Positions 1 through 64,000 of a stretch of 64,000 nt of DNA are shown here, piece by piece. The stretch comes from Gammaproteobacteria bacterium. GTDB taxonomy: Bacteria > Pseudomonadota > Gammaproteobacteria > Pseudomonadales > Azotimanducaceae. The notes beneath the pieces were generated by a model that was not told where the DNA came from, made no database searches, and saw nothing but the letters and a program-made list of their open reading frames with translations. The stretch covers positions 1-64,000 of the forward strand of contig VXYL01000072.1 of assembly GCA_009846005.1 (NCBI GenBank), given 5' to 3'. Each line of letters opens with the position of its first letter. Position 1 is the stretch's first letter. Both the position numbers and the translations under genes were made by a program.

Positions 1-2
1 CA

Positions 3-3000
3 AAATTCTCGCAACTCTATAGGTACTACAAGGTCTGGGGGACGAAGTCGGACGATATCAGCAAGGTAGCGGACGGCTGGAGCATGAACAACTATCGGCA
101 TACCGGGATCCGGAATTCGGGGGTCTGGACGACGGCGGACGAGGTCCCGTTTGTCGATGTAAGCGGCTATGCCGTGGTGCCCTCCAGCGACGCGACCCTG
201 AGCGGTCTCGGACTCACCTGGGACGACGCCGGCACCGCAACCGACATCGTGCTCGACCCGCCATTCGACGTGGCGACGACCTCCTACACCGCGGCCGTGG
301 CCCATGGCGTGGACCGGATCACCATCGACGCGACCAAGAGCGACAGCGGCGCCCGGGTGGACTACTTCGACGGTGCCGACTCGGCGCTCACCGACGCGGA
401 CGGCAATGCGACTGGCTTCCAGGTCAATCTCAACATTGGCGCGAACACGATCAAGGCCAAGGTGGCGGCGAGCGACGGCGAGACCATCCGGACCTACGCG
501 GTGGTGGTGACCCGGGCGGCGGGCGACACGACCGCGCCGACAGCCGACAGCGCGACCGTGAATGGCGCGAGCCTCGTGATCGCCTTCGATGAAGCCCTCG
601 CCGCCGCCGCGAACCTCGCGATCGGCGCGTTCGCGGTGAAGAAGACCCCGTCTGGGGGCTCGGAGGCGACGGTGGCGCTCACCGGCTCTCCCACAATCAA
701 CGGCGCCGCAGTAACCCTCACGCTCGCGACGGCCGTGGTCTCTACCGACGCGGACGTCAAGGTGAGCTACGTCAGGCCCGCCACGGGCACGGACAACCGG
801 CTCAAGGACGCGAACGGCAATGAGGTCGCCGACTTCACGGACCTCGCGGTGACCAACGACACGGCGGCGACGCTCACCGCCTGGTTCCAGAACGCGCCGG
901 ATGCCCACGACGGGGCGAGCGTGTTCACGCTCGAGCTCGTGTTCTCGGAAGCGGTGTTCGACGGAAGCGAGTCGTTCGACAGGAACCAGGCGATCCAGGA
1001 TGCCCTCCAGGTGACTGGCGGGACCGTCGCGGGCAGACGCCGGGCCCACCCCAACGTGTACGACCAATGGATACTGAGGATCAGGCCCTCCGGCGACGGC
1101 GACGTGACGGTGCGCCTCCCGGCGACGACCGGCGGCTGCGGTTCCGTGGGGGCGATATGTACGCCGGACGGTCGTCCGCTGTTGATGCCTGCGTCGGCGA
1201 CGATCGAGGGGCCGACGGCAGACGTGCCCGACGCGCCGGCGGCACCGACGCTGACGGTCGGCGAGACGTGGCTGGAGGCATCGTGGTCGGCGCCGGCGGA
1301 CAACGGCGCGGCGATCAGCGGCTACGACGTGTACTACCGCGAGACGGGCGGCAGCTGGCAGGACGCGGACCACGTCGGCACGGGCACCACGAAGCGCATC
1401 GAGGGCCTCTCGGCCGACACGGCCTACCAGGTGCGGGTGCGGGCGTCGAACGCCGAGGGCGCGGGCGACTGGTCGCCGGCGGCGTCCGGACGTACGGACG
1501 CGGCGGCCGAAGCGCCGGACGCGCCGTCGGCGCCAACACTGACGGCCGGCGAAACGTGGATCGAGGCGTCCTGGGCGGCACCGGCGGACAACGGCGCGGC
1601 GATCACGGACTACGACGTGCACTACCGCGAGACGGGCGGCAACTGGCAAAACGCCTCTCACGCGGGCACGGCGACCACGAAACGCATCGAGAGCCTCACG
1701 GCCGACACGGCCTACCAGGTGCGGGTGCGGGCGTCGAACGCCGAGGGCACGGGCGACTGGTCGCCCTCCGCGACGAGGCGTACAGACGCGGCGGCCGAAG
1801 CGCCGGACGCGCCGTCGGCACCGACGCTGACGACCGGGACGACGTGGCTCGAGGCGTGGTGGACGGTGCCTGCCGATAACGGCGCGGCGATCACGGACTA
1901 CGACGTGCACTACCGCGAGACGGGCGGCAACTGGCAAAACGCCTCTCACGCGGGCACGGCGACCACGAAACGCATCGAGAGCCTCACGGCCGACACGGCC
2001 TACCAGGTGCGGGTGCGGGCGTCGAACGCCGAGGGCACGGGCGACTGGTCGCCAGCGGCGTCCGGCCGCACGGACGCGGCGGACGGTGCCGCCGAGGGCG
2101 ATGTGCGCCTGGTGGGTGGCAGCACGGAGCAGGAAGGCCGCGTGGAGATCTACCACAACAGTGAGTGGGGCACGGTGTGCGACGACCGCTTCGTCTCGGA
2201 GGACGCGGAGGTGGTGTGCCGGCAGCTCGGCTACACGGGCGGCGAGGTGCGCGCCCGGGCCGCGTTCGGTGCGGGCACGGGAACGATCTGGATGGACGAC
2301 GTGCGCTGCGCGGGCACGGAGTCGCGGCTGGCGGACTGCCCGTTCGCGGGCTGGGGCCTGCACAACTGCCGGCACTCGGAGGACGTCGGCGTATCGTGCG
2401 GGGCGGCGTCGAGCAACTCGCTCAACCGGGCGACTGTGTCGGGGTCGGTGCTGACGCTGCGCTTTGACCGGGGGCTCAACGGCGGCTCGGTGCCGTCGCC
2501 GGGCGACTTCGTGGTCGCGGTGGGTTCGTCGCCCGCCAGCGCGGCGGCCCCCGTCGAATCGGTCGCCGTGGTCGACGGCGCGGCGGTGTTGACGCTGTCG
2601 CGGGTGTTCGACTCATCGGAGAAGGTATCAGTCAGCTACCTGCCGGCGCCGATGCACCCGCTGCAGGATGGATCGTTCAACCCGGCACCGGAACTGACCG
2701 ACCGGGCGGTCGAGCACGCGCGGACGGAGGTCGCAGCGGTCGGCTCCGAAACGCTCGACCCCGTGATTCTGCCGACTGCGTCGGCGGCGCCAGAGGATGT
2801 GCCGGCCGAGTTTCTGCTGGCGCACGGATCGTGGGGCGCGGGCAAGGTCGAGGTACTTGATCTGTCGTCGCACAACCTGGTCGACTTGTCCGCGCTCGCG
2901 GGACTGAACGACATTGAAGTGCTGGACCTCGGCGGCAACGGCGTCGACGATCTCTGGCCGCTGGCGGCGATGACCGGCCTCGAGGTGCTCGACCTTCGCG

Positions 3001-3494
3001 CCAACGCCGTGGGGGACCTCTCGCCGCTGGCCAGTCTCACGCACCTGCGCGTGCTCGATCTGTCGGGCAACGCGGTTTCGGACATCTCGCCGCTTACCGG
3101 GCTGACGGCCCTGCGCCGCCTCGACCTGTCGGGCAACCGCGTGACCGATCTCCGGCCGCTGTCGGAACTGCGCCGCCTTGAGGTGCTGCTGCTCGACAGC
3201 AACCGGGTCGCGGACCTGGTGCCGCTGTGGGGCCTGTCGCACCTCGCCCACCTCGGCCTGGGAGACAACCGGGTGGCGGACGCCGCGCCGCTCCGGGAGG
3301 CGCGGTCGCTGCGGCGGCTGAACCTCGCGGGGAACGCCTTGCGGGACGTCTCGATGATCGGCGACCTGCCGAAGCTCGTGTGGTTGCGCATCCCCGGCAG
3401 CCCGATCGCCGACCCGGTCTCGCTCGGCCGGCTGACGGCACTGCGCTGGCTGATGCTCGACGCCGGGGCGACCACAGGGCGGTCGGACGGGTGA
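3..3494 (+). CDS. Giant modular surface protein, 5' end missing (FN3-SRCR-LRR), paralogue 1
   Basis: The reading frame is open from the window edge, so the N terminus and signal peptide lie outside; 1163 residues are visible. Modules in order: tail of a choice-of-anchor-like domain (about 1-60), cadherin-like beta-sandwich (63-173), SwmB-like domain (180-286), an Ig-like unit containing [13 protein letters not shown] (290-405), three fibronectin III domains (409-696), an SRCR domain with six cysteines (700-800; motifs [21 protein letters not shown]), a second SwmB-like domain (803-905) and about ten 22-residue leucine-rich repeats (948-1156). Such modules bind proteins or glycans, so an exported adhesin is the inference. 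It is the first of three tandem paralogues, and its TGA overlaps the next gene's GTG. No membrane anchor or secretion-system sorting tail is seen at the C terminus. Confidence 0.85.
1227..2090 (+). repeat. Three 288-bp tandem repeats encoding fibronectin III domains
   Basis: Three consecutive 288-bp units begin at 1227, 1515 and 1803, each encoding a 96-residue fibronectin III domain (PDAPxAPTL start, [12 protein letters not shown] core). Units two and three are nearly identical at DNA level over most of their length, indicating recent duplication or gene conversion. The two downstream paralogues have only one such domain. Confidence 0.9.
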
Positions 3495-6400
3495 AGCGTA
3501 GCCAGGACGCCCGGATCTTTTTCCGGCGACGGGTCCAGCCTTTTCCGCGGGCCGCTCTGGCTTTGTCGCTCGGCGTTGTCTTGTTTGGCACGGCCCATGC
3601 CGAGGTGCTGGTCGGCAATCTGAGTGAGAGCGCCGATGCCAGTCTGACCGTCGGCTCGACGGGCGGCAGCAAGTTCGTGCAGGCGATTCGATTCCAGACC
3701 GGCAGCAACGAGCGTGGCTACAACCTCACGTCGGTCAAGGCCGTTCTCTCCGACGCCGCGGCTTCGGACGGCGTCCGGGTCAGGATCTTCAACGCCAGAA
3801 GCAACGGAAATCCGTTCTACAGCCTGTACACGCTGACCAACCCTGCCATCTCCGACGGGACGGCGACGTTCACGCCGCCGGCGAGCGCCACGCTCGAGAA
3901 CGGCACCCGGTACTTCGTGATGTTCGACTCAACGGCCTCGGGAGACGGAAACGACTATGAAGTTTCGGGCACGGAGTCGGAGTCCCTCACCAGCGCGGCG
4001 TCCGGCTGGAGCCTGAACACGGATCGGCATGCCGCCGGGAACGCGGAGTCGCTGTCTTGGACCACCCATAGCGCGGTTCCGCTCATCGAGATCAACGGCG
4101 CGGCCGTTACCCAATCCACCGACGCGACCTTGAGCGCCCTGTCGATCGATGACGGGATCAAGCGATTTACGACAAACCTATCTCCGACTTTCAGTCCGTC
4201 GATGACGTCCTACACCTCAACCGCAGCCTCGTTGGTTGATCAGATCACCATCGAAGGCACTGCGAGCAATGCTGACGGCGCCACCGTAGCCTACCTCGAT
4301 GGTAGCGATCAGCTGCTGTCCGACGCCGATGCCGAAAAGGAGGGGTTCCAGGTCGATCTCGCGATCGGCGACAACAGAATCCAGGTGAAGGTAACGGCTG
4401 CGGACGGAACCACCACCAGGACCTACACGTTGGCGATCACGCGGGCGGAACTGCTGGGTTCTCCCCATGCGCTCATCGGCAATCTGGATGAACCCCTCAG
4501 TCAAGGCCGATTCATCGGCACGAAAGACAGGTTCACCTTCGCGCAGGGTTTTGAAACGGGTGACCATGAGGCGGGTTACGCGCTGACGTCAGTGAAGATC
4601 ATCGTTACGCAGACTCAGTCCGGTGCCCGGTTGAGAGTCAGAATCTTCGACAGCACAGCGGGAGGCCTTCCGCGAGAGAGCATCCATTCCCTGGGCCGGG
4701 CGCCGAATGGGATCGGTGTCAGGACATTCGAAGCGCCTTCGAGCGCCACGCTTGAGGCAAGCACGAGGTATTTCGTGGTGATTGATTCGGATGCTTCGGA
4801 CACTAGCAAGGGCTGCAAAATCTCAGTGACGTCGTCGGATTTTCTCAACAGCGTCGCGCCAGGGTGGAGCATGGACGCGGATCGACTTGTGCATACCTCG
4901 GACAGGGACTGGTACACAGATCACCGCGTGCCCTTGCTTGAGATCAACGGCGACGCCGTGGTTCCCTCCAGCGACGCCACCCTGAGCGGTCTGAGCCTGA
5001 CCTGGGACGACGGCGGCACCGAAACCGCCATCGAACTCGACCCGGCATTCAGCGCGACGACGACCGACTACACCGCGAGCGTGGCCAGTGGCGTGGCCCG
5101 GATCGCGGTCGCCGCGACCAAGAGCGACGACGACGCCACGATGTCATACGTCGACGGCACCGACTCGGCGCTGACCGACGCGGACGGCAATGCGGCTGGC
5201 TTCCAGGTCAACTTGGACCTCGGCGTCAACACGATCAAGGTGAAGGTGACGGCGGCGGACGGCCTGACCGTCGGAGCCTACACCGTGACCGTCGGCCGCG
5301 GCGCCGTCGCGCCGCTCTTGTCCACGACCATGACCGTGGGTGGGGACGCCACCGGCCTGGGCTTCTCGAGCCTGCTCAACCCCGACGTGGGTGCCCTGGA
5401 GGACGACACGTTCGAGCACGCCGGCCTTACGCGGCGCGTGCAGATCGTCGCTGCCTCTTCAGGCGGCGTGACGTTTCGCACCCGCAACGGCGGGGACACG
5501 TTCGGCGGCCTCGTGTTGGAGTGGGCGGGCGAGGTCCTGCCGCTCGACGACGCCACTCGTAGTTCCAACACCTTCACGTGGGACCAGACGTGGCTCGACG
5601 CCAACGCATCCGCGCTGGACGCCGCCAACTACGAGACGACATTGCCCACCGGCGACACGACGCCGGTGTGCCTGCGCGACGAACGACAGTCCTGTTCATC
5701 GGCGTTCGTCGGGACGCTGGTGTCGAACCACGAGCCCGAGTTCGACGACGGAGCCAGTGCGGCGCGCTCGGTGGCGGAGAACGCCACGGCGGGAACGGCG
5801 GTCGGTGCGCCGGTGTCGGCGACGGATGACGACGGCGACACGCTGACCTACGACCTCGCCGGCACGGATGCCGCGGACTTTTCCATCGACGGGACGACGG
5901 GGCAGCTGCGGACGGCTGCGGCGCTGGACCACGAGGCGGGCGCGAGCCGCTCGGTGACGGTGAGCGTGTCGGACGGCAACGGCGGCAACGCGACGATCCC
6001 GGTGACGGTCGCGGTGGCGGACGTCGACGAACCGCCGCACGCGCCAACAGCCCCGACGGTGACGGGGACGTCCAGTTCTTCGGTGTCGGTGTCCTGGAGC
6101 GCGCCGACGAACGCCGGGCGGCCCCCGCTGACCGGCTACGACGTCCGGTACCGGGCCGGCGCGAACGGCGTCTTCGCGGACTGGACGCACGCGGGAACGG
6201 CGACCTCGGCGACGATTACGGGGCTGTCGGCCGACACGGCGTACCAGGTACAGGTGCTGGCCAGGAACGCGGAAGGCGCCAGCGGGTGGTCGGCGACGGG
6301 CGCGGGGCGCACGAATGTGGCGGACGAGGTGCCGCTCACGGGCTCGTTCGAGAACGTCCCCGACGAGCACGATGGGTCGAGTGTGTTCAGGCTCGAGCTC

Positions 6401-8110
6401 GCGTTCTCCGAGGCGGTGTTCGACGGCAGCGAGTCGTTCGACAAGAACCGGGCGATCCGGGACGCCCTCCAGGTGAGCGGCGGCACGGTTAGGGGCGGAC
6501 GCAGGTCAGACCCCGGCGCCTACGACCGATGGATACTGAGGATCGGGCCTTCCGGCGACGGCGACGTGACGGTGAGACTACCGGCGACGACCGGCGGCTG
6601 CGAAAGCGCGACCGCGATCTGCACGCCGGACGGCCGACCGTTGTCGATCCCGATTTCGGCGACGATCGAGGGACCGTCGTCGGAGACGGCGGACGGTGGC
6701 GCCGAGGGTGACGTGCGCCTCGTGGGCGGCGCAACGCTGCAGGAAGGCACGGTGGAGGTTCACCACGAGGGTGCCTGGGGCACGGTGTGCGACGACCGGT
6801 TCACCTCGGATGACGCGTCGGTGGTGTGCCGGCAGCTCGGCTACACCGGCGGCGAGGCGCACCGGCGGGCGGCGTTCGGCGAGGGGACGAAGACGATCTG
6901 GATGGACGACGTGCAGTGCGCGGGCAGCGAAACGCGCCTGGCGGACTGTTCGTTCCCGGGCTGGGGCGTGCACAACTGCCGCCACTCGGAGGACGTCGGG
7001 GTGTCGTGCGGGTCGGCGTCGGGCATGTCGCTCGCCAACGCGACGGTGTCCGGGGCGCTGCTGACGCTACGCTACGACCGGGTACTGGACGGCGGCTCCG
7101 TGCCGTCGCCGGGCGACTTCGTGATCGCGGCCGGTCCGTCGGGGGACGTCGTCGTGCCAGTCGAGTCGGTCGGGGTTGTCGGCCGGGAGACCGTGCTGAC
7201 GCTGTCGCGACCGGTCGAGGGGTCGGAGGACGTGTCCGTCAGCTACCTGCCCGCGGCGATGCACCCGTTGCAGGACGCCTCGTACAACCCGGTCCCTTCG
7301 CTGACCGACAGGCCGGTCCGGCATGCCCGGCTGGCGGACCGGGAAACCATGCCGCCCACCCCGCCGGGGACCGGATCGCGGAGCGCCGGGAAGGTCGAGG
7401 TTCTCGACCTCTCGGCGAGCGGTCTGGCCGACGTGTCCTCGCTGGGGGGACTGGGAGATGTAGAAGTGCTCGACCTCGGCGGCAACCGCGTCGACGATCT
7501 CTGGCCGCTGGCGGCGATGGCGGGCCTCGAGGTCCTCGACCTGCGCGACAACGCCGTGGGCGACGTTTCGCCGCTGGCCGGTCTCCCGCACTTGCGCCTG
7601 CTCGACCTGTCGGGCAACGCGGTCTCGGACCTCTCGCCCCTTGCCGGGCTGACGGCCCTGCGCCGCCTCGACCTGTCGGGAAATGGCGTGACCGACCTCC
7701 GGCCGCTATCGGAACTGCGCCGCCTTGAGGTGCTGCTGCTCGACCGCAACCAGGTCGCGAACCTGGTGCCGCTGTGGGGCCTGCCGCGCCTCGCCCACCT
7801 CGGCCTAGAAGGCAACCTCGTGGCGGACGCGGCCCTGCTGCGAGACGTGCGGTCGCTCCGCCGGCTGGACCTCGCCGGGAACCGGTTGCGGGACGTCTCG
7901 GCGCTCGGCGACCTGCCGAAGCTCGCGTGGCTGCGTCTCTCGGGGAATCCGATCTCGGACTTCTCCCCGCTCGGGCGACTGACGGGCGTGCGCTGGCTGA
8001 TGCTCGACGCCGTGTCATCCCGCGCGGATGCGGCGCCCTTGCCCGACGGCAACCGGGGGCCGCTGCTGCTCGGCGAGACGACGGGCGGCAAGGCGTCCGG
8101 CGGGCGGTAG
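3491..8110 (+). CDS. Giant modular surface protein (anchor-cadherin-FN3-SRCR-LRR), paralogue 2
   Basis: 1539 residues. The GTG start at 3491 overlaps the previous TGA (GTGA) and gives a signal peptide: basic start, hydrophobic [12 protein letters not shown], cleavage near AHA/EVL. Modules: choice-of-anchor R-like domain (38-205), cadherin-like beta-sandwich (206-320), second anchor-like domain (320-490), second cadherin-like sandwich (494-603), a beta-rich domain starting TTMTVGG (606-733), a true cadherin repeat (744-846), fibronectin III (848-943), Ig-like unit (947-1060), six-cysteine SRCR (1074-1174), SwmB-like (1177-1277) and LRRs (1297-1513). Probably exported and adhesive; ligand unknown. 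An upstream in-frame start would add arginine-rich sequence lying inside paralogue 1 and is rejected. The end of this gene is 12 nt before paralogue 3, in the same frame. Confidence 0.88.
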
Positions 8111-8122
8111 GGCGGAATCTTC

Positions 8123-11100
8123 TTGTTGCATCGGCGCTACCGCCGGTTGGGCACGCCAGGACTGCTTGCTGGCCTGGTGCTCATGGTGGCGGCAGCCCAG
8201 GCGAACGAGGTATCGGCACAGTCGGGTGACGGCGGCGACACCACGCCCAACATCGTCCTCTTCCTCTCCGACGACATGGGTTGGGGACAGCCCGGATTCA
8301 ATGGCGGCGACGAGGTGGCGACCCCGAGCATCGATCGAATCGCCGAAGAGGGCATCAGGCTCACCCAGTTCTACGTCGCGCCGGTATGCACCGCGACGCG
8401 GGGCGCGCTGCTCACCGGACGGTACTCCTGGAAGAACGGCACGGGGGACCGTTTCAACGGCAGGACGAGCATGGGCATGCGCGTCGACGAGCGCACCCTG
8501 GCGGAAGCCCTGCGCGACGCGGGCTATGCGACCTGGCTGGTCGGGAAGTGGCACCTCGGCCAATGGCAGCGGAAGCACCTGCCGCTCCAGCGCGGATTCG
8601 ACCACCACTACGGGCTCTACGGGGCGGAAATCGATTCCTTCTCGCACCATCGGGGCCGGAGCCGGGACTTGGCCTTGGACTGGCACCGCAACGGGCGTCC
8701 GGTGGTCGAGGCGGGGTATTCGACGGAGTTGTTGGCCGAGGAGGCGGTGCAGCTCATAGACCGTCACGATCCGACCCATCCGTTCTTCCTGTATCTGCCG
8801 TTCAACGCCGTCCACAACCCGAACGATGCGCCGCAGGAGTACATCGACCGCTACAGCCACCTCGACAACCCCAAGCAGCGCGCCCAGCTCGCCGTCATGG
8901 ATGTCGCGATCGGCCAGGTCATGGACGCCTTGGAGGCTAAGGGCGTACTCGACGACACGCTGGTGATGTTCCTGAACGACAACGGCGGCACGAGCACGGC
9001 GGGCTGGAACGCTCCGTACCGAGGCAAGAAGTCGGAGTACCACGAGGGCGGCATCCGGGTTCCGGCCGTGCTGCGCTGGCCCGGCAGGATCGCGGCGGGT
9101 TCGGAGAGCGCGGCGCTGCTGCATGCGGTGGACCTGTTTCCGACCTTCGCCGGGCTCGCGGGGGCGGACGCCGGTGCCGGGTTGGCGCTCGACGGCATGG
9201 ATGCCTGGGCGGCGATCGCCGACGGCGCGGCAAGCCCGCGCGACGTGGTGGTGCACTCGCTCGACGTGATCCGCGAGGGCGACTGGAAGCTCATCGAGGA
9301 GGGAATCGACTACTACGGCTGGACCACCGACGCGCCGGAGCTCTACGACATCGCTCTTGATCCGTACGAGGAGACCAACCTGGCCTCGAGCGAGACGGCC
9401 AAGGTGGCGGAACTGCGGGCGCGCCTCGCCAACCACGCGCAGTTCGCCCGGGACGCGGAGGCATCCGACGACATTCCAGACTACCCGCCTGTTGTCTATG
9501 GCGAGGAGGAGAACGCGGCATTCGCGGACAAGGTCGAGAGGACCGTGACCGAGCTCCGGGCCGGCAATCCGGCGCCGTCGCTGGTGCGCCTCGACGTCTC
9601 GGGCGCGAGCGTCACGCTGGTCCACGACGAAACGCTCGACGCCGGTTCGGTACCGCCTCCAAGTGCTTTCGCGGTGGTGTTGAAGCCAGGGTACCGATCG
9701 GCCGAAGTCGCGAGCGTGGCAGTAGGCGGCCGCGACGTGACACTGACGCTGTCCGAGACGCCGACCGGCGAGGTGTTGGGGCTGACGTACGAGGTTCCGG
9801 ACACGGGCGCGATCCGCGACGAGGACGAACTCGAGGCGGCCGGGCGGGTCTGGATTGCGGCCACGCTGCCGTCGACGGACGCATCGCTTGCGGTACTGAC
9901 CCTGACGGATCGCGATGGCAATGCCGTATCGTTCAACGAGAGTTTTGCGCCCGAGACGATGTCGTACACGGCGGGGGTCGGGAACGGTGTGACGGGATTG
10001 ACGTTGACCGCGACCGCCAGCGACGTAAACGCGACACTCGCCTATCTGGCCGCGGACGAGACTGCGCTGGCCGACGACGATGCAGCCACCGCGGCCCTGG
10101 ACACGACGCTGGCCGTGGGCGCGAACACGATCAAGGTGAAGGTGACGGCCGAGGACGGCATCGCTACGCGGACGTACAGCGTGACCGTGACGCGTGCGGC
10201 ACCTTGGGTCTGGACCACGACACTGACCGTTGGAAACTCCTCGGGCCGGGGATTCTCGAGCCTGCCCAACCCCGACGTGGGCGCGCTGGAGGACGATGCG
10301 TTCGAGTACGCCGGCTTCACGCGGCGCGTGCAGATCGTCGTTGCCTCTTCAGTCGGCGTGACGTTTCGGACCCGCAACGGCGGGCTCAGCTTCGGCGGCC
10401 TCGTGCTTCAGTGGGCGGGCGAGGTCCTGCCACTCGACGACGCCACCCGTAGTTCAAACACCTTCACCTGGAACCAGACGTGGCTGGACGCCAACGCTCC
10501 TTCCCTAAATGCCGCCGCCTACGAGACGAGGTTGCCGATCGGCGGATCGGAAACGGTGTGCCTGCGCGAGGGGTCCGCAGCTTGCCCGTCGACGCCGGCG
10601 TTCGAGGATGGCGCGAGCGCGTCGAGGGCGGTCGCCGAGAACGCCGTGACCGGTACGGCGGTGGGCACCGCCGTTGCGGCGACGGATGCCGTCGGCAACG
10701 GCCTGGCGTACTCGCTAGCGGGCGCGGACGCGGCCAAATTCGCGATCGACGCGTCGACCGGTCAGCTGACTACCGCCGTCATGCTCGACCACGAAGCGGG
10801 CCCGACCCGGTCTCTGACGGTGAGTGCCGCCGACGACAACGGTGGCGCTACCTCGATCCCGGTGACGGTCACGGTGACGGATGTCGGCGAGCCGCCGGTC
10901 GCCCCGCCGGCACCGTCGGTCTCGGGCGCCTCGAGCACGTCGCTGTCGGTGTCCTGGAGCGCGCCGGCGAATGCCGGGCGCCCGGCGGTGACCGACTACG
11001 ACCTTCGCTACGGGTCCGGGGACGGCGTGTATTCGGACTGGGCACACGAGGGCGCTGCGACGGCGGCGACCATCACGGGGTTGTCGGCGGACACGGCGTA

Positions 11101-13003
11101 CCAGGTGCAGGTGCTGGCCAGAAACGCGGACGGCGCGAGCGGGTGGTCGGCGACCGGCGAGGGCCGCACGAATGCGGCGCAAGCGACGCTCACCGCTTGG
11201 TTCGAGAACGTTCCCGAGGCGCATGACGGATCGAGCGTGTTCACGCTCGAGCTCGCGTTCTCCGAGGCGGTGTTCGACGGCAGCGAGTCGTTCGACAAGA
11301 ACCGGGCGATCCGCAACGCCCTGCAGGTGACCGGCGGCACGGTCAGGGGCGGACGCCGGGTGGACCCCGGTGCCTTCGACCGGTGGATACTGAGGATCGG
11401 TCCTTCCGGCGACGGCGACGTGACGGTGAGGCTCCCGGCGACCCCCGGTGGTTGCGATGCCGCAGGGGCGATCTGCACGCCGGACGGCCGTCCCCTGTCG
11501 ACGTCGGCGTCCGCGACGGTCGAGGGACCGTCGCCGGAGGCGTCGGGGCGTACGAATGCAGCGGGCGGGGTTGACGAAGGCGACGTGCGTCTCGTCGGCG
11601 GCAGCACGGCGGCGCAAGGCCGCGTGGAGATCCACCACGACGGCCAGTGGGGCACGGTTTGCGACGACCGGTTCGTCTCGGACGACGCGGCGGTGGTCTG
11701 CCGGCAGCTCGGCCTCGGGGGCGGCGAGGCGCATCGCAATGCGGCGTTCGGCGCGGGTTCGGGGACGATCTGGATGGACGACGTGGGATGCACCGGTAAC
11801 GAGTCGCGGCTGGCGGACTGTTTGTTCGGGGGCTGGGGCGTGCACAATTGTGGCCATTCGGAGGACGTGGGCGTCTCGTGCGGGACGGCGTCCGGCATGT
11901 CGATCGCGAGTGCGACGGTGTCCGGTGCCGTGCTCACGCTGCGCTACGACCGGGAACTGGACCGCGGCTCGGTGCCGTCGCCGGGCGACTTCGTGGTCGC
12001 GGCGGGACCGGCGGCCGGCGCGGTGGCGATTCCCGTTGAGTCGGTCGCCGTGGAAGGTGGCCAGGTCGTGCTGGCCCTTTGGCGGCCGGTCGAGGGTTCG
12101 GAGAACGTGTCAGTCAGCTACCTGTCTGGGGCGATGCGCCCGCTACAGGACGGGTCGTACAACCCGGCGCCGGCGCTGACCGGCCGGTCGGTCCGGCATG
12201 CGCGACCTGTGGACCTGGACGACGTTGCAGGAGAGGACATCGTGCGCCTCGCCCCGCCGTCGGAGACCGGATCGTGGAGTGCGGCGAAGGTCGAGGTTCT
12301 CGACCTCGGGGCGAAGGGAATGTCCCACGTGTCGTGGCTGGCGCGACTGGCGGACCTGGAAATGCTTGACCTCGCTGGCAACCACGTCGACGATCTCTGG
12401 CCGCTGGCGGCGATGGCGGGCCTCGAGGTGCTCGATCTGCGCGACAACGCCGTGGGCGACGTTTCGGCGCTGGCGAATTTGCAGCACCTGCGGGTGCTCG
12501 ACCTGTCGGGCAACGTGGTCTCCGACGTGTCGCCCCTTGCCGGGATGACGGCGTTGCGCCGCCTGGACCTGTCGGGCAACCAGGTGGCCGACCTGCGGCC
12601 GCTATCGGAACTGCGTCGTCTCGAGGTGCTGCTGCTCGACGGCAACCGGGTCTCGGACCTGGTGCCGCTGTGGGGCTTGGCGAATCTGGCCCACCTCGGT
12701 CTCTGGAACAACCGGGTGGCGGATGCGGCTGTGCTTCGGGACGTGCGGTCGCTGCGGCGGCTGGACGTTGCGGGCAACCGGCTGCGGGACGCCTCGGTGC
12801 TCGGCGACCTACCGCAGCTCGTGTGGCTTCGTGTTTCCGGCAATCCCGTCCCGGACTTCTCGCTGCTTGCACGGCTGACGGCCCTGCGCTGGCTCGTGCT
12901 CGACGCCGGTGCCTCGCACAAGAACGCAGTGCGCCGGCGCGGCGACGGGGCACCGCTGGTGCTGATCGAGAACGGCGGCCGAGAGGATTCCGGCGGATCG
13001 TAA
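8123..13003 (+). CDS. Exported sulfatase fused to cadherin-FN3-SRCR-LRR modules, paralogue 3
   Basis: 1626 residues from a TTG start 12 nt after paralogue 2; signal peptide about 1-33. Residues 42-460 form an alkaline-phosphatase-superfamily sulfatase: metal ligands in SDDMG (D50, D51), formylglycine motif [12 protein letters not shown] (C89), GKWHLG (K142, H144) and LNDNGG (D286). It therefore looks catalytically complete, given a formylglycine-generating enzyme elsewhere. After it come SwmB-like (483-580), cadherin-like (588-693), TTLTVG beta domain (695-820), cadherin repeat (825-928), fibronectin III (930-1020), Ig-like (1024-1140), six-cysteine SRCR (1154-1254), SwmB-like (1256-1360) and LRRs (1386-1600). 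The tail matches paralogues 1 and 2. Inference: an exported enzyme desulfating host or algal glycans, tethered by its adhesive tail. Confidence 0.9.
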
Positions 13004-13190
13004 GGCGCGGCGTCAACGTCGTGAATGGGCGGTGAGCCGGCCGGTCGTGGGCGTCACGATCTCGGCGCTTGACCCTTGGGTATGATGGGCTGCCGCTCGC
13101 CGATGCCAACGCAACGGAACGGAGCGTCCGGAGGGTCATGTGACTCACCGCCGAAGGGGCCGAAGTGCTGGAGAGGCGCGTCGAGCTTGA

Positions 13191-13361
13191 TGCCTACGAC
13201 TTGCAGGCCCGAACAGCCTCGCGGCGGAACTGCTGGAACGCGGTGAGACGGATGTCGTGCTGGCATACTTCGAGCTCTGGTCAAAGTTCCGGCCCTCCAA
13301 CGAGTCGGCGGAATGGACCGCACTGGTCAGGAACGGCCGGACACCCGACTGGGTGTACTGA
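13191..13361 (+). pseudogene. Remnant of a small gene (C-terminal part only)
   Basis: The 374 bp between the giant genes and the next kinase hold no intact gene. One frame, open from 13191 to the TGA at 13359, reads as a plausible protein end (LAAELLERGETDVVLAYFEL, later TPDWVY) but has no start codon; a stop lies just upstream at 13188. It looks like the 3' part of a small acidic helical protein that lost its start. I do not recognise the family. It could also be a frameshifted small gene. Confidence 0.35.
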
Positions 13362-13388
13362 ACGACGGCTCACGAGTTGCGTTCCGAA

Positions 13389-14240
13389 ATGAAGGACCAC
13401 GCCGAGCGGGTGGGCACGCTAGAGGATCAAGTTGCGTCGCTGGAACGTCGCTGGTCGCTCCGCGTACGAGAACGTCTTGACTCTTCCTTCAATTTCGTTG
13501 CTCGGGCCAGCCATGTGGATCTCGGGGAGGTCGTGGTGAAATTGGGGGTTCCAGGTGCCGAATTCGTGAGGGAACTGGACGCTCTCCGGGTGTATGGCGG
13601 TCAGGGAGCAGCGAGGCTGCTGAAGGCTGATCCGACAAACGGGGCGATGATGCTCGAGAGCGTAAGGCCCGGTAGCGCGCTTTCCAATGTGACTAGTGAC
13701 GAGGAAGCCACGTCGGCAACGGCAACCGTGATGCGGAGCCTTTGGCATCCCGTCCCTCGAAGACACGCCTTCGTGCCGATGTCCGAGTTTGAAGGCGGTG
13801 TCGAGTGGCTTCGAACCGGCTTGACGAACGAGCGTGGTCCGGTTCCGAGGACGTTGATGAGCCGGGCTGAGGGTCTGCTCCGGGACTTGGCGTCGGCAAA
13901 GGACGAACCGGTACTGCTCCACGGGGACCTGCACCACGACAACCTCCTGTCTGCCGAGCGTGCTCCTTGGCTCGCGATCGACCCCAAGGGCGTTGTTGGT
14001 GACCCGGCGTACGACGTCGGTCCCTTTCTGTATAACCGCTTGTTTGGGACTGACAATCCGGTCGGCACGCTAAGAAGGCGTGTCGACCAGATGTCCGAGG
14101 AGCTGGGCTTCGAACGAGATCGAATCGTGGGGGCTGCGATTCCCCGCGCCGTATTGGCGGCATGGCCTACCGGTTCAAGTGGCGAGCCGTGGAGGGACGC
14201 CCTGAAATGTGCCGAACTGCTGGCTGGCCTGACAACCTAG
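13389..14240 (+). CDS. APH(6)/hydroxyurea-kinase-type phosphotransferase
   Basis: 283 residues from ATG 13389; a TTG at 13377 would add four. The Brenner-type phosphotransferase motif LLHGDLHHDNLL and the following magnesium-binding AIDPKG identify the aminoglycoside/hydroxyurea resistance kinase family (streptomycin 6-kinase, StrB, hydroxyurea kinase). Known members phosphorylate streptomycin-like drugs or hydroxyurea in the cytoplasm, but many chromosomal homologues have unknown substrates, so resistance is unproven. The gene ends 30 bp before the target-site duplication of the adjacent transposon, so it lies just outside it and is not its cargo. Confidence 0.8.
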   Translation: MKDHAERVGTLEDQVASLERRWSLRVRERLDSSFNFVARASHVDLGEVVVKLGVPGAEFVRELDALRVYGGQGAARLLKADPTNGAMMLESVRPGSALSNVTSDEEATSATATVMRSLWHPVPRRHAFVPMSEFEGGVEWLRTGLTNERGPVPRTLMSRAEGLLRDLASAKDEPVLLHGDLHHDNLLSAERAPWLAIDPKGVVGDPAYDVGPFLYNRLFGTDNPVGTLRRRVDQMSEELGFERDRIVGAAIPRAVLAAWPTGSSGEPWRDALKCAELLAGLTT

Positions 14241-14269
14241 CACACGCTTGGTCAAACGCGCCCCGAACC

Positions 14270-14277
14270 GACCTGTG
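14270..14277 (+). repeat. Target-site duplication, left copy
   Basis: GACCTGTG immediately outside the left terminal repeat. The identical octamer follows the right terminal repeat at 16816-16823. Confidence 0.88.
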
Positions 14278-14298
14278 GGTAGTGGCCTAGTTTGAATT
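14278..14298 (+). repeat. Left terminal inverted repeat
   Basis: 21 bp starting GGTAGTGGCCTAGTTTGAA. It matches the reverse complement of 16795-16815 at 20 of 21 positions. It includes the transposase stop codon (14287-14289). Confidence 0.88.
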
Positions 14299-15189
14299 GC
14301 TGGCCCGCTTCTTGTACGGGCCGCGTGGTCCCGGCTTCGGCGCGGCTTCCTCCACCATGCGAACAATGTCCCCGATCTCCCAAAGGCGGTCAGTGACGCC
14401 AGCGGCCATCGCGGGGGTGACGCGCAGCGATTGGTGGATGCGGCAGAAGTTGTACACCATGTAGTGAAGCGCCACGGCGTGGGCGTGGTTTTCGAGCTTC
14501 TTGGAGAATGCGTTTGTCAGCCGCGTGAATCGGCGCATCGACATTCGCATGGTGAGGTTCTGGCGTTCGACGTAGGACGTGCTGACGTGGCGCGGATCGG
14601 GGTTGCCCTCGATCCGGTGTTTCTCGATGCCGATGCACTCGCCGGGGCTGTAGCGCGTCTCCGGCTGGCTGTTGCCCGGCGTGGCGCCGTAGAGCTTGAT
14701 CAGCATGGCGTAGTCCACGTCGCCGCCGAAGGCACCCTCCACGGCTTCCAGGTAGGCCCGATGGCCGTCCGTGGTGAGTTGGACGCGATTGCGGAGCCGG
14801 GAGCGGAGATCGTCCATGAGGTCGATGGCCGTCATGCCCGAACGGTCGCCTACCCGCCATGCCGGCACCAGCTTGGTATCGGCGTCGATGGCAACCCATG
14901 TCCACACGTCCCCGGCTTCGCGGGGCGCGGACTTGGCGCGGGCGACGTTCTTTTGCTTGGCGTAGATGAAGCACCACGCCTCGTCAACCTGAATCCGGTT
15001 GCACTTGAGGTCGCGCAGCGTCCGGTCCTGATAGTCGGCGCACACCTTGGCGGCGTCCACCAACAGCTTGGTTGCGGTGACCCTCGAAACGTCCGCGATC
15101 CGGGCGGTTGCGCGGACGCTCATGCCTTCGGTGAGGCACTTGAGAATGAGGACTTTCTTGTGGGTTGGCAGCGTATTCATAGTGTCCAT
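14287..15189 (-). CDS. IS1-family-like DDE transposase
   Basis: 300 residues in a single frame, unlike classical IS1 which needs a frameshift; it resembles the single-ORF group often labelled IS1 family. An N-terminal helix-turn-helix (MSVRATARIADVSRVTATKL, about 24-43) precedes the DDE core: aspartate in IQVDEAWCF, aspartate in TTDGHRAYLEAVEGAF and glutamate in TSYVERQNLTMRM. The C terminus is basic and proline-rich (PGPRGPYKKR). The ATG at 15189 is followed by a second ATG three codons on. A possible promoter (TTGCAT, 16 bp, TACAAT) lies directly upstream, although the gene is also 42 nt behind the methyltransferase in the same direction. The gene appears intact and probably active. Confidence 0.9.
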   Translation of the reverse strand: MDTMNTLPTHKKVLILKCLTEGMSVRATARIADVSRVTATKLLVDAAKVCADYQDRTLRDLKCNRIQVDEAWCFIYAKQKNVARAKSAPREAGDVWTWVAIDADTKLVPAWRVGDRSGMTAIDLMDDLRSRLRNRVQLTTDGHRAYLEAVEGAFGGDVDYAMLIKLYGATPGNSQPETRYSPGECIGIEKHRIEGNPDPRHVSTSYVERQNLTMRMSMRRFTRLTNAFSKKLENHAHAVALHYMVYNFCRIHQSLRVTPAMAAGVTDRLWEIGDIVRMVEEAAPKPGPRGPYKKRASNSN

Positions 15190-15231
15190 ATTGTACCTGC
15201 AATCACGGCAAATGCAAGTATAATTAGGACA

Positions 15232-16407
15232 TTATGCGGCCATCTTTCGCTTGATCCATCCCTTGTCGGTGAGGCAGGCTAGCAGGTATTCCTGCGGCCG
15301 GTCGCCCTTGACGGAGTTGCAATGGCCGCAAAGCAACTGGAGGTTGCTGATGTGATCCGTGCCGCCTTTCGCTCGCGGGATTATGTGATCAACGTGGAAG
15401 TGACGGGGCGCAAAGTGGTCTTCGCACCCGTTGCAGTAGCCGCCCTGCTCGCCGTACAGACGCTGCTTGTTGCGGAGGTCGTTGTACGGGATGACTTCGC
15501 CAAGGTCGGTTCTGCTCGGCACGTCGTCACGTTCGACGCCGTCGAACATCATCCTGCATTCCTTGAGCATTCGATCCCTTACCAGATCGGCAGCCCTCGG
15601 CGCTATGTCGATTCCAACCCAACGGCGACCGAGCATATTGGCCGATATGCAGGTCGTCGCGCACCCGCAAAACGGGTCGAGTATCAAGTCGCCTTGGTTG
15701 CTGCTGGCGAGAATCACGCGATCCAACAGTTCCAGTGGCTTTTGCGTGGGGTAGTCGCACCGCTCATCGCCGTAGGGGCGGCTGATGCCAGTCCACCAAT
15801 CCTCGACGATCTTGCCATCTGGGTGCCTTGTGTAGACCCTTCCGGGGGCGCGGCTGGCCTTGTCGGTGAACACCGTCGCCTTGTACTCCGAAGCGTAGGG
15901 AACGCGAACCGCGTCCGCGTTGAAGCATCGGCCATCCGATGGAGAATACCTAAGCAACACGTCATGCTTGCGTGGGAAATCGCGCTTTGGCGCGCCGCCA
16001 CCGGCATAGCACCACACAATCTCATTGCGGAAGCTCGCCTTCCCGAATATCGAGTCCATCAGCACCTTGAGGTAGTGACTGGCATTCCAATCACAGTGGA
16101 GGTAGACGGTGCCAGCGGGCTTTAGGAGACGCCTCAATTCGATGATCCGAACGGCCATGTAGATGAGATAGCTCATCATGGAGTCGCCGTGAATCTCGCG
16201 GGTGGCGGTCATCAGGGAGTACACACCGGGGAAGTCGTGCTTGATCTCGCCATGCCACGCGAGATTAACCTCATCCAAGCACCAGGTATCTTTGAACGCC
16301 GCACCAGCGGCCTTGCTCCCGATGGGAGCGGCATAGTCATGGTTCGAGTTGAACGGCGGATCTAGGTAGATCAGATCGAACGTTGCGGAGTTGAGCCCCC
16401 GCATCAC
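15232..16407 (-). CDS. DNA methyltransferase-HNH nuclease fusion, transposon cargo
   Basis: 391 residues from GTG 16407, the first canonical in-frame start. Methyltransferase motif IV LIYLDPPFN comes early and the AdoMet-binding LDPFCGCATT late (about 240), a beta-class order typical of N6-adenine/N4-cytosine enzymes. The C terminus (about 320-375) is an HNH nuclease module: CNGC, HVDHIIPRAKGG, LLCGHCNSVKGD. The recognisable fold starts further upstream (TIWIGDNLDVMRG), so the true start is probably before 16440. Upstream, the frame crosses a 12-cytosine tract and hits the stop of the small gene at 16504-16506. With 12 cytosines no ATG/GTG/TTG upstream reads in; with 11, GTG 16507 would. The gene may be switched off, phase-variable, or mis-sequenced here. 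Confidence 0.82.
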   Translation of the reverse strand: MMRGLNSATFDLIYLDPPFNSNHDYAAPIGSKAAGAAFKDTWCLDEVNLAWHGEIKHDFPGVYSLMTATREIHGDSMMSYLIYMAVRIIELRRLLKPAGTVYLHCDWNASHYLKVLMDSIFGKASFRNEIVWCYAGGGAPKRDFPRKHDVLLRYSPSDGRCFNADAVRVPYASEYKATVFTDKASRAPGRVYTRHPDGKIVEDWWTGISRPYGDERCDYPTQKPLELLDRVILASSNQGDLILDPFCGCATTCISANMLGRRWVGIDIAPRAADLVRDRMLKECRMMFDGVERDDVPSRTDLGEVIPYNDLRNKQRLYGEQGGYCNGCEDHFAPRHFHVDHIIPRAKGGTDHISNLQLLCGHCNSVKGDRPQEYLLACLTDKGWIKRKMAA

Positions 16408-16440
16408 GTCGAGGTTGTCACCAATCCAAATGGTGTCCTT

Positions 16441-16454
16441 GGCCCAATTGGGCC
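16441..16454. repeat. Perfect 14-bp palindrome at the methyltransferase 5' end
   Basis: GGCCCAATTGGGCC is fully self-complementary and lies between the cytosine tract and the conserved methyltransferase N terminus. It could be an operator or a target of the encoded enzyme, or chance. Confidence 0.45.
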
Positions 16455-16461
16455 GGACTTC

Positions 16462-16473
16462 GGGGGGGGGGGG
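16462..16473 (-). repeat. Homopolymeric tract of 12 C (minus strand) before the methyltransferase
   Basis: Twelve uninterrupted guanines on the plus strand, preceded by C and followed by CCGCG. On the coding strand it lies 31 nt after the small gene's stop and before the conserved methyltransferase N terminus. Tracts of this length slip during replication. Frame analysis: 11 or 14 cytosines connect GTG 16507 to the methyltransferase; 12 does not. Confidence 0.85.
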
Positions 16474-16503
16474 CCGCGTTCCCTCCCGCCCGCCTTGAGC
16501 GTA

Positions 16504-16716
16504 TCACGCCGCCCCGTTCGCGGCCTTCCTGCGTCTCGCCTCGACGCCCTGCATGGCGATCTCGCGCCGTCGCTCCGGCGTGAGCTTCGCGGCGCGGGCA
16601 TGACCGCCCTTGGCGCGGCCAGTGGGCGCGTCGTGCGAATCGTTGGGAATCTGCCCGGTGGTCATGTCCACCACCATCTTGGCGAGTTGGTTCATGTCGC
16701 GGGGGCGCTTCGGCAT
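16504..16716 (-). CDS. Small basic protein (MPKRPRD type), transposon cargo
   Basis: 70 residues. The ATG at 16716 is chosen over the longer ATG/GTG option because AAGGAG lies six bases upstream. The protein starts MPKRPRDMNQLAKMVVDMTTG and ends with a basic segment, KGGHARAAKLTPERRREIAM then ARRRK, recalling small histone-H1-like or nucleic-acid-binding proteins of unknown function. It is the first gene of the element and its TGA overlaps a GTG (16507) that would start the methyltransferase in the 11-cytosine state. A role in DNA or RNA binding, or in regulating the element, is only a guess. Confidence 0.6.
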   Translation of the reverse strand: MPKRPRDMNQLAKMVVDMTTGQIPNDSHDAPTGRAKGGHARAAKLTPERRREIAMQGVEARRRKAANGAA

Positions 16717-16767
16717 GGGTGACTCCTTAGTCGCGTTAACCAAGCGGTTGCAGTATCGTTACACCGA

Positions 16768-16788
16768 GTCTCCCACTTTTCGGGAGAC
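16768..16788 (-). other. Hairpin in the transposon leader
   Basis: GTCTCCC (16768-16774) and GGGAGAC (16782-16788) form a perfect 7-bp stem with a 7-nt loop. It lies between the right terminal repeat and the first cargo gene, so in its 5' leader. No thymine run follows on the minus strand, so it is not an obvious terminator; attenuation or blocking of read-through from outside is possible. Confidence 0.5.
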
Positions 16789-16794
16789 GCCGCA

Positions 16795-16815
16795 AATTCA
16801 AACTAGACCACTACC
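16795..16815 (-). repeat. Right terminal inverted repeat
   Basis: 21 bp ending CTAGACCACTACC on the plus strand. It is the inverted partner of 14278-14298 with one mismatch. Confidence 0.88.
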
Positions 16816-16823
16816 GACCTGTG
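16816..16823 (+). repeat. Target-site duplication, right copy
   Basis: GACCTGTG directly after the right terminal repeat, identical to 14270-14277. Confidence 0.88.
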
Positions 16824-16958
16824 GACTCGCTGTTCGACACGGGTTTGGCGCTTCGGCTGGGCCATCGAACCTCCATGGACTTCGGCTTCTTCTCGCACGT
16901 GCCGGGTGTTGCGGCTCGTCGTGGAGACCTCCCGGGCCACGATGCTGGCCCGTTCCCG

Positions 16959-17420
16959 CTAGAGATCGTCGATCACGTCCTTTCGAAGGAGCACCGGCTC
17001 CGGCCATTGCAACTTCGAGATTAACCATTCGCCATCGACATGCCTGAACTCCCAAGACCATCGGGTGATCGACCTCGGCGTATCGAGCTCGCCGCCGACT
17101 CGGGTGCCTTCGGGGTCGGTCAAGTCTTGGCTTTCGCGAGCTGCAACGTAGTGCGTAACGTAGTTTGTGGCCTTGGCGTGATCTTCGTCATCGACATCGA
17201 TCAACAGATTGCTGCACAGGTTCACGTTGACGTTGTCATCGACCGCCTCGATCCCGGCGAAGTGTTCGCGGATCGATTCCCGTCCAACATGCTTGAATGC
17301 TTGGCCGTCCTCGGTGAAGAGATCGGCAGTTTGGGCTTGCTCGCCCTCCAGTACCCGCAGGAACCGGTAAATGAGCCGTTCGCACCGGTAGCGGATTTCG
17401 AACTCGTTGGCAGCTGTCAT
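16959..17420 (-). CDS. SnoaL/NTF2-like protein
   Basis: 153 residues. The pattern (N-terminal helices with RYRCERLIYRFLRVLEG, then TADLFTEDGQAFKHVGRESIREHF, and late strands WSWEFRHVDGEWLISKLQW) fits the SnoaL_4/NTF2-like fold, a cone-shaped alpha+beta barrel used by small isomerases, dehydratases and ring-hydroxylating dioxygenase beta subunits. No signal peptide is seen, so it is probably cytoplasmic. Substrate unknown. It converges on the kinase gene at 13389, with the transposon inserted between them. The start is ATG 17420; the neighbour upstream on the same strand is 17453-18568. Confidence 0.75.
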   Translation of the reverse strand: MTAANEFEIRYRCERLIYRFLRVLEGEQAQTADLFTEDGQAFKHVGRESIREHFAGIEAVDDNVNVNLCSNLLIDVDDEDHAKATNYVTHYVAARESQDLTDPEGTRVGGELDTPRSITRWSWEFRHVDGEWLISKLQWPEPVLLRKDVIDDL

Positions 17421-17452
17421 CGGTAGGTCGCTCCTTGTTCACTTGGGTCGGC

Positions 17453-18568
17453 CTACCCGGATTTGGTCCAAGTTCCGACGCCAACGTCACGGGACGCGGC
17501 GTGCTTGCCCGGTTCGCCGACGCCTGGGCAATGCGTCGACAAGTACGGCGTCGGACGCAGGGCCTCGTTGTCGCGCATGCCGAGCAAGCGGTAGCGTTCG
17601 TTCAGGGCATCGAATTGTTCGATTCGGTAGCGTTCCGGGCGCCGGGCGAAGTCGTCGCACAGTCTCGTCATGCGACGTTGCAGGTAGGGCACGAGCGCCG
17701 CAAAGTAGCTGGCAGGGTTGAGCATCTCGTCCCACAGCGGGTTGACGTGATCGGCCCAGGTGAATGTCCGCTGCCGTATCGGTTGGCCCGATTGCCAGCG
17801 AAAAATGGGTCCTTTTCCGGCCACGCTTCCACCATGAAATAGCCCGCGGAAGAACCGGTACCCCTCGTAGTTGGCGACGAGGTCGGCGTTTGAGTAGATC
17901 CCGGACATCAGCCTTCCCCAGATCAGCCATTCCCATGCGGCTGTCAGACGTGCGGCGCGTTCTTCCGAGCCGTGGCGCTGGACGCGCCGGTAGAACTTGC
18001 GCCCTTGGGAGATGAAGTGGCCGATCTTGTCCGTGCCGATGTAGACGCCGTTGACGTTGATCGTGGGCGCGAGCCCGATGCGCGCCATTTGGGCGCGAAT
18101 AAGCGGCACCTTGGCGAACACGGTGTCGCGGCGCGTGGTCGGCAGCTTGTCCACCGCCGGCGCGTCCATCGCCCACCGCTCCAGGGGGTCGACCCAGTGG
18201 AAGCTGCCGAGCTTCGCGTATACGGCGGTCACGAACGCCCACTCGTTCTCGCCCCGGTCCCAAGACGCGGCGACGCGGTCCAGAGCATCGTTCACCTTCG
18301 CGTCCAGGATGTCGAGGCTGTCAGCCAAATCCATGTCGCGATGGGTGTACGGATCCGGCTCGATCGCGACGGCAGCCGCCGCGCCAAGGAGCATCGCCGC
18401 CGACCCCGTTAGCCGGTGCGCCAACCTGAGCCCCGGCCCGTGTGGCCAGCAGCAACGGGCCCGCCAACGAAAGGCGAGAAATGTCCAGCGAAAGCCTCTC
18501 AGCAACTCGGGTTCGCCGCTACGGTTCCGTGCCGGGAGCCTATCCGTTCGCCGTTCGGGCGACAACAT
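17453..18568 (-). CDS. Uncharacterised protein, possibly exported
   Basis: About 371 residues if started at ATG 18568. The recognisable protein begins later, after a short hydrophobic stretch (SAAMLLGAAAAVAIEPDPYTHRD), and starts at TTG 18424 or ATG 18394 are equally possible. The body contains YAKLGSFHWVDPLERWAMD, NGVYIGTDKIGHFISQGRKF and a C-terminal half rich in aromatics and arginine. The strong conservation-like pattern around TDKIGHF suggests a real family, but I cannot name it. An ORF extending to 18979 runs into the divergent sigma gene and its extra N terminus is arginine-rich shadow sequence. The product is probably periplasmic if the hydrophobic segment is a signal peptide. Confidence 0.65.
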   Translation of the reverse strand: MLSPERRTDRLPARNRSGEPELLRGFRWTFLAFRWRARCCWPHGPGLRLAHRLTGSAAMLLGAAAAVAIEPDPYTHRDMDLADSLDILDAKVNDALDRVAASWDRGENEWAFVTAVYAKLGSFHWVDPLERWAMDAPAVDKLPTTRRDTVFAKVPLIRAQMARIGLAPTINVNGVYIGTDKIGHFISQGRKFYRRVQRHGSEERAARLTAAWEWLIWGRLMSGIYSNADLVANYEGYRFFRGLFHGGSVAGKGPIFRWQSGQPIRQRTFTWADHVNPLWDEMLNPASYFAALVPYLQRRMTRLCDDFARRPERYRIEQFDALNERYRLLGMRDNEALRPTPYLSTHCPGVGEPGKHAASRDVGVGTWTKSG

Positions 18569-18678
18569 CGCGTGGTTTGATCGGGATGGTGGCAGGGCTG
18601 TTCCTACGAGCACGCCACGTGGGCAAACTTTCCGGGCCGCTACCTCGACAGACTGAATGAACTCTCCGGGCAGCACCG

Positions 18679-19224
18679 ATGCGAAGTGACGCTTCCGACG
18701 AAGCCTTGGTAAGGCGTGCCTTGGCGGGATCGGACAGCGCCTGGACGAAGCTCGTGGGCCGCTACCAGCAGCGCATCTACAACTACGCGCTGCGGATGAT
18801 CGGCCACCCGGACGATGCGCTGGACCTGATGCAGGAGGTGTTCGTGGGCGTCTTGCGCAACCTGCCGGGCTACCGGGGCGACGGCGCCTTCGCGGCTTGG
18901 CTGTTCCGCATCGCCGCGTACCGATGCACGGACTACCTGCGCAGACGCCGTGTGGCCGTACCCTTGGACGAGACGGCATGGGATGGCGTCGACGGCGAGT
19001 CGGTCGAGGCCGAGTCGCGCGCTGATGCCAACCGGCCGATCGCCATGGCCTTGGCCCGACTGCCGGCGGAGCAGCGCCACGTCGTCGAGTTGAAGTTCTT
19101 TCAGGAGTTCACCTTCGACGACATCGCCGGCCAGCTCGGCATTTCGCCGAATACGGCGAAGACGCGTCTCTACGGCGCGTTGCGCAAACTGCGCCAACAC
19201 AAGGAGCTCAAGGATGCTTTGTAA
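18679..19224 (+). CDS. ECF sigma factor (RpoE-like)
   Basis: 181 residues. Sigma region 2 is seen in LVGRYQQRIYNYALRMIGHPDDALDLMQEVF and the -10-binding segment AFAAWLFRIAAYRCTDYLRRRR; region 4 helix-turn-helix is FTFDDIAGQLGISPNTAKTRL. It directs RNA polymerase to extracytoplasmic-function promoters. The next gene, its probable anti-sigma factor, overlaps it by 11 bp, so both should be made together. The ATG at 18679 is consistent with the family N terminus. Divergent from 17453-18568 across 110 bp that should hold the promoters; no clear consensus was recognised there. Confidence 0.92.
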   Translation: MRSDASDEALVRRALAGSDSAWTKLVGRYQQRIYNYALRMIGHPDDALDLMQEVFVGVLRNLPGYRGDGAFAAWLFRIAAYRCTDYLRRRRVAVPLDETAWDGVDGESVEAESRADANRPIAMALARLPAEQRHVVELKFFQEFTFDDIAGQLGISPNTAKTRLYGALRKLRQHKELKDAL

Positions 19225-19819
19225 GGATGCTGGACCCAGACTGATCGATTTCGACGATGGCACGCTCGACGACGAGACCGCCACGAGCCTGCGCCGACAC
19301 CTTGCGGACTGTCCCGACTGCCGTGCCGACCTCGCCACGCTGCGTAGCTGGCGCGGCCTCGCGACATCGTGGTGCGACGAAAAGGTCCCGCCTTGGCGTC
19401 CGGCACGGATCGGCCAACGTCCGTGGCTGGAGCGTTGGCTGCCGCTGGCGGCCAGCATCGCGGCGCTGGCGCTCGCGACGATGGTGTACTTCGAGCGCGG
19501 AGATCAGGTGCCGCCAATCGTGTGGGAGGATCCAGGCGTCGCGTTCGACGAACCCGGTCAGTTGCAGCCGGTGGATTGGTTCGACGAGGAGAGCCTGTCA
19601 CCCATGGTGGAAGCCATGCTCGCTGCACACGATACCCAGCGGCGCGAGGAGATCGAGGCGTTGGCGGTGCTCCTGCTCGGCGTCATCGACCGGCAAGCCA
19701 CGGACACCGAGGACAGCATACGCTACGTCATCACCCAGCAGCTGGCCGACAAGAGGCGTTTGGACAGCCTTGCCCAACGCGTTGAATTGGCGAGCTACGG
19801 ACAGGAGGACATGCCATGA
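19214..19819 (+). CDS. Zinc-finger anti-sigma factor, membrane-bound
   Basis: 201 residues. The N-terminal zinc anti-sigma motif Hx3Cx2C is seen as RRHLADCPDC (about 28-37). One transmembrane segment (LPLAASIAALALATMVYFE, about 75-93) splits it into a cytoplasmic sigma-binding part and a 110-residue acidic periplasmic part. It presumably holds the upstream ECF sigma factor inactive until a periplasmic signal arrives. The start ATG lies within the sigma gene (11-bp overlap) after AAGGAG. Its last codons overlap the next start as ATGA. Its 3' end has been partly copied downstream (see 20690-20747). Confidence 0.88.
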   Translation: MLCKDAGPRLIDFDDGTLDDETATSLRRHLADCPDCRADLATLRSWRGLATSWCDEKVPPWRPARIGQRPWLERWLPLAASIAALALATMVYFERGDQVPPIVWEDPGVAFDEPGQLQPVDWFDEESLSPMVEAMLAAHDTQRREEIEALAVLLLGVIDRQATDTEDSIRYVITQQLADKRRLDSLAQRVELASYGQEDMP

Positions 19820-20697
19820 AGACGTTCTTTTTTCTTGCTGTGGTGTTCGCGGCCGGTGCGCAGGCACGGGAGCCGGAAAACCTAGGGGCGCTGGTCGAAG
19901 AGATGGCTGTCCTCGAACGGGTGCTTGGCGAAGCAATCAGAAGCAAGATAGCTGGATTAGTTGGTTCCCGCCATGACTTGCAGGCGCTAGACGGCCAGAC
20001 ACGCGTGCACATGGAGCGTTGGTTGCAGGAGCGGGTGCGCACCATCAGGGCGGAGTATCTGGCTCGGCAGGGAATCCTGGTTTCGCTTCAGCTGGGTGGC
20101 ATGCCTTCGGTACGCAGCCTCACGAATTCGTTGATCACGACTCTAGCGCGGAAGGCCGGGACCGGCTGGAAGGGAAAGGTCGGCTCCCTCAAACCTGACG
20201 ATTTCGCGGGACTCAAGCGGCTGGTCGACGAACTAGACGAGACGCGACTGAAACATGGCGAATTGACGCGAGATCATCACCTTGTATTGCGTCGGGCCAG
20301 CGAAGGCAAAAAGCCGACTCACGTGGGAGATAGGGTCCGACAGGAGATCAGTGCGTTGCAGGATAGAGGAGGGGAGTTGCAGTCCGACATCGACGACGAG
20401 ATCGATCGGTTGCGGAGGCTTCTGGTGGACCCGGCACAGGATGTATCGACCGACGACATGCACAGCGCCCTTTTGCAGGCGGTGTGCGACTATGCGGTGC
20501 TCAAGTCGCTGCCGGACGGCGAACACCTGACGTTGAAGGTGAACCAAGTCAAGTCGCCACGAGAGTTAGCGCAAACGGGGTCTCAGGCGACCTACTACGT
20601 GCTTGCCAAGCCGGACATTGTCGAATGCCGGCAGGGCGCCATCGATGCCGAGGAGCTACGACACCGCGCCTACGTCTACCGATCAGCAGCTCGTTAG
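19816..20697 (+). CDS. Secreted helical protein of unknown function, copy 1
   Basis: 293 residues with a clear signal peptide (MKTFFFLAVVFAAGAQA/REP). The mature part is charged and mainly helical, with coiled-coil-like stretches (REPENLGALVEEMAVLERVL; LQSDIDDEIDRLRRLL) and a C-terminal half ending in YYVLAKPDIVECRQG. No catalytic motif is recognised. It overlaps the anti-sigma stop as ATGA, so it belongs to the sigma/anti-sigma operon and is probably either an effector of the regulon or a periplasmic modulator of the anti-sigma factor. The downstream gene is a clear paralogue. Confidence 0.75.
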   Translation: MKTFFFLAVVFAAGAQAREPENLGALVEEMAVLERVLGEAIRSKIAGLVGSRHDLQALDGQTRVHMERWLQERVRTIRAEYLARQGILVSLQLGGMPSVRSLTNSLITTLARKAGTGWKGKVGSLKPDDFAGLKRLVDELDETRLKHGELTRDHHLVLRRASEGKKPTHVGDRVRQEISALQDRGGELQSDIDDEIDRLRRLLVDPAQDVSTDDMHSALLQAVCDYAVLKSLPDGEHLTLKVNQVKSPRELAQTGSQATYYVLAKPDIVECRQGAIDAEELRHRAYVYRSAAR

Positions 20698-20747
20698 CAA
20701 GGTTGCCGAGCGCGTTGAGTAGGCGCGCTACTGGCAGGAGGAAACCC
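20690..20747 (+). pseudogene. Vestige of the anti-sigma 3' end between the two paralogues
   Basis: This stretch translates to AERVE, a stop, then ARYWQEE, matching AQRVELASYGQED at the end of the anti-sigma protein. It shows that the tandem duplication unit included the tail of the anti-sigma gene plus the secreted-protein gene. The vestige now supplies the ribosome binding site (GGAGGAAACCC) of copy 2. Confidence 0.7.
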
Positions 20748-21638
20748 ATGAAGTCACTATTGTTCGTTGCCGCAACCCTCGCGGTCGGTGGCCAGGCCCG
20801 GGAGCCGGAAAACCTGGCGGCGCTGGTCGATGAGATGGCTGTCCTCGAACGGATCCTCGGGGCGGCGCTAGAGAGCGAGACCCCCATGTCTGGACCGCCT
20901 TTCCCTGACGGTGCCCCGGGGGCATTGCTGGACTATGTGGATAGGCACATGCAGCCCTGGTTCCAGACGCGTGTCGGCACGATCGAGTCGGAATATCTCG
21001 CTCGGCAGGGAATCCTGGTCTCGCTCCATCTCCGCCGAAGGCCGACTGTGCAGGATCTCCCGGATGCGTTGTTCACGATGATGGCGCAGACGGGCGAGAC
21101 CGGCTTGCCCATCCCTTTCGCCTCCTTGCCACCGGACGACCTCGCGGCGCTCAAGATTCTCGCCGACGAGCTAGACGAGACGCGGGAAAAGCACCGTAAG
21201 TTGTACCAGGATTGGCACGTTGAGTTGCGCGATGCGAGTGAGAGCGACGAGTTCGACCCGGACGATAGCGGACCGATCGAACGGGAGATCAGCGCTTTGA
21301 ATGTGAGGGAGAGGGAACTGCAGGCCGACATCGATGCGGAGATTCAGCGCTTGCGGAGTCTCTTGGTCCAACCGGTGAAGGAATCCTCTGGGGACGATGT
21401 AGACGGTGCCCTGATTCAGGCCGTGTGCGACTACGCGATGCTCAAGTCTCTGCCGGACGACGAACACCTGACATTGAGGGTCGGCCAAGACACGCCGCCC
21501 CGAGACGGATGGCGAGCAGGGCGGCAGTGGACATACTACGTGCTCGCCAAACCGGACGTCGTGGAATGCCGCCACGGTTCCATCGACGCCGAGGCGCTGC
21601 GCGAGCGCGCCTATGTGTACTCGCGCGAGCGTCCGTGA
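20748..21638 (+). CDS. Secreted helical protein of unknown function, copy 2
   Basis: 296 residues from ATG 20748, preceded by a strong GGAGG. Signal peptide MKSLLFVAATLAVGGQA/REP. It aligns end to end with copy 1: REPENLAALVDEMAVLERIL, EYLARQGILVSL, LADELDETREKH, AVCDYAMLKSLPD, YYVLAKPDVVECRHG. The strongest differences are in a central acidic segment (ESDEFDPDDSGP). Function unknown. The paralogue pair behind a sigma/anti-sigma pair suggests a stress- or envelope-related secreted product under its own regulator. No terminator with a thymine run was recognised after it. Confidence 0.72.
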   Translation: MKSLLFVAATLAVGGQAREPENLAALVDEMAVLERILGAALESETPMSGPPFPDGAPGALLDYVDRHMQPWFQTRVGTIESEYLARQGILVSLHLRRRPTVQDLPDALFTMMAQTGETGLPIPFASLPPDDLAALKILADELDETREKHRKLYQDWHVELRDASESDEFDPDDSGPIEREISALNVRERELQADIDAEIQRLRSLLVQPVKESSGDDVDGALIQAVCDYAMLKSLPDDEHLTLRVGQDTPPRDGWRAGRQWTYYVLAKPDVVECRHGSIDAEALRERAYVYSRERP

Positions 21639-21677
21639 CTTTAGGTGGCACCGGGCGCGGCCGGCGTTTGCCGCACG

Positions 21678-22670
21678 TCAGTTGCTCCGTGGCTCGACCA
21701 TCAACCGTTCGATCAAGCCCACGAACTCGTGCTCGGTCCGCTTTGGGCCGACGTAGGTTCTCCAACCGGACTTCAATTGCCAGGAATACCCGTTGCGCAG
21801 GCTTCCCGTGCCGCTTGCGACATCCTCAAACCAGTCCCCCGCCCCGTAGACGGCGTAGAGGACGGCAACCTGGTCCCAGCTTGATCGTCCCTCGAAGGCG
21901 CCGTTGAACCAGCGGAAGTAGGCCTCCCGGACGGGGTTGTCGACCGGCGTGTCGGCAAGCGTCGAACCGGTGCGCACGCGCCCGCCGTAGTCCGAGATGG
22001 CCAGCGGCGTCGGCCAGTTCTCGATCACCTCTTGGGTTGTGTCCACGAGGCCATGGCGGACCAGGTTGAAGCCGTCGTTGTGGCGGCCGCCCATGACCAC
22101 GAGTTTCTCCACCTTGCTCGCCACGAGATCGGCCTCGGCGCGGAGCAGGTCCGCGAGGTTGTTGAGAAAGCCCACGCTGACGATGGTCACCGATCCGTCC
22201 GGCTGATCGTTCAACACACGCCGGTAGACGTCCAATGCGTCGGGCGCGTCGTCTGCGGTCAGGCGGTGGGGGAAGTCTGCGACGCGATCGAGGTAGCGCG
22301 ATGAATCGGGGTCGGAAAGCTCGCCCCGGTACACGCCAACGGGTATGCCGCCGCGGCCGTACCAGGTGTTAATCGCGTCGATTGCACCAGCGCCGCTCTC
22401 GTGGACCTCGTTGTAGTTCACGGCGAGGATTCTCGCGCGACCGTCGTCAGCCAACGCATGGAGCACCGCCAAGGCACCGACGTCGTCCACGTCGAATGTC
22501 ATGTCCGTATCGAGGATGATCCGTTTCGGTTCGTTGGGCACGGGTGTTTCATTGGAGTGTGCGGCTAGCGTCACGGCAAGGAGCAGCAGAGCAAACCAGT
22601 CTCGATGCGCGTTTCCGGCGATGGGACGAACTCCTCTGTTGATTTGTTCGCGGCACCCAGAAGAAGGCAT
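21678..22670 (-). CDS. Secreted nucleoside hydrolase family protein
   Basis: 330 residues. The calcium-binding DTDMTFDVDD near the start of the mature domain and VVMGGRH in the centre mark the inosine-uridine-preferring nucleoside hydrolase superfamily, which splits the N-glycosidic bond of nucleosides. A hydrophobic segment (WFALLLLAVTLAAHS, about 25-39) suggests export to the periplasm, unusual for classical members but common in environmental homologues. The first 20 residues are atypical for a signal peptide; an AGAGGAG inside the ORF near 22635 has no ATG/GTG/TTG at the right distance, so the start is uncertain. Probable nutrient scavenging next to a peptide importer; substrate not determined. 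Confidence 0.82.
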   Translation of the reverse strand: MPSSGCREQINRGVRPIAGNAHRDWFALLLLAVTLAAHSNETPVPNEPKRIILDTDMTFDVDDVGALAVLHALADDGRARILAVNYNEVHESGAGAIDAINTWYGRGGIPVGVYRGELSDPDSSRYLDRVADFPHRLTADDAPDALDVYRRVLNDQPDGSVTIVSVGFLNNLADLLRAEADLVASKVEKLVVMGGRHNDGFNLVRHGLVDTTQEVIENWPTPLAISDYGGRVRTGSTLADTPVDNPVREAYFRWFNGAFEGRSSWDQVAVLYAVYGAGDWFEDVASGTGSLRNGYSWQLKSGWRTYVGPKRTEHEFVGLIERLMVEPRSN

Positions 22671-22921
22671 CCGGTGCTTACCGCTCGGGCGAACCTACCA
22701 CAAGGCCTTGTTAGAGCGTCGCGCAATGCGGCGACCGGCGATGGGGCGTTTTCATGCACGAAGGGGTGGAACTCGGTACGCTTCAGTACACCGAATGGAC
22801 GCCCGCCGCGACGGGGAACATTCCACAGGCAGATGCCAATGGCCGCCGAGATCAACATCCCGAGCTGGTGCGCGGACGGATTCTCCGACCAGGCGACCGC
22901 GCCGCGTGCGTGGAGGTCGCG

Positions 22922-23932
22922 TTGAGCGCAGCTCCCGCAGCCGTTCTAGCTGTCGAGGACGTCCAAACCCGGTTCCACACCCAGGAAGGCGTCGTGCACG
23001 CGGTGAACGGCATCGGCTTCGAGCTAGGAGAGGGCGAAGTCCTTGGCGTGGTCGGCGAGAGCGGTTCGGGAAAGAGCGTGACCATGCTGTCGCTCTTAAG
23101 GCTGCTGCCCACACCGCCGGCGGAGATCGCCTCGGGCTCCGCGCGGCTCGAGGGCGAGGATCTGATGGCGCTCGACGCGGATCGGCTCCGGGAGGTGCGG
23201 GGCGCCCGGGTGGGGTTCATATTCCAGGATCCGATGACGTCGCTGAACCCCGTGCTCACCGTGGGCTACCAGTTGACGGAGCCCCTGCGCGTACATCTCG
23301 GCATGGACAAGGCCGCCGCCCGGGAACGCGCCGCCCAGTTGCTGGACCTGGTGGGCATCCCCGAGGCTACACGGCGCTTGAGCGACTTTCCGCACCAGTT
23401 CTCGGGGGGCATGCGGCAACGGGTGATGATCGCCATCGCGCTGGCGTGCAATCCCAAGGTGCTGATTGCCGACGAACCGACCACGGCCCTCGATGTGACC
23501 ATACAGGCGCAGATTCTCGACGTGGTGAAGCGACTGCGCCGCGAACTCGGCATGTCGATCATCTGGATCACCCACGATCTCGGCGTCGTGGCGGGTCTCG
23601 CGGATCGCGTCATGGTGATGTACGGCGGCCAAGTGGTCGAGCGGGGCGACGTCAAGTCGCTCTATGCGCGTCCGAAACATCCCTATACCCGTGGCCTGTT
23701 GCGTACGCTGCCGTCGACCGATGCCGAGGGAGAAACTGCCGGGCGCTTGGCGAGCATTCCCGGCCATCCGCCCAGTCTCCTTCAAGCGCCGGCGTCATGT
23801 CCTTTTGCGCCGCGCTGCGAGCATGCCTTCGATCGCTGTCAACGCGAGAACCCGGCGTTGCAGACGGTTGGCGAGGGCCACGAGGTCGCGTGCTTCTTCG
23901 ACGTGGATCGCGGAACGCCCCGTGTCGACTGA
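22922..23932 (+). CDS. dppD: Oligopeptide ABC importer ATPase, OppD/DppD type
   Basis: 336 residues from TTG 22922, chosen because GGAGG lies five bases upstream and the protein then begins at the usual point. Walker A GESGSGKS, signature FSGGMRQR, Walker [13 protein letters not shown] and H-loop ITHDLG are intact, and the C-terminal oligopeptide/dipeptide transporter domain with [17 protein letters not shown] (iron-sulfur-type cysteines) is present. It pairs with the next gene as the two ATPases of a Dpp/Opp importer. Its TGA overlaps the next GTG region. dpp rather than opp is a convention; the substrate could be peptides, nickel or other solutes. Confidence 0.85.
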
Positions 23933-24950
23933 ACCGGCGGTGACGAATGCCCCCGTGCATTCCGATAGCGCGACTCCCGTGCTGGTTGAAGTCGAGAACC
24001 TGGCCAAGCACTTCCCGATCATGCGCGGGGTGTTCCGGCGCCAGGTGGGTAGCGTGCGCGCCGTGGACGGGGTGGATTTCCAGATCCATGAACGCGAGAC
24101 GCTGGGGTTGGTGGGCGAGAGCGGCTGCGGCAAGTCCACGGCGGGCCGCGTGATCCTGCGCCTCTACGATCCAACGGCCGGGCGCATCGCGTTTCGCGGC
24201 GAAGACATCGGCAGTGTGCGCGGCGAGTCGCTGCGCCGGTTGCGCCAGAGCATGCAGATGGTCTTCCAGGATCCCCAGGACAGTCTCAATCCACGCATGA
24301 CCGTCGGCAGCATCGTCGGCGAGCCGTTGGTCGAACACGGTGTGGCGAAGGGCAGGGCGCTTGACGAACGCGTCGACGAACTGTTGAACGCAGTGGGTTT
24401 GAGCGCTCGCTTCGCAAACCGCTACCCGCACGAGTTCTCCGGTGGCCAGCGGCAACGCATCGGCATCGCCCGGGCGCTCGCCCTCGAACCCGAGTTCATC
24501 GTCTGCGACGAACCGATCGCCGCGCTGGACGTCTCGATCCAGGCCCAGGTGGTCAACCTCCTGCAGGACCTGCAGGACCGGCTCGGGCTTACCTATCTCT
24601 TCATTTCCCACGACCTCGCCATGGTCCGCCACATCGCCGACCGGGTCGCCGTGATGTATCTCGGCAAGATCGTGGAACTCGCCCCGAGCGATGAACTCTA
24701 CCGCGAGCCTCTGCATCCCTACACGCGAGCCCTGATGTCCGCGGCCCCGGTCCACGATCCGGAACTCGAGGCCGTCCGTGAGCGAATCATCTTGACCGGC
24801 GACGTACCGAGCCCGGCCGATCCGCCGCCGGGCTGCCGATTCAACACACGCTGTCCGGTGGCGACGCCCGAGTGTTCGGTTCGCGAGCCCGAATGGCGGG
24901 AGTTGCGGCCGGGCCACCGAGTTGCATGTCACCATGCGGGCGACGCGTGA
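23922..24950 (+). CDS. dppF: Oligopeptide ABC importer ATPase, OppF/DppF type
   Basis: 342 residues from GTG 23922, which lies within the end of the preceding gene (11-bp overlap); GTG 23940 is an alternative. Walker A GESGCGKS, signature FSGGQRQR, Walker [14 protein letters not shown]-loop ISHDLA. The C terminus keeps the cysteine cluster [14 protein letters not shown] of the oligopeptide ATPase family. It is the second ATPase subunit; an ORF reaching further upstream only reads the antisense-like frame of the previous gene. Followed after 34 bp by the substrate-binding lipoprotein. Confidence 0.87.
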
Positions 24951-24984
24951 GAACGTCCGCCGTCATGAGAACAGGAGAACCAGG

Positions 24985-26751
24985 ATGACTTCCATGCACC
25001 GCCCACGAAAAACCCTCGCCATGCCGTACAACCGGGTTGTGACGATCACCCTGACTGCGGCGATGGTTGCGGGGTGCGGTCCGGACGAGATCGTGGAGGA
25101 ATTCGTCGTCCCCGAACCGGTCGAGAACCGGCACGTCAACATCCTCTACTGGCAGGCGGTGTCGACCATGAACCCGTACCTGTCGGGCGGCACGAAGGAG
25201 ATCGAGGCGGCGTCGCTCGTGCTCGAGCCGTTGGCCAACTACGACGACAGCGGCGCGATGGTCCCCGTGTTGGCCGCCGAAATTCCGACCCGGGAGAACG
25301 GCGGCGTCGCCGACGACATGCTCAGCATCACTTGGCGGCTCAAGCAGGATGTGGTGTGGGCGGACGGTACGCCGTTCACGGCCCGTGATGTGGTGTTCAC
25401 CGGCGAATACTGTCTCCACGAAGAGGTCGGCTGCAGCGCCGATGCGTCGTTCACCGACGTCGATGGGTTCGAAGCCTTGGACGACCATACGGTGCGGGTG
25501 ACGTTCAGCGTGGCCAAGCCAGTTCCCTATGGTCCGTTCGTCGGTGCCGTCACGCCGATCATCCAGGCCGAGCAGTTCAAGGACTGCACGGGCCTCCGGG
25601 CGCCGGAGTGCACGACGGAGAACTTCGGCCCCATCGGTACGGGACCGTTCAAGGTGGACGAGTTCCGCGCCAACGACGTGATCAGCTTCTCCGCCAACGA
25701 ACGCTACCGCGAGCCCGGAAAGCCCTGGATGAAGACCGTGACGTTGAAAGGCGGCGGCGATGCCGCGTCCTCGGCCCGTGCGGTGCTCGAGACCGGCGAG
25801 TACGACTACGCCTGGAATCTACAGGTGGAGCCCGAGATCCTCGAGCAGATGCTGGCCGCGGGTAAGGGCGAGATCGTCATGGGGTTCGGCACCAACGTGG
25901 AACGCCTGGTGATCAACCAGACGAATGCGGATTCCAGCTTGGGGCCGGAGCGCCGCTCGCTGCTTCTCGACGGCACCAATCCGCACCCGTTCCTCTCCGA
26001 TCCGCAGGTGCGTCGGGCGTTGTCGCTGGCCATCGACCGGCAGTTGCTGGTCGAGGCGGGCTACGGGCGGACCGGTCGCGTGACCTGCAACATCGTGCCA
26101 GCGCCACCCGTGTACGCCTCGACGGCCAACGAAGGCTGTAGGGAGCCGGACCCCGAGGAGGCCAAACGCCTTCTCGACGAGGCGGGCTGGGTGCCCGGTG
26201 CCGATGGCGTACGCGCCAAGGACGGTGTCCGGCTGTCGATCCTCTACCAGACTTCCACCAACTCGGTACGCCAGGGCACCCAGGCGCTGATCAAGCAGAT
26301 GTGGCAGCAGATCGGCGTCGAAACCGAACTGCGCAACATCGACGGCGGCGTGTTCTTCGGCGGCGATCCGGCGAGTCCAGACACCTACCAGAAGTTCTAC
26401 GCCGACGTGGAGATGTACACGAGCAACTTCCAGGGCACGGACCCGGAGTTCTACATGGCCGCATGGGTCTGCGAAGAGGCGCCGGGACCGGACAACCAGT
26501 GGCTCGGCACGAACATGTCCCGCGGCTGTTCTGCCGAGTTCGACGCCTTGGTCGAAGAGCTGGCGGTGACGCCCTACGGGGAGCAGCGCTTCGCGACCGC
26601 GAAGCGCATGAACGACATCGTCGTCCAGAACCACTTCCTCATCCCGCTGATCTGGCGGGCGTCGACTTCCGCACGCGCGAAGTCCTTGAAGGGCGTCCGC
26701 ATGAACCCGTGGGACTCGGAGCTATGGAACATCGAGGACTGGCACCGTTAA
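24985..26751 (+). CDS. Peptide ABC importer substrate-binding lipoprotein
   Basis: 588 residues from ATG 24985 behind AGGAG. The signal ends in the lipobox VAGC/GPDE, so it is predicted to be a lipoprotein rather than a free periplasmic protein. The remainder is an SBP_bac_5 (DppA/OppA) solute-binding domain: NILYWQAVSTMNPYLSGG near the N terminus, LKQDVVWADGTPFTARDVVF, and GTGPFKVDEF in the centre, RRALSLAIDRQLLVEAGYG later. It delivers peptide-like ligands to the following two permeases. Family length is usual (about 500-600). Ligand unknown. Confidence 0.9.
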   Translation: MTSMHRPRKTLAMPYNRVVTITLTAAMVAGCGPDEIVEEFVVPEPVENRHVNILYWQAVSTMNPYLSGGTKEIEAASLVLEPLANYDDSGAMVPVLAAEIPTRENGGVADDMLSITWRLKQDVVWADGTPFTARDVVFTGEYCLHEEVGCSADASFTDVDGFEALDDHTVRVTFSVAKPVPYGPFVGAVTPIIQAEQFKDCTGLRAPECTTENFGPIGTGPFKVDEFRANDVISFSANERYREPGKPWMKTVTLKGGGDAASSARAVLETGEYDYAWNLQVEPEILEQMLAAGKGEIVMGFGTNVERLVINQTNADSSLGPERRSLLLDGTNPHPFLSDPQVRRALSLAIDRQLLVEAGYGRTGRVTCNIVPAPPVYASTANEGCREPDPEEAKRLLDEAGWVPGADGVRAKDGVRLSILYQTSTNSVRQGTQALIKQMWQQIGVETELRNIDGGVFFGGDPASPDTYQKFYADVEMYTSNFQGTDPEFYMAAWVCEEAPGPDNQWLGTNMSRGCSAEFDALVEELAVTPYGEQRFATAKRMNDIVVQNHFLIPLIWRASTSARAKSLKGVRMNPWDSELWNIEDWHR

Positions 26752-26787
26752 GGGGGACCCCGACGAGGTTCCTGCCAGGGTGAGGCG

Positions 26788-27801
26788 ATGATCCGCTACA
26801 TCACCCGCCGGCTGCTGTTCGCGGTGCCGACGCTCATTGCGATCAGCTTCGCGATCTTCGCCCTGCTCGACCTGGCGCCCAGCGACCCAACGGGCCAGTT
26901 GCCGCTCACCATCCCGCCGGAGACACGGGCGCAGATCCGCGAATCCCTGGGCCTCGACGAGGCGTTTCCGATCCGCTACGCGAAGTGGATGGAGCAGTTC
27001 TTCGTGAACGAGCCCTTGAACCTGATCGAGAGAGCCTTCGACGTCGAGATCGGTGACTCCGACTCGCGGACCCGGGTGATCTCGTACGCAACGCGGAGTC
27101 CCGTGGTGGACATCATCGCCGAGCGGATGCCGCAGACGTTGTGGGTGGTGGGGCTGTCGTACGTGGTCGGCATACTGATCGCGCTGCCCATTGGGATCGT
27201 CTCGGCCTATCGGCAGTACTCCTGGTTCGATCAGGTGGGCACGTTCGTGTCCATGGTGGGATTCTCCGTGCCGACCTTCTTCACCGGCCTGGTCGCCATC
27301 ATCCTGTTCAGCGTGATGTTGGAGTGGCTGCCGTCGATCTACGACACCACGCATCGCGTCACCGACCTGGCGAGTTTCTGGGTGCAGATCAAGCAGATCA
27401 TCATGCCGGTGATGGTGCTGGCGTTCTACAACGCCGCCCAGCTGAGCCGCTTCATGCGCTCGTCCGTGCTCGACAACCTGAATCTCGACTACGTGCGCAC
27501 GGCCCGGGCCAAGGGGATGCGGGAGCGCGCCGTACTCCTCGTCCATGTGCTTCGCAACAGCATGATCCCGGTGGTGACGATGATTGCGCTGGGCATTCCG
27601 ACCATCTTCGGCGGTGCGATCATCACCGAGCAGATCTTCCGCGTGAACGGCCTCGGGCAACTGCTGATCGTCGCCATCCAGGGCGCCGACATCCCCATGG
27701 TGCAGACGCTGACCTTCCTGTTCGCGGTGCTGATCGTCGGCTTCAACCTGATCGCCGATGTGCTCTACGGCATCCTCGATCCGCGGATCCGGTACGACTA
27801 G
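26788..27801 (+). CDS. dppB: Peptide ABC importer permease, DppB type
   Basis: 337 residues with the DppB topology: an N-terminal membrane segment (RLLFAVPTLIAISFAIFALL), a periplasmic loop, then five further segments. The coupling motif for the ATPase lies around ARAKGMRERAVLLVHVLRNS (EAA loop). Located 36 bp after the binding protein and 2 bp before the second permease, so it is in the importer operon. Confidence 0.92.
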   Translation: MIRYITRRLLFAVPTLIAISFAIFALLDLAPSDPTGQLPLTIPPETRAQIRESLGLDEAFPIRYAKWMEQFFVNEPLNLIERAFDVEIGDSDSRTRVISYATRSPVVDIIAERMPQTLWVVGLSYVVGILIALPIGIVSAYRQYSWFDQVGTFVSMVGFSVPTFFTGLVAIILFSVMLEWLPSIYDTTHRVTDLASFWVQIKQIIMPVMVLAFYNAAQLSRFMRSSVLDNLNLDYVRTARAKGMRERAVLLVHVLRNSMIPVVTMIALGIPTIFGGAIITEQIFRVNGLGQLLIVAIQGADIPMVQTLTFLFAVLIVGFNLIADVLYGILDPRIRYD

Positions 27802-27803
27802 CG

Positions 27804-28718
27804 ATGGCCGAGCAAACGTACCAAGATGCGCCCCTGCACGAGCACCGCTCGCTGTGGATGGACGTGTGGCTGGCATTCCGCAACCACACCGGTGCCTTGG
27901 TAGGCGTTGCCGTGTTCGCCTTCATCGTGCTGGCGGTGCTCCTCGGTCCGTTCCTGCACGGCATTGATCCCCAGTACCTAGACATCCAGGCACGCAACGC
28001 GCCGGTGTCTTGGTCCCACCCCTTAGGAACCGACAACCTAGGACGCGACATGCTCGCGCAGATGCTCGCGGGAGGACGGATCTCGTTGGCGGTCGGATTC
28101 ACGGCGATGCTGCTGTCGCTGGTGCTCGGCACCGGAGTCGGGGTCCTGGCCGGCTACTTCAAGCGCCTGGACGGCCTGCTCATGCGCAGCACGGATCTCT
28201 TCCTGGCGCTGCCGCTCTTGCCGTTGCTGCTCGTCATCATCATGCTGTTCCGCGACACGCTGCGCGCCGCGTTGGGTCCGGAGACCGGAATCTTCCTGCT
28301 CATCGTGTTCGTGATCGGCATCACGAGCTGGATGCAGACCGCGAGGATCGTGCGCGGCGAAGTACTGGCCATCAAGGAACGCGAGTTCGTCACCGCAGCG
28401 CGCAGCATCGGCACCCGGGAACGGCGCATCGTCGCCCGCCACGTGCTGCCGAACGTGATGAGCCCGATCATGGTCTCGGCGACGCTCGGTATCGCCAACG
28501 CCATCATCACGGAGTCGGCGCTGTCGTTCTTGGGGCTAGGCTTCCCGCCCGACTTCCCGACCTGGGGCCGCCTGCTGTTCGACGGCGCGAACTTCATCTC
28601 CATCACGCCGGCGCGGGTGATCTGGCCGGGACTCGCTATCTCGCTGACGGTGCTGTCGGTGAACTACATCGGCGACGGCCTGCGGGATGCCCTGGATCCG
28701 CGATTGCGGGGCACCTAA
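27804..28718 (+). CDS. dppC: Peptide ABC importer permease, DppC type
   Basis: 304 residues from ATG 27804, two bases after the dppB stop. N-terminal OppC-type helix (ALVGVAVFAFIVLAVLLGPF), the family motif HPLGTDNLGRD, several membrane segments and the EAA loop AARSIGTRERRIVARHVLPN. It ends the five-gene importer operon (two ATPases, lipoprotein, two permeases). The longer ORF reading upstream through dppB is out of the coding frame of that gene and rejected. Confidence 0.92.
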   Translation: MAEQTYQDAPLHEHRSLWMDVWLAFRNHTGALVGVAVFAFIVLAVLLGPFLHGIDPQYLDIQARNAPVSWSHPLGTDNLGRDMLAQMLAGGRISLAVGFTAMLLSLVLGTGVGVLAGYFKRLDGLLMRSTDLFLALPLLPLLLVIIMLFRDTLRAALGPETGIFLLIVFVIGITSWMQTARIVRGEVLAIKEREFVTAARSIGTRERRIVARHVLPNVMSPIMVSATLGIANAIITESALSFLGLGFPPDFPTWGRLLFDGANFISITPARVIWPGLAISLTVLSVNYIGDGLRDALDPRLRGT

Positions 28719-28726
28719 CCGCAGGT

Positions 28727-28800
28727 GACGGGCTCGTCCCGTCCCGTTGCCGCACGTCGTTACGCCAGGAGCGGGCGACCACGAGGGTCGCCCTACGGGT
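28727..28800. repeat. Dispersed palindromic repeat pair, divergent copy
   Basis: The 74 bp between dppC and the Fic gene hold a variant of the window-wide palindrome (GACGGGCTCGTCCCGTCCCG, 28727-28746) and a companion element at 28771-28800 (GCGGGCGACC... CCCTACGGG). Confidence 0.7.
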
Positions 28801-29917
28801 TTGTTGCAGTGTTCTCCCCTGGAAGCACAAGCTGATAGCTGGTGCTCCGACCGCCACCGGGTCCCTTGTGCAGCACGCCACGCGACAGCAGGTCGTTGAT
28901 GTCGCGGGTAGCGGTGTCCTGTGAACACTTCGCCATTCTTGCCCATCTCGACGAGTTGAGCTTGCCGTCCAAACCGTCGAGAACCCGGTTCAGAACCTTG
29001 ACTTGGCGCGCGTTGAACGGCTCGCCGGCGAACTGCTCCCAGAACCGTGCTTTCGCCAGCACGGCGCCGAGCAGGCTGTCGGCGCTTGCGATGGCCCGCT
29101 GCAGGCACTGCAGAAACCAGTTCAGCCAGCGGGTGACGTCGACATCGCCCTTCTGCGACCACTCGAGATTCGCGTAGTAGTCGTCCCGCTCCCTCTCGAT
29201 CTGGCCGGAGAGGCTGTAGTAGCGTCGCAGGGTGTTTTCTGAACGCGCGAGGGCCAGGTCGGAGATCGCCCGGGCGATGCGGCCGTTGCCGTCGTCGAAG
29301 GGGTGGATGGTCAAGAACCACAGGTGTGCGAGCCCGGCAGTCAGCACCGGATCCCTGCCCGGTTGTTCGAACCAGTGGAGAAACTGGTCCATTTCGCTGG
29401 CGACCCGCGCGGCGGGCGGTGCTTGGTAGTGGACTCGTTTACGGCCAATGGGTCCAGAGACGACCTGCATCGGCCCGTGAGCATCGTCGCGCCAAGTCCC
29501 GACGCGAATCGCCTTCATGCCGCTTCGTCCGGTCGGAAACAGGGCGGCGTGCCAGGCGAACAGACGTTCGCTGGTCAGCGGCCGGCGATGGTTGACGGTG
29601 GCGTCGAGCATCATCTCGACGATTCCCTCGACATGGCGTTGCGGCGACACTGCGGTGTCCGGGTTCACACCACCCAATCGTCGCGCGACGAATGATCTGA
29701 CTTGTGCGGCGTCCAAGCGCTCGCCTTCAATGGCACTGCTCTTGACCACATCCTCGACAGCGGTCTCCAGATGGGCTTGTTCCCGCAACCGGAAGCCCAA
29801 ACCGGCCATCCGGCCTAGGAGCCGACCCTGGTCCCGGCACGTTTGGGCGTTCAGCGCGTGAAGTTCGTGTTCATCCCAGGTGAGGCCCGGCCAACCGGGC
29901 CGTTCCCATAGGTACAT
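28793..29917 (-). CDS. Fic/DOC AMP-transferase-type protein, class II, with DNA-binding C terminus
   Basis: 374 residues from ATG 29917 (GGAG upstream); a TTG at 29956 would add 13. An N-terminal domain as in DUF4172-type Fic proteins carries the inhibitory helix motif SSAIEGE (class II, glutamate blocks the ATP site). The core has the complete motif HPFDDGNGRIAR. The C terminus looks like a winged helix (SRWARMAKCSQDTATRDINDLLSRGVL). Fic enzymes transfer AMP from ATP to serine, threonine or tyrosine of target proteins; the HTH suggests autoregulation. It follows the gene at 29998 by 80 bp on the same strand. Confidence 0.9.
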   Translation of the reverse strand: MYLWERPGWPGLTWDEHELHALNAQTCRDQGRLLGRMAGLGFRLREQAHLETAVEDVVKSSAIEGERLDAAQVRSFVARRLGGVNPDTAVSPQRHVEGIVEMMLDATVNHRRPLTSERLFAWHAALFPTGRSGMKAIRVGTWRDDAHGPMQVVSGPIGRKRVHYQAPPAARVASEMDQFLHWFEQPGRDPVLTAGLAHLWFLTIHPFDDGNGRIARAISDLALARSENTLRRYYSLSGQIERERDDYYANLEWSQKGDVDVTRWLNWFLQCLQRAIASADSLLGAVLAKARFWEQFAGEPFNARQVKVLNRVLDGLDGKLNSSRWARMAKCSQDTATRDINDLLSRGVLHKGPGGGRSTSYQLVLPGENTATNP

Positions 29918-29997
29918 TGGTCCGTTCTCCACGAATTCGCGGAGATTGTTGGCCAATTCTCAGCTATTTTCAAGAGATTAGATCGTTAAACATCAAC

Positions 29998-30723
29998 TTA
30001 TTTGCGGATATTAGGGTCCCATTCTCCGCATGCCATTCCCTTGCGTCGATAGACCAGTGCATTGCCATCCTTCCGGCAGATCTCGGTCAAGCTCGCCTTC
30101 CGGAAGCAGAACGCCGCCTGCTGGCCGAGGCGGCGGGACGACTGCATGGCGTTCGCTAAGTCAGCGGTTGTGAACTCGAGGGCAAGCTCGGCGTCGAGCA
30201 TCGCGAAGAGGCTGGCCATGTGCTCGATTCGGTGAATCTGGACGATCTCCACCAGGTGCCGATCGACGGCGGTCCAACCGCCTCGGCGGCGGTTGCGGCG
30301 TTCGTCGGGTACGCGCACCTCTTCCTCCACGGTAATCACCACCTCCAGTGTCAGATTCGGGTGCGCGAGCAGCGTCGGGATGCTGGCGAGCGCTGCGAAG
30401 ATCGCGAACACCGAACCGTGTTTCGGCGACATCCGGCGGCTCATGATGCCCTTGCCGTCCGCCGTGGGTTTGACGATGTAGCGGTCCCGGGCGATGGGAT
30501 GGACCAGCGTCACCCGGTGCTGTTCGAGTAGCCGTGGCAGCTTGCGTTTCAGCGGCCAGAACGAGCCGGTGTGGATCTCGACGATGCGGTCGTCGATGAC
30601 GATGTCGGCCACGTAGCCGCCGATGGCTTGTTCGGTCAGGCTTCCGGGTACGGCGTAGTGCGCCTTCAAGGCACGGTGCAGGGACCGCTCGTTGAGTTCG
30701 CCGATGCCGGGCCCAGAGGCCAA
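29998..30723 (-). CDS. Uncharacterised protein, possible PD-(D/E)xK-type fold
   Basis: 241 residues from a TTG 12 nt after the amidohydrolase stop (GGAAG upstream). The N-terminal part, GYVADIVIDDRIVEIHTGSF followed by KRKL, has the spacing of a restriction-endonuclease-like core (D, then E-x-h, then K), while the C-terminal part (FTTADLANAM, QQAAFCFRKASL) resembles a winged helix. This nuclease reading is inference from pattern only. The tight coupling to the amidohydrolase upstream and Fic downstream may just reflect operon packing. Not a family I can name. Confidence 0.6.
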   Translation of the reverse strand: MASGPGIGELNERSLHRALKAHYAVPGSLTEQAIGGYVADIVIDDRIVEIHTGSFWPLKRKLPRLLEQHRVTLVHPIARDRYIVKPTADGKGIMSRRMSPKHGSVFAIFAALASIPTLLAHPNLTLEVVITVEEEVRVPDERRNRRRGGWTAVDRHLVEIVQIHRIEHMASLFAMLDAELALEFTTADLANAMQSSRRLGQQAAFCFRKASLTEICRKDGNALVYRRKGMACGEWDPNIRK

Positions 30724-30735
30724 CGGGTCTTCCGC

Positions 30736-31899
30736 TCAGTGGATGTGGTAGACCCGGGCCGCGTTGTCGTGCAGCACCTTGGCGAGCGTCGCCTCGGGCA
30801 GCGATCCAAGTGCGGAGGCGGCGTATAGCCGGGGCGGCAGAGCGGGCGTCGCCGGACCCGGCGACATCGACGTGGGGTGCGGGAAGTCGGTCTCGTAGAG
30901 AATGTTGTCGGGGTAGAGGTCCAGGGCGCGCCCGATCATGTCCCGTTCGAACCAGAAGCACGCGTAGACCTGGCGCCGGAAGTACTCGCTCGGCAGAAGC
31001 TCGTACTCCGGATGCTCCTTGGCGACGCCGCCGTTGCGCCACTGCCAGTCGAACGCCTCGAGGAGCGCTGGAATCCAGCCGGCACCGCTCTCCACCGACA
31101 CGAAGTCGAGTTTGGGAAAGCGGTGGCATATGCCGCCGAAGATGAGCTCCGCGAGCCCCTTGCAGTTCTCGATGAACGACAGCGACGACATGCGTGCGAA
31201 GTTCGCCTTGGTGCCGATGTCACCGCGGTCCTTGGCGAGTCCGGAGAGATCCTGACCGCCGATGTGAAAGCTGATAGGGAGCTTGGCGTCCTGCGCTGCC
31301 GCCCAAAGCGGATCCCAGTGGGTATGCGAAAGCGCGGGTTGGCCGAAGTCGTGGGGTTGACTCGGGAACAGCACTGCCCGATGGCCGTTGCCAGCGCTGC
31401 GCTGAAGCTCTTCGACGCACGCGTCGAGATCCCAGAATGGCAGTGCCATCACCGGGATGAGCCGGTTCGGGTCGGTGCCTGCCCACTCGACCATGAAGTC
31501 GTTGTAGGCGTTCACGCACGCCCGCATCAGGGCAGGTTCCTTGAGTCGAAGAAACGTCTGCGACCCGAAGCCGCCGACGTTCGGATAGAGCACCTGGGCG
31601 TAGATGCCGTTGCGATCCATGTGGTCCAGGCGCGATTGGGCGTCGAAGCACGCCCTCGGGATGTCCTCGTAGGTGGCGGGATGCTCGGGGACCGTGCCAT
31701 CGAAACCCGCCATTGAGACGAACCCCGGCTTGAACACCACCTGATCCCCGATCACCCAGGCGTCTTCGCCGTCGCGACGTTCGATATGCGGCACCTTGTC
31801 GCCCCACTTGGCCGAAACCCGCGCCGTCCACACGTCGGGCGGCTCCGTCAGATGCGTGTCGACATCGATAACCTGGAAGCGATCGAAGAGATCCGTCAT
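30736..31899 (-). CDS. Amidohydrolase_2-family metal-dependent hydrolase
   Basis: 387 residues, ATG 31899 with AAGGAG eight bases upstream. Metal-dependent TIM-barrel hydrolase of the Amidohydro_2 (ACMSD/decarboxylase-like) family: VIDVDTHLTEPPDVW at the N terminus, LPISFHIGGQDL in the centre and ILYETDFPHPTSMSP near the C terminus (final metal aspartate). Members hydrolyse or decarboxylate ring-derived carboxylates. It is divergent, by 62 bp, from a Rieske oxygenase gene; a shared aromatic or cyclic-compound catabolic role is likely, substrate unknown. Confidence 0.88.
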   Translation of the reverse strand: MTDLFDRFQVIDVDTHLTEPPDVWTARVSAKWGDKVPHIERRDGEDAWVIGDQVVFKPGFVSMAGFDGTVPEHPATYEDIPRACFDAQSRLDHMDRNGIYAQVLYPNVGGFGSQTFLRLKEPALMRACVNAYNDFMVEWAGTDPNRLIPVMALPFWDLDACVEELQRSAGNGHRAVLFPSQPHDFGQPALSHTHWDPLWAAAQDAKLPISFHIGGQDLSGLAKDRGDIGTKANFARMSSLSFIENCKGLAELIFGGICHRFPKLDFVSVESGAGWIPALLEAFDWQWRNGGVAKEHPEYELLPSEYFRRQVYACFWFERDMIGRALDLYPDNILYETDFPHPTSMSPGPATPALPPRLYAASALGSLPEATLAKVLHDNAARVYHIH

Positions 31900-31961
31900 G
31901 GCAAATTGCTCCTTGCGCGACCATCATACGAGAAGTCGCCGCGCCTGATCGAGGAACACCC

Positions 31962-33335
31962 ATGTTGACGGCCGAACAGAACCAGACGCTCACGCGGACG
32001 GGGCCCGGAACCCCGATGGGAGATGTCTTTCGGCGCTATTGGATGCCGGCGCTCCTGTCGCGGGAGTTGCCCGGGCCGGACTGTCCGCCGGTACGGGTCA
32101 AGCTCCTCGGGGAGGACTTCGTCGCGTTCCGGGACTCGGTGGGTCGGGTCGGCATTGTCGAGCCTCGCTGCCCGCATCGCGGCGCCAACCTGTTCTTCGG
32201 TCGCAACGAAGCCTGCGGCCTGCGCTGCGCCTACCACGGCTGGAAGTTCGACACCGACGGCCAATGCGTGGACATCCCCAACGCGACGACCGCGGTCGCC
32301 GAACGCCTGAAACCGAAGGCCGCGATTCGAGCGCTCAGGACGGTCGAAGCTGGCGAAGTGGTATGGGCGCACTTCGGCGAAGCTGCGGATGCGCCGCCAG
32401 TCCCCGACTTCGAGTTTGCCGCAGTGCCGGCGACGCACCGTTTCGTCGGCAAGAAATACCAGCAGTGCAATTGGGCGCAGGCCTGCGAGGGTGGCCTCGA
32501 CACGGCGCACTTCTCGTACCTGCATGCAGGCATCAACGAGGGTCGCAAGGTCGGGCTGCACCAGGTCGGTCGCGACTTGTCGGCGTCTGGCGACGCCGTC
32601 GAGCCGCCGAGGCTCAAGCGCCTGCGCTGGCTGATCGAGGACGGTGCTCCGCGTTTCACCCTGTTGAATCACGCCGCCGGCATGCTGCTCTGCGCGGCGC
32701 GGACCGCGGACGAGGATCAACTGTACTGGCGCATGACCCAGTTCCTGATGCCGAATCACTCGCTCACGCCGGGTAACTTTCCCGAGGACACCGCGCTCGC
32801 CAACACCTGGGTGCCCATCGACGACACCTCCTGCTGGATCTTCTGCTACGCCTGGCACCCGGATCGACCTATCGAGGAACGCGAGCGCGCGCGCCTCGCT
32901 GGCGGTTCGGGCATATTCGCGGAGGTGGACGACGACTTCGTGCCCATCCGCCGCCGCGAGAACGACTATCTCCTCGACCGGAAACAGCAGAGGACGGCGA
33001 GCTTCACCGGCATCTCCGGCATCTCGGAGCAGGACCAGGCCATCGCCGACAGCCAAGGACCGATCGCTGATCGCACGCGCGAACTGCTCTGCCAGACGGA
33101 CCTCGGCGTGGTCCGATTCCGGGAGCTCATGTTCCGTGCGGTAGAGGATGTCCGTGCCGACGCCACGCCCTTGGGGGCCGGCGATGCCGGTGCCTACCGG
33201 GTGCGCTCGGGCGACATGGTGGCGGCGCGGGACCTCGGCGCGGACGAAGTCGCGCGCGAGCGATTCGGGGCGCATTGGGGCCAGCCGCTTGATGAGCCGA
33301 TTTCAGTTGCGAGTGAGCGACACCCACCCCGCTAA
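31962..33335 (+). CDS. Rieske [2Fe-2S] oxygenase, phthalate-dioxygenase-like
   Basis: 457 residues. Rieske cluster ligands CPHRG and CAYHGWKFD (about 67-90); mononuclear iron site in EGGLDTAHFSYLH (about 182-194). This is the architecture of single-component-type oxygenase subunits such as phthalate 4,5-dioxygenase and related demethylases, which hydroxylate or O-demethylate aromatic acids using electrons from a separate reductase. No reductase or ferredoxin gene lies next to it. Divergent partner of the amidohydrolase. Confidence 0.88.
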   Translation: MLTAEQNQTLTRTGPGTPMGDVFRRYWMPALLSRELPGPDCPPVRVKLLGEDFVAFRDSVGRVGIVEPRCPHRGANLFFGRNEACGLRCAYHGWKFDTDGQCVDIPNATTAVAERLKPKAAIRALRTVEAGEVVWAHFGEAADAPPVPDFEFAAVPATHRFVGKKYQQCNWAQACEGGLDTAHFSYLHAGINEGRKVGLHQVGRDLSASGDAVEPPRLKRLRWLIEDGAPRFTLLNHAAGMLLCAARTADEDQLYWRMTQFLMPNHSLTPGNFPEDTALANTWVPIDDTSCWIFCYAWHPDRPIEERERARLAGGSGIFAEVDDDFVPIRRRENDYLLDRKQQRTASFTGISGISEQDQAIADSQGPIADRTRELLCQTDLGVVRFRELMFRAVEDVRADATPLGAGDAGAYRVRSGDMVAARDLGADEVARERFGAHWGQPLDEPISVASERHPPR

Positions 33336-33383
33336 GTCGATAGAATCCGCGGTAGGGACCTCGCTCACAAAAAGGGACGCTAC

Positions 33384-33680
33384 ATGCAGTTGAGCATTAC
33401 CGGACGCCACCTCGCCGTCACCCCCGCCTTGAAGGACTACGTCACCACCAAGATCACGCGCCTCGAGCGCCACTACGATCACATCACGAACGTCCGCGTC
33501 GTGCTCGCGGTGGATAAGCTCAGGCAGAATGCGGAAGCGGTTGTGCATGCGGGTGCAGGGCACGAGATATTTGCCGATGCAGCTTCCGACGATCTCTACA
33601 AGGCCATCGACGCGTTGTCCGACAAGCTCGACCGGCAGCTCATCCGACACAAGGAAAAGCTCACCAACCACCGCGTCTAG
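33384..33680 (+). CDS. hpf: Ribosome hibernation promoting factor, short form
   Basis: 98 residues matching the short HPF/YhbH family throughout (MQLSITGRHLAVTPALKDYV; DLYKAIDALSDKLDRQLIRHK). It binds the 30S channel and promotes 100S ribosome dimers in stationary phase. It precedes ptsN and an HPr gene as in the rpoN locus of other gammaproteobacteria, but rpoN itself is not upstream. An inverted repeat (33313-33320 with 33361-33368) lies in the 48 bp before it. Confidence 0.93.
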   Translation: MQLSITGRHLAVTPALKDYVTTKITRLERHYDHITNVRVVLAVDKLRQNAEAVVHAGAGHEIFADAASDDLYKAIDALSDKLDRQLIRHKEKLTNHRV

Positions 33681-33719
33681 TCCAATGGGGCATGCGGTGA
33701 GCCTGCCCGCGTTTCACCC

Positions 33720-34193
33720 GTGATCGAGTTCGAGACCATTCTCTCCCCGGCCTGCACCCACGTGGGCGTACAAGCCCGGTCGAAGAAGGGCGTTCTCGAA
33801 CAGGCCTGCCAGTGCCTCGCCGAGGCGTTTCCCGAGATCGAACCCCGCCGCCTCCTCGAAGGTCTGTTGGCCCGGGAGCGTCTTGGGTCCACCGGCCTCG
33901 GCGAGGGCGTCGCGATTCCCCATTGCCGCTTCGACCGCTGCGAAGCGCCGGTTGCCTGTTTTCTAAAGACTGAGCGGGGCATCGACTTCGATGCGCCGGA
34001 CGATGAGCTGGTTGACCTGCTGTTCGTGCTGGCGGTGCCGCTGCACGAACAGCGTATCCACCTTGAGATCCTGGGGGCGCTTGCACGTGCTTTCGATGAT
34101 CCCGGAAACCTTGCGTCATTGCGTCGGGCACCCTCCGACCAGGGCCTTTTCGACACCCTGCAACGCCAACTTGCCATGTCGCAGCGGGAGTAG
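33720..34193 (+). CDS. ptsN: Nitrogen-PTS EIIA protein
   Basis: 157 residues from GTG 33720. EIIA domain with the phosphorylatable histidine in GEGVAIPHCR (about 62). It receives phosphate from NPr and regulates nitrogen, potassium and sigma-54 dependent processes. Next gene starts four bases after its stop. Confidence 0.92.
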   Translation: MIEFETILSPACTHVGVQARSKKGVLEQACQCLAEAFPEIEPRRLLEGLLARERLGSTGLGEGVAIPHCRFDRCEAPVACFLKTERGIDFDAPDDELVDLLFVLAVPLHEQRIHLEILGALARAFDDPGNLASLRRAPSDQGLFDTLQRQLAMSQRE

Positions 34194-34196
34194 AAC

Positions 34197-34469
34197 GTGA
34201 AGACAGGTCCCATCGACGTCGTCAACAAGCTCGGCCTGCATGCCCGCGCCGCATCGAAGCTCGTCAACCTCAGCAAGACGTTCGCATCGCGTGTCGAACT
34301 GGCCAAACCCGGCGGCCAGACCGCCGACGCGAAGCGAATCATGGCGGTGATGATGCTCGAGGCCGTCTGCGGGACCACGCTGCAACTCACCTGCAGCGGC
34401 GAAGACGAGGAGGAGGCCTTTGCGGCGATTACCGCCCTCGTGGCCGACCGTTTCGGCGAACCGGAATGA
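34197..34469 (+). CDS. ptsO: HPr-family phosphocarrier (NPr/PtsO)
   Basis: 90 residues from GTG 34197. The active histidine is in NKLGLHARAASKLV (residue 16) and the helix-two region ADAKRIMAVMMLEAV is typical. In most relatives rapZ lies between ptsN and ptsO; here there is no room for it. Directly followed by a dispersed repeat. Confidence 0.92.
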   Translation: MKTGPIDVVNKLGLHARAASKLVNLSKTFASRVELAKPGGQTADAKRIMAVMMLEAVCGTTLQLTCSGEDEEEAFAAITALVADRFGEPE

Positions 34470-34504
34470 CCCCCAGGCTGGGGACGTGCAGGGAACACGG
34501 ATCG

Positions 34505-34530
34505 TAGGGGACGGGCTTGTCCCGTCCCGT
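34505..34530. repeat. Dispersed 26-bp palindromic repeat
   Basis: Exact copies of this GTAGGGGACGGGC... palindrome occur at 34505-34530 and 52629-52654, and in inverted orientation at 61498-61523; variants lie at 28727, 38090, 42342, 52690 and 58263. All are in intergenic gaps. Function unknown. Confidence 0.9.
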
Positions 34531-34542
34531 TGCCAGTATTTC

Positions 34543-34851
34543 CTAGAGCGCACCCGTGCGGATTCGGATCTCGGTGACGTCCGCGAAGTCGCCCAGCGAG
34601 CGTAGCGCCGGCTCTACCTTCGGCAACTCGAACCGCAGCCGCGTCGCCCAGGACGAGTCCACGACGTGAATCGTCAGTCGGCCCCCCTTGACGTTGGCAA
34701 CGCTGCAATGCGGTGCGATGGCGGGGGGCAGCACGGCGCGCAACTGTTCGGTCCACGATTCGCGCAATGCGGCGTGCTTGACCAGTCGCTCAAGCACGTT
34801 GCGCGGCCGGCGCCGTTCGGTAAGCAGCTCCTTGACGACTCGCCGGGCCAT
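34543..34851 (-). CDS. DUF721/DciA-like protein
   Basis: 102 residues from ATG 34851. Basic N terminus (RRVVKELLTERRRPRNVLERL), then the DUF721 core: ESWTEQLRAVLPPAIAPHCSVANVKGGRLTIHV, SSWATRLRFELPKV. DciA is the DnaB replicative helicase loader of most bacteria, and DUF721 genes commonly sit near secA in gammaproteobacteria. Here it lies downstream of an ABC exporter gene, with no gap (8 bp). Confidence 0.7.
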   Translation of the reverse strand: MARRVVKELLTERRRPRNVLERLVKHAALRESWTEQLRAVLPPAIAPHCSVANVKGGRLTIHVVDSSWATRLRFELPKVEPALRSLGDFADVTEIRIRTGAL

Positions 34852-34859
34852 GGAATCCC

Positions 34860-36701
34860 TTAGCGGTAGCGTGCCGCCTGCGTGTTGAACATGGCGGCGT
34901 ACTTGCCGTTGTGTCTGATCAGGGTTTCGTGATCGCCCAACTCGGTCACCTCGCCATCTTCCACCACCACGATGAGATCCGCCATGCGCACGGTGGAAAA
35001 CCGGTGGGAGATGAACACGACGGTCTTGTTGGCCGACAGTTCGGCGACCTGTTCGTAGAGGCGGTGTTCCCGAAAGGCGTCGAGCGCGGCGGTGGGCTCG
35101 TCCAGGATGAGGATCTGCGCATCGCTTAGGAACGCGCGCGAGATCGCCAGGTGCTGCCACTCGCCGCCGGACAGGTCCACGCCTTCGTCGAAGGTCCGGC
35201 CGAGCACGGTGTCGTAGCCCTTGGGAAGCGCTTCGATGATGTCGTGGGCACCGGCCTGCTTCGCAGCCGCCTGGATCCGATCGCGGTCGTCGAGGGCACG
35301 GATCTCCCCGAATCCCACGTTGTCGGCGGCCGAGAGGTCGTAGCGAAAAAAGTCCTGGAACACCACGGCGACATCTCGACGCACGTGGCCCAGGTCGTAC
35401 TCGCGCAGGTCGCGCCCGTCGAATAGGACCTCGCCCTCCACGGGGTCATAGAGCCGGGCAAGAAGCTTCACCAGCGTCGTCTTGCCGGCGCCGTTCTCGC
35501 CCACGATGGCGACCTTGGAGCGTGCCGGAACGTCGAACGACACGCCCCGCAGAATCCACTTGTCCGTACCCGGATACTTGAACGAGACGTTGCGGAACTC
35601 AATGCCCTGCGTCAAGCGTTTTGGCGTCGGCGCCGGGGTCGGGGGCGGCGGCGCGAGCGCGGCCTCCACCGACGCGGGATCCATGTCGAGCAGGTCGAAG
35701 AAGCGCGTCGCGAAGAGCGCCTGTTCGTAGACCTGCCCGCCGGAACCCACCAAGGCGTTGAGTTGGCTGCGGGCCTGCTGCGCGGCGTTGAACACCAGGG
35801 TCAGGTCGCCGACCGTGATCCGCGCGAGTGCCGCTTGGTAGACGGCATAGGCCCAGATCGACGCCACGCCGGCCAGGGACACGATGTCGAGTCCCGTCCT
35901 CACGCGCATCGAGCGAAACTGCATCCGCAGGTAGGCGCGAAGCTGGGTCTCGCGAAAGCGCCTGAACCGGCCGACCAGCGCGTCCTTCAGCGTGAAGATC
36001 CGAACCTCCTTGGCGCTGTCCCGTGACGTCAGCAGCCGCTGCAGGTAGTCGAGCATCCGGTAGTTCCGCACCCATTGGGTGTCGAAGTCGAACCACAGGC
36101 GCGCGAAGAAGCCCTGCATCAGCAGGCTCGGCAGCACCGTGACGAAAAGAACGACGATCGCGAAGGGGTGCAGTATCGTCAGCAGGCCCGCCATTGCGGT
36201 CAGGCCGACGCCGGATCGAACGAGTCCGATGGACGACCAGACGATCCCCGTGACCTGGTAGAGCTGGTCCTGGGCATGGCGGAGCTGGTCGTAGAACTTC
36301 GGGTTCTCGTAGAACGCGATGTCCAGCGAGCCGGCTTTTGCGACGATGCGTTCTCGGGCGGCGAACTGGACCCGTTCGCTCAGCATGCTCTGGACCATGT
36401 TGGACACGGTGCCGAGCAGCGTCTCGACGAGCCACAGCCCGAAGACGACGGCAACCGGCGTCACCAGGTCCGTCCAATGGCTCCCGCCCGACGCGGCCTC
36501 GACGACGCCGTCGACGATCACCTTGGTCATGTAGATGATCGCCGCCGGAATGAGGGCGGTGACGACCATGATCGCGCAGCTGATCGCGAAATAGCCCGGC
36601 GTGACTTGCCACAGGAAGCTGTAAACGCGGGGCACGATGCGAACGATGTCGCGTAGTTTGCGACGCAGACTGGCGTCCAGCGGACGGAAGTTCTCGTCCA
36701 T
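34860..36701 (-). CDS. ABC exporter, fused membrane and ATPase domains
   Basis: 613 residues from ATG 36701 (a TTG three bases upstream is possible). N-terminal half: exporter-type six-helix membrane domain (VTPGYFAISCAIMVVTALIP, GVGLTAMAGLLTILHPFAIV, VSLAGVASIWAYAVYQ). A proline-rich linker (APPPPTPAPTPK) precedes the nucleotide-binding domain: Walker A GENGAGKTT, signature DLSGGEWQ, Walker B ILILDEPTAALD. Likely homodimeric; transported substrate unknown (lipids, peptides or drugs). Confidence 0.9.
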   Translation of the reverse strand: MDENFRPLDASLRRKLRDIVRIVPRVYSFLWQVTPGYFAISCAIMVVTALIPAAIIYMTKVIVDGVVEAASGGSHWTDLVTPVAVVFGLWLVETLLGTVSNMVQSMLSERVQFAARERIVAKAGSLDIAFYENPKFYDQLRHAQDQLYQVTGIVWSSIGLVRSGVGLTAMAGLLTILHPFAIVVLFVTVLPSLLMQGFFARLWFDFDTQWVRNYRMLDYLQRLLTSRDSAKEVRIFTLKDALVGRFRRFRETQLRAYLRMQFRSMRVRTGLDIVSLAGVASIWAYAVYQAALARITVGDLTLVFNAAQQARSQLNALVGSGGQVYEQALFATRFFDLLDMDPASVEAALAPPPPTPAPTPKRLTQGIEFRNVSFKYPGTDKWILRGVSFDVPARSKVAIVGENGAGKTTLVKLLARLYDPVEGEVLFDGRDLREYDLGHVRRDVAVVFQDFFRYDLSAADNVGFGEIRALDDRDRIQAAAKQAGAHDIIEALPKGYDTVLGRTFDEGVDLSGGEWQHLAISRAFLSDAQILILDEPTAALDAFREHRLYEQVAELSANKTVVFISHRFSTVRMADLIVVVEDGEVTELGDHETLIRHNGKYAAMFNTQAARYR

Positions 36702-36816
36702 CAAATCGGCGGTCGGAGGTTAGCGCGATGCTACGCCGAGCCGTGTCCCCGGACAATCGAAATCGGACCGGTGCCGGGCGTATGATGCGCGCCCCGTTTC
36801 CCACGGACAGCTGGGC

Positions 36817-38058
<1,242 letters not shown>

Positions 38059-38089
38059 CTCACGGAATTCGGCCTCGCCGCCTCGGTTC

Positions 38090-38186
38090 GTAGGGGCGGG
38101 GCTTGTCCCCGCCCGCGGTTCGGAGGGCAGGCATGCCGGGCGTGGGCGACCGCGCGCCCTGACGGGCGCGTTAGGGTCCTCCCTAC
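38090..38186. repeat. Dispersed palindromic repeat and companion element
   Basis: The 228-bp gap between rtcB and secA holds a GC-variant of the 26-bp palindrome at 38090-38115 and, at 38144-38186, the companion motif (GGCGACCGCGCGCCCT ... TTAGGGTC), which reappears at 42394-42436 after argJ. Confidence 0.8.
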
Positions 38187-38286
38187 GCGTTCTACGCTGG
38201 TTTGGCCTCTTCCGCGGGTTCCGCAGGCGGTAGTCGACACATCGGAGTAGAATGCCCGCCCCAACGAAGCACCGACATCGCATCGA

Positions 38287-41085
<2,799 letters not shown>

Positions 41086-41130
41086 GGCGCTCGCCGGTCC
41101 AACCGCGACTCCAATCTCAAGGACTGAAGA

Positions 41131-42345
41131 ATGGCCGTCAATCTGCCGCCGATGGGCGAACTGCTGTCCATCGACGGAATCCGCTTGGGATCCGCCGAAG
41201 CCGGCGTCAAATACAGTGATCGCCTCGATTTGGCGGTTGCTCTTCTCGACGCCGGCAGCACGGTCGGCGGCGTGTTTACGGCGAGCGCGTTCCAGGCGGC
41301 ACCGGTAGTCGTCGCCCGCGAACGTGTCGGCACGGCGCGGGCGCTGGTGGTTAACAGCGGCAACGCCAACGCCGCCACCGGGGAGCGCGGCCTCGCGGAC
41401 GCCCGGTCGACCTGCGAGCACTTGGCGTCGCGGGTCGGCGTTAAGGACACCGAAGTGCTGCCCTTTTCCACCGGGGTGATCGGCGAGTTCCTGGACATGG
41501 ACGCCATGCGCCGGGGGATCGACGCGGCGGTTGGGATCGCCCGGCCGGATGGGTGGGCGGATGCCGCACGGGCGATCATGACGACAGATACCGCGCCAAA
41601 GGCGGTTTCGGCTACGGGCATGGTTGGGGGCCATCCCATCCGTGCCACGGGCATGGTCAAGGGTTCGGGCATGATTCGTCCTGACATGGCGACCATGCTG
41701 GCATTCCTCGGTACCGATGCCGCGGTCTCCGTGGAGGCCGTTCAGAACCTGGCACAGGATCTGGCCGACGGCGGCCTCAATCGCGTGACGGTTGACGGCG
41801 ATACGTCCACCAACGACGCGTTCGTGGTGATGGCAACCGGGCGCGCGGGTGGCACGCCGGTGATGTGCCGCGGCGACCCCCGATATGGCGAGCTACTCGA
41901 AGCGTTGAAGCCGCTGGCCGTGGATCTCGCCCAGCGCACGGCCCGGGACGGCGAGGGCGCGACCAAGTTCGTCACCGTTCGGGTCGAAGAGGGGCGGCGC
42001 AGTGCGGACTGCCTGGCCATCGCCTACACGATCGCCCATTCGCCCTTGGTCAAGACCGCCATCTTCGCGGGCGATCCCAATTGGGGAAGGTTCTGCATGG
42101 CGATTGGCCGTGCCGGCGTGCCCGGCCTCGACCCGGACACTGTCGGTCTCTACCTGGACGACGTCTGTGTGGCCCGCGGGGGCCTCGTCGCGGAGGAATA
42201 CACGGAAGCGGCGGGTGCTGCGGTGATGGCCAAGGACGAGTTCACGGTGCGCGTCACCTTGGGACAGGGCGATGTCTCCGAGACGGTGTGGACCACCGAT
42301 CTTTCCTACGAGTACATCCGCATCAACGCGGAATATCGAACGTAG
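41131..42345 (+). CDS. argJ: Bifunctional ornithine acetyltransferase/N-acetylglutamate synthase
   Basis: 404 residues. The self-cleavage site is the KGSGMIRPDMATML segment, where the threonine becomes the nucleophile of the beta chain. The N-terminal alpha chain has the NSGNANAATGERG signature. It transfers acetyl from N-acetylornithine to glutamate in the cyclic arginine pathway. Confidence 0.96.
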   Translation: MAVNLPPMGELLSIDGIRLGSAEAGVKYSDRLDLAVALLDAGSTVGGVFTASAFQAAPVVVARERVGTARALVVNSGNANAATGERGLADARSTCEHLASRVGVKDTEVLPFSTGVIGEFLDMDAMRRGIDAAVGIARPDGWADAARAIMTTDTAPKAVSATGMVGGHPIRATGMVKGSGMIRPDMATMLAFLGTDAAVSVEAVQNLAQDLADGGLNRVTVDGDTSTNDAFVVMATGRAGGTPVMCRGDPRYGELLEALKPLAVDLAQRTARDGEGATKFVTVRVEEGRRSADCLAIAYTIAHSPLVKTAIFAGDPNWGRFCMAIGRAGVPGLDPDTVGLYLDDVCVARGGLVAEEYTEAAGAAVMAKDEFTVRVTLGQGDVSETVWTTDLSYEYIRINAEYRT

Positions 42346-42436
42346 GGACGGGATTGTCCCGTCCCGCCGACCTCACACGACACGTCCGGCGCTGGCGACC
42401 GCGCGCCCTGTCGGGCCGGTTAGGGTCGCTTCTACC
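42342..42436. repeat. Dispersed palindromic repeat and companion element
   Basis: A variant of the 26-bp palindrome at 42342-42366 overlaps the end of argJ, followed at 42394-42436 by the same companion element as at 38144-38186. Confidence 0.75.
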
Positions 42437-42440
42437 GGCT

Positions 42441-43046
42441 TCAACTGTTCATAGCGGCTTTCAGGTAGCACTCATGGAGCCTGTCCACCGCGCGGTGGAG
42501 ATCCTCCAGGCTGCCGTCGTTGCTGATGACGTCGTCGGCGAGGCGTAGCCGCGAGCGCCGGTCGATCTGGCTCGCGAGGATTGCCCTGACCTGGGACTCC
42601 GCGACGCCGTCCCGGGCCACCGCGCGCCTGATCTGCGTCGCCTCGGCTACGTCCACGACCAGAATGCGATCGGCGCGGGGATCGCGCTGGCGCATCAGCG
42701 GATTGACGAGAATCGCGTAGGGAGACGGCGCGCCGGCAAGCACGTCCCGGATCCATTGGTTGATGAGGGGATGGAGAAGCGACTCCAGCCACCGGCGTTC
42801 GCCAGCGTTCTGGAAAACCCGTTCACGCAGGAAGGCTCGGTTCAAGGTGCCATCGCCGAGGAGCACGTCGGCGCCGAACCGGTGGGCGATCGTCTCGAGC
42901 GCTGGTTGGCCCGGTTCGACCACCCGGCGGGAGGCGACGTCCGCGTCGGCGATCTCGACGCCAAGCGAGCGGAACTGGTCCGAAACCGCGGTCTTGCCGC
43001 TGCCGATTCCGCCCGCGATGCCGACGACCAAGGGCGTCTGTTTCAT
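42441..43046 (-). CDS. coaE: Dephospho-CoA kinase
   Basis: 201 residues from ATG 43046, which overlaps the pilD stop (ATGA). P-loop GIAGGIGSGKTAV, DADV motif (EIADADVAS), and the lid region (LADDVISNDGSLEDL). It phosphorylates dephospho-CoA to CoA. The longer ORF upstream is the antiparallel shadow of pilD and is rejected. Confidence 0.95.
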   Translation of the reverse strand: MKQTPLVVGIAGGIGSGKTAVSDQFRSLGVEIADADVASRRVVEPGQPALETIAHRFGADVLLGDGTLNRAFLRERVFQNAGERRWLESLLHPLINQWIRDVLAGAPSPYAILVNPLMRQRDPRADRILVVDVAEATQIRRAVARDGVAESQVRAILASQIDRRSRLRLADDVISNDGSLEDLHRAVDRLHECYLKAAMNS

Positions 43047-43831
43047 GGAACGACGACGAATGGGATGTTCCGCGTGGACGCGAACAACACGGCGGTCGCG
43101 GCGACGGCCAGGAAGGGTCCGAACGGGATCGGTGTTCCCCGGGTGGCGGTTCGGCGCAGGATTCTCACCAAGGCGTAGGCGAGTCCGAGTACCGCGGCGA
43201 TCAGAATGACCGCCGGTGCCGTTTGCCAGCCGAGCCACGCCCCGATTGCAGCCATGAGCTTGAAGTCTCCGTAGCCCATGCCCTCGCGACGGGTTACGAG
43301 GCGGAACGCCCAGTACACGAGCCACAGCGACAGGTAGCCTGTTGCCGCTCCGGCCATGGCATCGAAGAGCGTCGGTGTTGCCTCGAACACGGCGGCGGCC
43401 AGCAGTCCGATCCAAAGCAGCGGCAAGGTGAGTTGATCGGGAAGCAGCGTGGTTTCGGCGTCGATCAAAGCCGCTGTCAAGAGCACCGCAAGGAAGACGT
43501 AGTAGGCCAGGGCGATCCAATGAAAGCCCCACACGGCGATCACCGCCATGGCGAGCAGCGCGCCCGCGAGTTCCACGGCCGGCAGCCGTACCGGGATGGG
43601 TGCGCGGCACTTCGCACAGCGCCCGCGCAGCACAATCCAACTGACGACGGGGATGTTGTGCATGGCCTTCACCACACGACCGCAGGCACGACAATGGGAC
43701 CGCGGTGTGGCGAGATTGAACCGCGAAGCGGGCGGCGGCTCGATGTACAGGGTCTCCAATGCATGGATCCGCCATTGGCGTCGGAGCATGATCGGAAGAC
43801 GGTCGATCACGACGTTCAGAAAACTGCCCAC
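43043..43831 (-). CDS. pilD: Prepilin peptidase/methylase PilD
   Basis: 262 residues if started at GTG 43831, but that cuts the first transmembrane segment. In frame upstream lies IETIDLFLTLPWTPVVLASL up to about 43903 with no ATG, GTG or TTG; ATC 43903 or ATC 43894 are the only plausible starts unless the sequence carries a frameshift. Features: CRACG...CAKC zinc pair, and active aspartates in AALIDAET and the GxGD-type MGYGDFKL. It cleaves and methylates type IV pilins. Adjacent to pilC. Confidence 0.85.
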   Translation of the reverse strand: MGSFLNVVIDRLPIMLRRQWRIHALETLYIEPPPASRFNLATPRSHCRACGRVVKAMHNIPVVSWIVLRGRCAKCRAPIPVRLPAVELAGALLAMAVIAVWGFHWIALAYYVFLAVLLTAALIDAETTLLPDQLTLPLLWIGLLAAAVFEATPTLFDAMAGAATGYLSLWLVYWAFRLVTRREGMGYGDFKLMAAIGAWLGWQTAPAVILIAAVLGLAYALVRILRRTATRGTPIPFGPFLAVAATAVLFASTRNIPFVVVP

Positions 43832-43988
43832 GCACAGCCCGGCCAGGGATGCGAGTACGACGGGGGTCCAAGGCAGTGTGAGGAAAAGGTCGATGGTCTC
43901 GATCTCTGGGGCGAGGGCGCGCGCCCTGGCGGACGCGATAGGGCATTGTATCCGCAGCCTGCTTGCTTCGGGAGTTCTCGACTGTGCT

Positions 43989-45209
43989 TCAGCCGCCGAA
44001 CGCGGTACCCAGTTGGAACACCGGCAGATACATGGCGACCACGAGGCCGCCGACGACGATTCCGAGGATTCCCATCAGCAATGGCTCGACCAGCGCCGTC
44101 AGGCGGTCGACAGCCGCGTCCAATTGCGCTTCGAAGTGCGTGGCAGAGCGCGCCAGCATGTCGTCGAGGCTACCGGACTCCTCGCCGATGGCGACCATCT
44201 GCACGATCATGTCCGGGAACACGCGACAGTCGCGCATCGACGCGGCGAGCGGCTGACCGGCGGCGACTTCGTCGCAGACGCGGCGGATTGCCTGGGCGTA
44301 TACGACGTTGCCCGTGGAGCCCATCACCGCGCGCAACGCTTCCACGAGCGGCATGCCGGCCGCCACGGACGTAGCTAGGGTGCGGGCGAAGCGCGCCACG
44401 GCCGCCTTGACGATGACATTCCCGGCGATCGGCGATTTGATCACGCAACGATCCCTCAGGTTCCGGAAACGCCGCGACCGACGATGCGCCATCGCGAATC
44501 CGAGGACGACGAGGGTTCCGAGGGCAAGCAGGATAGGCCATTTCTCGCGCAGTCCGTCGGAGATCCCGATCACGAGACGCGTGAACCCGGGTAGGTCGGC
44601 ACCGACGCTGGCGAACACGGTTTCGAATTGCGGGACGACGTGAATCAACAACAGCACGGTGACTATCGCGGCCGTCGCGATGACCACGGCGGGATACGTC
44701 ATGGCCTTCGCGAGCTTGCGCCTCGTCGACTGGGTCCGCTCCTGGTAGGTCGCGATACGCTCCAACATGGCCTCCAGGGCACCCGACTGTTCGCCCACTC
44801 CGACCAGGTTGACGTAAAGGTCGTCGAACACGGCCGGGAATTTCGCCAGGGCGGACGTGAGCGGCGCACCCTCGGCGGTGTCTTGGCGAACGGTCTCGAT
44901 CACGGCCACCAGTTTCGGGCTTCGTGCACTCTTTGCGACTATCTCGAACGCATGAACCAGGGGAACACCCGCCCGCAGCATGGTCGCCATCTGACGGCTG
45001 AAGATCGCGACGTCATCCGATTTGACGCGTCTCGTCCTCCGCCACCCGGTTGCTTCCGGAGCACGCTTGCGACGAACGCGTCGCGGCGAGATGCCCCGTC
45101 GGCGGAGCGTGGCGCGTATGGCCTTGGGCGAGTCGGCGACCAGTTCGCCCGTGGTGTTTCGACCCAGTCGATCGACTCCCGTCCAGACGTATGTAACGGC
45201 GTCGGTCAC
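43989..45209 (-). CDS. pilC: Type IV pilus inner-membrane platform protein PilC
   Basis: 406 residues from GTG 45209, overlapping the pilB stop (GTGA). Two T2SSF domains (IFSRQMATMLRAGVPLVHAF and FARTLATSVAAGMPLVEAL) and three membrane segments. It couples PilB ATPase motion to pilin assembly. An ORF extending to 45551 is a pilB shadow. Confidence 0.93.
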   Translation of the reverse strand: MTDAVTYVWTGVDRLGRNTTGELVADSPKAIRATLRRRGISPRRVRRKRAPEATGWRRTRRVKSDDVAIFSRQMATMLRAGVPLVHAFEIVAKSARSPKLVAVIETVRQDTAEGAPLTSALAKFPAVFDDLYVNLVGVGEQSGALEAMLERIATYQERTQSTRRKLAKAMTYPAVVIATAAIVTVLLLIHVVPQFETVFASVGADLPGFTRLVIGISDGLREKWPILLALGTLVVLGFAMAHRRSRRFRNLRDRCVIKSPIAGNVIVKAAVARFARTLATSVAAGMPLVEALRAVMGSTGNVVYAQAIRRVCDEVAAGQPLAASMRDCRVFPDMIVQMVAIGEESGSLDDMLARSATHFEAQLDAAVDRLTALVEPLLMGILGIVVGGLVVAMYLPVFQLGTAFGG

Positions 45210-46813
45210 GATTCCCCGCGAGCGGTTACTCGGTTGATTTCGCGCAGGCTGGTGATCCCGCGCTTCACCTTGCTCAATCCCGCGCGCCGCAGATCGATGA
45301 AACCGCTCGTTCGGGCCGCCGCGGCGAGTTCGAGGGCGCTGGCATCGTCGAGGATGAGCCGCTGCAATGCCGGCGTGAGCGCTACCACTTCGTAGATGCC
45401 CGTGCGTCCCTTGTAGCCGTGGTCGCAGCGATGGCAACCGTCGTCGAACGCATCGAAGGTCTCGATGCCCGCATCCACGTCGCCTTCTCCGAACCCCTCG
45501 TCGAGCAGTACCTCTGCCGACAATGGAAACGGTCGTCGACATGCCGGACACAGCACCCGCGCCAGTCTTTGCGCAACGATTAGGGTCACCGATGTCGCGA
45601 CGTTGAATGCGGGTACGCCCATCGCGCGGAGGCGCCCCAAGGTCGCCGCCGCGGAATTGGTGTGCAGCGTGGACAGCACGAGGTGGCCCGTCTGGGCTGC
45701 CTTCACGGCCGTGTCGGCCGTGTCCCGGTCGCGGATTTCGCCGACCATGACCACATCGGGATCTTGGCGCAGGAACGCCCGCAGCGCCGTCGCGAAATCC
45801 AGACCCACGCGGCTATTCACCTGCACCTGGTTGATCCCTTCGATGTTGATCTCGACCGGATCCTCCGCCGTGGCGATGTTGCGTTGTTCGTTGTTGAGCC
45901 GCTTCAAACCGGCGTAGAGGCTCACTGTCTTGCCGCTGCCGGTGGGTCCGGTGACGAGGATCATCCCTTGCGGCTGGTCGAGCGCGCCGAGGTAGCGGTC
46001 TCTCTGGTCGTCCTCCATGCCCAGTTCGTCGACGTCGAGCCGTGCTGAGGACTGGTCGAGGATGCGCAGCACCATTTTCTCGCCGTGCATGGTGGGCAGC
46101 GAACTGACCCGGAAGTCCACCGTGTCATGCGCGCCGCCGCTGGCGAGGCTGAACTTGATACGGCCATCCTGGGGCACGCGCCGCTCGGTCACGTCCAGAT
46201 CGGACATGACCTTGAGGCGAGCCGCCAATCTCGGCCCGACGCTCGGTGGCGGGCGGCTCGCCTCGCGCAGGATTCCGTTGACCCGAATGCGTATTCGGTA
46301 GGCGTTCTCGTACGGCTCGAAGTGGATGTCCGAGGCGCCGGCCGCCACCGCGTCGGCGAGCACGTCGTGCACGTACTTGACGATCGGCGCCTCGTCCACG
46401 GCTCGCTCGGAGGTGCCGAACGAGGCGGCGACCTGGTGAGTGTCGTCATCCGCCAATTCGGCCAGTTCCCGGTCACCTTTCCCGGCGCAGTAGCGCTCGA
46501 TGGCAACGCCGAGCGCCGCTCTCTGGACCAGGACGCCCTCGATATCCGTCCCGGCATGGAACTTGATCTCGTCGAGTTGCGCGAGATCCGCTGGGTCCGC
46601 AATGGCAATGGATAGTCGACCGCCGCGACGTCGCAACGGCAGCACGCGGTATCGGCGGATGATCTCCTCGTCGAGCAGGCCACTCGGTATCGAGGCATGA
46701 TCGAAAGCGGAAAGGTCCAGAAGCGGTACGCCGAACTCGGCGGACGTGGCCGCCAGTGCGTCGAGAACAGCGGCGTCGCCGCCACCATCGTTATTCTGCC
46801 CGTCGGACTGCAT
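45206..46813 (-). CDS. pilB: Type IV pilus assembly ATPase PilB
   Basis: 535 residues. GspE/PilB N-terminal domain, Walker A GPTGSGKTVSL, Asp box and Walker B (RQDPDVVMVGEIRD), His box (STLHTN) and the C-terminal tetracysteine zinc motif CPACRR...CHRCDHGYKGRTG. Extension motor of type IV pili. Divergent from the pilin genes. Confidence 0.95.
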   Translation of the reverse strand: MQSDGQNNDGGGDAAVLDALAATSAEFGVPLLDLSAFDHASIPSGLLDEEIIRRYRVLPLRRRGGRLSIAIADPADLAQLDEIKFHAGTDIEGVLVQRAALGVAIERYCAGKGDRELAELADDDTHQVAASFGTSERAVDEAPIVKYVHDVLADAVAAGASDIHFEPYENAYRIRIRVNGILREASRPPPSVGPRLAARLKVMSDLDVTERRVPQDGRIKFSLASGGAHDTVDFRVSSLPTMHGEKMVLRILDQSSARLDVDELGMEDDQRDRYLGALDQPQGMILVTGPTGSGKTVSLYAGLKRLNNEQRNIATAEDPVEINIEGINQVQVNSRVGLDFATALRAFLRQDPDVVMVGEIRDRDTADTAVKAAQTGHLVLSTLHTNSAAATLGRLRAMGVPAFNVATSVTLIVAQRLARVLCPACRRPFPLSAEVLLDEGFGEGDVDAGIETFDAFDDGCHRCDHGYKGRTGIYEVVALTPALQRLILDDASALELAAAARTSGFIDLRRAGLSKVKRGITSLREINRVTARGES

Positions 46814-47018
46814 GGGCTTTGCACTAGGAGTGCCTTGCCAGGACGCCTAGGACTTTATCCGTTGGGCGTCTCCCGCGAACCGGCAGATCTCCTACGGGGT
46901 TGTCGGGAATTGGCGTTTTCTCCTGTAGGAAATCCGCCCGCGCCGACTTCCACGGTGATTTCACGACGTATGTTCGATTCCAACAACGCACTTGGTTTGT
47001 CGGAGGGCTGCGAGAGCA

Positions 47019-47477
47019 ATGCGACTGAGAAAACAACACGGTTTTTCACTCATCGAACTGATGATCGCGGTGGCAATCATCGGCGTACTGGCGGCGGCGG
47101 CGATTCCCGCCTACAGAAGCTATGTCGAGAGCTCGAACATGACGAGGATCAGCACGCACTACAGGCAGGGAGTCCGGTTCATCGAGTCGGAGTTCCGACG
47201 CCTGCGCACGGAAATCGCGATCGGCACCCTCAACGCCGCACAGGCCGACGCCGACTACACCAACGCGGCCTGGATCCTGGCATTGAACGGCGATGGCGGG
47301 AAAGCGCCCGACGGTACTGACGCCTACGCGGCCGCCCACAGCGACGCGGGAGGCGTCGTGGGCGTGTCGACTACCGGAACGTTCGCCACGGATGACGTCG
47401 TGGTCACGCTGACGCGGCCGGCGTACGGTGATTTCGCCGCCGTCGAAACCCAGAGCATCGCCTGGGCCGACGTTTGA
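47019..47477 (+). CDS. pilA: Type IV pilin PilA-like
   Basis: 152 residues from ATG 47019 (an upstream start at 46992 adds an unlikely tail). A short basic leader ends at the prepilin cleavage site [18 protein letters not shown] with glutamate at mature position 5, then the N-terminal helix [15 protein letters not shown]. There are no cysteine pairs for the usual C-terminal disulfide loop. It overlaps the next pilin gene by one base. The region between pilB and pilA (about 205 bp) must contain its promoter; I saw no convincing sigma-54 site. Confidence 0.9.
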
Positions 47478-47887
47478 TGGCGGCGCGACGCGGCGTTGGA
47501 ATCAGAGGCCGACTGGCGGCGGGGTTTTCGCTGCTCGAACTCCTGATCGCCCTGGCCGTCATCGCCGTCGTGGCCGCGATCGCGGTTCCCGTATACCGGG
47601 ACTACGTCGCCACGGCGCGGGACGCCGCGCTGGTGAGGCAAGTCACGACCATCGAGGTCTTCCAGGAGGACTACAAGCTCCGCACGGCCACCTACGGCGC
47701 TGGCCGCTACGACGCCGCGAACGGCATCGCCACCCTGACCACCGCCATCGACTGGAAGCCGTCGCGCGACGACGGCGTCGTCTACGAAGTGACCGCGAAC
47801 GGGGGCGAGAACTGGATGGCGAGGGCGACCGACTCGGCCGGCCGGACGATCTGTCGGGTGTTTCCCGGGGGAAGACCTTGCGGGTAG
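47477..47887 (+). CDS. Type IV pilin or minor pilin
   Basis: 136 residues from ATG 47477, overlapping the previous stop (TGATG). Prepilin motif LAAG/FSLLELLIALAVIAVVAAIAVPVYRDYV. The C terminus has a cysteine pair (TICRVFPGGRPCG) typical of the pilin D-region loop. Shorter than pilA and so could be a minor or accessory pilin. Co-translated with pilA. Confidence 0.88.
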   Translation: MAARRGVGIRGRLAAGFSLLELLIALAVIAVVAAIAVPVYRDYVATARDAALVRQVTTIEVFQEDYKLRTATYGAGRYDAANGIATLTTAIDWKPSRDDGVVYEVTANGGENWMARATDSAGRTICRVFPGGRPCG

Positions 47888-47956
47888 GTGGCGTGTTCTC
47901 TGTCAGCCGGCCTTGTGCTTGACCGAACTGTGAACCAGAGATTACATTCTGCGGAA

Positions 47957-48250
47957 TTGTATGTCATCGAAAGCGCGACCTTTAGGCGCTGGATTGGTAG
48001 CCTTCGGGACCGCGCGGCAGTGGCACGAATTAACGCGCGTTTGCGTAACGCATCCCTCGGCAATCTGGGAGATGTGAAGCCAGTGAGTTCTGGAGTCTTT
48101 GAAATTCGCGTGCATTACGGTCCGGGCTACCGCATCTATTGCCTGCGCGATGGGACCACTATCGTCTTGCTGAGCGGTGGTGACAAGGGTAGCCAAGCGC
48201 GCGACATCGAACGTGCCGGGCAGCTTGCCAAGGATTGGAGGCAGACATAA
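47957..48250 (+). CDS. RelE/HigB-type toxin of a toxin-antitoxin pair
   Basis: 97 residues from TTG 47957 (a GTG at 47930 is possible). It fits the RelE/ParE 'addiction module killer protein' group: IESATFRRWIGSLRDRAA, LGDVKPVSSGVFEIRVHYGPGYRIY, LLSGGDKGSQARDIERA. Such toxins cleave mRNA on the ribosome. It overlaps the antitoxin by 16 bp, toxin first, as in higBA. Confidence 0.85.
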   Translation: MYVIESATFRRWIGSLRDRAAVARINARLRNASLGNLGDVKPVSSGVFEIRVHYGPGYRIYCLRDGTTIVLLSGGDKGSQARDIERAGQLAKDWRQT

Positions 48251-48531
48251 CCGAGACTTTCTCCCGATGGGACGCCGCAAAACACCTCCACACTCACGAG
48301 GATGCGCGGCTATATGTGCAGGCTTGCGCCGATGAGGATCCAGGCGACGGCAGTTTGATCCGCGCCGCCCTTAACGACGTGGCACGGGCCGGGAACATGG
48401 CTGGACTCGCCCGCGAGGTCGGGATGAGCCGGGAGGGCCTATACAAGGCGCTATCCGAGAACGGCAACCCGACGTTCGCGACGGTTATGCGCATCGCGCG
48501 CGCGTTGGGGATGCAGTTGCGGATCGGTTGA
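48235..48531 (+). CDS. HigA/Xre-type antitoxin
   Basis: 98 residues from TTG 48235, inside the toxin's 3' end. N-terminal SRWDAAKHLHTHEDARLYVQ, then an Xre-type helix-turn-helix: GNMAGLAREVGMSREGLYKALSENGNPTFATVMRIARAL. It binds the toxin and likely represses the operon. Confidence 0.87.
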   Translation: MEADITETFSRWDAAKHLHTHEDARLYVQACADEDPGDGSLIRAALNDVARAGNMAGLAREVGMSREGLYKALSENGNPTFATVMRIARALGMQLRIG

Positions 48532-48655
48532 GATACCTACCTACGACTCGCGAGGCGTTGTGTTGAAGCCGACTCTCGAGTCAAGTAGACCTCGCCGCTG
48601 TTGGCGTAACAGGCGCAACCCGGTAAGCTTCGCGCCCGATCATTCCCGGATCAGT

Positions 48656-48731
48656 GCCGGAATAGCTCAGTCGGCAGAGCAACTGATTCGTAATCAGTAG
48701 GTCGGCGGTTCAAGTCCGCCTTCCGGCACCA
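48656..48731 (+). tRNA. tRNA-Thr(CGT)
   Basis: 76 nt with encoded CCA. Acceptor GCCGGAA pairs with TTCCGGC, the D arm is AGCTC...GAGC, anticodon stem ACTGA/TCAGT encloses TTCGTAA (anticodon CGT), and the T arm is GGCGGTTCAAGTCCGCC. Decodes ACG threonine codons, which suits a GC-rich genome. Confidence 0.97.
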
Positions 48732-48740
48732 TTTTGTAGT

Positions 48741-48773
48741 GTATTGGATAGGACGTCTCACATTGTCCGATAC
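48741..48773. promoter_or_regulatory. Degenerate operator-like palindrome, copy 1
   Basis: A 33-bp copy related to 48834-48866; its right half matches at 14 of 15 positions and the left half has decayed. Confidence 0.5.
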
Positions 48774-48833
48774 CCCTGCGGCACCACTCTGATAGCTCGC
48801 CGAACCGAAGCAGGATTGACCGACCTTTGTGGT

Positions 48834-48866
48834 GTATTGGACAATGTGTCTCACATTGTCCAATAC
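48834..48866. promoter_or_regulatory. Perfect 33-bp palindrome upstream of a Fic gene
   Basis: GTATTGGACAATGTG, the spacer TCT, then CACATTGTCCAATAC: two 15-bp arms pair perfectly. It lies 19 bp upstream of the proposed Fic start at 48885 and 93 bp after copy 1. No thymine run follows, so an operator rather than a terminator is inferred, perhaps for the Fic protein's own DNA-binding C terminus. Confidence 0.6.
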
Positions 48867-48884
48867 AAGCCCGCGAACGGAATT

Positions 48885-50237
48885 GTGCGTCTCCCCAAGT
48901 CCCCACCCGACTACGGTGATCTGGTCACGTCGATCAAGCCGGATCGGCTCATGGCGATCATGGCATCGGGCATTGGCCGAATGCCACGCAACGAATACCT
49001 GCATTGGGATCGCATGCGATTCAAGATTGCGCCCGAGGGCTTTACGAACGCGGAGTGGTGGGCTGCGACGAAGCTATCGCGCGCCGCGGTCAGGCACCCG
49101 CTTCCGTTCGTTGACAAACTGGGGGGGCCGTTTTCGTTCACCGAATACCCAAGCTTGTACCACCAACTCCACCAGATCGACCAGCGAGCGAGTGGACACA
49201 TTGAAGTGCCGGCCGCAGCCATGGCGAACAAGGGCACCCGTGAGCGTTACGTCATGCGGTCCTTGGTGGAAGAAGCAATCACGTCAAGTCAACTGGAAGG
49301 TGCGGCTACGACCCGCGTCGTAGCGAAGGAGATGTTGAGAACCGGCCGATCACCGCGCGATACCAGTGAACAGATGATCGTAAACAACTACCACGCGATG
49401 GAGTTCATCAGAGACAACAGTGGTGAAGACCTTACTGAGGCCATGCTCCTCGAACTGCAACGGATCCTAACTGAGAAGACGTTGCGGACTTCGTCGGTGG
49501 GCCGGTTTCGGCGACCTGGGGACGCGGTTCACGTCGTGGACATGGAGGACAACATCATCCACACGCCGCCGGCTGCCGAGGAACTCGGCACGCGGCTAGC
49601 TCAACTCCTCGCGTTTGCGAACACGAAAGACGAGGAACACTTCATCCATCCTGTCGTCAGGGCAATACTGTTGCACTTCATGATCGGGTACGACCACCCG
49701 TTTGTTGACGGCAATGGCCGAACCGCCCGCGCTCTCTTCTATTGGTCAATGGCTAGGTCTGAATACTGGCTCATGGAGTTCATCTCGATCTCCCGATTCA
49801 TCCGTAAGTCCTACGCGAGCTACGGAAGGGCTTATCTCTACTCGGAGAGCGACGACAACGATGTGACCTACTTCCTGAACTACAACCTTCGTATCATCAA
49901 ACAGTGCATCGACGACCTGCACATCTACCTTGTTCGCAAGCTCAAGGAGACAAGGCGGCTTGAGCGCATGTTCCGCGAAGGGAATCTTGCCCAGTACCTC
50001 AATCATAGGCAAAAGGCGCTTCTCGCCCACATGGTCAAACACCCTGAGACCGTCTACACCATCGATGCGCACAGACGATCCAACAACGTGAGCTACCACA
50101 CGGCGAGGAAGGATCTTGACGAACTGGCGCGGCTAGAGTTCCTAGCCGGGACTACCCAACGCGGGCGAAAGCTCCTGTTCACCATGAACCCGAGCTTCTC
50201 CGACAACCTGCGCGACATTGTCGAACTGCTCAACTGA
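48885..50237 (+). CDS. Fic family protein, class II, with winged-helix C terminus
   Basis: 450 residues from GTG 48885; TTG 48837 or 48744 lie in the palindromes and are less likely. Inhibitory motif TSSQLEGA (glutamate switch, class II), core Fic motif HPFVDGNGRTARAL, and a C-terminal helix-turn-helix (NNVSYHTARKDLDELARLEFL). AMP-transfer (or related) to target proteins; the target is unknown. Next to tRNA-Thr and a toxin-antitoxin pair in an accessory patch. Confidence 0.88.
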   Translation: MRLPKSPPDYGDLVTSIKPDRLMAIMASGIGRMPRNEYLHWDRMRFKIAPEGFTNAEWWAATKLSRAAVRHPLPFVDKLGGPFSFTEYPSLYHQLHQIDQRASGHIEVPAAAMANKGTRERYVMRSLVEEAITSSQLEGAATTRVVAKEMLRTGRSPRDTSEQMIVNNYHAMEFIRDNSGEDLTEAMLLELQRILTEKTLRTSSVGRFRRPGDAVHVVDMEDNIIHTPPAAEELGTRLAQLLAFANTKDEEHFIHPVVRAILLHFMIGYDHPFVDGNGRTARALFYWSMARSEYWLMEFISISRFIRKSYASYGRAYLYSESDDNDVTYFLNYNLRIIKQCIDDLHIYLVRKLKETRRLERMFREGNLAQYLNHRQKALLAHMVKHPETVYTIDAHRRSNNVSYHTARKDLDELARLEFLAGTTQRGRKLLFTMNPSFSDNLRDIVELLN

Positions 50238-50301
50238 TCTCTAGTTGCGTATCCAACGAGGAACGCTGGCACATCGAGCTCTGCGATGTGTGTTGCCGTC
50301 C

Positions 50302-51138
50302 TCAATCCCCAACGAACCGCACCGAGAGGTCGAGCGGCGAAACGTTCTTTGTCAACTCCCCCACCGAGACGTAGTCCACGCCGGTACGCGCGACCTCGGC
50401 AACGTTGTCGAAGGTGATCCCACCGGAAGCCTCCAACGGCACTCGCCCCGCAGTCGCCGCAACAGCGGCGTGCAGGTCGTTGATCGAGAGGTTGTCCAGC
50501 AGGATCCGATCCACGCCCGCAGCGATGGCCTCTGCGAGTTCGCGTTGGTCTTCCACCTCCACCTCGACTGCCATGCAGGGGTGCCGACTGCGCGCCTCAC
50601 ACACTGCGGCGGCGATTCCCCCAGCCGCGACGATGTGGTTTTCCTTGAGCAGTAACGCGTCGTAGAGGCCCATGCGGTGGTTCTGACCGCCCCCGATCCT
50701 CACGGCGTACTTCTGTGCAACACGTAGCCCCGGAAGAGTCTTGCGCGTATCCAGGATCACGGCTTTCGTCCCAACGACGGCATCGACGAAACGCCGCGTC
50801 CGTGTTGCCGTGCCCGAGAGCAGTTGCAGGAAGTTCAATACCGTGCGTTCTGCCGTCAGCAGGCCGCGGGCCGGCCCTTCGAGATCGACCAACACGTCGT
50901 CCTTCTTCATCTGCGCACCGTCGTCGACACGCCAGTCGAGACGAATAGCCGGATCAACCTGTCTACACGTCTCCTCGGCCCATGCCCGCCCGCAGAATAC
51001 GCCCGGCTCGCGGGTCACGATGCGAGCGCGGGCATGCACCGCTGCGTCGATCAGCTCGGCGCTGACATCGCCGCTGCCGACATCCTCGGCGAGCGCCGCC
51101 GCGACGTTGCGTTTGACCGTGTCGGCGTCGGGTTCCAT
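50302..51138 (-). CDS. nadC: Nicotinate-nucleotide pyrophosphorylase
   Basis: 278 residues from ATG 51138. Quinolinate phosphoribosyltransferase core: KAVILDTRKTLPGLRVAQKYAV, GGQNHRMGLYDALLLKENHI, LEASGGITFDNV. Converts quinolinate and PRPP to nicotinate mononucleotide. Divergent from ampD with only 12 bp between starts. Confidence 0.95.
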   Translation of the reverse strand: MEPDADTVKRNVAAALAEDVGSGDVSAELIDAAVHARARIVTREPGVFCGRAWAEETCRQVDPAIRLDWRVDDGAQMKKDDVLVDLEGPARGLLTAERTVLNFLQLLSGTATRTRRFVDAVVGTKAVILDTRKTLPGLRVAQKYAVRIGGGQNHRMGLYDALLLKENHIVAAGGIAAAVCEARSRHPCMAVEVEVEDQRELAEAIAAGVDRILLDNLSINDLHAAVAATAGRVPLEASGGITFDNVAEVARTGVDYVSVGELTKNVSPLDLSVRFVGD

Positions 51139-51150
51139 ATTGGCGAGTAT

Positions 51151-51702
51151 ATGTACACCGTCACGGTCGATCATTGGCTGCGGGGCGCCAGGCGAATGCC
51201 CTCGCCGAACGCCAGCGCGCGTCCGGATCCCGAGGACATCTCCCTCGTCGTGATCCACGGCATCTCGCTGCCGCCGGGGAAGTTCGGGACGGGACGGGTC
51301 GAGGCGTTGTTCACCAATACCCTCGACACCGCAGTGGATCCGTCGCTCGCGGATCTCGAGGGCGTGCGTGTATCGAGCCACCTCCTCATCTCCCGCCGCG
51401 CCGACGTGTCCCAGTTCGTGCCGTTCGACCGCTGCGCTTGGCACGCGGGCGTCTCGAGTCACCGGGGCCGCGAGCGCTGCAACGACTATTCGATCGGTAT
51501 CGAACTCGAAGGCACGGATGACCGGCCCTACACCAAACTCCAGTACGACAAGCTGGTCGACGTCCTCACCGTGCTCCTGCGCCACTATCCGCGTCTATCG
51601 CTTGCTGACGTGGTCGGCCATTCGGAAATCGCGCCGGGTCGCAAGACGGATCCCGGGCCGGCGTTCGACTGGCCGCGGCTCTACCGGGCGCTCGGGCGGT
51701 GA
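51151..51702 (+). CDS. ampD: 1,6-anhydro-N-acetylmuramyl-L-alanine amidase
   Basis: 183 residues from ATG 51151. Amidase_2 domain zinc ligands in VVIHGISLPP, CAWHAGVSS and the aspartate in PGRKTDPGPAF; NDYSIGIELEG is typical. It recycles peptidoglycan fragments in the cytoplasm and controls ampC-type induction in relatives. GTGA overlap with the next gene. Confidence 0.94.
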   Translation: MYTVTVDHWLRGARRMPSPNASARPDPEDISLVVIHGISLPPGKFGTGRVEALFTNTLDTAVDPSLADLEGVRVSSHLLISRRADVSQFVPFDRCAWHAGVSSHRGRERCNDYSIGIELEGTDDRPYTKLQYDKLVDVLTVLLRHYPRLSLADVVGHSEIAPGRKTDPGPAFDWPRLYRALGR

Positions 51703-52616
51703 GCGGGGGATTGCGCATCGGCATCGACCTCGGCGGGACGAAGATCGAAGCCGTGCTCCTAGATCGTGCCGGGCGGGTCGTCTCCCGAGAACGCGTGGCA
51801 ACGCCGCGGAACTACGAAGAGACGGTGACGCTACTCGCCGACCTCGTGGCCCGCATCGATGCGGCTTGCGATGATCGGCCCTCGATTGGCATCGGCGCGC
51901 CCGGTGCTTGGGTCGAGTCGACACGGACCATGAAGAACTGCAATTCGACCTGGCTGAACGGCAGGCCGCTGCTCGACGATCTGAACGCCGCCTTGGACGG
52001 GCGCGTACGAATGGCCAACGACGCCAACTGCCTGGTCCTGTCGGAAGCGCTGGCCGGTGCCGGGAAAGGGGCACGGGTGGTGTTCGGGGTCATCCTCGGC
52101 ACGGGCGTCGGCGGCGGGATCGTCGTTGACGGGCAATTGCTTGCCGGGGCCAACGCCGTGGCCGGGGAGTGGGGACACACGCCATTGCCGTACCTGCGCT
52201 CGGACCCCGCGACGAAGCGCATCGAGGCCGGCCTCAAGGATCGACCGTGCTATTGCGGTCGCCTCAACTGCGTGGAGACGTTCCTATCGGGGCCCGGTCT
52301 CGCCGCAACGCATCGCGAACTCGGTGGAGAACGGCTGAGTGCGGAGCGGATTCCCCCGGACGCGCCAAGCGTCGATCTCTACAAGACGATGCTTGCCCGG
52401 TCGCTTGCGCAGATCGTCAACGTTCTGGATCCGGATGTGATCGTTCTCGGCGGCGGATTGTCCAATATCGAAGGATTGGCGGAAGACGTCGCCCGGCGCA
52501 TGGGTGGCTACGGATTCTCACACGAAGGTCGGACAAGGGTGGTAACGGCAGAACATGGCGATACAAGCGGTGTCCTAGGTGCATGTCGGTTGTGGCCGTT
52601 ATCGGATGTGGGCTAA
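51699..52616 (+). CDS. ROK-family sugar kinase (fructokinase/N-acetylglucosamine kinase type)
   Basis: 305 residues from GTG 51699. ROK phosphate-binding DLGGTKIEAV, catalytic aspartate in MANDANCL, EWGHTPLP and the zinc-type CYCGRLNCVETF. The C-terminal LGGGLS motif is present. Its position beside ampD suits amino-sugar recycling, but specificity is not determined. Confidence 0.88.
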   Translation: MSGGLRIGIDLGGTKIEAVLLDRAGRVVSRERVATPRNYEETVTLLADLVARIDAACDDRPSIGIGAPGAWVESTRTMKNCNSTWLNGRPLLDDLNAALDGRVRMANDANCLVLSEALAGAGKGARVVFGVILGTGVGGGIVVDGQLLAGANAVAGEWGHTPLPYLRSDPATKRIEAGLKDRPCYCGRLNCVETFLSGPGLAATHRELGGERLSAERIPPDAPSVDLYKTMLARSLAQIVNVLDPDVIVLGGGLSNIEGLAEDVARRMGGYGFSHEGRTRVVTAEHGDTSGVLGACRLWPLSDVG

Positions 52617-52628
52617 GTACGACTAGCC

Positions 52629-52717
52629 GTAGGGGACGGGCTTGTCCCGTCCCGCGCCGATCGAAACGAGGCTGTTCGTTGCAGGAACGCGGGCGAGGAC
52701 AAGCCTCGCCCCTACGG
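52629..52717. repeat. Two inverted copies of the dispersed palindrome
   Basis: An exact copy of the 26-bp repeat at 52629-52654 and a divergent inverted copy at 52690-52717 in the gap before aceE. Confidence 0.85.
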
Positions 52718-52753
52718 CCCCTGCCGCCTGCGTCGGTGGGCCCGCAATCGTCC

Positions 52754-52759
52754 TATAAT
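52754..52759 (+). promoter_or_regulatory. -10 box upstream of aceE
   Basis: TATAAT 25 bp before the aceE start region, with GAAGGA as ribosome binding site at 52772. A TGCGTC about 17 bp upstream could be the -35. Confidence 0.5.
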
Positions 52760-52784
52760 CCGAACCCGTTAGAAGGACCGCCCG

Positions 52785-55508
52785 ATGGCCGACCCCAGGG
52801 AACAGTCGCCGACACGGACGCTCGATGGGCAGCGTCTCGACGGTTCGTTAGGCACCAACGGCCAAGACCCGGATCCCGAGGAGACAGGCGAGTGGCTCGA
52901 AGCACTGGAGTACGTGCTCGACAGCGCCGGCATCGACCGGGCCAATTTCCTCCTCGAACGGTTGTCGTCCCGCCTCACCCAGACCGGGGCGCGGTTGCCG
53001 TACACCATCACCACGCCGTACCGGAACACCATCCCCGCGAACCACGAGGCGTTCATGCCCGGGGATCTGTTCATGGAGCGCCGCATCCGCTCGCTGATCC
53101 GCTGGAACGCCCTGGCGATGGTGGTGCGCGCCAACCGCAAGAGCGGCGACCTCGGCGGCCACATTTCGACCTTCGCCTCCGCGGCCACGCTCTACGACGT
53201 CGGCTACAACTATTTCTTCCGGGGCCCCACCGACGAGCAGGCGGGGGACCTGATCTACTTCCAGGGCCATAGCTCGCCCGGCATCTACGCGCGGTCGTTC
53301 CTCGAGGGGCGGCTCGACGAGGCGGCCCTGGATTCGTTCCGCCAGGAGGTCGATGGCCAAGGCTTGTCCTCGTATCCACACCCCTGGCTGATGCCGGACT
53401 ACTGGCAGTTCCCCACCGTGTCCATGGGCTTGGGACCCATTCAGGCGATCTACCAGGCGCACATCATGAAATACCTGGACAGCCGCGGTCTCATCCCCAT
53501 GGGCGATCGCAAGGTCTGGGCGTTCCTGGGCGACGGCGAGTGCGACGAACCCGAGTCGCTGGGCGCCCTGGGACTCGCGGGACGCGAAAAACTCGACAAC
53601 CTGATCTTCGTCGTGAACTGCAACCTGCAGCGCCTGGACGGCCCAGTGCGCGGCAACGGCAAGATCATCCAGGAACTGGAAGGCGCGTTCCGCGGCGCTG
53701 GCTGGAACGTGATCAAGGTGGTCTGGGGACGGTTGTGGGACCCGCTCTTCGCCAACGACACCCGGGGCCTCATGCAGCAGCGTATGAACGAAGCCGTGGA
53801 CGGCGAATACCAGAACTACAAGGCCAAGGGGGGCGCGTACACCCGCGAGCACTTCTTCGGCGCGCACGCCGAACTCAAGAAGCTGGTGGAAAACCTCTCC
53901 GACGACGACATCATGCGCCTGAACCGTGGCGGGCACGATCCGTTCAAGGTCTACGCCGCCTACCACGCAGCGGTGCACCACACGGGCGAGCCGACGGTGA
54001 TCCTCGCCAAGACGGTCAAGGGCTACGGCATGGGCGATGCCGGCGAGGCGGAGAACACCACCCACCAGGTCAAGAAGCTCGAATTCGACGACCTGAAGCA
54101 CTTCCGCGACCGCTTCGCCGTGCCGCTCACGGACGAGGAGCTGAAGGACGTGCCGTACTACCGGCCGCCGCCGGACGCACCTGAGACGCTCTACCTCAAA
54201 CGCCAGCGGTCGAGCCTGGGCGGACCCATCCCGATGCGGATGACGGACGAACAGGCCATCGAGGTGCCGCCGCTGGACGCCTTCGACGCGCAGCTGAAGG
54301 GTACCGGCGAGCGGGCGGTGTCCACGACGATGGGCTTCGTGCGGATCCTGTCGACGCTGGTCCGCGACAAGTCCATCGGCAAGCGCATCGTGCCGATCAT
54401 CCCCGACGAGGCCCGCACCTTCGGCATGGAGGGCATGTTCCGGCAACTGGGCATCTATTCGTCGGAAGGGCAGTTGTACGAACCGGAGGACCACGGCGAG
54501 ATCGCCTCCTACCGGGAGTCGAAGGACGGGCAAGTATTGGAGGAAGGGATCAACGAGGCGGGATCCTTCGCCGCATGGCTGGCCGCTGCCACCTCCTACA
54601 GCACGCACCGCTACACCTTGATTCCGTTTTACATCTTCTACTCCATGTTCGGGTTCCAGCGCGTCGGCGACCTCGCTTGGGCGGCGGGGGATATGCAATC
54701 CCGCGGTTTCCTGCTTGGCGCGACCGCCGGCCGGACCACGCTGAACGGCGAGGGCCTGCAACACCAGGACGGTCACAGCCACCTGATGGCCGGCGCGATC
54801 CCCAACTGCATCGCCTACGATCCCTGCTACGGCTACGAACTCGCGGTGATCGTCCACGACGGTTTGAAGCGCATGGTCGCGGACCGGGAGCGGGTCTTCT
54901 ACTACATCACCGTGATGAACGAGAACTACCCGCAGCCGGCGATGCCGAAGGGGGTGGAGCAGGGCATCCTCAACGGTATCTACCGGCTCGAGAGCCACGG
55001 CCGCAGCCGATCGAAGAAGGTACGCCTCCTCGGCAGCGGCACGATCCTGCGCGAAGTGCAGAAGGCCGCGCGACGGCTGCGCGAGGAGTACGGCGTGTCA
55101 AGCGAGGTCTACAGCGTGACGAGTTTCACCGAACTCGCCCGAAACGGCGCCGATGTCGCCCGCTGGAACCTGCTCCACCCCGCCGAGGAACCGCGTCGCA
55201 GCCATGTGGCGGAGTGCCTGGACGGCGACTGGCCGGTGATCGCCTCGACGGACTACGTGAAGGCCCATGCCGAGGCCATTCGGGGCCACTTCGCCGCGCC
55301 GTCGTACCGGGTGCTGGGTACCGACGGCTTCGGGCGCAGCGATACCCGCGCCAAGCTTCGGGATTTTTTCGAAGTGGACGAACGTTTCGTCACCTTGGCG
55401 GCCCTTCGCGAACTCCAGGATCGCCAGGTCATCGCCGCCTCCGAAGTGGCCCGCGCCATGGCCGACCTCGGCATCGCGGCGGACAAGGCCAACCCGAGAC
55501 TCGCCTGA
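52785..55508 (+). CDS. aceE: Pyruvate dehydrogenase E1 component, homodimeric
   Basis: 907 residues. Thiamine-diphosphate-binding GDGECDEPESLG...NLIFVVNCNLQRLDGPVRGNG and transketolase domains (RIVPIIPDEARTFGMEGMFR). Decarboxylates pyruvate and acetylates the lipoyl arm of AceF. Typical length is near 890. aceF starts one base inside its stop codon. Confidence 0.97.
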   Translation: MADPREQSPTRTLDGQRLDGSLGTNGQDPDPEETGEWLEALEYVLDSAGIDRANFLLERLSSRLTQTGARLPYTITTPYRNTIPANHEAFMPGDLFMERRIRSLIRWNALAMVVRANRKSGDLGGHISTFASAATLYDVGYNYFFRGPTDEQAGDLIYFQGHSSPGIYARSFLEGRLDEAALDSFRQEVDGQGLSSYPHPWLMPDYWQFPTVSMGLGPIQAIYQAHIMKYLDSRGLIPMGDRKVWAFLGDGECDEPESLGALGLAGREKLDNLIFVVNCNLQRLDGPVRGNGKIIQELEGAFRGAGWNVIKVVWGRLWDPLFANDTRGLMQQRMNEAVDGEYQNYKAKGGAYTREHFFGAHAELKKLVENLSDDDIMRLNRGGHDPFKVYAAYHAAVHHTGEPTVILAKTVKGYGMGDAGEAENTTHQVKKLEFDDLKHFRDRFAVPLTDEELKDVPYYRPPPDAPETLYLKRQRSSLGGPIPMRMTDEQAIEVPPLDAFDAQLKGTGERAVSTTMGFVRILSTLVRDKSIGKRIVPIIPDEARTFGMEGMFRQLGIYSSEGQLYEPEDHGEIASYRESKDGQVLEEGINEAGSFAAWLAAATSYSTHRYTLIPFYIFYSMFGFQRVGDLAWAAGDMQSRGFLLGATAGRTTLNGEGLQHQDGHSHLMAGAIPNCIAYDPCYGYELAVIVHDGLKRMVADRERVFYYITVMNENYPQPAMPKGVEQGILNGIYRLESHGRSRSKKVRLLGSGTILREVQKAARRLREEYGVSSEVYSVTSFTELARNGADVARWNLLHPAEEPRRSHVAECLDGDWPVIASTDYVKAHAEAIRGHFAAPSYRVLGTDGFGRSDTRAKLRDFFEVDERFVTLAALRELQDRQVIAASEVARAMADLGIAADKANPRLA

Positions 55509-57091
55509 TGGACGTGACGATCCCGGACATCGGCGATGCCGAGGACGTGGAGGTCATCGAGATCTGCGTTGATCCCGGGGATGCCGTCGCGGCGAACGAC
55601 GTGCTCATCGTCATCGAGTCGGACAAGGCGTCGATGGAAGTACCCGCACCGTTCGCGGGAACCGTGGACGAGATCCTCGTGGCGTTGGGCGATGTGGTGA
55701 ACGCAGGCGACGCGATCCTTCGCATGGAGGAGATTTCCAACGGCGAACCGGACGCGATCGAAGCGACGCCGACGGAGCCAGTCGCGACGGAGGAGGTGCA
55801 ACCGCCGACCGCCGACGGAGCGCCCCCCGTCACTGCAACGGAACGCGTGGAGATCCGCCTGCCGGACGTCGGCGAAGCGGAGAACGTATCGGTCATCGAG
55901 GTTGCGGTGGCCGAGGGGCAGGGGGTGGCCGTGGACGATCTCTTGGTCGTCGTCGAGTCCGAGAAGGCCTCAATGGAGATCCCGTCGCCGTTCGCGGGCA
56001 CGGTGGTCGAGGTCGCGGTCGGCGAAGGCGACGATGTCGAAGAAGCCTCGTTGCTGGTGGTGCTGGAAGCGGAGCGGATCGTGGATTTCCCCCCGGCAGT
56101 TCCCGTGTCCACATCGCCGCCGGAAGCTCAGCCCGTCGAACTTGTGCCCCCCGCCGCGACAGCCATCGAGACGCCCCCGGAAACGGTGACCACGACCGCC
56201 AAGGTCTATGCCGGGCCCGCCGTACGGCGTCTGGCCCGGGAACTTGGCGTCGACCTGGCAACGGTCAACGGTTCGGGTGCACGGGGCCGCATCGTGAAGG
56301 ACGACGTGAAGTCATTCGTCAAGCGCACGCTTGCCTCGCCGGCGACGGCGGGACTCGCCATCGCACCGATGGAGGCCGTCGACTTCTCCCGTTTCGGCCA
56401 GATCGACGTCGTGCCGCTGTCGCGTATTCGTGCCCGGGGTGCTGCCAACCTGCATCGAAGCTGGCAGCACGTGGTGCATGTCACGCAGCACGACGACTTC
56501 GACGTGACTGACCTGGAGGCGTTCCGCGCCTCGCTCAAGGACGAAGCCGCAGCAGAAGGCGTCAAACTGACGCCGCTGCCCTTCATCATGAAAGCCTGCG
56601 TGCGCGCCCTCGAAAAGCACCCGCAGTTCAACGCCTCGCTCGACCCGGGTGTGACGTCGCTGATTCTCAAGCGCTATCACCATGTCGGTTTCGCCGTCGA
56701 TACCGAGGATGGCTTGGTCGTGCCCGTGGTGCGGGATGCGGACGGCAAGGGCGTCTACGAATTGGCCGTGGAAATTGCGCGCCTGTCGGAAGCAGCACGA
56801 TCGAAGAAACTGAAACCCGACGAAATGCAAGGCGGCAGCTTTACCATTTCGAGCTTGGGTGCCGTCGGGGGCACGGGCTTCACGCCAATCGTCAACGCGC
56901 CGGAAGTCGCGATTCTCGGCGTGGCTCGGCTCGATACCCGCCCGGTTTGGGACGGTGCGACGTTTGTTCCCCGCAAGATCCTGCCGGTTTCGGTCTCTTA
57001 CGACCACCGGGCGATCAACGGCGCGGAGGCGGGGCGGTTCGTCGTCGACCTAGGAAAGCTGCTAAGCGACTTCCGGCGATTGGCGCTGTAG
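55508..57091 (+). CDS. aceF: Dihydrolipoyllysine acetyltransferase (PDH E2)
   Basis: 527 residues from ATG 55508 (TGATG overlap). Two lipoyl domains with lipoylated lysines in ESDKASMEVP and ESEKASMEIP, Ala/Pro-rich linkers, an E3-binding segment (AGPAVRRLARELGVDL...GARGRIVKDDV) and the catalytic domain ending in SYDHRAINGAEAGRF. No lpd (E3) gene follows in this window. Confidence 0.97.
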   Translation: MDVTIPDIGDAEDVEVIEICVDPGDAVAANDVLIVIESDKASMEVPAPFAGTVDEILVALGDVVNAGDAILRMEEISNGEPDAIEATPTEPVATEEVQPPTADGAPPVTATERVEIRLPDVGEAENVSVIEVAVAEGQGVAVDDLLVVVESEKASMEIPSPFAGTVVEVAVGEGDDVEEASLLVVLEAERIVDFPPAVPVSTSPPEAQPVELVPPAATAIETPPETVTTTAKVYAGPAVRRLARELGVDLATVNGSGARGRIVKDDVKSFVKRTLASPATAGLAIAPMEAVDFSRFGQIDVVPLSRIRARGAANLHRSWQHVVHVTQHDDFDVTDLEAFRASLKDEAAAEGVKLTPLPFIMKACVRALEKHPQFNASLDPGVTSLILKRYHHVGFAVDTEDGLVVPVVRDADGKGVYELAVEIARLSEAARSKKLKPDEMQGGSFTISSLGAVGGTGFTPIVNAPEVAILGVARLDTRPVWDGATFVPRKILPVSVSYDHRAINGAEAGRFVVDLGKLLSDFRRLAL

Positions 57092-57130
57092 CCCCCCCTC
57101 GGATCCCGGCGCGGGTTCCGCCGCCGACCC

Positions 57131-57697
57131 CTATCGCTTGCCGGGCTCGCCCAGCGGCTCCCAGAGAACCTCGATCCGAGCAAGTGTGCGCGCCAACACG
57201 AACAGATAGTCCGCCAGTCGATTGAGGAACATCCCGCCGTCGTTGCCGGCGAGCTCCGCGGTATCCGCAGCCGCCCGCCACCAGGCACGTTCCGCGCGCC
57301 GGATGACCGTCCTGGCCACGTGCGCCGTGGCCGCGGCCCGGCCGCCGCCGGGCAGTACGAATTCACGCAGGGGTTCCAGTCGCTCGTTGAGGGCCGCCGT
57401 ATCCCGTTCCACGTCCTTGGCGAGTGCGCACCAGTCGGCGGCGGACCGTCCCGTAGCTGCCAGGGCACCAAGGTCGAAGAGCCTCGACTGGACTACGCGC
57501 AGTTTCTCGGCGGTGGGTGAATCCGTCTCTTCGGCGAGCAGCCCGAGGAAGCTCGTCGCTTCGTCGAGTGCACCGACCAACTCGATCCGCGGATGGTGCT
57601 TCGGGTAGCGCCGGCCGTCCGCCAGCGAGGTCTCGCCGGCATCGCCGCCGCGCGTGGTCACGCGGTCGATTCGGTTGCGGCGTGAACGCTCGTTCAT
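57131..57697 (-). CDS. Cobalamin adenosyltransferase, PduO type
   Basis: 188 residues from ATG 57697. ATP-binding VTTRGGDAGETSLADGRR at the N terminus, ELVGALDEATSFLG, and the C-terminal signature RLADYLFVLARTLARIE. Converts cob(I)alamin to adenosylcobalamin. Confidence 0.92.
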   Translation of the reverse strand: MNERSRRNRIDRVTTRGGDAGETSLADGRRYPKHHPRIELVGALDEATSFLGLLAEETDSPTAEKLRVVQSRLFDLGALAATGRSAADWCALAKDVERDTAALNERLEPLREFVLPGGGRAAATAHVARTVIRRAERAWWRAAADTAELAGNDGGMFLNRLADYLFVLARTLARIEVLWEPLGEPGKR

Positions 57698-57758
57698 GTA
57701 ATTTCGAGGACGAGTTGGGTTCGTCCAGCCGACCGTCTCCCCCGGTAGAGGATTGATT

Positions 57759-58241
57759 ATGCCTGCCTTCGACGTGGTTTCCGAAGTGGACCTGCAAGAG
57801 GTGCGCAACGCCGTGGATCAGTCGTCGCGGGAACTCCGGACACGATTCGACTTTCGGGGTGTCGACGCCGGCTTCACGCTGGACGGCGAGGTCGTCACCG
57901 TGTGGGCGCAGGAGGAGTTCCAGGTCAACCAGCTCGTCGACATCCTGAAGGACAAAATGACCCGGCGTTCGGTGGACATCGGTTGCCTCGACGCCCGGCC
58001 GCTGGAGGCATCGGGCAAGCAGAAGCGGCAGCCGTTCGGCCTAAAGCGCGGCATCGACCGTGACGCTAGCAAGAAGATCGTCAAGACCGTGAAGGACGCC
58101 AAACTCAAGGTTCAGTCACAGATTCAGGGCGACCAGGTCCGCGTGACTGGGAAGAAGCGGGACGACCTCCAGGCCATCATCGCCAAGCTCAAGGACGGCG
58201 ACTACGGCGTCCCGCTACAGTTCACCAATTTCCGAGACTAG
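57759..58241 (+). CDS. yajQ: YajQ-family nucleotide-binding protein
   Basis: 160 residues from ATG 57759 behind GAGG. YajQ/DUF520 blocks SFDVVSEVD-like start (MPAFDVVSEVDLQEVRNAVDQ), FKLKRGID-type core (PFGLKRGIDRDASKKIVK) and the end (GVPLQFTNFRD). Members bind c-di-GMP or nucleotides and act with LysR-type regulators. Confidence 0.94.
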   Translation: MPAFDVVSEVDLQEVRNAVDQSSRELRTRFDFRGVDAGFTLDGEVVTVWAQEEFQVNQLVDILKDKMTRRSVDIGCLDARPLEASGKQKRQPFGLKRGIDRDASKKIVKTVKDAKLKVQSQIQGDQVRVTGKKRDDLQAIIAKLKDGDYGVPLQFTNFRD

Positions 58242-58262
58242 CGACCCGCCTTTAGACGTCCC

Positions 58263-58290
58263 GTAGGGACGGCCCTTGTGGCCGCTCGCG
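58263..58290. repeat. Divergent copy of the dispersed palindrome
   Basis: GTAGGGACGGCCCTTGTGGC begins a weak variant of the 26-bp repeat in the 57-bp gap between yajQ and the next gene. Confidence 0.5.
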
Positions 58291-58298
58291 CCGGTTGC

Positions 58299-58616
58299 CT
58301 AAACGGACCACCGACAACAACACAGCTTGACCCGGTCGCCGTCGAAGGCGACGCCTTCTTCGAGCAGCCGTTGGCGCTGGCGTAAGCCCGCATTGCCGGG
58401 AAGCGAGATTCCCCCGGACGCGTTGACGACTCGGTGCCAGGGCAGCCGGGTTCCGGCGGGTAGCCGGGAAAGGCACCGCCCGACCCGTCGGGCGCCCCGC
58501 GGTAGTCCCGCCAATTCCGCCACCTGGCCATAGCTCGCCACGTTGCCGAACGGAATGTCCGCGACGACCTGCCAGATGCGTTCTTCCGGGGTGGGATCGG
58601 CGCTCGGCGACGTCAC
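58299..58616 (-). CDS. Alkyltransferase-like protein (ATL)
   Basis: 105 residues from GTG 58616, overlapping the sulfatase stop (GTGA). MGMT-like DNA-binding fold, but the active-site cysteine motif PCHR is PWHR (LPWHRVVNASGG), so it cannot repair alkyl groups itself. ATL proteins bind O6-alkylguanine and recruit nucleotide-excision repair. Confidence 0.9.
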   Translation of the reverse strand: MTSPSADPTPEERIWQVVADIPFGNVASYGQVAELAGLPRGARRVGRCLSRLPAGTRLPWHRVVNASGGISLPGNAGLRQRQRLLEEGVAFDGDRVKLCCCRWSV

Positions 58617-60019
58617 GCAGGGCTCCAGTCCTTGTATCGAACCGGGTCGGCCCAGCGCTGCCCCACCTCGAGGAAGCCCCGTGGCCCGCGTCGGCCGTAT
58701 TCGAAGGGATCGCCCGTGCCCTCCATCCAGCGGTGAAGCCGGGATTCCATCTCTTCCACCGCGCCACGGGCTTCCGGCGCCTCGGCGATGTTCCGGGTCT
58801 CCAAGGGATCGGACTCACGGTCGAACAGCCAGGGCCCGCGTTCGTTTTCGAACCAACGGGCGTAGGTATAGCGCTCGGTTCTCACGCCTCGCCAGCGACC
58901 GACCCATGCCTTCCGATTGGGCCAGCCGTTGCCCATGTTCATCAGGAACACGGAGTCGCTGCCACCGGGGGTGAGCTCGGTGTCATCCGGTGGCGACTCG
59001 CCGCGCCATACACCGGAAACGTCTCGACCCTGCAATCCATCCGGGGCGGCTACCCCGCAGGCGCCGAGCAGGCTCGGAACGATGTCTATTGCGCCCATGA
59101 AGGCGGACGTCCGGGAGCCGGGCGACGTGGCGCCCGGCCAACGGACCAGGAACGGGATGTGTGCGGACTCGTCGTACGGCGTGGCCTTCGAAGCCCGCAT
59201 CGACGGGTGCATCCAGATGTCCTTGGGCTTGCCGTAGCCGTGACTGGAGAGATGGTCGCCGTGGTCGGAGGAGTAGCAGACGATCGTGTCGTCGGCGAGC
59301 CCGAGGCGGTCCAGGGCATCCAACAGCCTCCCCATCTGCGCGTCGAGTCCCGTGCAGCAGCCGTAGTAGTCGGCGATTTCGCGCCGGGCGAAGTCGGCCA
59401 TCTGCGGCGGTACGTTGCCCGGCAGGTCGACGTCGGCGGGATCGTAGAGGCCGTATTCGTCCGGATACTGCGGGTACGGCCAGTGCGGCGGGCGCCAGGA
59501 GACGAAGAGCGCGAAGGGATCAGCCTGTTGCTTTGCCGCGTGGGTCTCGAGAAAACTGATTGCCAGGTCCGTTTCGACCACGGGCGACCAACCCTCGTGG
59601 CGGTCGGGCCCCCGTTCATTCTCGAAGTAACGCTGGTCGAAGTAGTTTCCGCCGACCCCCTCCACCGCGGCCAAGTAGTCGAGACCATAGCGATTCTCCG
59701 GAAGATAGGGCGGGACACCCAGGTGCCACACGCCGATATGCCCGGTGTGGTAACCCGCCGACCGGAGCACGCTGGGCAACGTGGGAATGTCTCGGAAGGG
59801 CTCGTACTCGTTGCAGATCACGCCGTTGCGCCAGCCGTACCGCCCGGTCAGCAGGATGGCCCTGAACGGCGAGCACAGCGGGTGATTGGAGAACATGTTG
59901 TCGCAGACCATTCCCTCGGCCGCCATCCGGTCGAGGTTGGGGGTTCGGACCACCGGGTTGCCGTTGGCACCCAGGGCGGTGTAGCGCTGTTGGTCCGAGA
60001 ACACGAAGAGCACGTTCAT
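58613..60019 (-). CDS. Cytoplasmic sulfatase-family enzyme
   Basis: 468 residues, no signal peptide. Metal-binding VFSDQQR, formylglycine motif CSPFRAILLTG (CxPxR) and SSDHGDHLSSHG are intact, but the usual GKWHLG sulfate-binding motif reads GVWHLG, so the lysine is absent. It might be an altered-specificity sulfatase or phosphonate-type hydrolase. Unlike the giant sulfatase at 8123 it has no adhesive tail. Confidence 0.87.
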   Translation of the reverse strand: MNVLFVFSDQQRYTALGANGNPVVRTPNLDRMAAEGMVCDNMFSNHPLCSPFRAILLTGRYGWRNGVICNEYEPFRDIPTLPSVLRSAGYHTGHIGVWHLGVPPYLPENRYGLDYLAAVEGVGGNYFDQRYFENERGPDRHEGWSPVVETDLAISFLETHAAKQQADPFALFVSWRPPHWPYPQYPDEYGLYDPADVDLPGNVPPQMADFARREIADYYGCCTGLDAQMGRLLDALDRLGLADDTIVCYSSDHGDHLSSHGYGKPKDIWMHPSMRASKATPYDESAHIPFLVRWPGATSPGSRTSAFMGAIDIVPSLLGACGVAAPDGLQGRDVSGVWRGESPPDDTELTPGGSDSVFLMNMGNGWPNRKAWVGRWRGVRTERYTYARWFENERGPWLFDRESDPLETRNIAEAPEARGAVEEMESRLHRWMEGTGDPFEYGRRGPRGFLEVGQRWADPVRYKDWSPA

Positions 60020-60102
60020 GGGCTTGGGCTCCCTTTGGCCGTGGCAAGTTTTGTCGCGAAGCGGTTAGCATCGCGTAAGCGACTCGCTAGCGGCAAGCAG
60101 GT

Positions 60103-61089
60103 ATGACAAGACCCCGAGAGGACCAGTTCGTGGGCGCGCTGCTGGGGTGTGCGGTGGGCGATGCCCTGGGTGCGCCGCTGGAAGGGAGGTCGCGGGAGCG
60201 AATCGCCACCATGCAGGGCATCGCGGAGGATTACCGTCCATACCGGCACAGGAAGGAGGTCGAGTTCCCCCGGGGCCAATACACCGACGACACCCAACTC
60301 ACCTTGGCCATCGTCAAGAGCCTGCTGACTTGTGGACAGGTGGACCCGGCGGATATTGCGGAGGAGTTCGTCAAGCTCTGGGATTCCAACGAGATCGTCG
60401 GTGCCGGCCCGGTTGCGCATCGGGCGGTCAAGCGGCTGATGGAGGGCGTCCGCTGGCAGGACGCGGCGGCGACCGACGATCTGCCGTTGAACGGAGCCGC
60501 CATGCGCATCGCCCCCGTCGGGCTTTGGCATTGCGGCAATGCGGACCAACTCGCGCGCGACGTGGAACTGGCGAGCTTCGTCACCCATCGCCACCCGTTG
60601 GCCGTGGACGGTGCCATTGCCATCGCGACGGCGGTTGCGTACGGGGCGACGTCAACAGAGATCGAGACCGTGAGCTTCCTCGATGCGGTGCACGGTTCGG
60701 TGGCCGACAGGAGCCCGGGATTCGCGAGTCGCCTTCGTGGGCTCGACGAGTGGCTGCCGCGTACCGAGACGGTGGCCTTGGAGGCGCTCGTTGCAGGCGA
60801 AGGACGGGCCAAGGGCCGCGGCTTCGGCGTCCCGGCGCTGGTCGAACCGACGGTGTTGGCGGCGCTGTACGTGTTCCTGAAGTCGCCGGACGACTACATG
60901 GTGACGATAGATCGTGCCTTGCGTGTCGGCGGCGACGTGGACACCGTTGCCGCAATCGCGGGCGCTATCAGTGGCGCACACAACGGACTGGACGCCATTC
61001 CGGCCAATCTGGTTGCCGGCGTGAAGGACAGTGCGGAGATTCTCGATCTTGGTGCGAGGCTGTTTGCCCGTCGGTTCGGCGCCGCTTAG
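60103..61089 (+). CDS. ADP-ribosylglycohydrolase family protein
   Basis: 328 residues. GCAVGDALGAPLEG at the N terminus, the dimetal motif YTDDTQLTL, and GGDVDTVAAIAGAISGA at the C terminus define the DraG/ARH fold, which removes ADP-ribose from proteins or other substrates. Divergent, by 83 bp, from the sulfatase gene. Confidence 0.92.
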   Translation: MTRPREDQFVGALLGCAVGDALGAPLEGRSRERIATMQGIAEDYRPYRHRKEVEFPRGQYTDDTQLTLAIVKSLLTCGQVDPADIAEEFVKLWDSNEIVGAGPVAHRAVKRLMEGVRWQDAAATDDLPLNGAAMRIAPVGLWHCGNADQLARDVELASFVTHRHPLAVDGAIAIATAVAYGATSTEIETVSFLDAVHGSVADRSPGFASRLRGLDEWLPRTETVALEALVAGEGRAKGRGFGVPALVEPTVLAALYVFLKSPDDYMVTIDRALRVGGDVDTVAAIAGAISGAHNGLDAIPANLVAGVKDSAEILDLGARLFARRFGAA

Positions 61090-61191
61090 ACGATATGCTT
61101 CAAAGGTCATGCTTTTAGGAAATATGCTCAAGGCGCTTCGCTTCGGCATCGGGTAGGTTGACATCGTCCGATCCCGCCGGGGGCGTTCCAG

Positions 61192-61482
61192 ATGTCGTTT
61201 CTCACCGACCACCTCGACGAAGTTGGTGAGTCCTATTGGGAGCACATGTTCAAGGCGGCGGGTTTCGCCGTTGCGATGCTCCTTGGCGGCATGGCGTGCC
61301 TTGTGCATTCGCTGTTGCCGTTCCTGTTCGTGCGTACGGGCAGCGCGCGCATTCGACACCTCCACGAAGTCATGGTTGAGGACCGCCTGGCATCCGGGCG
61401 AACGGCCAACAACGAGAATATCGGCCCCCCCGTCGACGACGAAGTGGCGGGGGTTGCTGCGGGCCCGGGAAGCACTGCCTAG
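61192..61482 (+). CDS. DUF6356 family small membrane protein
   Basis: 96 residues. A conserved N-terminal segment (ESYWEHMFKAAGFAVAML) followed by one or two membrane-associated segments (GGMACLVHSLLPFLFVRTGS) matches the DUF6356 pattern, function unknown. Confidence 0.78.
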   Translation: MSFLTDHLDEVGESYWEHMFKAAGFAVAMLLGGMACLVHSLLPFLFVRTGSARIRHLHEVMVEDRLASGRTANNENIGPPVDDEVAGVAAGPGSTA

Positions 61483-61497
61483 GGTCTGAACCTGCTC

Positions 61498-61523
61498 CGG
61501 GACGGGACAAGCCCGTCCCCTAC
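61498..61523. repeat. Dispersed 26-bp palindromic repeat, inverted exact copy
   Basis: The reverse complement of 34505-34530 and 52629-52654 with no mismatch. Confidence 0.9.
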
Positions 61524-61612
61524 GACGTTCCACCGGCGCTTGTGCGTTGGCGTTGGGGGCGCGCCGTCGCCCGCGCCGCGGTTCCAACGACGAATTTCTC
61601 TTGGCACAGGGG

Positions 61613-61640
61613 TTGAATCTTGTGAATCCGCCCCTATCAT
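61613..61640 (+). promoter_or_regulatory. Heat-shock-type promoter of groESL
   Basis: TTGAAT (61613-61618), spacer, CCCCTATCAT (61631-61640): fits both sigma-32 (TTGAA-13-CCCCTAT) and a sigma-70 promoter (TTGAAT-16-TATCAT). Confidence 0.7.
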
Positions 61641-61653
61641 AGCGCCGCACGGA

Positions 61654-61680
61654 TTAGCACTCTCGCTTCGAGAGTGCTAA
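61654..61680. promoter_or_regulatory. CIRCE operator of groESL (HrcA site)
   Basis: TTAGCACTC, nine bases, GAGTGCTAA: a perfect CIRCE inverted repeat, 14 bp downstream of the promoter, bound by HrcA. Confidence 0.97.
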
Positions 61681-61730
61681 TCCACGACATCGGACTGGGG
61701 TATGAACAGCATTTTGGGAGAGAGCTAGTC

Positions 61731-63687
<1,957 letters not shown>

Positions 63688-63688
63688 C

Positions 63689-63707
63689 GCGACCGCTTCG
63701 CGGTCGC
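63689..63707. repeat. Hairpin directly after groEL
   Basis: GCGACCGC, TTC, GCGGTCGC: 8-bp perfect stem; a second weaker one (GGATT...AATCC) follows at 63712-63732. No thymine run. Confidence 0.6.
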
Positions 63708-63796
63708 CTAAGGATTCCGCTACGCGAAATCCGTTGGGCGGCCCAAGCGTCGATTCCGGTCGCTGGCCAACTAGCACAGCCGCACGACCGACAGGA

Positions 63797-63818
63797 CCCC
63801 GCCACCGGCGGGGTTTTT
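63797..63818 (+). terminator. Rho-independent terminator of groESL
   Basis: CCCCGCC-ACC-GGCGGGG stem followed by TTTTT. Confidence 0.93.
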
Positions 63819-63864
63819 GTTGCTATGATCGAAGCAACAAGAAGCCAACTTGGGGGAGAGCTAG

Positions 63865-64000
63865 ATGGACTTGATGGACCTCGTTACCTACCTGTTCCGT
63901 TGGGGACACTACCTGTTCGGCATCACCTGGATCGGCTTGCTGTACTACTTCAACTTCGTCCAGGGCGGCTACATGGCCGCCGCGTCCGACGAGGCGAAGG
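63865..64000 (+). CDS. PuuD-like urate hydroxylase membrane protein (start only)
   Basis: 45 residues visible, cut by the window. MDLMDLVTYLFRWGHYLFGI, GITWIGLLYYFNFVQGGYMA matches the N terminus of DUF989/PuuD-type integral-membrane urate hydroxylase-family proteins. ATG 63865 behind GGGGGAGAG. Confidence 0.75.
   Translation, partial: MDLMDLVTYLFRWGHYLFGITWIGLLYYFNFVQGGYMAAASDEAK

What the first reader, a model, noticed from the sequence alone, without database searches (positions are those of the whole stretch)
16462..16473. Twelve-cytosine tract placed to phase-vary the methyltransferase
With 12 cytosines no canonical start upstream reads into the methyltransferase frame. With 11 (or 14), GTG 16507, which overlaps the small gene's stop in the GTGA arrangement seen at many junctions in this window, reads straight in. 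Slippage would switch the enzyme and thereby genome methylation (a phasevarion) in a transposon-borne gene.
Basis: inference. Interest (0 to 1): 0.85.

Follow-up and report, generated by a model that had tools for sequence, protein, structure and literature searches.

The report
Slippery on/off switch in jumping methyltransferase
A jumping DNA element carries the gene of a predicted DNA-methylating and likely DNA-cutting enzyme behind a run of twelve Cs that likely works as a slip-prone on/off switch; related genes in other bacteria carry different repeats at the same spot, and one genome holds three copies of a related jumping element that differ only by one C in the run.

Summary
The C12 run (G12 on +, 16462-16473) is real and the only C/G run above 7 in the window. 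It lies in a clean IS1-like element (inverted ends 20 of 21, 8-bp target duplication), between a small gene and an N6-adenine-type methyltransferase fused to an HNH domain. At 12 Cs no ATG/GTG/TTG upstream is in frame; lengths one shorter or longer each bring one into frame. A start at GTG 16407 would cut invariant residues and the first predicted strand. Of 67 family loci, the window's included, 8 carry a slippable repeat (C, G, GA or GCAA units) in the 75 nt before the conserved motif, 0.38 expected; 5 of these 8 lack an in-frame start against 1 of 59 others. With probes from other loci, 6 of 8 have a transposase nearby against 13 of 59. One genome has three IS1595-type copies with their own target duplications, identical except C8/C7/C7. 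Phase variation is well supported; reads at this locus, enzyme activity and a regulon (phasevarion) are untested.

The parts
14278..16815 (.). Whole IS1-like element with passenger genes (2538 bp), one copy in the assembly
   Evidence: Inverted ends plus target duplication; single match by DNA search of its own genome
14278..14298 (+). Left terminal inverted repeat GGTAGTGGCCTAGTTTGAATT
   Evidence: 20 of 21 complementary to 16795-16815, counted by eye
16795..16815 (+). Right terminal inverted repeat AATTCAAACTAGACCACTACC
14270..14277 (+). Target duplication GACCTGTG (left); could be read as up to 10 bp, CGACCTGTGG, depending on where the inverted end is cut
16816..16823 (+). Target duplication GACCTGTG (right)
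14287..15189 (-). Transposase, IS1-like (PF03400; below NCBIfam's IS1 cutoff)
   Evidence: 58% identical over 296 aligned positions to the transposase of L108
15232..16461 (-). Methyltransferase-HNH reading frame downstream of the tract, open until the stop at 15232-15234
15583..16377 (-). N6_N4_Mtase domain (PF01555); fold nearest to M.BceJIV, MboIIA and M.RsrI
15298..15435 (-). HNH endonuclease domain (PF01844/PF14279)
   Evidence: C347, C350, D362, H374, N377 and N386 invariant in 41 aligned sequences
16411..16449 (-). Conserved N-terminal stretch NWAKDTIWIGDNL with invariant N9, D19, L21
   Evidence: 146 of 160 listed homologues have the GDNL-type motif, 14 are annotated to start just after it
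16462..16473 (-). C12 tract, the proposed slip site
16505..16507 (-). GTG overlapping the small gene's TGA; in frame with the enzyme at 11 or 14 C
16599..16601 (-). ATG inside the small gene, in another frame; in frame with the enzyme at 10 or 13 C
16405..16407 (-).
16504..16716 (-). Small gene upstream of the enzyme (70 aa from ATG 16716), no family match
   Evidence: relatives at the same place in L010 (57% identity) and L006 (37%)

Best explanation
The C12 run lies between a small gene's stop and the first conserved residues of a transposon-borne methyltransferase-HNH gene and likely works as a slipped-strand contingency switch: at 12 Cs no ATG, GTG or TTG upstream is in frame with the enzyme, and a slip of one C either way would bring one into frame. 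Shown: the tract, the frames, the open frame behind it, the element's ends, repeats of several kinds at the same place in relatives, and a tract-length difference between otherwise identical copies in another genome. Inferred: that slippage at this locus is frequent, that translation starts at GTG 16507 (coupled to the small gene by GTGA) or in the homologous frame from further upstream, and that methyltransferase and HNH nuclease go ON and OFF together because they are one polypeptide. Untested: enzyme activity, methylation target, and whether the switch serves a phasevarion, phage restriction or control of the element itself.
For: Frames and starts. The N-terminus of a complete enzyme must lie upstream of GTG 16407: N9, D19 and L21 are invariant in 41 aligned sequences (40 homologues that I chose among those with a full leader); 146 of 160 proteins listed by two searches keep the motif; the model has strand 14-17 and helix 20-26 in blocks of mean pLDDT 88 and 91, which a start at residue 23 would cut. 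Survey: 69 distinct family loci minus L082 (poly-G/C cluster beside a contig end) and L085 (second copy of L083's element) = 67, the window's included; 8 have a C/G run of 7 or more, a dinucleotide x5 or a tetranucleotide x4 in the 75 nt before the motif; 0.38 expected from the rest of the same loci (23 such repeats in 307,638 nt), Poisson P 7e-9. No in-frame start: 5 of 8 against 1 of 59, P 3e-5. The repeats are of different kinds: C12, C14, C10, C10, C8, G10, (GA)10, (GCAA)4. Transposase nearby: 6 of 8 against 13 of 59, P 0.005, when each locus is tested only with probes from other loci. L006 has the window's gene order (small gene, C14, enzyme, IS1-like transposase), with an ATG just before the tract that is out of frame at 14 C. 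G587: three 2.5-kb IS1595-type copies with separate 8-bp target duplications; two of the three pairs align with 0 mismatches and one gap, the gap being the C tract: C8 in frame with an ATG, C7 (two copies) not.
Against: No reads: a mixture of lengths at this locus is not shown, and homopolymer length in an assembly can be off by one. The element is single-copy here. In 59 of 67 family loci there is no such repeat, so the switch is an option in this family, not a defining trait; L010, 72% identical in DNA to the window's element over 671 nt, starts at a plain ATG with no run above C6. Three of the 8 repeat-bearing loci are in frame as found, which fits a switch but also fits no switch. L009 has a second frame break before its HNH part. 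G587's C8/C7 difference could be a sequencing error, its method being unknown. The loci are not a random sample (up to 30 fetched per search; 5 matches got no locus; 19 more distant loci were left out), and the tests treat them as independent.
Confidence: 0.76

Rival explanations
1. The tract is a neutral homopolymer whose length was mis-assembled; the true gene is in frame and constantly expressed.
For: Assemblies are weak at long homopolymers (general knowledge); this assembly has a poly-G/C cluster beside a gap and runs at contig starts.
Against: The window tract is inside a contig with no N nearby. Relatives have repeats at the same place far above expectation, and GA and GCAA repeats are not poly-G artefacts.
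Confidence: 0.1
2. A fixed OFF, decaying passenger gene: the copy is a pseudogene and the tract is incidental.
For: No in-frame start at 12 C; single copy; some relatives have internal stops and L009 has a second frame break before its HNH part.
Against: The frame behind the tract is open over 396 codons with methyltransferase and HNH residues conserved. The 5 repeat-bearing loci without an in-frame start keep 322 to 467 open codons from the motif on.
Confidence: 0.06
3. RNA-level slippage (polymerase slippage or ribosomal frameshifting on the tract) gives constant low expression without heritable switching.
For: Long homopolymers can slip at transcription, and some IS elements use programmed frameshifts (general knowledge).
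Against: (GA)10 and (GCAA)4 at the same place are usual units of DNA slippage rather than frameshift signals (general knowledge). G587 shows the change in DNA. It may coexist with phase variation.
Confidence: 0.05
4. Translation starts at GTG 16407 or ATG 16404, downstream of the tract, so its length does not matter.
For: The protein database holds this gene from there (P0001, 391 aa), and 13 others of 160 listed homologues likewise.
Against: It removes invariant N9, D19, L21 and the first predicted strand.
Confidence: 0.03

Closest known systems
Phase-variable DNA methyltransferases with simple sequence repeats (phasevarions, e.g. Type III mod genes; PMC11868660 passages, PMC6265453 and PMC8125046 listing only)
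   Same: A simple repeat at the 5' end of a methyltransferase reading frame puts the gene in or out of frame by its length (5' position in mod genes recalled).
   Different: Here a Type II-like beta-class methyltransferase fused to HNH, sitting inside an IS element in a metagenome-type assembly; no regulon shown.
Insertion sequences with passenger genes; R-M genes carried by IS/transposons (PMC4176335, passages)
   Same: Clean inverted ends and target duplication around a transposase and extra genes.
   Different: The passenger has its own slip tract; copies of a related element in one genome differ in phase.
IS1 and IS1595 families
   Same: PF03400 match in the window; IS1595 transposases in L107, L111, L018; 8-bp target duplications.
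   Different: The window transposase scores 61 bits against NCBIfam's IS1 cutoff of 100; the element carries two passengers.
Beta-class N6-adenine methyltransferases M.BceJIV, MboIIA, M.RsrI
   Same: Fold match (Foldseek E 4e-17 to 1e-15) and sequence match.
   Different: Extra C-terminal HNH domain; specificity unknown.

Membership tests
Simple-repeat phase-variable (contingency) locus | Slippable repeat placed so that its length sets the reading frame | tested here: met
Simple-repeat phase-variable (contingency) locus | Frame behind the repeat open; complete product needs a start upstream of the repeat | tested here: met
   (conservation and model, no experiment)
Simple-repeat phase-variable (contingency) locus | Repeat length varies between copies or strains of the same locus | tested here: inconclusive
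   Not testable at this single-copy locus; seen for a related element in G587, C8/C7/C7
Simple-repeat phase-variable (contingency) locus | Reversible switching of expression in a population | not testable with these tools
   Needs reads or a reporter
Phasevarion | Switch changes genome methylation and the expression of many genes | not testable with these tools
   No methylome or expression data
IS with passenger genes | Inverted ends and target duplication bracket transposase and extra genes | tested here: met
IS1 family | IS1-type transposase | tested here: inconclusive
   PF03400 32.8 bits over its cutoff 24.1; NCBIfam IS1 61.1 bits, below its cutoff 100
Single-chain Type II restriction-modification enzyme | Methyltransferase and nuclease domains in one polypeptide | tested here: met
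   PF01555 and PF01844 in one frame
Single-chain Type II restriction-modification enzyme | Cleaves unmethylated sites and methylates the same sites | not testable with these tools
   Needs an assay

The most novel reading that the evidence does not exclude
A whole class of mobile contingency loci: IS1-like and IS1595-type elements in several bacterial groups carry a methyltransferase-HNH switch whose slip repeat has arisen repeatedly (C, G, GA, GCAA), so every copy of the jumping element is an independently flipping ON/OFF epigenetic or restriction module, and transposition spreads the switch itself to new genomes.
Probability: 0.5. Interest if true: 0.8.

Novelty: new variant of a known kind. 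Interest (0 to 1): 0.66.

Why it matters
The phase-variable methyltransferases named in the passages I saw (PMC11868660) belong to pathogens such as meningococcus, pneumococcus and S. suis. Here the switch lies inside an insertion sequence, and copies of a related element within one genome are in different phases. If true, contingency loci can be acquired ready-made by transposition, and the fused nuclease would let a restriction-type module switch without harming its host, because one slip silences both halves (inference). It also warns that gene finders may annotate such genes as short, seemingly intact proteins and hide the switch: 14 of 160 listed homologues, the window's among them, start just after the motif (DNA seen for the window only).

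Tried and rejected
Viral contigs: no relative by protein and no match to a typed degenerate DNA pattern of the leader. The window's own phylum, drawn evenly, gave matches in 2 of 299 genomes, one of them the window's own, and its order in 5 of 293, so I centred further searches on genomes that held relatives. Dropped from the final counts: L082/L109 (C19 and two G10 runs within about 110 nt of a contig end, suspected artefact) and L085 (second copy). A7/T7 runs before L132, L138 and L142 are not among the repeats counted; the earlier, looser counts are 8 of 57 and 13 of 69. 19 more distant loci did not fit the family pattern. My first transposase contrast, 7 of 8 against 13 of 59 with P 6e-4, used probes that I had taken from the repeat-bearing loci themselves and is therefore biased; with each locus's own probe left out and hits limited to 1500 nt from the gene it is 6 of 8 against 13 of 59, P 0.005. 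Some loci hold shorter flanks, and transposases of other families were not looked for. An idea that the window has ACG where L010 has its ATG was dropped: the placement depends on the alignment. No family match for the small protein in Pfam, NCBIfam or PADLOC. PADLOC gave Type II, Type III and orphan methyltransferase matches in the 25 shown of 97. Literature: 10 searches of the open-licence PMC library and passages of PMC6211672, PMC11868660, PMC7371123, PMC4176335 and PMC9296519 showed no report of a phase-variable methyltransferase inside an IS. Most subscription papers are not held, so this is weak evidence of absence.

Full report
Observation. The run is twelve G on the + strand at 16462-16473, twelve C on the strand of the methyltransferase. 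The window has no other C/G run longer than seven and no N. In the shuffle control nine-G matches are not rare in this GC-rich sequence (mean 1.33 per shuffle; 9 of 100 shuffles reached the 4 overlapping matches found), so the weight of the argument is on position, not on length.

Anatomy. The run lies in a mobile element from 14278 to 16815: ends GGTAGTGGCCTAGTTTGAATT and AATTCAAACTAGACCACTACC, and GACCTGTG on both sides. On the minus strand it holds, in order, a small gene (16504-16716), the tract, a methyltransferase with a C-terminal HNH domain (to 15232; PF01555 E 7e-41, PF01844 E 2e-13) and an IS1-like transposase (14287-15189). The element gives one match in its own assembly, and the enzyme has no second full-length relative there: the other three matches cover 56 to 85 residues of the query.

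Frames. At 12 C the enzyme's frame runs back to the small gene's stop without a start. Only multiples of three are without a start, and a slip of one in either direction opens a route. Which route is used is open: GTG 16507 overlaps the small gene's stop as GTGA, which favours coupling, but four homologous proteins share the leader AGGRE..PPP, which in the window is read in the other frame (P0042, P0052, P0058, P0123; their DNA was not seen), and L010, 72% identical in DNA over 671 nt, starts its enzyme in that same relation to the small gene.

Why the tract matters for the protein. Homologues share NWxxQTIWTGDNLDIMRGMNS before DPPF; 146 of the 160 distinct proteins listed by two searches (best 120 of 8000 each) have the GDNL-type motif and 14, the window's among them, begin just behind it. 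In 41 aligned sequences, chosen from those with a full leader, N9, D19 and L21 are invariant. The AlphaFold2 model (mean pLDDT 75.5, pTM 0.75) has its first strand at 14-17 and first helix at 20-26, in blocks of mean pLDDT 88 and 91; GTG 16407 is residue 23. The fold is that of beta-class N6-adenine methyltransferases (M.BceJIV, MboIIA, M.RsrI). A start at GTG 16407 is therefore unlikely to give a working enzyme.

Relatives. I collected loci by one scan of genome contigs (34 loci) and nine searches with the enzyme as query over 1,099 genome visits, repeats included. Distinct loci fitting the family pattern: 69; 19 more distant ones were left out. After dropping L082 and L085, 67 remain, the window's included. 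In the 75 nt before the motif 8 carry a repeat: window C12, L006 C14, L009 G10, L018 (GCAA)4, L058 C10, L083 C8, L089 (GA)10, L092 C10. The same loci outside that stretch have 23 such repeats in 307,638 nt, so 0.38 are expected (P 7e-9). Five of the 8 have no in-frame start, against 1 of 59 others (L078, which has a stop in its leader); the other three, L018, L058 and L083, are in frame.

Transposases. By tblastn with six transposases, 7 of 8 repeat-bearing loci have one within 4 kb against 13 of 59 others, but the probes came from repeat-bearing loci. With a locus's own probe left out and a limit of 1500 nt from the gene it is 6 of 8 against 13 of 59, P 0.005. The transposases are IS1-like (window, L006), IS1595 (L009, L018, L083, L089) and IS5-like (L092, found only with its own probe). 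L058 has none in the stretch held. These tests treat loci as independent, and the sample is not random.

Anatomy repeats itself. L006 (titled a gammaproteobacterial assembly) has small gene, ATG ACC TCT A-C14, enzyme, an IS1-like transposase 58% identical to the window's, inverted ends and the duplication CGACCTGC; the two flanking reading frames look by eye like pieces of one amine-oxidase-type gene, which I did not test. L009 (titled Acidimicrobiales) has ATG running straight into the G run, downstream of an IS1595 transposase; its HNH part lies in another frame. L089 has its ATG overlapping the transposase stop as ATGA and running into the GA repeat.

Length change seen. In G587 three copies of a 2.5-kb IS1595-type element lie on one 2.16-Mb contig (genome about 2.2 Mb). 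They have their own 8-bp duplications (TTATTTTA, AAATTAAA, AAAATTTA). Pairs a-b and a-c align over 2532 and 2535 positions with no mismatch and one gap; the third pair aligns over 2548 with 2 mismatches and 2 gaps, which must lie outside the stretch both share with copy a. The gap is the C run: C8 in one copy, in frame with an ATG, and C7 in two, without an in-frame start. This is the most direct sign that the tract changes faster than the rest of the element; a sequencing error at C7/C8 is not excluded.

Cautions. The window's assembly has a poly-G/C cluster beside an N gap (C81) and runs at contig starts (C52, C79). The window's run is not of that kind, but its exact length may be one off. 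The five repeat-bearing loci without an in-frame start keep 322-467 open codons from the motif on, which speaks against plain decay, with L009's second frame break as an exception.

What it works like and what it is. It works like a simple-repeat contingency locus of the phase-variable methyltransferase kind. Membership is met for the architecture and unproven for switching. It is an IS with passengers by its ends. Whether the benefit is methylation of many genes (phasevarion), phage restriction, or control of the element's own transposition is unknown. The fusion with HNH would let one slip silence methylation and the putative nuclease together; this is an inference from domain order. R-M genes on IS/transposons are reported (PMC4176335, passages) and phase-variable methyltransferases are well known (PMC11868660, passages); my 10 searches of the open PMC library found no report that joins the two.

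Noticed in passing
G000:C6:76763-76773 (L187:2264-2274): Another G11 run in the same genome, in the spacer just before an ATG and behind a long frame that looks by eye like an RND pump; a possible second slip site acting on expression rather than frame.
   Followed up: partly
G000:C81:88323-88482 (L185): Cluster G17, C22, N gap, G15, G10, C21 that looks like an assembly artefact; a warning for homopolymer finds in this assembly.
   Followed up: partly
window 14270-14277 and L108:1934-1941: The two IS1-like insertions hit similar targets, GACCTGTG and CGACCTGC, both in a CGACCTG context; perhaps a target preference (two cases only).
   Followed up: no
L002, L005, L014, L032 and other loci of G299: One assembly titled Poribacteria gives 15 matches to this methyltransferase (5 of them not fetched); none of the loci fetched and fitting the family pattern had a counted repeat.
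   Followed up: partly
L089 (G628:C7): (GA)10 directly after an ATG that overlaps the IS1595 transposase stop (ATGA): a dinucleotide repeat in the same place of the same family.
   Followed up: yes
window 16504-16716; L010:3709-3930; L006:3699-3917: Small protein upstream of the enzyme, 57% and 37% identical to the window's, with a shared GGxARA...RRxxIA motif and no family match.
   Followed up: partly
window 13377-14240: APH_6_hur family kinase gene (PF04655) directly beside the element's left end.
   Followed up: no
G000:C94:525-534 (L186): G10 run on a small contig that also holds a distant methyltransferase match and short repeats of CRISPR-array look.
   Followed up: no
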